A stretch of DNA of 33,436 nucleotides from Bacilli bacterium (lineage in GTDB: Bacteria > Bacillota_I > Bacilli_A > RF39 > UBA660), in the NCBI GenBank assembly GCA_017887885.1, contig JAGHHB010000036.1:1-33436 (forward strand), given 5' to 3'. Below the pieces are notes generated by a model. It ran no database searches and was not told the DNA's origin. It saw only the letters and a list, made by a program, of their open reading frames with translations. Positions 1-33,436 of the stretch are shown in pieces. A program made the position numbers and the translations under genes. The number at the start of each line of letters is the position of its first letter. Position 1 is the first letter of the stretch.

Positions 1-608
1 GGATAGCAATTAAGATTTGTTATCCAAAAAATGATGACAATAAATTTATTGCTGCCGAAGAAAATGCTATCGAGTTGATAATTGATATTTTAAATAGATA
101 TAATTGGGGTATTGATAAAGTTACAAAACATCAAGATTATAATGGTTCTTACTGCCCGCATAAAATATTAGATATGGGATGGGAACATTTTATAAATCGA
201 ATTAAATTAAAAAGAATAAAGACAGAATCAAGACCGTTTATTATTGGAGAAATAGTTTATAACAAAGATAATATTTATCTTTGCGAGACAGCAGGATACG
301 GAGGAAAAGAGACAATATTAAGAAAAAATACGAAATCTGTAGTAAAAAAATTTCATTATAATAAAAAACTATACATGGCCTTAGGAGATGATAAAAACTA
401 TTATGATATAGCTTGGACATCAGACTTGAACAAATTTATAACTGATTGCGAAACAGAAAATTTAGTAGCTATAGAAGATAAAGAAAAAGTTAAAAAGTTG
501 GAAAACGAAGATATACGACAAATTACTAGTGGGCAAAATAAATTAATTAAATGGATAATAAATTGCATAGATAAAATAAAAAAGAGCATTAAATATTTAA
601 TAAAATAA
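1..608 (+). CDS. N-acetylmuramoyl-L-alanine amidase (amidase_2/CwlA-like), 3' part; 5' end lies outside the window
   Basis: The frame is open from base 3 (IAIKICYPKNDDNKFIAAEENAIELI...), before the ORF-track TTG at 75. The stretch NRYNWGIDKVTKHQDYNGSYCPHKILDMGW is typical of the C-terminal half of amidase_2 domains (KHQD..G..CPH.IL). Confidence 0.8.
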   Translation, partial: IAIKICYPKNDDNKFIAAEENAIELIIDILNRYNWGIDKVTKHQDYNGSYCPHKILDMGWEHFINRIKLKRIKTESRPFIIGEIVYNKDNIYLCETAGYGGKETILRKNTKSVVKKFHYNKKLYMALGDDKNYYDIAWTSDLNKFITDCETENLVAIEDKEKVKKLENEDIRQITSGQNKLIKWIINCIDKIKKSIKYLIK

Positions 609-1340
609 TATTTCTAATGCTTCTTTTTTATGATTATAATTATCAATCATTACTTCCCATTGTTCGACATAAAAATCATAAAGAGAAGACTCTATTTCTT
701 TCCTGTTGATATTGCTCTTTTTAGCCACTTGTTCAATATAACTATCAATATTTTCAAATAATAAAAAACAATTAATTGATTTTACGTTACAGATAGACAT
801 TTTGTTTAAAAGATCATATAGAATGTCTATTCCTGATTCTTCATTGATAAAATTTCTTTTTAAATCAATATGATTATCTTTAGCAAAAAAACTAATAATT
901 TCTGATCTTTTAGCTAAAAATTTTATATTACTATAAAACCCCCTAATAATAAGTTTTCTAATATTATAGTAAAAATAATCTATAAAATTGTTATCTCCTA
1001 TATAATTTTTGCATAGAAGATAACTATTTTTAGATTCGTTTTGTAATAATACTCCTACAATATAATCAAAGTTTTCATTTAAAAAATAAAAATCATTTTT
1101 AAATTCTGAAATAAAATTTTCAAGTAGTATTAAAAACTGTTCATTGCCTGATAAATGACTTTTTCTAATAAAAGAATTAACATTAACTTTCGTATTGCTT
1201 TTAGTTATTTCTTTTATCAATTTATTTAATGATCCATTGTCTAATAATTTAATAATTAAATAGGCATAGACAAAATTGTAATCAAAATTAAAAAGTGTTA
1301 TTTTTAATTGCTTAATTTTATTTGTATTATTTACTATCAT
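597..1340 (-). CDS. Hypothetical protein, 247 aa, family unknown
   Basis: Long ORF with a plausible RBS (ggaaagg) upstream of ATG on the minus strand. Convergent with the amidase; the CDS ends overlap by 12 nt. No motif recognised. Confidence 0.6.
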   Translation of the reverse strand: MIVNNTNKIKQLKITLFNFDYNFVYAYLIIKLLDNGSLNKLIKEITKSNTKVNVNSFIRKSHLSGNEQFLILLENFISEFKNDFYFLNENFDYIVGVLLQNESKNSYLLCKNYIGDNNFIDYFYYNIRKLIIRGFYSNIKFLAKRSEIISFFAKDNHIDLKRNFINEESGIDILYDLLNKMSICNVKSINCFLLFENIDSYIEQVAKKSNINRKEIESSLYDFYVEQWEVMIDNYNHKKEALEILFY

Positions 1341-1501
1341 TATTTTTCGACCTTTCCTTACAACTACTTTATGTGATTAATGCACATCCAAAATATAAAC
1401 TAGTTACATACAATGGGTGTCTGATCACAATTACAAATTAGATTGATAAAAGTTTTTTCACAATCAAAAATTGTAAACTAAATAAATTTCTTAAGTCATA
1501 A

Positions 1502-1800
1502 ACCACTAAAGTTGTTGGTTGTTATATTTGTAAAAAAATCATACCATATTATTAAGTGGTGGAGGTAATAAAATGACATTGAGACAGATATTCCGAGAAA
1601 ATGTTAAGTTTTATAGAAAACGTTTAAATTTATCTCAAGAAAAATTAGCCGAATTATCAAATTTAAGTACCAATTATATTGGCGATATTGAGCGAGCTAA
1701 TCGTAAGGTGACAATAGATACTATTGAGAAAATTGCTAAAGGTTTAAATGTTGATCCATCACTATTACTAGTAAACCGCCAAAAATAATTTTATATCTAT
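1502..1800 (+). repeat. Copy 1 of a tandem duplication (promoter/5' region plus HTH gene), period 416 bp
   Basis: ccactaaagttgttggttgttat...gtaaaaaaatcataccatattattaagtggtggaggtaata is present upstream of both HTH genes, and the coding sequences are nearly identical. Confidence 0.9.
1573..1788 (+). CDS. Small stand-alone XRE-family HTH regulator (C-protein-like), copy 1
   Basis: 71 aa; LNLSQEKLAELSNLSTNYIGDIERANRKVTIDTIEKIAKGLNVDPSLLL is a canonical HTH_3/XRE fold. RBS ggtggagg. Confidence 0.92.
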   Translation: MTLRQIFRENVKFYRKRLNLSQEKLAELSNLSTNYIGDIERANRKVTIDTIEKIAKGLNVDPSLLLVNRQK

Positions 1801-1917
1801 TATAACATATTTTTTGATATGTTATACATTCATAGATATATTTGAGTAAAAAATATTCTTTTATCAATCACCTATAAAAATCATTTTCTTTGTCATTTCT
1901 CTTTTAAAGTTAGAATT

Positions 1918-2216
1918 ACCACTAAAGTTGTTGGTTGTTATCTTGGTAAAAAAATCATACCATATTATTAAGTGGTGGAGGTAATAAGATGACATTAAAA
2001 CACATATTTCGAGAAAATGTTAAGTTTTATAGAAAACAGTTAAATTTGTCTCAAGAAAAATTAGCTGAATTATCAAATTTAAGCACCAATTATATTGGCG
2101 ATATTGAACGAACCAATCGCAAGGTGACAATAGATACTATTGAGAAAATAGCTAAAGGTTTAAATGTTGACCCATCACTATTACTAGTAAACCGTCAAAA
2201 ATGATTTTATCTTTAT
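1918..2216 (+). repeat. Copy 2 of the tandem duplication
   Basis: Same sequence as copy 1 at an offset of 416 bp, with scattered substitutions. Confidence 0.9.
1989..2204 (+). CDS. Small stand-alone XRE-family HTH regulator (C-protein-like), copy 2
   Basis: 71 aa; four substitutions relative to copy 1. RBS ggtggagg. Confidence 0.92.
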   Translation: MTLKHIFRENVKFYRKQLNLSQEKLAELSNLSTNYIGDIERTNRKVTIDTIEKIAKGLNVDPSLLLVNRQK

Positions 2217-2426
2217 TATAACATATTTTTATGTGAGTGATACACTCACATATTTATTTTGCTAAAAATAAAGTAATAATTATGATAATAGTTAAAATAT
2301 TACTTAAATTTTAATTGAAAGAATGATTTTTAAATTCATATAGTGAAAAAGTATAATCCCTAGCCAAACGTTCTTTACTTCTCAAAAAATTAATGATAAA
2401 ATTAAATTAAGAAAGATGGTGGTAGA

Positions 2427-4511
2427 ATGAATTTAAATATGCTAAATAATAATCAAAAAATGGCCGTCGAACATATTAATGGTCCTCTTCTAGTACTTGC
2501 TGGAGCGGGTTCTGGCAAAACTAAAGTTTTGACTAATAGAATTGCCTATTTAATTGCTAGTGGTATCGCTCCCGAAAATATTTTAGCAATAACATTCACC
2601 AATAAAGCCGCTAAAGAAATGAAAGAAAGAGTTATCAAGTTAATTGGTGCAAATGCCTATAATATTCAAATATCTACTTTTCATTCTTTTGGACTAAAGG
2701 TCTTGAAAGAAAATTATTCATTACTTGGTTATGAACGAAATTTTACCATTATCGATAGCGATGATGTTTTAACTATTATAAAGAAGATCTTAAAAGAAGA
2801 AAATATGTCTAAAGAACATTATAATCCACGTGATATAAAAAATCGAATAAGTTCGGCTAAAAATGCTATGATGAGTGTAGAAGCTTTTTCCAAAGTTGAA
2901 TTTGATCATAAAGTAGTAACTGTATATAAAAAATATCTTCAAAAATTAAAGAATGGTAATTCTGTCGATTTTGATGACTTATTAATATTACCAATTAAAA
3001 TTTTAAGAGACTATCCATATATTCTTGATGAATACCAAGAAAGATATAAATATATTCTTATTGATGAATATCAAGACACAAATGAAGCCCAATATATATT
3101 CACTAAACTATTAGCATCTAAACATCATAATATTTTTGTGGTTGGTGATAATGATCAAGCTATTTATGCTTTTAGAGGGGCTAATTATAAGAACATTTTA
3201 AATTTTGAGAAGGATTATCCTGAAGCTAGAACTATATTACTCGAAGAGAATTATCGCTCGACCCAGACCATTTTAAATGCCGCTAATTCTGTTATTAAGA
3301 ATAATAAAGAAAGAAAAGATAAAAATCTTTGGAGTAATAATTCACCTGGTGAAAAAATAGATTATATAGTAGTAACAAATGAAAAAGAAGAGGCTAATTT
3401 AGTAGCTACAACGATTAAGGACTTAATAACTTCTGGAGTACAAGAAGAAGATATTGCCGTTTTATATCGAACTAATGCTCAATCAAGAATTATTGAAGAG
3501 GAAATGCTCAAAAAGAATATTAAATATCGCGTTGTGGGAAGTTTTTATTTCTATAATCGGAAAGAAATTAAAGATTTATTATGTTATTTGCGATTAATTA
3601 GTAATCATAAAGATGATATTAGTTTGTTAAGAATTATTAATGTCCCTCGAAGGGGAATTGGCGAAAAGACAATATCTAATTTAGTGGAAACGGCTTCTAT
3701 GCAAGCAGTTTCTATTTATGAGGCCATAACAATTGGAAAAGAGTTAAGCTTTAAAAAGATGATTGAAGAGATGACCGAAGCTAGTAAGAAGATGACGATT
3801 ACAGAACTAGTAGATTTAATTTTAGATAAGAGTGGAATTAAAGAAGAACTAGTTAAATCTAAACAATTAGAAGATGAAATTAGACTCGAAAATCTCAATG
3901 AGTTTAAGTCGATTACCAAAAGTTACGAAGAAGAATACGGTTCTGCAACTTTAGAAGATTTCTTGAATGAAATTTCGCTAGTAAGTGATGTAAGCGAGCA
4001 TCAAGATGGTAGCGACCGAGTAAATTTGATGACTGTCCATTCTGTTAAAGGACTAGAATTCGATTATGTGTTCTTAATTGGCATGGAAGAAGGCATTTTT
4101 CCTCATTATAATGCTATTAATGATGGAACAGCTTCTGCTATCGAAGAAGAGCGAAGACTCTGCTATGTTGCGATAACTCGTGCTAAAACAAAATTATATA
4201 TAACTTCTGCCGAATCGCGCATGTTATTTGGCAATAATAACTACAATTTGCCTAGCAGATTTATCGATGAAATAGATAAAAAATATCTGAATATAAAAGA
4301 TAATAAAATAGGTTCTAAAGCTATATCAAAAATAAAGAAGGTCATTGACAAAAATGCTGAATATCAGGTAGGAGAAATAATTAAGCATACTGATTTTGGT
4401 GAAGGTGTTGTCATTAGCATTGATAAAACTATTTTAACCGTTGCTTTTCCTCATCCTATTGGTATAAAGAAATTAATGAAAGGACACCCTAGCATTACTA
4501 AATTATCATAA
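2427..4511 (+). CDS. pcrA: ATP-dependent DNA helicase PcrA/UvrD family
   Basis: LAGAGSGKTKVLTNRIAYLI (Walker A), DEYQDTNEAQY, GDNDQAIYAFRGA, VNLMTVHSVKGLEFDYVFLIGMEEGIFPH, EEERRLCYVAITRAK: SF1A helicase motifs. Confidence 0.95.
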   Translation: MNLNMLNNNQKMAVEHINGPLLVLAGAGSGKTKVLTNRIAYLIASGIAPENILAITFTNKAAKEMKERVIKLIGANAYNIQISTFHSFGLKVLKENYSLLGYERNFTIIDSDDVLTIIKKILKEENMSKEHYNPRDIKNRISSAKNAMMSVEAFSKVEFDHKVVTVYKKYLQKLKNGNSVDFDDLLILPIKILRDYPYILDEYQERYKYILIDEYQDTNEAQYIFTKLLASKHHNIFVVGDNDQAIYAFRGANYKNILNFEKDYPEARTILLEENYRSTQTILNAANSVIKNNKERKDKNLWSNNSPGEKIDYIVVTNEKEEANLVATTIKDLITSGVQEEDIAVLYRTNAQSRIIEEEMLKKNIKYRVVGSFYFYNRKEIKDLLCYLRLISNHKDDISLLRIINVPRRGIGEKTISNLVETASMQAVSIYEAITIGKELSFKKMIEEMTEASKKMTITELVDLILDKSGIKEELVKSKQLEDEIRLENLNEFKSITKSYEEEYGSATLEDFLNEISLVSDVSEHQDGSDRVNLMTVHSVKGLEFDYVFLIGMEEGIFPHYNAINDGTASAIEEERRLCYVAITRAKTKLYITSAESRMLFGNNNYNLPSRFIDEIDKKYLNIKDNKIGSKAISKIKKVIDKNAEYQVGEIIKHTDFGEGVVISIDKTILTVAFPHPIGIKKLMKGHPSITKLS

Positions 4512-4530
4512 TTTAATGTCGAGGTGAAAA

Positions 4531-5478
4531 ATGAAAAAAATAGTAGTACTTATTTTACTGACAATTTTTCTAACTTTAGAAATATTATTTTTGTACAATA
4601 AGAATAACGAATATCGCTCGGCACAAACAGAATTAAGCAAAAAAATAGCTAGTAGTAAATCTTCTGAACTTCTTAAAGAGGAAAAAAAGGATCTTGAAAC
4701 AAGAATTAAAGAACTCTTTGTTCAAGAAACTGCAAGTCTAGATAATGCTTACGATACTATAGATGAAGAAAAATTAGTTAATGAAAATTTAAATAATGAA
4801 ATAGTGGCTTTAGAAGATAGTATCAAATTACTTGAAGGAAATCTTACGGAACTTCAACACAAGTATGACAAACTTTTAAAAAAAGAATCAAATAATACTT
4901 TTTATATAACTGGTGTAGCTTTTATTAATCAATATCCTGACTATCCAACAGGATGTGAATCAGTATCATTAGCAATACTCTTAAATTACTATGGAATAGA
5001 CATTTCACCGCTCGATATTATAAATAACTTGCCCAAAGGAAGTTTACCATATAACAAAGATGGGATTACGTACGGTGGCGATCCTGAAAGAGAATTTGTT
5101 GGCGATCCTTTGACAACTAATTCTTATGGCATCTATGAGAAACCTCTTGCAGAAATTGCCACCAAATATAAAGATGGAATAATTATAGGAACAGGTATGG
5201 ATTTTGATCAAATATTGGAAGTTGTAAAACAAGGACGCCCTGTTGTTGTTTGGACCTCGATGAATTTATCGATACCATACATATCAAAATCTTGGATTTA
5301 TGAGCCAACAGGTGAAAAAATACATTGGAAATCAGGAGAACATGCAGTCGTTGTAATTGGTTATACGGAAAATAAAGTAATAATTTCTGATCCTATTGGT
5401 GGTAAAATAAAATATCAGTCCCGTTCTATTTTTGAAGAAAGATACAATTATTTCGGAAAGAAGGCTTTGTATTACTGA
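4531..5478 (+). CDS. Membrane-anchored coiled-coil protein with C-terminal C39-like (C39_2) cysteine peptidase domain
   Basis: N-terminal hydrophobic segment (KIVVLILLTIFLTLEILFLY), coiled coil, then YPDYPTGCESVSLAILLNYYGI (catalytic Cys) and GEHAVVVIGYTENKVIISDPIGG (catalytic His region). Confidence 0.8.
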   Translation: MKKIVVLILLTIFLTLEILFLYNKNNEYRSAQTELSKKIASSKSSELLKEEKKDLETRIKELFVQETASLDNAYDTIDEEKLVNENLNNEIVALEDSIKLLEGNLTELQHKYDKLLKKESNNTFYITGVAFINQYPDYPTGCESVSLAILLNYYGIDISPLDIINNLPKGSLPYNKDGITYGGDPEREFVGDPLTTNSYGIYEKPLAEIATKYKDGIIIGTGMDFDQILEVVKQGRPVVVWTSMNLSIPYISKSWIYEPTGEKIHWKSGEHAVVVIGYTENKVIISDPIGGKIKYQSRSIFEERYNYFGKKALYY

Positions 5479-5783
5479 TGAGAAGAAAATTGCTTAATAT
5501 TATAGTTCCTTTATTTTTAGTAGTTCTTTTAATTATAGCTTTAGTTTTAACTTGTCAAAACGTTAATTTAAAAAATAAAACTAAAAATTTAGAAAAGGAA
5601 CTTTCCGAAATTACCCGTTTAAAATCAGAGATTAGTCAATTAGAAGAAATTGAGAATAATTATAATAATATCAAAATAAATAATGATCAATTAAGAATGC
5701 ACAAAAGTGACTTATTATCAGAAATAAATAGATTAAATTCCAAAATAAACAAATTAGAGAAAGCAATAAATAACTTTAAGTAG
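5478..5783 (+). CDS. Small single-pass membrane coiled-coil protein
   Basis: Overlaps the upstream stop by 1 nt (TGATG). N-terminal TM (IIVPLFLVVLLIIALVLT) followed by heptad-like coiled coil. Confidence 0.7.
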   Translation: MRRKLLNIIVPLFLVVLLIIALVLTCQNVNLKNKTKNLEKELSEITRLKSEISQLEEIENNYNNIKINNDQLRMHKSDLLSEINRLNSKINKLEKAINNFK

Positions 5784-5826
5784 TATCTATTTCTAAATAT
5801 TGGAATATACTATATTGGAGGTAGAT

Positions 5827-6381
5827 ATGGATTATAGTATTTTAGTAAACAAAGATAATCCTTTACCACGTGCATCAATTCCGACTGATTTGGTAGATGC
5901 AGGAAGTCTTTACAAAGATAATATTAAAATAGATAGAACTGTAAAAGAAGAATTTGATAAATTAAAAACTTTAGCCTCTCAATATGGTTATCATATTGAT
6001 ATTGAAAGCGGCTATCGAGATTATGATTATCAGGAAAAAATATATAATCATCTTCTTGAAGAAAAGGGTTTTAGTTATGCTATTACTAGAATTGCCGAAC
6101 CAGGAAAATCGGAACATCAGACGGGCTTGGCGATTGATTTCTGCGTTTATGATAATGGAAAGTGTTATATAGAACATGAAATAGAAGATTTACCAGTGAC
6201 AAAATGGATTCACCAAAATGCCCATCGATATGGTTTTATTTTAAGATATCCTGAAGGTAAAGAAGATATAACAAAATATAGTTATGAACCATGGCATTTA
6301 AGATATGTTGGAGATATCGCAAGTTATATTTATAATCATAATCTAACTTTAGAAGAATATAAAAATAGTTTACTTAAATAA
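5827..6381 (+). CDS. D-alanyl-D-alanine carboxypeptidase (VanY/LAS family)
   Basis: SGYRDYDYQ, GKSEHQTGLAIDF, YEPWHLRYVG: hallmark VanY motifs. ATG at 5827 follows GGAGGT and is preferred over the ORF-track TTG at 5800. Confidence 0.88.
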   Translation: MDYSILVNKDNPLPRASIPTDLVDAGSLYKDNIKIDRTVKEEFDKLKTLASQYGYHIDIESGYRDYDYQEKIYNHLLEEKGFSYAITRIAEPGKSEHQTGLAIDFCVYDNGKCYIEHEIEDLPVTKWIHQNAHRYGFILRYPEGKEDITKYSYEPWHLRYVGDIASYIYNHNLTLEEYKNSLLK

Positions 6382-6385
6382 TAGC

Positions 6386-6426
6386 AATCTTGTTTCTTAT
6401 AGCCAAGAAACAAGATTTTATTTTAC
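6386..6426 (+). terminator. Rho-independent terminator after the carboxypeptidase gene
   Basis: aatcttgtttctt-atagcc-aagaaacaagatt, 13-bp stem followed by ttattttact. Confidence 0.75.
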
Positions 6427-6513
6427 TAGAAAAGAGTTAAAGAAATAAAATTCCTTTTTAATATAATGATTACTTTGATCTTGACATTTATTATAATAAA
6501 TGATAATATCATC

Positions 6514-6533
6514 ATATGAACAACAATTCATAT
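6514..6533 (+). promoter_or_regulatory. Putative ArsR/SmtB-family metalloregulator operator
   Basis: Inverted repeat ATATGAA-CAACAA-TTCATAT just upstream of the arsR-like start; resembles ArsR/SmtB 12-2-12 operators. TTGACA at 6481-6486 may be the -35. Confidence 0.65.
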
Positions 6534-6548
6534 ATATAGGAGAAAAAA

Positions 6549-6893
6549 ATGTTTGAGTGTAATAATGTAATTCATAAAGATATAGTAGACAGTATCAAAG
6601 ATAAATTGCTCACAGAAGACAAAATAATAGATATTTCTGAGCTATTTAAAGTATTTTCTGATTCGACAAGGCTAAAAATAATAGCGGCTCTTTTAGAAAA
6701 TGAACTATGTGTTTGTGATTTAGCGTATTTGATTCATAGTACTCAATCTGCCGTTAGTCATCAGTTACGCATTTTAAAGAGTGCTAAATTAGTAAAATAT
6801 CGTAAGGTCGGCAAAGTAGTCTATTATAAAGTTGCTGACGATCATGTTAAGAAGATATTTCTCATGGGAAAGGAGCATATTTATGAAATATAA
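6549..6893 (+). CDS. ArsR/SmtB-family metal-sensing repressor (CadC/CzrA-like)
   Basis: LFKVFSDSTRLKIIAALLENELCVCDLAYLIHSTQSAVSHQLRILKSAKLVKYRKVGKVVYYKVADDHV; ELCVCD (alpha3 metal site) and DDHV...H (alpha5-like site). Confidence 0.9.
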   Translation: MFECNNVIHKDIVDSIKDKLLTEDKIIDISELFKVFSDSTRLKIIAALLENELCVCDLAYLIHSTQSAVSHQLRILKSAKLVKYRKVGKVVYYKVADDHVKKIFLMGKEHIYEI

Positions 6894-8916
6894 ATTTTAT
6901 ATAGAAAATTTAGAATGTGCTAATTGTGCTAAAAAGATAGAAGATGTTCTAAATAAAGATGATAAGATATCTTCTGCTACTATTAATTTTGCTACTTCTA
7001 AATTGTCATTACGAACAGATATCAAAGAACCATTAGCATATGTAAGGAAAATAGTAAAAGAAGTAGAACCCAATGCTATTATAATAAATAATCCAAACCA
7101 AGATGTAAAGAAAGACCATTATTTTTATCTTCTTTTAGGTGGTCTCATGGGATTAATAGGAATTCTAATTAAAGTGCCATTCTGGCTAAGAATTATTTTA
7201 ATTATTGGAAGCTATCTTCTTTTATTACATAGAACTTTTATCGTGGCTATAAAGCAACTGCAGAAGAAAATTATAAGTGAAAATTTTCTGATTGTTATAT
7301 CTTGTATCGGAGCATTCATTTTGGGCGAAATTGAAGAGGGACTAATGGTTATCTTTCTTTATGAGCTAGGAAAAGTAATCGAAAATAAGGCCTTAAATAG
7401 AAGTAGAAAGTCGATTACTGATCTCATGGATATAAAACAAGAAACTGTTAATTTAAAAGAAGAGAATACGATTGTCAAAGTCGCAACTGAATCGGTAAAA
7501 AAAGGCAGCATTATTGTTGTCAAAGAAGGAGAGAAGATTGCTTTAGATGGTATTGTTATAAAGGGAAGTGCCTATTTAGATACATCGGCTGTAACAGGAG
7601 AATCAGTCCCTATTTTAGTCCAAGAAAATGATAAAGTACTATCTGGTACAATAAATCAAAAAGGCTTGCTAGAAGTTAAGACTACTTCTTTATATGAAGA
7701 ATCCACAGTAAATAAAATTTTAGAATTAGTAGAATCTGCTACCGAAAGAAAAGCTAAAACTGAAACCATTGTTTCAAAGTATGCCTCTACATATACAATA
7801 CTTGTTTTATTAATATCAGTTTTAGTAGCAGTTTTTCTTCCTTTATTTACCGATATTACATATCTTGACAGTATATATAAGGGTTTAACTATTCTAGTTA
7901 TATCATGTCCTTGTGCTGTTGCTATATCTGTACCTTTAGCCTATTTCTCCGCTATAGGAGCATCATCACGAGCGGGAATACTAATTAAAGGAAGTAACTT
8001 TTTAGATAATCTTCGTAATATTAGTCATATTATCTTTGATAAAACTGGAACTATAACAACAGGAGAATTTGTTGTATCAGAAGTAATTATTTTTGATCAT
8101 GATTATAAAAAAAACGATGTGTTAATGCTCTTTGCGAAAGGAGAAGCCTTTTCTAACCATCCTCTTGCCAAAGCTATAATCAAAAAATATAATCATAAAG
8201 TGAAGACAGATGATGTTAAAAACTTCAAAGAGGAAGCTGGAATGGGTATTTCTTATGTACATAATAATAATAAAATAAAAATTGGAAACTATAAATATTG
8301 CCAAATAGATGATAAGAATAAAAATAAAATATATTTGCAAGTAAATGGTAAAGTGGTAGCGGCATTATTAGTTGTTGACGAAATAAAACCAAATGCCGAG
8401 CGAGTAATTGATAAGTTACAAAAGATGCATATTAAGGTCAGTATGTTTACTGGGGATACAAAAGAAAAAGCTCTGGAAATGGCTCATTTTTTAGGAATAA
8501 ATAATTGCCAGTATGAAATGCTTCCCCAAGATAAATATCATCAACTTGAGAAAATTTTAAGTAGTAAAAATACTGACGATATAATATCCTTTGTTGGTGA
8601 TGGCTTAAATGACGCCCCTGTTATAGCCCTTTCGGATTTGGGAATATCGATGGGAAATATCGGTAGTGATTCTGCAATTGAAGCTTCGGACGTAGTTATC
8701 ACTAATGATAATCTCGATAAAATAATAAAAGCTATTAATATTTCTCAAAAAACTAATAGCATAGTTAAAGAGAATATAATATTTGCACTGACGGTAAAAA
8801 TATCTGTCTTAATATTATCTTTTGTAGGAATTTCGACAATGTGGCAAGCAGTTTTTGCGGATGTTGGTGTTACTATAATTTGTCTTTTAAATACCCTGCG
8901 ACTATTAAAAAAATAA
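6883..8916 (+). CDS. P1B-type heavy-metal-translocating ATPase (Zn/Cd/Pb, CadA/ZntA-like)
   Basis: HMA domain LECANCAKKIE, CPCAVAIS, DKTGTITTGEF, GDGLNDAPVIALSDLGISMG, WQAVFADVGVTIICLLNTLRLL. ATG at 6883, after AAAGGAG, overlaps the repressor stop; the ORF-track start at 6832 is probably too early. Confidence 0.92.
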   Translation: MKYKFYIENLECANCAKKIEDVLNKDDKISSATINFATSKLSLRTDIKEPLAYVRKIVKEVEPNAIIINNPNQDVKKDHYFYLLLGGLMGLIGILIKVPFWLRIILIIGSYLLLLHRTFIVAIKQLQKKIISENFLIVISCIGAFILGEIEEGLMVIFLYELGKVIENKALNRSRKSITDLMDIKQETVNLKEENTIVKVATESVKKGSIIVVKEGEKIALDGIVIKGSAYLDTSAVTGESVPILVQENDKVLSGTINQKGLLEVKTTSLYEESTVNKILELVESATERKAKTETIVSKYASTYTILVLLISVLVAVFLPLFTDITYLDSIYKGLTILVISCPCAVAISVPLAYFSAIGASSRAGILIKGSNFLDNLRNISHIIFDKTGTITTGEFVVSEVIIFDHDYKKNDVLMLFAKGEAFSNHPLAKAIIKKYNHKVKTDDVKNFKEEAGMGISYVHNNNKIKIGNYKYCQIDDKNKNKIYLQVNGKVVAALLVVDEIKPNAERVIDKLQKMHIKVSMFTGDTKEKALEMAHFLGINNCQYEMLPQDKYHQLEKILSSKNTDDIISFVGDGLNDAPVIALSDLGISMGNIGSDSAIEASDVVITNDNLDKIIKAINISQKTNSIVKENIIFALTVKISVLILSFVGISTMWQAVFADVGVTIICLLNTLRLLKK

Positions 8917-8918
8917 AA

Positions 8919-8948
8919 AAAACATGTTTTAATAACATGCTTTTTTTG
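8919..8948 (+). terminator. Probable Rho-independent terminator after the P-type ATPase
   Basis: acatgtt-ttaat-aacatgc hairpin followed by 7 T; TATAAT for the next gene lies immediately after, at 8950. Confidence 0.65.
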
Positions 8949-8979
8949 GTATAATATAAATATAGTTTGGAAGTGAATA

Positions 8980-9993
8980 ATGCAAAATATATATGGCTTA
9001 ACGTTAAAAGAATTAGAAGAATATTTTTTGTCTATAGATGAGAAACCATTTCGTGCATCCCAAATATATGATGGATTATATAAGAAAAGATTTACTAGTT
9101 TTCATCAGATGACCAATATCAGTAAGAAATTACGCGAAAAATTGTCGGAAGATTTTTCTTTATTTAAAATCAAGTTATTAGTAAAACAAGAAGGAGTTAA
9201 CGTAAATAAATATCTTTTTGAATTAGAAGATGGAAATAAGATAGAATCAGTTCTTATGTTTCATGATTACGGAATTAGTATTTGTGTGTCATCGCAAGTA
9301 GGATGTAATATGTCATGTGCCTTTTGTGAAAGTGGTAGGTTAAAAAAAGTACGCAATCTTATGGCTTATGAAATGGTTGAACAAATCCTTCTTATTGAGG
9401 ATGATATTCAAAAAAAAATAACGCATGTTGTCGTTATGGGGATAGGAGAACCGTTTGATAATTATGATAATTTACTTCATTTTATCAAGATCATCAATAG
9501 TGGCAAAGGAATAGACATAGGTTCTAGACACATTACTGTTTCAACTTGCGGTTTGATACCTGAAATTAAAAAGTTTTCCTGTGAAGAAGGACAAGTAAAT
9601 TTAGCAATAAGCCTTCATGCTCCAAATAATGTTATTAGAAATAAGATAATGAAAATAAACAAAGTATATCCGATCGAAGAGCTTATAGAAACCGTTAAAG
9701 AATATATCAAAAAAACAAATAGAAGAGTAACCTTTGAATATATTTTATTAGATGGTATTAATGATAGCGAGAAAGAAGCTAAAGAGCTAGCTTCACTTTT
9801 ACAGGGGATAAATTGTTATGTTAATTTAATTCCGTATAATGAGACGACAAATATCAACTTTCGAAGAACAAGAAAGTGGAAAATTTTAAAGTTTTATGAT
9901 ATACTTAAAACACATAAAATAAACGTGACAATTAGAAAAGAATTTGGCGGAAATGTATCTGCCGCTTGTGGGCAGTTGAGAGCCAATAATTAA
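8980..9993 (+). CDS. rlmN: RlmN-family radical SAM 23S rRNA methyltransferase
   Basis: SSQVGCNMSCAFCESG (CX3CX2C), VVMGIGEPFDNYDN, NLAISLHAPNN, C-terminal AACGQLR. Confidence 0.88.
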   Translation: MQNIYGLTLKELEEYFLSIDEKPFRASQIYDGLYKKRFTSFHQMTNISKKLREKLSEDFSLFKIKLLVKQEGVNVNKYLFELEDGNKIESVLMFHDYGISICVSSQVGCNMSCAFCESGRLKKVRNLMAYEMVEQILLIEDDIQKKITHVVVMGIGEPFDNYDNLLHFIKIINSGKGIDIGSRHITVSTCGLIPEIKKFSCEEGQVNLAISLHAPNNVIRNKIMKINKVYPIEELIETVKEYIKKTNRRVTFEYILLDGINDSEKEAKELASLLQGINCYVNLIPYNETTNINFRRTRKWKILKFYDILKTHKINVTIRKEFGGNVSAACGQLRANN

Positions 9994-10011
9994 GAGGAAG
10001 TGAAAAATAGT

Positions 10012-10752
10012 ATGCAGACATTTTATATGACAGATGCCGGAAAGGTGAGAACTCATAACGAAGATAACGTGACCATAATAAAAAATAAAAATAATGAATA
10101 TATTTTAGCAGTAGCGGATGGTATGGGCGGTCATAAGGCGGGAGAGGTTGCTTCTAATATTGCCATTGAATATCTTACTGAAGAATTTGAGAAAACGGAA
10201 ACATTAGGTAAAAAGGAAGATGCAATTGATTGGCTTCGGAATATCGTTAAACAAATCAATGAAAAAATATTTTCTTATACAGAAACACATCCTGAAAGCA
10301 AAGGTATGGGAACTACTCTAGTTATAGCCATAAAAACAAATGATTATATATTATATGGTAATATTGGAGATTCTTCTGGTTACGTCTTGAAAAATGGAAA
10401 ATTACACAAGGTGACGAAGGATCATACCCTTGTTAATTTACTTGTTTCAACAGGTGAATTAACAGCTGAACAAGCAAAATTCCATCCTCGTAAGAACCTA
10501 CTTACTAGAGCTTTAGGAGCTAATGATCCCATAGAAATTGACATTTTTGATGTCGACAATACCGTCGGAGCTCTCTTTCTATGTAGTGACGGTCTAACGA
10601 ATATGGTTACTGATGAACAAATTGAAAAGGTATTAAATAGTAACTTTTCGATTGAAGAACAAGTAGAAAAGTTAATAAAGAAAAGTAATATGCGTGGTGG
10701 TCCTGATAACATATCAATAGCATATCTAAAAAGGGAAAGTGGTGATTTGTAA
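10012..10752 (+). CDS. prpC: PP2C-family Ser/Thr protein phosphatase (PrpC/Stp)
   Basis: TDAGKVRTHNEDNV, AVADGMGGHKAGEVAS, YGNIGDSSGYVL, LCSDGLTNMV, GGPDNISIA. ATG at 10012 has the better RBS spacing; the ORF track uses GTG at 10000. Confidence 0.93.
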   Translation: MQTFYMTDAGKVRTHNEDNVTIIKNKNNEYILAVADGMGGHKAGEVASNIAIEYLTEEFEKTETLGKKEDAIDWLRNIVKQINEKIFSYTETHPESKGMGTTLVIAIKTNDYILYGNIGDSSGYVLKNGKLHKVTKDHTLVNLLVSTGELTAEQAKFHPRKNLLTRALGANDPIEIDIFDVDNTVGALFLCSDGLTNMVTDEQIEKVLNSNFSIEEQVEKLIKKSNMRGGPDNISIAYLKRESGDL

Positions 10753-12491
10753 TGCTATCTAAAGGACAGAAAATCAATGATAGATATGAAATCATTAAAA
10801 CTATAGGTGAAGGTGGCATGGCTAATGTTTATTTAGCTAATGATACCATTTTAGAAAGAAAAGTCGCCATCAAAGTACTTCGTGGTGATTTATCAAATGA
10901 TGAAAAATTTATTCGACGTTTTAAAAGAGAGGCGTTATCCGTATCAAATCTATCACATCCTAATATTGTTGAAGTATATGATGTTGGTGAAGAAGAAGGA
11001 AACTATTATATTGTCATGGAATATATTGAAGGAAAAACGCTCAAACAATTGCTTCAAAAAAGAGGAGCTCTTACTTTACCTGAAGTAATTGACATTATGA
11101 GTCAGCTTACCGATGGTCTTGCTCATGCTCATGAAGCTTATATAATTCATCGTGATATTAAACCTCAAAATATCATGATTGAAGATAATGGATTAGTTAA
11201 AATAACAGATTTTGGCATTGCTATGGCTTTAAATTCGACTCAACTAACTCAAACAAACTCTGTTATGGGATCGGTTCATTATTTGCCACCCGAACAAGCA
11301 AACGGGAAAGGTTCCACTATTAAAAGTGATATCTATTCACTTGGAATTCTAATGTATGAACTTCTTTCTGGAACAGTTCCTTTTAAAGGAGATACTGCCG
11401 TAGAAATAGCTTTAAAACATATGAAAGAAAAGATACCTAGTATTAGAAAACAAAATCCAACTATTCCACAATCTATTGAAAATATTATTTTAAGAGCTAC
11501 TGCTAAAAATCCTAAAAACCGCTACGATTCAGTAAGAGAAATGTATACTGATTTGCAAACAGCTATGGAGAAACCTAATGATAAACGTTTAGTATATGAA
11601 TACCCTGAAAATGATTTGGAAGAAACGAAAGTAATCCCTCCTGTGGCTAAAAAACCTAAACAAGAAGTAGTTGATAAACCATTAGAAGATAAGGAAGAAA
11701 ATGAAATTATATCTGATGACAAAAATGAAAAAAATAAACTTCCAATAATATTAGCAGCAGTTTTACTCATTATTTTAATTGCTCTAGCAGGAATCTATTT
11801 ACTTATTACCAATAATGATGTCAAAGAAGTGAAAGTTCCAGATGTTGCGGGGTTAACTCTTGAAGAGGCAATTAAAAAAATTGAGAAGGAAGGACTAGAG
11901 TACACGACAAAATCAGAAGAAAGTTCCACTGTTGACGAAGGAAAAGTAATTAGAACGGAACCTAAAGCCGGTTCAACAAAAACTAAAGGAAGTACAATAA
12001 CGATAGTTGAATCAACTGGCGAAAAATATCTTTTACTTGAGGATTATACTGGAAAAAACTATTATGAAATAAAGGCTAAATTGGAACTTAATGGAATTGA
12101 AGTAGAAATGAAGACTAAAAGTGTCGAGGATGCTACAGAATATAAAGATAAAGAAGATTTAATCATTGATCAGGAGCCACAATTTAAAGAAGGAGAAGAG
12201 CAGAAATTATTTGCCAAAGACCATGTTATATTATATATTCCCGAAGTTGATGTTTATCCTGATATGGTCGAAGAGAAGTGGACGTTATTACAGGTTCAAG
12301 ATTTTGCTAAAGAATATAATCTAACTTTAGATATTACCTATGAAGAGACTGAAGAAGTAGATGAAAATATTATATTGTCGCAAAATAGAGAACCAGGTGA
12401 TCCTATCTACGAAGGATATACTTTAAAAATAACTGTTTCCAAAAAACCTGAAGAAGAACCAACCGATGCACTATTGCCAGGACACGAATAG
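10752..12491 (+). CDS. prkC: Ser/Thr protein kinase with PASTA repeats (PrkC)
   Basis: GEGGMANVYLA, HRDIKPQNIMI, DFGIAMA, then a TM segment (LPIILAAVLLIILIALAGIYLLI) and about three PASTA-like repeats. Overlaps prpC by 1 nt. Confidence 0.94.
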   Translation: MLSKGQKINDRYEIIKTIGEGGMANVYLANDTILERKVAIKVLRGDLSNDEKFIRRFKREALSVSNLSHPNIVEVYDVGEEEGNYYIVMEYIEGKTLKQLLQKRGALTLPEVIDIMSQLTDGLAHAHEAYIIHRDIKPQNIMIEDNGLVKITDFGIAMALNSTQLTQTNSVMGSVHYLPPEQANGKGSTIKSDIYSLGILMYELLSGTVPFKGDTAVEIALKHMKEKIPSIRKQNPTIPQSIENIILRATAKNPKNRYDSVREMYTDLQTAMEKPNDKRLVYEYPENDLEETKVIPPVAKKPKQEVVDKPLEDKEENEIISDDKNEKNKLPIILAAVLLIILIALAGIYLLITNNDVKEVKVPDVAGLTLEEAIKKIEKEGLEYTTKSEESSTVDEGKVIRTEPKAGSTKTKGSTITIVESTGEKYLLLEDYTGKNYYEIKAKLELNGIEVEMKTKSVEDATEYKDKEDLIIDQEPQFKEGEEQKLFAKDHVILYIPEVDVYPDMVEEKWTLLQVQDFAKEYNLTLDITYEETEEVDENIILSQNREPGDPIYEGYTLKITVSKKPEEEPTDALLPGHE

Positions 12492-12507
12492 CAAAAAAGG
12501 AGAAAAA

Positions 12508-13341
12508 ATGGAAGGCATTATCATAAAAAATGAGAGTAATAATTATACAGTAAAAACTGCAAGTGGGTTACTTGTATGTAAACCAAGGGGGAAATTTAGA
12601 TTTGATAACATCAGCCCACTAGTGGGGGATATCGTTGCCGTAGATGATATCAATAACTATATTATTGCAATCAAAGAAAGGCGAAATTCTCTTATCAGAC
12701 CTTCCATTGCTAATGTTGATGTAGCGCTTATTGTTACTTCTGTTAAAGAACCAATTATCGATTATCATTTATTAGATAAGCTGCTAACAATTATATCTTA
12801 TCATCATGTTGAGCCAATTATTTGTTTGACTAAAATAGATTTATTAGAAAAAGATGAAGAAAAGATGCTTAAAAGTAAAATGAAATACTACCAAAAAGCA
12901 GGTTATCGAGTACTGACCAATCAACATTTAAGAGAACTAAAAAATATTTTTAAAAATAAAATAACCGTTTTTACTGGCCAATCGGGAGCTGGCAAATCGT
13001 CACTACTTAATAAATTAGATCAAAAATTGTCTTTGAAAACTAACGAAATATCTAAATCTTTAGGAAGAGGAAAACATACTACTAGATGTACTACTCTTTA
13101 CGAGATAAATGACGGTTTAGTAGCGGATACTCCTGGTTTTTCAATGGTCGATTTTCATGGCATGAGTAAAGTAGATATTAGAAATAACATGAAAGAAATG
13201 TATAATAATTTAGATAAATGTAAATATCGAGATTGTATGCATATCAAAGAAGAAGGATGTTATATTAAAAAAATGGTCGAAAATGGTGAAATATTAGTAT
13301 CGAGATATAATAATTATATGTCATTTATAGGAGAAAAATAA
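12508..13341 (+). CDS. rsgA: Ribosome small subunit-dependent GTPase RsgA (YloQ)
   Basis: Circularly permuted GTPase: TKIDL, GQSGAGKSSLLN, DTPGFSMVDF, C-terminal Zn-binding CKYRDCMHIKEEGC. ATG at 12508 follows AAAGGAG. Confidence 0.94.
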   Translation: MEGIIIKNESNNYTVKTASGLLVCKPRGKFRFDNISPLVGDIVAVDDINNYIIAIKERRNSLIRPSIANVDVALIVTSVKEPIIDYHLLDKLLTIISYHHVEPIICLTKIDLLEKDEEKMLKSKMKYYQKAGYRVLTNQHLRELKNIFKNKITVFTGQSGAGKSSLLNKLDQKLSLKTNEISKSLGRGKHTTRCTTLYEINDGLVADTPGFSMVDFHGMSKVDIRNNMKEMYNNLDKCKYRDCMHIKEEGCYIKKMVENGEILVSRYNNYMSFIGEK

Positions 13342-13342
13342 T

Positions 13343-13969
13343 ATGAAATTATCGGTATCAATTTTAAACTCAAAAGACAAAAATAAAACAATAACAAAAT
13401 TAAATAATTCAAATATAGACTACTATCATATCGATGTAATGGACGGAATTTTTGTCTCTCAAAAGGCAATGCCTCTCGAAGAAATATCACAAATTATTTC
13501 TATTACTAATAAGCCATTAGATGTTCATTTAATGGTGGATGATCCCCTAAAGTATATTGAATATCTTGGAAAGATAGATCTTGTCACATATATAACCTTC
13601 CATTTAGAGATCAATAAAGAAATTATGCGTTTAATCTCCCAAATAAAAACATATAATAAAAAGGTTGGGCTATCCGTTAAACCAAACACCAATCTAGATC
13701 TTTTAAAACCATATTTACCATATATAGATTTAATTCTTATTATGACAGTTGAACCAGGATGCGGAGGCCAAACCTTTCTCACAAGTAGTATTGATAGAAT
13801 CCTAATAATAAAACAAATGGTAAAAAATTATAATATTAAATTAGAAGTTGACGGAGGAATTAATGATAATACCATAAAATTAATCTCTGATGTTGATATT
13901 GCCGTTGTTGGCTCTTATATAACTACATCGGATGATCCATTAGGCCAAATCGAGAAATTGTCTGTATAA
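13343..13969 (+). CDS. rpe: Ribulose-phosphate 3-epimerase
   Basis: YYHIDVMDGIFV, DVHLMVDDP, VEPGCGGQTF, LEVDGGIND. Confidence 0.92.
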   Translation: MKLSVSILNSKDKNKTITKLNNSNIDYYHIDVMDGIFVSQKAMPLEEISQIISITNKPLDVHLMVDDPLKYIEYLGKIDLVTYITFHLEINKEIMRLISQIKTYNKKVGLSVKPNTNLDLLKPYLPYIDLILIMTVEPGCGGQTFLTSSIDRILIIKQMVKNYNIKLEVDGGINDNTIKLISDVDIAVVGSYITTSDDPLGQIEKLSV

Positions 13970-14013
13970 AAAATAACTTTAAATATAATAATAGTAATGA
14001 AAGGAGTTTCATT

Positions 14014-14133
14014 ATGAATAAAGATAATCATCCCAAATTAGAAGCAGAAATAATAGAGGAAGAATATAAATTAGGAAAAGAGTATTATAGTAAATTATTG
14101 GAAGAAGCTAAAAAAGAACATGATAGTAAATAG
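14014..14133 (+). CDS. Small charged protein, 39 aa; not in the ORF track
   Basis: ATG preceded by AAAGGAG; MNKDNHPKLEAEIIEEEYKLGKEYYSKLLEEAKKEHDSK; followed by a terminator-like hairpin. Confidence 0.55.
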   Translation: MNKDNHPKLEAEIIEEEYKLGKEYYSKLLEEAKKEHDSK

Positions 14134-14155
14134 CTATTTAAATATTAAAAGAAGA

Positions 14156-14192
14156 AACAGTAACTATTATTTAAAAAGTAGCTACTGTTTTA
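14156..14192 (+). terminator. Probable terminator after the 39-aa ORF
   Basis: aacagta ... tactgtt stem followed by ttta. Confidence 0.5.
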
Positions 14193-14270
14193 TAATGAAG
14201 TAAAAAATAAGAAACAATAAAATTGCCTCTTATTACATGAGTTTTTAATAATTAGAGTAATTAGATAAAT

Positions 14271-14447
14271 TTATGCTTCCTTACTATTTTTCTTTAAACT
14301 TCTTGCTTCTCTAACACTAGTCTTAATTTTTTTGCCAAACTTATCTATAATAGTAGTGTAATTAACTTTTTGCTTAGATTTTGTTATTTTTAGGCAATTA
14401 GGTCTATTATTTACTGTTCTTGTTTTTTTATTTGTTACTTTTTTCAT
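14271..14447 (-). CDS. Small highly basic protein, 58 aa
   Basis: MKKVTNKKTRTVNNRPNCLKITKSKQKVNYTTIIDKFGKKIKTSVREARSLKKNSKEA. RBS GAGGAGG sits about 6 nt before the second ATG (14447), so the ORF-track start at 14462 is probably within the RBS. Confidence 0.55.
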   Translation of the reverse strand: MKKVTNKKTRTVNNRPNCLKITKSKQKVNYTTIIDKFGKKIKTSVREARSLKKNSKEA

Positions 14448-14585
14448 TGTTTTCCTCCTCATTAATTCGATATTAACTTTATCATAAAAATATTTTTAAG
14501 TCAAGTAGTATTTAAGTTGTTTCTAATGATGATAAAATTTTATGATAACATTTATATCCAATAAAAGTTCTCTAGATAAGAGGGC

Positions 14586-15293
14586 TTAATTTTCTTCAAT
14601 ATAATTACCTCTTTTAATGAATTCTTTTAAAATTTTAGTGATTGCCCTTTTTTCAATTCGTGATACATAGCTTCTAGATATGCCAAGTTCTTTAGCTATT
14701 TCTTTTTGTGTAATTTCTTTATTGCCATCAAGTCCGTATCTTTTGCATAAGACTTGTTTTTCTCGCTTATTTAAAACATTCATATATTCTCTTAATAATT
14801 TGATACTATCATTTTTATGTATTTCTTCAGCAAAGTCTGGATCAGTTGTTTTAAGAACATCCAAAATAGTTACTTCATTCCCTTCCTTGTCATAACTTAT
14901 GCCGTCATATATACTGACGTTTTTGGAATTCTTTTTATCAGCTCTAAAGTACATTAGAATTTCATTTTCCGCACATTTAGCAATATATGTAGTAAGTTTG
15001 ACATTTTTTTGTGGTGAAAAACTATCAATTCCTTTTATAAGACCAATCGTTCCAATTCCTATTAAATCATCAATATCGTTAGTATTAGATTCAAACTTTT
15101 TCACAATATGAGCTACTAGTCGTAAATTTCTTTCGATTAAAATATTTCTTGCTTCCTTATCGCCTTTAAGCATCCTTGCAATATATAATTCTTCTTCTTC
15201 TTTTGTAAGAGGATTAGGAAAAACGTTATTAGAATAAGCACCAGTAAAAAAAACAAAGTTGTTAATAATAAAATTAAAAAAATTAATTAACAT
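14586..15293 (-). CDS. sigK: Sporulation RNA polymerase sigma factor, SigK-like
   Basis: FPNPLTKEEEELYIARMLKGDKEARNILIERNLRLVAHIVKKFE...DLIGIGTIGLIKGI...LTTYIAKCAENEILMYFR...ELGISRSYVSRIEKRA. Hydrophobic pro-sequence-like N-terminus. RBS AGGAGG. Confidence 0.85.
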   Translation of the reverse strand: MLINFFNFIINNFVFFTGAYSNNVFPNPLTKEEEELYIARMLKGDKEARNILIERNLRLVAHIVKKFESNTNDIDDLIGIGTIGLIKGIDSFSPQKNVKLTTYIAKCAENEILMYFRADKKNSKNVSIYDGISYDKEGNEVTILDVLKTTDPDFAEEIHKNDSIKLLREYMNVLNKREKQVLCKRYGLDGNKEITQKEIAKELGISRSYVSRIEKRAITKILKEFIKRGNYIEEN

Positions 15294-15455
15294 TATACCT
15301 CCTAATAAATAATATATCTAATAATTCTTAATTATGATAAATATAAAATTCCAAATCCTTCTTCTAAAGTTATATAGAGAGATTTTTTTGTAAAAATTCT
15401 TATAAATATTTCCTATTTAATTAAAAAATATAGTATAATTAAATTGAGGTGTCTT

Positions 15456-15977
15456 ATGAATTATTTTTTTCCCGATATTTATCAAAAAAGTATATATACA
15501 ATTGACTATAATAAGTTAAAAGAAAATGGCATCAAATGCCTTCTCTTTGATTTAGATAATACATGTGTTCCCTATGCTGAAAAAGAACCATCGAAGAAGC
15601 TTATTAATTTATTTGATAAACTTGGTAATATGGGATTAAAGGTAATTATTTTTTCTAATTCGAAAAGAAAGCGCATTGAACCTTTCAAAAAAATATTAAA
15701 TATTGATTGCTGTGCAAATGCTAAAAAACCTCGAAAAAATAAATTTTTAACTGTACTTAAAACTTTTGATTATGATTTATCGGAAGTAGCTATAATTGGT
15801 GATCAGTTAATGACAGACATTTATGGTGGAAATAAAGTGGGAATAACAACTATTTTAGTTAATCCCATGTCAGATATTGATATGCCTTTTACTAAAATAT
15901 ATCGCTTCATCGAGAAGAAAAAAATAGATAAAATGACAAGGCAAGGAATATTTAAGGTGGGAAACTATTATGATTAA
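15456..15977 (+). CDS. yqeG: YqeG-family HAD phosphatase
   Basis: LLFDLDNTCVPY, IIFSNSKRKRIEPF, NAKKPRKNKF, IGDQLMTDIYGGNKVG; directly upstream of yqeH. ATG at 15456. Confidence 0.88.
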   Translation: MNYFFPDIYQKSIYTIDYNKLKENGIKCLLFDLDNTCVPYAEKEPSKKLINLFDKLGNMGLKVIIFSNSKRKRIEPFKKILNIDCCANAKKPRKNKFLTVLKTFDYDLSEVAIIGDQLMTDIYGGNKVGITTILVNPMSDIDMPFTKIYRFIEKKKIDKMTRQGIFKVGNYYD

Positions 15978-16944
15978 GAAATGTCTTGGATGTGGAGTTA
16001 ATCTTCAAAATAATGATAAAAATAAAGAAGGATACATAAATAGCTTGACCCAAGATATATGTGAAAGATGTTTTAAACTAAGACATTATAGCCATTTTGA
16101 ACAGACAACTTTTACAAATGATGATTATCAAAAAATTCTAGATACAATCCCTAAAGATTCTCTTGTTGTATATTTAGTATCAGTATTGAATATTAATCTA
16201 GAATATATAGATAAATTTGATAATGTTATAATTGTTCTAACTAAAAAAGATTTGCTTCCAAAATCTGTCAAGGATTATAAATTAATAAATTATATAACAA
16301 ATATGACTAATCATTATTTGGAAATAGAAGTAATAAGTTCTCTTAAAAATTATAATTTAGATAGCCTCCTATCAAAAATAAAAGAACATTCTTGTGGAAA
16401 AGAAATTTATTTTGTTGGCATGACCAATTCTGGAAAATCTACTTTGATAAATAAAATGATAAAAAATTATTCTGAAAAAACAATCGAAGTAACTACTAGT
16501 ATTTATCCCTCTACTACATTAGATAAGATCAAAATAGATATATCCGACTTGAAAATTATAGATACACCTGGCTTATTAAGCACCGGCAGTATTTTAAATA
16601 ATTTAAGTGTTAAAGACATTAAAAGAATAACTCCAAATAAAGAAATAAAACCACGAAGTTATCAGTTGAAAGGGCAAGGGTCTTTAATAATTGATAACAT
16701 GATTAGAATAGATTATTATGAAGATAATAACATAACAATTTATTTAGCAAACAATCTTCAAATAGTAAAAAGTAGTTTAAATAATTCTAAATTGAAAGAT
16801 TGTAAAAACATAGATTTTGATCTATCTGCCCGCCAAGATATTGTTGTTGAAGACTTATGTTTCATTAAGTTTACTAAATCGTGTCGAATAAGTATGTATT
16901 ATTTATATCCTGTAAATATTTATCAGCGAAATAATTTAATATAA
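15970..16944 (+). CDS. yqeH: YqeH ribosome biogenesis GTPase
   Basis: Zn finger CLGCGVNLQ...CERCFKLRHY, TKKDLLPKS, FVGMTNSGKSTLINKM, DTPGLL. Confidence 0.92.
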   Translation: MIKKCLGCGVNLQNNDKNKEGYINSLTQDICERCFKLRHYSHFEQTTFTNDDYQKILDTIPKDSLVVYLVSVLNINLEYIDKFDNVIIVLTKKDLLPKSVKDYKLINYITNMTNHYLEIEVISSLKNYNLDSLLSKIKEHSCGKEIYFVGMTNSGKSTLINKMIKNYSEKTIEVTTSIYPSTTLDKIKIDISDLKIIDTPGLLSTGSILNNLSVKDIKRITPNKEIKPRSYQLKGQGSLIIDNMIRIDYYEDNNITIYLANNLQIVKSSLNNSKLKDCKNIDFDLSARQDIVVEDLCFIKFTKSCRISMYYLYPVNIYQRNNLI

Positions 16945-17017
16945 AAATAAATATTTCTATTTACTTTTTTGTCTTTTTGTATTATAATTTATTCTAGAAT
17001 AAGGAGGTATGTAACCT

Positions 17018-17416
17018 ATGAAACTTACTAAAGAAGAACTAGATACGTTAGCTATGCAATTAACAGAAAATCCAACACTTGAGACACTTGAACAATTTGT
17101 AAGTACTTTGAGAAAAAATAATCCCACTAATTCTGTTTCTCAAGGTCCCACACTAAATTTTGATGGCAATATATTTTCAAGTAATCCGCCAGATTTAATG
17201 AGTCCTCCAGAAAATTTGCAAAATTCCCCATCAGCTCTAGCAAATAAACAGCCATTTTTTGGACAAGATACTTTTGGTAATACACCTAGTAGTAATGTAC
17301 CAGGGAATGTGATTCCCATTAGTGGTCAACCTACCAATCTAAATCCTCAACAAACAATTTTAGGTGGTATGCAAGAACTTAATAGAAATACTGGATATCC
17401 AAATCAAGCAGCTTAA
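17018..17416 (+). CDS. Hypothetical Asn/Pro/Gln-rich low-complexity protein, 132 aa
   Basis: RBS AAGGAGGT, start ATG; short helical N-terminus then an N/P/S/Q-rich disordered tail. Confidence 0.6.
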   Translation: MKLTKEELDTLAMQLTENPTLETLEQFVSTLRKNNPTNSVSQGPTLNFDGNIFSSNPPDLMSPPENLQNSPSALANKQPFFGQDTFGNTPSSNVPGNVIPISGQPTNLNPQQTILGGMQELNRNTGYPNQAA

Positions 17417-17435
17417 ACAATATTTTTAATAAAAG

Positions 17436-17512
17436 AATAGGTAAATATTTTGATATTAAATTACATTTTCAATATTTTGAAAAATGTTATATCAAGGCTA
17501 CTTATTTTTTTT
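17436..17512 (+). terminator. Long multi-segment hairpin with T-tract (terminator or structured 3' UTR)
   Basis: aataggta/tacttatt, ttgatat/atatcaa and acattttcaa/ttgaaaaatgt nest concentrically and end in an 8-nt T-run interrupted by no other base. Confidence 0.6.
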
Positions 17513-17572
17513 ATGGAAAGAATTGACAACCTAAAATAAATAATATATAATAACAAAAGAATTGAGGTAATT

Positions 17573-17944
17573 ATGAATACTAAAGTAATTAACATTCAAG
17601 CATTAGCTTTTCTTGGCGATGCTATATTTTCTTTATATATTAGAAAATCACTTTTAGAGATGGGTATAAACAAGGCTGATCTCCTCCAAAAAAAAGCTGT
17701 TAAATACGTATCTGCTAAAGGGGAAGTAAGGATTTTTCAAGAGTTAAAAGATAAGAATATTTTAACTAAAGAAGAAATAGAACTTGTCCGAAGGGGCAGA
17801 AATAATAAAAAATTAAGTCATCCCAAAAATACCGATATTGTAACTTATAAGTTATCTACTGGTTTTGAGGCTTTACTGGGAAATTTATATTTACACGATA
17901 AAAAGCGTCTTCAAGAAATTCTTGAAAAAATAGAGGTTCAGTAA
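17573..17944 (+). CDS. mrnC: Mini-ribonuclease III
   Basis: ALAFLGDAIFSLYIR, VKYVSAKGEV, VRRGRNNK, TGFEALLGNLYL. Confidence 0.92.
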   Translation: MNTKVINIQALAFLGDAIFSLYIRKSLLEMGINKADLLQKKAVKYVSAKGEVRIFQELKDKNILTKEEIELVRRGRNNKKLSHPKNTDIVTYKLSTGFEALLGNLYLHDKKRLQEILEKIEVQ

Positions 17945-18651
17945 TGCAAATATATGGGAAAAGAGTCGCTTTTGAGAGACTACAAAATTATGATCATAGT
18001 ATAAAGAAAATATATTTAAGTGATAAGTTTAACGATAGAGAAATAATGGAGCTTATTAAAGAGAGGCATATTCCAGTAAAAATGTTAAAAAATAACAAGC
18101 TGGATAATATTTGTAATGGTCTCCATCAGGGGATAATATTAGAAGTTGAAGATTTTAAGACATATTCTTTAGAAGAAATAGTACCAAACATTAATAAAGA
18201 TAATCCTCTTATTGTCATGCTTGATCATCTTGAAGATCCGCATAATTTTGGTGCCATTATTAGAAGTTGTGAAGCCTTTGGAGTTGATGCTATTATTATT
18301 CCTAATGATCGTTCAGTAAAGATAACTAGCACGGTTGTTAAAACCTCTGTTGGAACTATTGAAAAAGTGCCTATTATCAATGTAACTAATTTAAATAATG
18401 CTATAAAAAAATTAAAAAATTATGGATATTGGATTATTGGTACTGATATGGAAGGAACCGATTATACGACAATTGATTATAGGACCAAAGTAGTTATAAT
18501 TATAGGAAATGAAGGAAGAGGAATAGGTAGATTAGTTAGTGAAAATTGTGATTATATAGCTAAAATACCAATGAAAGGTACAGTAAATAGTTTGAATGCT
18601 TCTGTTGCTGCAGGAATATTTTTAGCTGAAATAATCAAATCTAGGGGGTAG
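17944..18651 (+). CDS. rlmB: TrmH/SpoU-family rRNA 2'-O-methyltransferase (RlmB)
   Basis: LDHLEDPHNFGAIIRSCEAFGVDAIII, IIGNEGRGI, IPMKGTVNSLNASVAAGIFLAE. Confidence 0.93.
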   Translation: MQIYGKRVAFERLQNYDHSIKKIYLSDKFNDREIMELIKERHIPVKMLKNNKLDNICNGLHQGIILEVEDFKTYSLEEIVPNINKDNPLIVMLDHLEDPHNFGAIIRSCEAFGVDAIIIPNDRSVKITSTVVKTSVGTIEKVPIINVTNLNNAIKKLKNYGYWIIGTDMEGTDYTTIDYRTKVVIIIGNEGRGIGRLVSENCDYIAKIPMKGTVNSLNASVAAGIFLAEIIKSRG

Positions 18652-18653
18652 AT

Positions 18654-19220
18654 ATGAATAACGACTATGAATTAGTATATTTAGCAAAAGAAAATGACGA
18701 AATAGCAATTGATTTACTGTATAAAAAATATTATAAACTCATATATCATATGGTAAAAAAGTATGCTGCTTTTAATTCTCAAAATGAAGATGTATTTTTT
18801 AATGAAGCTAATTTAACTTTTTACAGAGCGGTTATAACTTATAAAGATAGTAATACTTTTGCCACTTATTTAAGTCGATGTTTATATAGTAGTATGTCTA
18901 ATTGTTATAAAGCATTAAATCGTAAGAAGAGTAAGATTTTAAATGAGGCCTTATATATATTGGATGATGATACTGATAATAGCAATATTATTGTAGATCA
19001 TACATATGATCCTCAACGCATATTACTAGAAGAAGAGGCATGTAGAATTTTAAAAGATAAAATTACTGCTGAACTATCTTGGAAAGAAGAATTAGTATTT
19101 GAACTTAAAATACAAAATTATTCTCCTAAAGAGATAGCAGAAATAACGGATAATAACTTAAAAACAGTCTATAATATAATTAAGAGAATTAGAAATAAAA
19201 TTGTCAAATTAGCGTCATAG
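18654..19220 (+). CDS. Sigma-70-family factor, SigH-like (divergent)
   Basis: LVYLAKENDEIAIDLLYKKYYKLIYHMVKKYA (region 2) and LSWKEELVFELKIQNYSPKEIAEITDNNLKTVYNIIKRIRNKI (region 4); position after mrnC-rlmB matches the classical sigH locus. Confidence 0.75.
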   Translation: MNNDYELVYLAKENDEIAIDLLYKKYYKLIYHMVKKYAAFNSQNEDVFFNEANLTFYRAVITYKDSNTFATYLSRCLYSSMSNCYKALNRKKSKILNEALYILDDDTDNSNIIVDHTYDPQRILLEEEACRILKDKITAELSWKEELVFELKIQNYSPKEIAEITDNNLKTVYNIIKRIRNKIVKLAS

Positions 19221-19288
19221 AAGCCTAAAAGTATTTACTTTCGGTGGCCTATAATATATACTATAATTAGATAGAGGAGGGGTAACTT

Positions 19289-19570
19289 ATGTATTCACAT
19301 TTGTCATCTAATTTAAATGAATTAAAAGTTGAACTAATCGAGTTAATTATTGATTCTAACGATACGGGAGAGTTATTTTCTAAACTAGAAGGCTATTTAA
19401 AAGGAACCAAAAAAATTAATAATCCCGGTGGTATTTATGATGTAAATGCTCTTCCTTTAGTGGAAGCTGATAATAAAAAAGAAGAAAGGGAACGAGAAAC
19501 CGCTATCCTTGAGAGAAGTATTACACCGAATCCCTATGCTAATAGTCGCACAGTAACTCCTAATAACTAA
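19289..19570 (+). CDS. Hypothetical small protein, 93 aa
   Basis: RBS GGAGGGG; no known domain. Confidence 0.6.
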   Translation: MYSHLSSNLNELKVELIELIIDSNDTGELFSKLEGYLKGTKKINNPGGIYDVNALPLVEADNKKEERERETAILERSITPNPYANSRTVTPNN

Positions 19571-19660
19571 TATAAAAGGTGCTATAAACAGCATTTTTTT
19601 ATTGTCTATAAGGCTTAAATTATGGTATAATATCCCTGCATAAATGAAGAGGTGATATAA

Positions 19661-22477
19661 GTGGATAAAATAATTATTAAAGGTGCAAGAGAAAATAATC
19701 TAAAAAATATCAATCTTGAAATTCCCAAGAATAAGTTGGTTGTTATGACAGGAGTATCGGGAAGTGGCAAGTCTTCTTTAGCTTTTGATACAATTTATGC
19801 AGAAGGACAAAGAAGATATGTTGAAAGTCTCTCAGCCTATGCTAGACAATTTCTTGATAATACTGGCAAACCCGATGTCGATACGATTGAAGGCCTATCA
19901 CCTAGTATTTCTATCGATCAAAAGACAACTAATAAGAATCCAAGAAGTACTGTTGGAACAGTTACAGAAATATATGATTATTTGAGGTTATTATTTGCAA
20001 GAGTTGGGATACCCTACTGCCCCAATCATAAAATTCCTATAACCTCACAGTCTATTGAGGAAATGACTAATAGGGTTCTTGATTTAGAAGAAGGAACTAA
20101 AATAATGATTTTGGCGCCTGTCATAAAGGGAGAAAAAGGAACTCATAAAGATCTTTTCGAAAAATTAAGAAAAGAAGGTTATATTAGAGTAAAAGTTGAT
20201 AATGAATTAAAGGATTTGGCTTCAGATATCGAACTAGAAAAAAATAAGAAACACAATATTTCGGTTATCATCGATAGACTAATTATTAAAGAAGGAATAA
20301 GAAGTAGATTATATTCATCATTAGAAACAACGGCTATACTAGGACATGGAAAAGTAGTAATTGACATTATTGATAGCGATGAGATACTTTTATCAGAAGA
20401 CTATGCTTGTCCATATTGTGACTATTCATTAGAAGAATTAGAACCAAGAATCTTTTCTTTTAATGCTCCCTATGGTTCATGTGAAGAGTGTAAAGGATTA
20501 GGGATTAAGTATAAAATAGATCTTGATTTAGTAATTCCTGATAAAAACAAATCCATCATAGAAGGGGCTATAAAACCCATAAATTTAGAAGATGAATCTA
20601 GTATAACTTATACTGAACTTACGACAGTAGCGAACTTTTATCATATCGATTTAAATAAACCAATAAAAGATTTAACTAAAGAACAATTAAATATTATTCT
20701 TTATGGTTCTAAAGATTTATTAACTTTCAATTACAAAGCTAAAAATGGGAATACTAGAAGAACTACTAGTTATTACGAAGGGATAATTACTAATCTTGAG
20801 AGAAGATATATCGAAACGAAAAGTACATGGATAAGAGATTGGATTGAGGGATATATGACAGAAATGCCATGTTCTAGTTGTCATGGTTCAAGGTTAAAGT
20901 CTTCCGTTTTAAATGTTCTCATAAACAAAAAAAACATTTATGAAGTGACCTGTATGTCCATAAGTGATTTAAAAGACTTTATATCAAATTTAAAATTAAC
21001 AGAAGAACAGAAAAAGATATCTGAAATAGTAGTAAAAGAAATACTATCACGTTTAGTTTTCCTAAATAATGTTGGTTTGGGATATTTAACATTAGCCCGT
21101 GAAGCTGGTACTTTGTCTGGTGGAGAAAGTCAAAGAATAAGATTAGCAACACAAATTGGTTCCCGTTTAACAGGAGTACTTTATGTTTTAGATGAACCAA
21201 GTATTGGCCTTCATCAGAAAGATAATCAAAAGTTAATAAATTCCTTATTAGAAATGCGCGATTTAGGTAATTCATTAATAGTTGTCGAGCATGATACTGA
21301 TACTATGCTAGCGGCTGACTATTTAATAGATATAGGTCCAGAAGCTGGCGAGAAGGGAGGATATGTCGTTGCACAAGGGACTCCTCAAGAAGTGATGAAT
21401 AATAAAGATAGTATTACAGGTAGATATTTAAAAGGTTTAGAAAAAATAGATATACCTAAATTTCGCCGAAAAGGTAATAAAAAATATCTCGAAATAAAAG
21501 GAGCTAAAGAAAATAATTTGAAAAATATTAATGTCAAAATTCCGTTAGGAACAATGACTTTAATAACCGGCGTGTCAGGAAGTGGCAAGTCAACACTTAT
21601 TAACGAAATTTTATATAAAACTTTAGCTTCAACGATCTATACTTCTAAAGAAAAACCTGGCCAATGTAGGGCTATTTTGGGTCTTGAAAATATCGATAAG
21701 GTTGTTCAAATATCTCAAACGCCAATTGGAAGAACACCGCGAAGTAATCCTGCCACCTATACAGGAGTTTTTGATGATATAAGAGACATTTTTGCTGAAA
21801 CTAAAGAAGCAAAAATAAGAGGCTATGATAAAGGCCGTTTCAGTTTCAATGTAAAAGGAGGTCGGTGCGAAGCATGTTGGGGTGACGGTGTAAAAAAAAT
21901 AGAAATGCATTTTTTACCAGACGTATATGTACCATGTGAGGTATGTAATGGTACAAGATATAACCGAGAGACTCTAGAAATAAAATATAAAGATAAAAAT
22001 ATTTATGATGTACTAAATTTAAGAGTCGATGAAGCAATGACATTTTTTGAAAATCATCCTAAAGTATTAAATAAATTACAAGTACTACATGATGTTGGTT
22101 TGGGATACATAAAGTTAGGACAACCTGCTCCTACTTTATCTGGTGGTGAAGCTGCTCGAGTAAAACTTTCTAAAGAACTCCAGAAAAAGCCTACCAGCAA
22201 GACTGTTTTCATTCTTGATGAACCGACAACTGGTCTCCACCAAGAAGATATTAAAAAACTTCTCGTTATATTAGAAAGAATTGTTGATAATGGCGATACA
22301 GTAATTATAATTGAACATAATTTAGATGTCATTAAGGTTGCTGATTATATAATTGATTTAGGTCCTGAAGGTGGTGATAATGGTGGCCGTGTCGTAGCTA
22401 CTGGTACACCAGAAGAAGTTGCCCAAATAAAAGAATCTTATACCGGACAATTTTTAAAAGAGATTTTAAATATATAA
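19661..22477 (+). CDS. uvrA: Excinuclease ABC subunit A
   Basis: GTG start after GAAGAGGTG; GVSGSGKSSLAFDTIYAEGQRRYVESLSAYARQFL, CxxC Zn fingers, LSGGESQRIRLA, GGRCEACWGDG, LSGGEAARVKL. Confidence 0.97.
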   Translation: MDKIIIKGARENNLKNINLEIPKNKLVVMTGVSGSGKSSLAFDTIYAEGQRRYVESLSAYARQFLDNTGKPDVDTIEGLSPSISIDQKTTNKNPRSTVGTVTEIYDYLRLLFARVGIPYCPNHKIPITSQSIEEMTNRVLDLEEGTKIMILAPVIKGEKGTHKDLFEKLRKEGYIRVKVDNELKDLASDIELEKNKKHNISVIIDRLIIKEGIRSRLYSSLETTAILGHGKVVIDIIDSDEILLSEDYACPYCDYSLEELEPRIFSFNAPYGSCEECKGLGIKYKIDLDLVIPDKNKSIIEGAIKPINLEDESSITYTELTTVANFYHIDLNKPIKDLTKEQLNIILYGSKDLLTFNYKAKNGNTRRTTSYYEGIITNLERRYIETKSTWIRDWIEGYMTEMPCSSCHGSRLKSSVLNVLINKKNIYEVTCMSISDLKDFISNLKLTEEQKKISEIVVKEILSRLVFLNNVGLGYLTLAREAGTLSGGESQRIRLATQIGSRLTGVLYVLDEPSIGLHQKDNQKLINSLLEMRDLGNSLIVVEHDTDTMLAADYLIDIGPEAGEKGGYVVAQGTPQEVMNNKDSITGRYLKGLEKIDIPKFRRKGNKKYLEIKGAKENNLKNINVKIPLGTMTLITGVSGSGKSTLINEILYKTLASTIYTSKEKPGQCRAILGLENIDKVVQISQTPIGRTPRSNPATYTGVFDDIRDIFAETKEAKIRGYDKGRFSFNVKGGRCEACWGDGVKKIEMHFLPDVYVPCEVCNGTRYNRETLEIKYKDKNIYDVLNLRVDEAMTFFENHPKVLNKLQVLHDVGLGYIKLGQPAPTLSGGEAARVKLSKELQKKPTSKTVFILDEPTTGLHQEDIKKLLVILERIVDNGDTVIIIEHNLDVIKVADYIIDLGPEGGDNGGRVVATGTPEEVAQIKESYTGQFLKEILNI

Positions 22478-22496
22478 CTAAGTTTAAATAAATATA

Positions 22497-22532
22497 AAAA
22501 TAGTTTAGTTACATTTGTAACTGAACTATTTT
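22497..22532. terminator. Bidirectional terminator between convergent uvrA and herA-like genes
   Basis: aaaatagtttagttac-attt-gtaactgaactatttt: 16-bp stem with one G-U, A-run and T-run on either side. Confidence 0.8.
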
Positions 22533-24291
22533 AATTGTGAATATACCATGTTTTATTAATATCACAACTTTGACTGAGTGGTTCAGGATCTGGTTTATCT
22601 AAAATAGCAATAGTGGGCATTTTAAAAGCTGTTCCAAACATAATACATGTTCCTGGATGTAAAGTTTTAATTTTATTAGTTAAAGTAATATCTGCACTAG
22701 ATATAATATCCTTAATAAATTGTAAATCTTTAGGATGAAACATTTTAAAGACTAGAAAATTACTACATTGTGATATCGTTGTTTCCGAAAGTTCAGAAGG
22801 TCTTTGTGAAACAATTCCTAAAAGAAGACCATATTTTCTCCCTTCTTTGGTAATTCTTTCAAAAATATTATATCCTAAAATATCTACATCACTATCGTTT
22901 TGAACATATCGATGTGCTTCCTCTAAAACAATATGGAATGGCATAGTAGCTCTTTGATTCAAAGAAACAATATAATCAAAGAATAACTTTGAATAAATTT
23001 TTACAATATTTTTAGCAAATCTATCATCAACATAGTTAATATTAAAATTAATAATTTGAGCTTTGCGGCCATTAGGACAAGTTAACAATAGACTTATGTA
23101 ACCTTCCCTATTAATATATCCATCATAATCAAAATATTTAGCATAGTCACTATTCATTAAATTATTAAATCTGACTTTAAGTACGTTAGCAAGTTCGAAA
23201 GCCGTATCACTATTTAAAGTACCTTCAGAAATAAGTGCAAACTCTAAAGCAATAGAGAAATCTTTCATAGTATATAAGTATTCACCATTAGGTAAAGATA
23301 ACTCAAAATTTGTTAGACATAGACTTTCTAAATATTCAATTACAATTTCGACATCAGAAAATTCACCACTCTGCTCGACAAAAAGACATTGTCTTATTGT
23401 TCTTGTCCATCCCCCTTTTTCAAGTTTAACTTCTAAATTAAGATTAGTAGTATTAAATTTAGTGAGGATAGATACAAATTTATTTCTAATTAAACTAGGA
23501 GCTTTACCAGAAAATAAAACGTCTAGTAAGCAGCGGGCAATAATGTCGTTTTTTTGATTAATAACTTCTTCTTCTTTTCTGGCAAAATAACTGACTAGTT
23601 TTAGCGCCTTTTCAATAACGGGTATTTGCTGTTTAGAAGTAACATTCATGAGTAGACATAAATCATCGACACCTAATAACCAAAATGGAAAAGATAAAAT
23701 TTCATTTTCTGTACTGTTCAAATCAGTTGTATATACTTTATAATTAATATTTTCGTTTACTTCATGGATTCTTGCAAAAGCCTTCTGATATTCACCATAA
23801 GCATCAAATAAAAAAATATTAGAATAAAAAGGAAGCATCTGGCATTGGTAAAAAATACTCTGTAAAATTTTGGCTACAGAATAAGATTTACCACTTCCTG
23901 AATTACCTAGAATGGCAAAGTGATTGGAAAAAAAATTTCCAACATCAAGCTTGATATCATAATTTGGATAAATATATGACTTTCCTAACTTTATTGCATT
24001 AGGAGCATCATTATTTAAGATAATATCGAGAATATTATTATCAATTAAGTGACAGACAGCTTTAAAAGATGGTTTAGTAATATCTCCAAAAAGAAAGTGA
24101 TTATTTTTAATTTCTCCTACTAAAGAGACCTGCATAATACCATTTCCAATAGCAATGACTTCTCCTATATTGACAATATTATTATCTCTAAAAACAACAT
24201 TCTTGCCAATGAGACCATCATAATCATAGATATTGACTTGTAACTGTACTGATACAATATTATCGTTAATTGCAATAATTTTCCCCAACAT
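22531..24291 (-). CDS. HerA-like (DUF87) hexameric ATPase/translocase
   Basis: FAILGNSGSGKSYSVAKIL (Walker A), FHIVLEEAHRYV (Walker B), ITKEGRKYGLLLGIVSQRPSELSETTISQCSNFLVFKM. ATG at 24291 follows AGGTG; the ORF track uses GTG at 24303. Confidence 0.88.
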   Translation of the reverse strand: MLGKIIAINDNIVSVQLQVNIYDYDGLIGKNVVFRDNNIVNIGEVIAIGNGIMQVSLVGEIKNNHFLFGDITKPSFKAVCHLIDNNILDIILNNDAPNAIKLGKSYIYPNYDIKLDVGNFFSNHFAILGNSGSGKSYSVAKILQSIFYQCQMLPFYSNIFLFDAYGEYQKAFARIHEVNENINYKVYTTDLNSTENEILSFPFWLLGVDDLCLLMNVTSKQQIPVIEKALKLVSYFARKEEEVINQKNDIIARCLLDVLFSGKAPSLIRNKFVSILTKFNTTNLNLEVKLEKGGWTRTIRQCLFVEQSGEFSDVEIVIEYLESLCLTNFELSLPNGEYLYTMKDFSIALEFALISEGTLNSDTAFELANVLKVRFNNLMNSDYAKYFDYDGYINREGYISLLLTCPNGRKAQIINFNINYVDDRFAKNIVKIYSKLFFDYIVSLNQRATMPFHIVLEEAHRYVQNDSDVDILGYNIFERITKEGRKYGLLLGIVSQRPSELSETTISQCSNFLVFKMFHPKDLQFIKDIISSADITLTNKIKTLHPGTCIMFGTAFKMPTIAILDKPDPEPLSQSCDINKTWYIHN

Positions 24292-24425
24292 ATTCTTATT
24301 CACCTATTATAATTATAACAAAAAAAAATATAAAAGTATATAATTAAATAAAATTTTATGATATGTAATATTGTTGATTATATTAAAAAAATATGATAGT
24401 ATTGAAAGAGAGGTGGAATATAATT

Positions 24426-24800
24426 ATGATTTGTACAAATTGTGGTTGTAAATTAGAGATAGGGGCTAAATTTTGTTCTCATTGTGGTAAGGAAACGCCT
24501 TTAGTTAAAGATGATAACGTTGGTAAAATAACAATTATTAGAGCCAAAAAAATTTTTGGTTGGGCTATTCCTTTTGAAGTATATATAGATGAAGTAAAAC
24601 TAGGAGTACTAAAAAATAATACCACACTAACTGCTCCTATTAGCTTAAGCGAACATGAGATTAAATTTACAAGTACTGAAAAAGATGTTATCCAAAGAAT
24701 AGCATTAGATACCAATAAGAAAGATGTGACAATCTATATTATTCCTAAAATGGGACTAATTGCCGCTAAACCAGCAATAAAAGAAATAAAATATAATTAA
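24426..24800 (+). CDS. Zinc-ribbon domain protein with C-terminal beta-rich domain
   Basis: MICTNCGCKLEIGAKFCSHCGKE, four-Cys zinc ribbon. ATG at 24426 after GAGAGGTGG; the ORF track start is 24393. Confidence 0.78.
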   Translation: MICTNCGCKLEIGAKFCSHCGKETPLVKDDNVGKITIIRAKKIFGWAIPFEVYIDEVKLGVLKNNTTLTAPISLSEHEIKFTSTEKDVIQRIALDTNKKDVTIYIIPKMGLIAAKPAIKEIKYN

Positions 24801-24838
24801 AACTATAGATACTCTTTCAGTTTATCTATAGTTTTTTC
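24799..24838. terminator. Bidirectional terminator hairpin overlapping the 3' end of the minus-strand gene
   Basis: aaaactatagata ... tatctatagtttttt, 13-bp perfect stem. Confidence 0.7.
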
Positions 24839-25240
24839 TTGAAATTTTAAGAAATCTTTAGCAAGATGTAACTCTCTATCAGAAACCTCTTTTTCATATT
24901 CTTTAATCTTTTTTTCGATATTGATACTTCCCATTGATACCCCTTTTATCAATAAGTCCGCTACTGCACTATCACTATTATCACTTTTTATTTCTTTACC
25001 AATACCCATATTGGCCATCATTTTTTCAATTGTTCCTTTTTCGGATATTTCAGAATTATTATTTTTCAAATACTTTTTAGTTTTACTCTGCCACTCTTTA
25101 TATTCCATTAAAATATTTTCAACAAATCTTTTAATTTTATTATCTTTATCTTTTAAGTAATCGAGTAGTTTTTCTAAAGTATAGGAAGCCATTTCAGCAT
25201 CTTGATAGATATGAAGTACAAGTTCATTAGTTTCTTTCAT
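24803..25240 (-). CDS. Helical-bundle protein, 145 aa, resembling an uncharacterised Clostridia/Bacilli family
   Basis: LVLHIYQDAEMASYTLEKLLDYLKDK...LLIKGVSMGSINIEKKIKEYEKE...LAKDFLKFQEKTIDKLKEYL; RBS AAAGGATG. Confidence 0.6.
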   Translation of the reverse strand: MKETNELVLHIYQDAEMASYTLEKLLDYLKDKDNKIKRFVENILMEYKEWQSKTKKYLKNNNSEISEKGTIEKMMANMGIGKEIKSDNSDSAVADLLIKGVSMGSINIEKKIKEYEKEVSDRELHLAKDFLKFQEKTIDKLKEYL

Positions 25241-25325
25241 AAAATCATCCTTTCTTGTTATATTATGAACAAGTTTTATTTAAAATATGATTAAAATTAT
25301 TTAAAGATGATTTAGAAATAATAGG

Positions 25326-25648
25326 ATGTATATATTATATGATGGAATATTAGATACTACTAATTTATTTGATACCTTTAAAGATAGAATTCTTTTCTCT
25401 TTTTCTAATAATAAGTCATCTTTAAGCAGATTATCGAAAAATACAATTACAGATAAAGAAATTGTCATCAAAAGTAGAGATATCATTCATTTAATTTAAG
25501 ATGAGGATTTTTATGTTATAATAGGATACTATAAAGTGATAAGGTATCAACTGATCTCTATCCTAAAAAATTAAAAGAATATTTTTTAAAATACAGTATA
25601 GATAATTTAAGAACAATGTTTAATAAAGTTAGTAAAGAGGTGATTTAA
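25326..25648 (+). pseudogene. Probable decayed coding sequence upstream of the ABC-F gene
   Basis: Frame MYILYDGILDTTNLFDTFKDRILFSFSNNKSS...SRDIIHLI*, continuing past TAA as DEDFYVIIGYYKV, then +1 shifted into ...STDLYPKKLKEYFLKYSIDNLRTMFNKVSKEVI*. No good RBS at the first ATG. Confidence 0.4.
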
Positions 25649-25649
25649 T

Positions 25650-27275
25650 ATGTTAGAAATTTCTATATCTAATGTTCAAAAAAATTATGGGTTTAAAAGT
25701 GTATTAGATGGTTTTAATCTAGATATAATGTCTGGAGAAAAAATAGGACTAATAGGACCAAACGGATGTGGAAAAACTACGTTATTCAAATTAATAACCA
25801 AAGAAGAAGATGTCGATAGCGGCAATATAAGCATTAGAAAAGGTACAAATGTTAGATTGCTTTCTCAAATGCCACCAATAGTAGATGACAATTGTACTGT
25901 AAAAGATATATTAACTAGAGATTTTAAAATTATATTTGATATTGAAAAGTGCATGAAAGAATTAGAAAAGAAAATGGCAGTTGCTAATCTTGAACAAGTG
26001 GAAGATATTTTAGAAAAATATGGTAAATTACAAAATAGATTTATGGCTTTAAATGGCTACACAATAGATTCTAAAATTAGTGAATTATGTAATAAATTCA
26101 AAATAGGCGAAGATATGCTTAATAGAAGATTTAATACCTTATCAGGCGGAGAAAAAACAATAGTAAATTTAGCATCAATTATGCTATCTAATCCTGATAT
26201 TTTATTACTAGATGAACCCACTAATAATTTAGATATCGATACTTTAGAGTGGTTAGAAACTTATTTAAAGAATTATTCTGGAACGATAGTATTATGTTCT
26301 CACGATAGATATTTTCTAGATAAGGTAGTTTCTAAAATAGTATTAATAGAAAGAGGTAAATCCGAAATTTTTCATGGTAATTATACATATTATTTAAAAG
26401 AAAATGAAAGAAGGATTTTATCAGAATTTGAGCAATATAAAGATCAACAAAAAATGGTAGAGGCTATGAAAAGAAAAATAAAACAATTGCAAGAGTTTGG
26501 CAAACTTGCATATCCTGGTGGAGAATCTTTCTTTAAAAGGGCCGCTAGTATTCAAAAAAGATTAGATAGATTAGAATTATTGGATAAACCGGAAACAGTT
26601 AAAGAAATTCCATTAAACTTTCAGATGAATGATAGGTCCGGTAAGCAGGTTTTAGTAGTTAGAGATTTTAATCTATCTATTGCAGATAGAAAATTATTAA
26701 ATCAGATTTCTTTTGATATTACATTTAAAGATAAAGTTTGTTTAATGGGAAAAAATGGTAGTGGAAAATCGACATTGATTAAATATATCATGAATATGTA
26801 CGCAAACAATTTGGAAGATCAAAATATCAAAATAGGTAGTAATGTATTTATCGGTTATATTCCCCATACAATTACTTTTTAGGATGAAAATGCAACTATT
26901 TTAGATATAGCAAGGAAAAGCTATTATGGTTCAGAAACTCAGTTAAGATCTTCTTTAGCTAAATTTATGTTTAATGGTGAAAATGTTTTTAAAAAAGTTG
27001 GCACACTGTCAGGCGGAGAAAAAGTTCGCTTAAAACTATTTGAATTAATGCAAAAAAATGTTAATTTACTTATTATGGATGAGCCAACCAATCATATTGA
27101 TATTACGACACAAGAAGTTTTAGAAGAAGCTTTGAAAGATTATTTGGGAACTATTTTATTTATTTCGCACGATAGATATTTTATAAATAAAATTGCCCAA
27201 AAAATATTTTATATAGAAGATCAAAGTATTATTGAATATTTAGGAAATTATGACGTTTACCGCCAAAAAAAATAA
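25650..27275 (+). pseudogene. ABC-F subfamily ATPase interrupted by an in-frame TAG at 26880-26882
   Basis: ORFs 25650-26882 and 26967-27275 lie in the same frame; reading through TAG gives ...VFIGYIPHTITF*DENATILDIARKSYYGSETQLRSSLAKFMFNGENVFKKVGTLSGGEK. Two NBDs: GPNGCGKTTLFK/LSGGEKTIVNLA and GKNGSGKSTLIK/LSGGEKVRLKL. Confidence 0.85.
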
Positions 27276-27309
27276 ATATATTTTTTTCATAGCATATTAA
27301 CAATATACA

Positions 27310-27469
27310 TGAAAGATTATAACATAATTAGCCCCACAAGTCATCTTACAACTTCGACAGCTAAATTTCTTATGAAATATTTGTATTTATCAGCCTAATA
27401 GATCCAACCGTATTAAAACTGGAACTAATATTATCAGAATTAGCAATTATGTTTGAAGACAGAACTTAA
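27310..27469 (+). pseudogene. Possible decayed coding remnant downstream of the ABC-F gene
   Basis: MKDYNIISPTSHLTTSTAKFLMKYLYLSA* followed one frame over by IDPTVLKLELILSELAIMFEDRT*; protein-like composition, no intact ORF. Confidence 0.3.
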
Positions 27470-27514
27470 TTTTTTGAAAATTAAGTCATTTGTTATAAAA
27501 TTTTAAATTTAATG

Positions 27515-27543
27515 TTGACAAATTATTTTGTTTTTAATATAAT
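27515..27543 (+). promoter_or_regulatory. Consensus sigma-A promoter of the NAD salvage operon
   Basis: TTGACA (27515-27520), 17-bp spacer, TATAAT (27538-27543). Confidence 0.9.
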
Positions 27544-27594
27544 GTTATTAACAGATGAAACAAATCTGTTTTCTAACAAAATTTGTTATTAACA
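27543..27594 (+). promoter_or_regulatory. Cluster of overlapping palindromes, putative operator or leader structure
   Basis: TGTTATTAACA (27543-27553), AACAGAT-N7-ATCTGTT (27550-27570), AACAAA-A-TTTGTT (27575-27587), TGTTATTAACA (27584-27594). Confidence 0.65.
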
Positions 27595-27621
27595 AATTAT
27601 TAATAAGAAAGGGTGATAAAA

Positions 27622-28215
27622 ATGATGAAGTTAGAAGATATAAGAAGACTATACATATTTGTAGATACTACCCAAGCGTTTTCAAGAGAAGGCTTATTAG
27701 CGGATCCCTATGTCCTGCATACCGTTCCAGAACTTATTGAAATTGCTAAAATTGGGACTGACGACGAAGCTGGAAAGCTGATGTTTATCGTTGACCTCCA
27801 TACAAAGGATAGTCTTGAGTTTGATAGATATCCCATTCATGCTCTAGAAGGAACAAAGGAAGTTGAAATAATACCTGAATTAAAAATATATACAGAAAAC
27901 TCTTTAATCTTTAAAAAGAATGCCACTAGCGCTATCTTTTCTAAAGGTTTTATCAATACTATATTAAAAATGACATCTCTAGAAAAAGTTATAATATCAG
28001 GTTGGGATACTGACATATGTGTCATGAATTTAGCAATTCCACTTCAAAATTTATTCGATGAAATAAATAGGAGAGTTGAAATAATTGTTCCTCCAAATGC
28101 TGTGGAAACCTATGATTCTCCAGATCATAATAGAGATGAATATAATGAAATGGCATTTAAATTTATGAGACAGTCAGGAATTAAAGTAAGAACTTTAGAA
28201 AGAAAGGATGTATAA
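27622..28215 (+). CDS. pncA: Nicotinamidase / isochorismatase-family hydrolase
   Basis: LYIFVDTTQAFSREGLLADP, MFIVDLHTKDSLEF, VIISGWDTDICVMNLAIPLQN (catalytic Cys); first gene of an NAD salvage cluster. Confidence 0.85.
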   Translation: MMKLEDIRRLYIFVDTTQAFSREGLLADPYVLHTVPELIEIAKIGTDDEAGKLMFIVDLHTKDSLEFDRYPIHALEGTKEVEIIPELKIYTENSLIFKKNATSAIFSKGFINTILKMTSLEKVIISGWDTDICVMNLAIPLQNLFDEINRRVEIIVPPNAVETYDSPDHNRDEYNEMAFKFMRQSGIKVRTLERKDV

Positions 28216-28216
28216 T

Positions 28217-29683
28217 ATGAAGAATATGACAATGTTAATAGATTATTATGAATTTACAATGGGACAAACATACTTTGACAAAGGAGAAGCAAATAAAAAA
28301 GCCTACTTTGATGTTTTCTTTAGAAAGAATCCTTTTAAAGGTGGATATACAATATCGGGAGGATTAGATAAAATAATTGATTATATAAAAAATTTTAAAT
28401 TTACCGATGAGGATATTGAATACCTAAGGCAAAAAGGTAATTTTAGTGAAGAATATTTAAAATATTTAAAAAATATAAGATTTACAGGAGATATTTATGC
28501 AGTACCTGATGGAACAGTAGTCTTTCCTAATGAACCTGTAATCACAGTAAGAGCCAATATAATAGAAGCACAATTAATTGAGACAGCTCTTCTTCTATAT
28601 TTTAATTCAGCATCACTATATACAACAGCCAGTAAGAGAATAACCCAAGCTGCTCAAAATAGGCCAGTTATGGAGTTTGGAGCAAGAAGAGGAAGAGGTG
28701 ATGAAGCTACCATTGAAGCCTCTAAATATGCTTATATAGGAGGATGCGTAGGAACTAGTAATACCCTTAGTGCTCTTATTAATAATATCCCAGCAATGGG
28801 AACAATGGCTCACAGTATGATATGCGACTCTTCTAGCGAATACCAAGCCTTTTTAGATTATGCTAAAAGTAATCCTAATAATTGTGTATTTTTAGTAGAC
28901 ACCTATAACACATTAAAAAGTGGAATACCTAACGCCATTAAAGTAGCCAATGATTATTTAAAACCTAATAATATAGAATTTAAAGGCATCAGAATCGATA
29001 GTGGGGATCTTGCTTATTTGTCAAAAGAAGCTAGAAAAATGCTAGATCAAGCAGGATATACCAATACTCAAATATGCTTAAGTAATGGATTAGATGAGTA
29101 TACTATAAAAAGTTTGATTGATCAGGGATCTTGCGTCGATTCCTTTGGTGTAGGTGATAATATTGCCGCTACAAACGATCGAGTTGGAGGTGTATATAAG
29201 TTAGTTGGAGTTGAAGAAGAAGGAATTATTAAGCCAAGAATTAAATTAAGTGATACTAAGGAAAAAACAATTAATCCACACTACAAAAAAGTATATCGTT
29301 TTTATGATAAAGAAACAGGATATGCACTAGGAGATGTTTTAGCCGTTTATGATGAAATTATACCTTCTGAAAAATACGTTTTAATAGATCCCAATGATGA
29401 ATTTAAAACTGTAACTATTAGTAACTATAATATAAGACAGTTACAAGTACCAATATTTATAAATGGTAATTTAGTATATCAAGTACCAACAATTGATGAG
29501 CGAAGAAGATACTGTGAAGAAGAATTTAAAACAATATATCCCGAAATCAAAAGAAGTTTAAATCCACATGAATATTATGTCGATCTATCATCTAAATTGC
29601 TAGAGTTAAAAAAAGAGCTCATATTAAATAATAGAGGAACCGTCAATAATAAAACAAGAAAGAGAGTAAAAGGACATGCGTAA
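28217..29683 (+). CDS. pncB: Nicotinate phosphoribosyltransferase
   Basis: LIDYYEFTMGQTYFDKGE, FFRKNPFKGGYTISGGL, EFGARRGRGDEATIEAS, GTMAHSMI, GIRIDSGDLAYLSKEARKMLD. Confidence 0.95.
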   Translation: MKNMTMLIDYYEFTMGQTYFDKGEANKKAYFDVFFRKNPFKGGYTISGGLDKIIDYIKNFKFTDEDIEYLRQKGNFSEEYLKYLKNIRFTGDIYAVPDGTVVFPNEPVITVRANIIEAQLIETALLLYFNSASLYTTASKRITQAAQNRPVMEFGARRGRGDEATIEASKYAYIGGCVGTSNTLSALINNIPAMGTMAHSMICDSSSEYQAFLDYAKSNPNNCVFLVDTYNTLKSGIPNAIKVANDYLKPNNIEFKGIRIDSGDLAYLSKEARKMLDQAGYTNTQICLSNGLDEYTIKSLIDQGSCVDSFGVGDNIAATNDRVGGVYKLVGVEEEGIIKPRIKLSDTKEKTINPHYKKVYRFYDKETGYALGDVLAVYDEIIPSEKYVLIDPNDEFKTVTISNYNIRQLQVPIFINGNLVYQVPTIDERRRYCEEEFKTIYPEIKRSLNPHEYYVDLSSKLLELKKELILNNRGTVNNKTRKRVKGHA

Positions 29684-30272
29684 AGAAAAGCTTCAAGAAT
29701 TAAAAAAGTATATTGAAGAATTAAAAGTAGTTGCGCAAATAAAAGAAGCCAAATCATCTTTTATTACCAGTATTCCTTATACTTTTAAATTAAATAATGG
29801 TGCCTATATTAAACGTGAGCAGATTCTCAAAAATAATAATGATGGTAGCGCTGTCATCGTAATTCCCTTGACTATTGATAATGAAATACTTATGGTTGTC
29901 GAACCTAGAGTATTTACCGCGAAAACTGTTTCAGTATCTTTTCCATCAGGATACCTTGAAGAAGGAGAAAGCCCCTATGAGGCAGCCCTTCGTGAACTTA
30001 AAGAAGAAACGGGATATATTCCAAAATATATAAAATTACTAGATTCATTCTATCAAGATGAGGGGTGCTCTAAAGCTTTTAATCATATTTTCATAGCTTT
30101 TAATTGTACTTGTAAATCCACACAAAGTTTAGATGAAGGAGAAATCATAAGATATATGACATTTAATCTAAAAGAATTAGATAAATTAGAACAAATGGGG
30201 TACTTAAATAGTGCTAACAGTAAACTAGCCCTAGCAAAGGGTAGAGAATATTTAAGAAAGAAGATGAGATAA
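29676..30272 (+). CDS. Nudix hydrolase (ADP-ribose pyrophosphatase-like)
   Basis: Nudix box GYLEEGESPYEAALRELKEETGY. Confidence 0.92.
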   Translation: MRKEKLQELKKYIEELKVVAQIKEAKSSFITSIPYTFKLNNGAYIKREQILKNNNDGSAVIVIPLTIDNEILMVVEPRVFTAKTVSVSFPSGYLEEGESPYEAALRELKEETGYIPKYIKLLDSFYQDEGCSKAFNHIFIAFNCTCKSTQSLDEGEIIRYMTFNLKELDKLEQMGYLNSANSKLALAKGREYLRKKMR

Positions 30273-31036
30273 TGAAAAAATTTAACGCCGAGACAGAAGT
30301 TAATAATATCGTAAATTTTGTAAAAAAATATTATAAAGATAACAATTTAGGAGGAGCTATTTTAGGTATTAGTGGCGGAAAAGATTCTGCTGTAGTAGCG
30401 GCACTTTTAGTAAAGGCTTTAGGAAGTGAAAATGTAATAGGGCTTACTCTTCCATGCCATTCAGCAAGTGAAGATAAAACTGATGCTAAACTGGTAAGCG
30501 ATTATTATGGAATAGAATTAGTAAACTTTGATATAACTAATACTTTTGATACTTTCAAAAGTGAACTACATAATTTAAAAGTATTTACCGATGAAGAAAC
30601 AAAAAATAGTGATATTAATTTAAAACCGAGACTTAGAATGGCTACTTTATATTATTTTGCAGCATTATATACTGCATTAAAAGGGAAAACCTATTTAGTA
30701 GCGGGTACTTCAAACAAGTGTGAATTATATGTAGGATACTTTACTAAGGGCGGTGATTCTGTTCATGACATATCTTTAATTTCAGATTATACTGTTGATG
30801 AAGTAATAAAAATAGGTGAATACTTAAAAGTACCAGATAAAGTATTATATAAAAAACCAAATGACGGCTTATCTAATTTAACAGATGAAGATAAGTTAGG
30901 AGTAAAATATAGTGATATTGCTACTTATATGGAAGATAAAACCTTACTAGATGATAGCACTAAAGAAAAGATAGAAAAATTACATAATAATAACTTACAT
31001 AAATTTAATATACCAACATATAAAAAAGGAGAATAA
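30272..31036 (+). CDS. nadE: NH3-dependent NAD+ synthetase
   Basis: GISGGKDSAVVAALLVKALG, LVAGTSNKCELYVGYFTKGGDSVHDI; no glutaminase domain. Confidence 0.94.
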   Translation: MKKFNAETEVNNIVNFVKKYYKDNNLGGAILGISGGKDSAVVAALLVKALGSENVIGLTLPCHSASEDKTDAKLVSDYYGIELVNFDITNTFDTFKSELHNLKVFTDEETKNSDINLKPRLRMATLYYFAALYTALKGKTYLVAGTSNKCELYVGYFTKGGDSVHDISLISDYTVDEVIKIGEYLKVPDKVLYKKPNDGLSNLTDEDKLGVKYSDIATYMEDKTLLDDSTKEKIEKLHNNNLHKFNIPTYKKGE

Positions 31037-31040
31037 AAGC

Positions 31041-31580
31041 ATGAAAATAGGAGTATTTGTAGGAAGTTTTGATCCAGTACATAAAGGTCATACTAACATA
31101 ATTAATTATTTGATAAATAAAAAAATAGTTGATAAAATCCTAGTTATTGCAACTGGTAATTATTGGCATAAACAAAATATAACTGATTTAAAAATAAGAT
31201 TAGAAATGTTAGAGTTTATAAAGAATAATAATATTATAATTGATAAAAAACATAATAATCTAGCATATACATATCAAATATTAAAATCTTTAAAAAAAGA
31301 AAATCCGAGCGATGAATTTTATTTAGTAATAGGAGCAGATAATGCAAATACTCTCGTCAATTGGAAACATTTTTATGAGCTAACAAAATATGGAATAATT
31401 ATAATAAAAAGAGATAACATTAAAATAAACTTAAAAACAGACAAATCAATAGTAATAAATAAAAATTTTGAAAGTATATCATCTACAAAGATAAGAAATG
31501 ATGTAACCAAATGGAAAGATTTTTTAGATGAAAATATTTACCATTATATAAAAGAACATAAATTATACAGTTTTAAATAA
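31041..31580 (+). CDS. nadD: Nicotinate-nucleotide adenylyltransferase
   Basis: VGSFDPVHKGHTNII (HxGH), IGADNANTLVNWKHF, ISSTKIRNDV. Confidence 0.92.
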   Translation: MKIGVFVGSFDPVHKGHTNIINYLINKKIVDKILVIATGNYWHKQNITDLKIRLEMLEFIKNNNIIIDKKHNNLAYTYQILKSLKKENPSDEFYLVIGADNANTLVNWKHFYELTKYGIIIIKRDNIKINLKTDKSIVINKNFESISSTKIRNDVTKWKDFLDENIYHYIKEHKLYSFK

Positions 31581-31658
31581 AAGAATATAAACTAAATATA
31601 GAAAAATATGATAAAATAAATATACATATACAAAAAAATATTATTAGGATGTGATATT

Positions 31659-33436
31659 ATGCTCCAATCTTTAAAAATGATAAATGATTGTGAAAATTAT
31701 AAAAATGAGAAATGGTTAAGTTATTTATATAATACCAAAGAAAAAAATTTTAACGTCTTAAATGTTCGAAGTTTAAGCCAGATAAATAAGTATTCTGTAT
31801 TAAATTATGTTAGAAAAACTTTAGAAATATTGAATGATATAAACAGTAGAGAAAATTTAGATAATGAAGTATTGAATTATATAGAAGAAACTTTAAAATG
31901 GAGTGAAGTTGCTAAAACAGGAAGTAAAAAAGATCGTCAAAGATGGAAGGCTAATAAATACGATCTATTTTGTCATAATATTGGTTCTTCAGAAATATAT
32001 AATGAAACTAATAACAACATTATTATTAGTACCTTGATTAGAACACATGGTCTTATTGGACAGTATATTAAAGGAGAAGTAAACCTTGAAAAAAATATCT
32101 TATTATATAATTTGGTCAAAGAAAAGAAAATATCAAAAGAAAAATTAAGAGACATTTTAAGAATATTAAATAAGTGTATAATTGAAGCAGTATCACCTGA
32201 TTTATATATAAGAATCAAAGATAGCGTAAATATGACTATTGATCTCATATTAGATAATAAAATGGAAGAAAAAATAAATATTCAAGATAAATTAGAGAGA
32301 TTAAATGGTAATCTAGCAGAGTCTGATCTTAAATATATTCATAATCTTAACTATCATTTTGCATTTAAACTACAAAAATTATTTGCAAAATTTGAATTAT
32401 GGTATTATGAGGGCGCTTTAAAAGATTTTAGTATTAGTGATCAAGTCAAAATATTATTGTATATCTTTGAAAATCAACCAGAAAATGTAGAATATTTAAC
32501 TTTTGAATCTTTTATGCATAGTATGTATTTAGATTACAAAGATAGAAGAGAAATAAATATTTATAAGAAAAGAATTATTGAAAATTTCTTAGAAGAAATC
32601 AGTCTTGAAGACATTGTAAATCATAATATTAATCCCAATCCACACCTTGATTTTGAGATAAAAAAAGTGAATAAAACATTAGTATTTAATTTTAAATTTT
32701 CTCTTCAAGCCAAAAAATTAATAGAGTTTTGTGAAGTTGCATGTACCAGTAATAGCTTATATCAAAAAGCAACCTATATGCTTTACGACTTATTTGGCTT
32801 CAGAAAAGATGTTTATGATAGATTTTATAATGAAATAGATTATCTAAATACCATGAATAATTCTTTAAAACAAAAAGCTATTATTCTTGATTATATTGTT
32901 GGAAATAGCGTTTTAGATGTTGGACCAGGTGGTGGAGCTTTACTTAATCTAATCGAAGAGAAAATGCCAAGTTTAGATATAAAAGGAATTGATTTATCAC
33001 AAAATGTTATTGATGAATTAACTAAAAAGAAAATAAAAGAAAATCATAGCTGGAATATTATTAAAGGAGACGCTTTAAATTTATCTAAATACTTTGCTAA
33101 AGATAGTATTGATACTATTATTTATTCATCAATCATTCACGAACTATATTCATATATTCCATATAATGGTAAAAAATTTAACAAAGATACAATAAAAACA
33201 ACTTTGAAAGAAGCATACTCAATTTTAAAAGTAAGAGGTAGAATAATAATTAGAGATGGCATCATGAGTAGGCCTATCGATAGTTATCGCATAATTGAAT
33301 TTAATGACAAAAACGATATCAATAAATTAGATCGTTATATAAATGACTTTAAAGGAAGAAAAATAACTTATGAAAAAATAAGTGACACTACTGTCAAAAT
33401 GTTAGTAAACGACGCTATGGAGTTTTTGTACACATA
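31659..33436 (+). CDS. Large protein with uncharacterised N-terminal region and C-terminal class I SAM-dependent methyltransferase domain; 3' end beyond window
   Basis: Uninterrupted frame of 592 codons from ATG 31659 (RBS aggatg) to window end, absent from the ORF track because it has no stop here. N-terminal EETLKWSEVAKTGSKKDRQRWKANKYDLFCHNIGSSEIY...IRTHGLIGQYIKGEV; C-terminal SVLDVGPGGGALLNLIEEKMPSLDIKGIDLS (motif I). Confidence 0.85.
   Translation, partial: MLQSLKMINDCENYKNEKWLSYLYNTKEKNFNVLNVRSLSQINKYSVLNYVRKTLEILNDINSRENLDNEVLNYIEETLKWSEVAKTGSKKDRQRWKANKYDLFCHNIGSSEIYNETNNNIIISTLIRTHGLIGQYIKGEVNLEKNILLYNLVKEKKISKEKLRDILRILNKCIIEAVSPDLYIRIKDSVNMTIDLILDNKMEEKINIQDKLERLNGNLAESDLKYIHNLNYHFAFKLQKLFAKFELWYYEGALKDFSISDQVKILLYIFENQPENVEYLTFESFMHSMYLDYKDRREINIYKKRIIENFLEEISLEDIVNHNINPNPHLDFEIKKVNKTLVFNFKFSLQAKKLIEFCEVACTSNSLYQKATYMLYDLFGFRKDVYDRFYNEIDYLNTMNNSLKQKAIILDYIVGNSVLDVGPGGGALLNLIEEKMPSLDIKGIDLSQNVIDELTKKKIKENHSWNIIKGDALNLSKYFAKDSIDTIIYSSIIHELYSYIPYNGKKFNKDTIKTTLKEAYSILKVRGRIIIRDGIMSRPIDSYRIIEFNDKNDINKLDRYINDFKGRKITYEKISDTTVKMLVNDAMEFLYT

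Follow-up and report, generated by a model that had tools for sequence, protein, structure and literature searches.

A window of 33,436 nucleotides of bacterial DNA, the whole stretch that was analysed, ends within the gene of a two-domain methyltransferase that, judged from gene order, is part of an NAD operon and has remained with NAD genes in nearly all of the genomes in which it is complete. We tentatively propose that it is an accessory SAM-dependent methyltransferase of NAD salvage that is controlled by NrtR and acts on a by-product of NAD turnover, either a pyridine or a nucleotide, a role that we consider a good possibility although short of probable.

Operon context of the methyltransferase gene

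The NAD genes of the window and the methyltransferase gene that follows them are arranged as follows.

27613..28215, + strand: pncA-like nicotinamidase (sequence and position; no NCBIfam match at E<1e-5)
28208..29683, + strand: pncB, nicotinate phosphoribosyltransferase (603.6 bits, cut-off 469)
29676..30272, + strand: Nudix hydrolase, probable ADP-ribose pyrophosphatase type (PF00293, 62.9 bits)
30272..31036, + strand: nadE, NAD synthase (TIGR00552, 174 bits)
31041..31580, + strand: nadD, nicotinate-nucleotide adenylyltransferase (TIGR00482, 113.3 bits, cut-off 112.45)
31659..33436, + strand: methyltransferase, NCBIfam NF005379 (PRK06922), residues 1-592 of 673 (open reading frame, contig join, family match)

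The original prediction described an unbroken frame of 592 codons that starts 78 nt after nadD (end at 31580, start at 31659) and runs to the window edge, and both features were found again; the window edge is also the contig end. It recommended extending the contig to obtain the full protein, and this can be done within the same assembly since the last 127 nt of the window are the exact start of a second contig (C20). Such overlaps between neighbouring contigs are a typical remnant of k-mer assemblers. The first frame of C20 (3-371, 122 aa; locus L004, 1-371) continues in register as residues 552-673, giving a joined protein of 673 aa (551+122), the last 81 residues of which are encoded on C20 only. 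The join is supported by the separate contig of a metagenome-assembled genome (L005), which shows the same downstream genes (pncC, nadK and nrtR). The same contig encodes a protein (L005:2478-4499) of identical length (673 aa) with 80% sequence identity, which together with the full-length family match shows that the frame is not a chance one. Residues 2-592 align with positions 2-596 of the 677-position NF005379 model (605.1 bits, E 1.6e-181; curated cut-off 602 bits), the C-terminus borne by C20 gives 165 bits at positions 559-676, and seven complete relatives score 645-705 bits. By these matches the methyltransferase is a member of NF005379 over its full length. The family itself was already in the database without a function, PRK06922 was named in no paper found by literature search, and what is newly added here is its NAD-operon context.

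The gene had been placed directly after an NAD-salvage operon. By gene order it is instead inside the operon, which continues on C20 with an NMN-deamidase-like gene (pncC/CinA-C), nadK (NAD kinase) and nrtR (L004:1687-2508), the product of which is an NrtR-type Nudix repressor with PF21906 and NUDIX matches over cut-off. The methyltransferase gene and pncC are 2 nt apart, pncC and nadK overlap by 4 nt, and overlapping junctions are also present in genomes G078, G223 and G205. Thus, as far as gene order can tell, the methyltransferase shares one operon with NAD genes and a regulator of the NrtR type.

Nine full-length genes were analysed, from the window genome (G000), G205, G078, G223, G695, G149, G069, G119 and L005; eight of the carriers are confirmed in one bacterial family and the ninth, L005, is an uncultured Bacilli MAG. 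It had been suggested that homologues might recur beside NAD genes in other genomes, with the lack of any conserved NAD neighbourhood speaking against a link, and a neighbourhood of this kind was found in eight of the nine. In seven (all but G069 and G119) NAD genes adjoin the methyltransferase gene directly, in G069 it lies 2.2 kb after nrtR, and in G119 no NAD gene is nearby. There are five types of junction, namely nadD|MTase|pncC (G000 and G205), nadR|MTase|pncC (L005), nadD|MTase|nadK (G078), pncC|MTase|nrtR (G223 and G695) and rSAM|MTase|nrtR (G149). Assuming, as our own estimate, ∼1,100 genes per genome of which about ten are NAD genes, adjacency by chance would be expected in ∼2% of cases per genome, and adjacency in seven of nine is therefore far beyond chance even with some shared ancestry. 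The link between the methyltransferase and NAD genes, as read from gene order, is strong. It strengthens the connection to NAD inferred in the original prediction, which had suggested either a nicotinamide/nucleotide metabolite or an RNA/tRNA as a possible substrate. The operons of L005 and G069 contain pnuC-nadR while the others contain pncA-pncB, and what they have in common is the core of nadE/nadD, nadK, pncC and nrtR, not one salvage route. Homologues of pncA head the operons of G695 and of the congeners G002, G006 and G010, the last three of which have an NAD operon without the methyltransferase.

Several further genes were observed in these operons. A 326-aa protein with a Tad4 domain is encoded between nadK and nrtR in G078 (L025:6158-7138, − strand), and a Thoeris-inhibitor-type domain in a bacterial NAD operon is unexpected. 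Three different radical-SAM proteins are encoded inside NAD operons that contain the methyltransferase (L023:6964-7905, L024:2450-3520 and L031:11544-12551), their nearest families being viperin, MiaB/RimO and RlmN/Cfr, all sub-threshold. Small proteins of ∼134 aa that are alike by eye are found in the NAD operons of four genomes (L023:5951-6367, L031:15269-15673, L039:7054-7458 and L041:2757-3158), three times between nadE and nadD, and the L023, L031 and L039 copies gave no Pfam match. PRPP-synthetase-like genes are present in two genomes (L040:7892-8941 and L020:1855-2649) and could plausibly supply PRPP for PncB. Elsewhere in the window, an ABC-F type ATPase is spread over two frames (25650-26882 and 26967-27275; 410 and 102 aa), which resemble a single gene that a frameshift or deletion has disrupted.

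Promoter region, distribution and operon history

A promoter and two palindromes precede pncA.

27515..27543, + strand: sigma-70-type promoter, perfect TTGACA-17-TATAAT (12/12 matches), ∼70 nt before pncA
27538..27553, + strand: candidate operator TATAATGTTATTAACA overlapping the −10 box, with the core palindrome GTTATTAAC at 27544-27552; putative NrtR site (shared 16-mer)
27583..27595, + strand: second palindrome TTGTTATTAACAA, 30 nt before pncA, with a further copy of the GTTATTAAC core at 27585 (pattern search)

No other TTGACA-17-TATAAT site exists within 27200-33436, and no Rfam RNA, including the NAD riboswitch, was detected in 22400-33436. The 16-mer TATAATGTTAWTAACA heads the NAD operons of five genomes, three with the methyltransferase (G000, G078 and G695) and two without it (G002 and G010), and it is found nowhere else in the 65 fetched loci, G006 having a copy with one change. 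On a plain reading the palindrome in TATAATGTTAWTAACA would be a repressor site, with the NrtR that the operon itself encodes as the obvious repressor candidate. The second palindrome is also present 32 nt before pncA in G695 (L031), and its pattern occurs at 3 sites in the genome compared with 1 for a control pattern. Pairwise divergence of the methyltransferase follows that of NrtR (rho 0.78, 15 pairs), with the genome pairs not being independent of each other.

Of 386 genomes from the bacterial family of the window genome, 12 contain a match to NF005379, eight of them (including the window genome) over the cut-off, so that carriers make up ∼3% of the family. The four matches below the cut-off are three short relatives that consist of the methyltransferase part only and one C-terminal remnant. 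Besides the window genome, only two of 392 genomes from across the phylum match, both from the same family, and no homologue was found in a phage collection and viral contigs. Matches outside the family, on Bacillus velezensis plasmids, cover the methyltransferase domain only. The short sister family (L019:7986-8810, L027:7808-8722, L032:7489-8427 and L033:6979-7878) is encoded on these plasmids and by three genomes, in no case near NAD genes. The remnant (L026:8877-9161, G105) retains the last ∼110-130 codons with stops upstream and lies between glyS and sepF-like genes; since glyS, sepF and nrtR are close together in G078, it could be what is left of the same locus after decay.

The NAD genes of the window genome differ from UvrA in their nearest relatives. 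UvrA is 86-89% identical to that of congeners and 72% to that of G205, whereas NadD is 69% identical to G205, 74% to L005 and 39-42% to congeners. The corresponding values for NadK are 62% (G205) and 77% (L005) versus 52-55% (congeners), and for PncC 71% and 69% versus 64-67%. The methyltransferase is 77-80% identical to those of G205 and L005. Because NadD, NadK and PncC are closer to G205 and L005 while UvrA is closer to congeners, the operon with its methyltransferase seems, from these identities, to move between genera as a block. Horizontal replacement of NAD operons likewise appears to have occurred within this genus (window 27613-31580, L004 and L039-L041), in that NAD-gene identity between congeners is far below UvrA identity.

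The two domains of the protein

The protein divides into an N-terminal domain and a methyltransferase domain, the latter only partly encoded in the window.

31659..32813, + strand: N-terminal helical domain, ∼residues 1-385, fold unassigned (conservation; PDB, Pfam and fold searches; model)
31893..32081, + strand: most conserved stretch of the N-terminal domain, residues 79-141 (alignment of nine sequences)
32814..33436, + strand: class I SAM methyltransferase domain, visible part (Pfam, fold matches, conserved motifs)

The class I SAM motif that had been called clear from the sequence, VLDVGPGGGALLNLIEE, corresponds to residues 418-434 (VLDVGPGGG... at 32910-32960, with DVGPGGG as residues 420-426), and its assignment is borne out by the Pfam models Methyltransf_11, 25, 31 and 12, all over cut-off with E ∼1e-8 and confined to the SAM core (residues ∼414-534). 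The motifs SSIIHELYSY and RIIIRDG are found further on in the domain, and there are more than 600 PDB fold matches at E<0.001. By its Rossmann-type core and its motif I (E/DxGxGxG) the protein is a class I SAM-dependent methyltransferase. The short forms (the B. velezensis plasmid protein WP_204530693.1 and those of G127, G725 and G783) share with the long form the SAM core and the C-terminal extension EFLYTYTWG..S...EVQEQFG. However, they lack the N-terminal domain, have GCGSG in place of GPGGG and have no NAD genes beside them; the identity of long forms to the G127 short form is 30-35%.

No nameable domain had been recognised ahead of the SAM motif. This stands for the N-terminal ∼385 residues, which are without a Pfam, PDB-sequence or fold match, but not for the whole protein given its match to NF005379. 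Pfam has no family for this domain in any of the nine sequences (best E 0.02), and the single match to PDB sequences (E 0.12) is at chance level. AlphaFold2 gives confident models both of the complete L005 protein (mean pLDDT 85) and of its N-terminal domain alone (pLDDT 87, pTM 0.85). A fold search of the domain had been advised, and Foldseek with this model gave no match at E<0.001 in PDB or viral models. The domain was not found without the methyltransferase elsewhere in the phylum (392 genomes), one match of 18.8 bits being at chance level.

Two peptides of this domain, LKWSEVAK...SSEIY (residues 79-114) and RTHGLIGQYIKGEV (residues 128-141), had been singled out as conserved-looking and as possible parts of a binding or active site. 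That proved a good guess in that they are among its most conserved stretches. Within residues 79-141, W81, K86, W96, H106-N107, T129-H130-G131, Q135, G139 and E140 are invariant in all nine sequences.

Below threshold, HD-superfamily or HD-containing proteins (PgpH, PDE5/PDE2, SAMHD1 and bacterial GlyRS) are frequent among the PDB fold matches of the domain (all E≥0.3). H106 and H130 are 24 residues apart, as are H53 and H77 in Rel enzymes. However, the HD signature H...HD...D is not present, as the D expected next to H130 is glycine (G131) in all nine sequences. A profile comparison gave no higher scores with HD proteins of the fetched loci than with 40 control proteins. The domain may be a highly diverged HD-type fold in which the metal site is incomplete. 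The idea that the methyltransferase replaces YqeK, an HD-type Ap4A hydrolase, beside nadD was also set aside as uninformative because most genomes of the family, whether or not they carry the methyltransferase, have no YqeK or one at the limit of detection.

Proposed role, alternatives and known systems

We propose that the single promoter with its overlapping palindrome would drive co-transcription of pncA-pncB-nudix-nadE-nadD-[MTase]-pncC-nadK-nrtR. In S. sobrinus, NrtR is released by ADP-ribose (PMC12735969). Here, high NAD turnover would most likely cause an ADP-ribose-sensing NrtR to let go, de-repressing the operon including the methyltransferase. The C-terminal domain would then carry out methyl transfer while the helical N-terminal domain most likely holds a ligand derived from NAD or orients the substrate. 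As substrate class, a small pyridine or nucleotide that arises as NAD is turned over (nicotinamide, NMN/NaMN, ADP-ribose or a damaged form) is most likely, and its methylation would serve to eliminate or protect it or to adjust flux. That the operons share nadE/nadD, nadK, pncC and nrtR and not one salvage route speaks for such a turnover product rather than a single imported precursor. Counting against this proposal are the copy in G119, isolated from NAD genes, and the lack of a match to nicotinamide N-methyltransferases (NNMT/PNMT/TEMT), no NNMT model being among the Pfam matches with E up to 1 and the similarity to PDB chains of NNMT being marginal (E 0.8-1.0) and through the generic SAM core only.

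The main rival to this proposal is RNA modification, in which a methyltransferase of tRNA, rRNA or NAD-capped RNA has its expression tied to the NAD level and binds RNA with the helical N-terminal domain. Polynucleotide adenylyltransferases occur among the sub-threshold viral fold matches of this domain, the short relatives have weak matches to a PHROG annotated as tRNA methyltransferase, and the operons of two relatives encode radical-SAM proteins distantly like MiaB or RlmN/Cfr. However, all of these scores are far under curated cut-offs or non-significant, no RNA-binding domain was recognised and there is no evident reason for an RNA modifier to recur in NAD operons, and we regard this explanation as unlikely. 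We give a little less weight to the methyltransferase being a passenger, without NAD function, of a horizontally exchanged operon that picks up extra genes. Only ∼3% of family genomes carry it and congeners do without it, so that it is dispensable and could be a passenger, which also counts against our proposal. The operon does look exchanged, given the closest relatives of UvrA on the one hand and of NadD, NadK and PncC on the other, and its extra genes (radical-SAM, PRPP synthetase, Tad4-domain protein and the small family) differ from operon to operon. Yet the methyltransferase has stayed with NAD genes in eight of nine genomes across five different gene junctions, is conserved over 673 aa and has translationally coupled junctions. 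Highly improbable, in our view, is a role in conflict with phage, in which the operon recruited genes that shield NAD pools or signals from NAD-depleting or cADPR-signalling defence, or that join in it. The Tad4 domain in G078 (type I Thoeris inhibitor, PF25186, 47 bits, cut-off 25) and the radical-SAM protein of the G223 operon with viperin as its best, sub-threshold match (51.6 of 180 bits) would suit such a role, and there is a precedent in a phage NAD operon known to have acquired a gene of this sort (PMC13232231). However, each hint comes from one genome and concerns a gene other than the methyltransferase, which itself has no PADLOC match (E up to 0.1) and no homologue in phage or viral collections.

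Bacterial NAD metabolism is considered almost fully charted, and it is not known to include a methylation step. That this methyltransferase has remained with NAD genes despite rearrangements and horizontal transfer, and looks to be controlled in response to NAD, points towards a reaction or regulatory step that is missing from the chart. It is conceivable, if rather doubtful, that this is a new activity in NAD metabolism, an NrtR-controlled methyltransferase for an NAD-derived metabolite (or NAD-bearing RNA) whose recognition domain has a fold unseen in solved structures.

NNMT is, like the methyltransferase described here, a class I SAM enzyme, and an NNMT-like reaction would suit the operon. 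Described NrtR regulons, such as that of Streptococcus sobrinus (PMC12735969), similarly combine an NrtR-type repressor with NAD salvage genes (pncA, pncB, nadD, nadE and pnuC-nadR), but in the papers searched no methyltransferase was described as a member. From NF005379 the protein differs in nothing structural, and the family label, class I SAM-dependent methyltransferase, carries no function. The NAD context thus offers a way into the function of a family so far known by number only (PRK06922) and of a domain unlike any structure yet solved.
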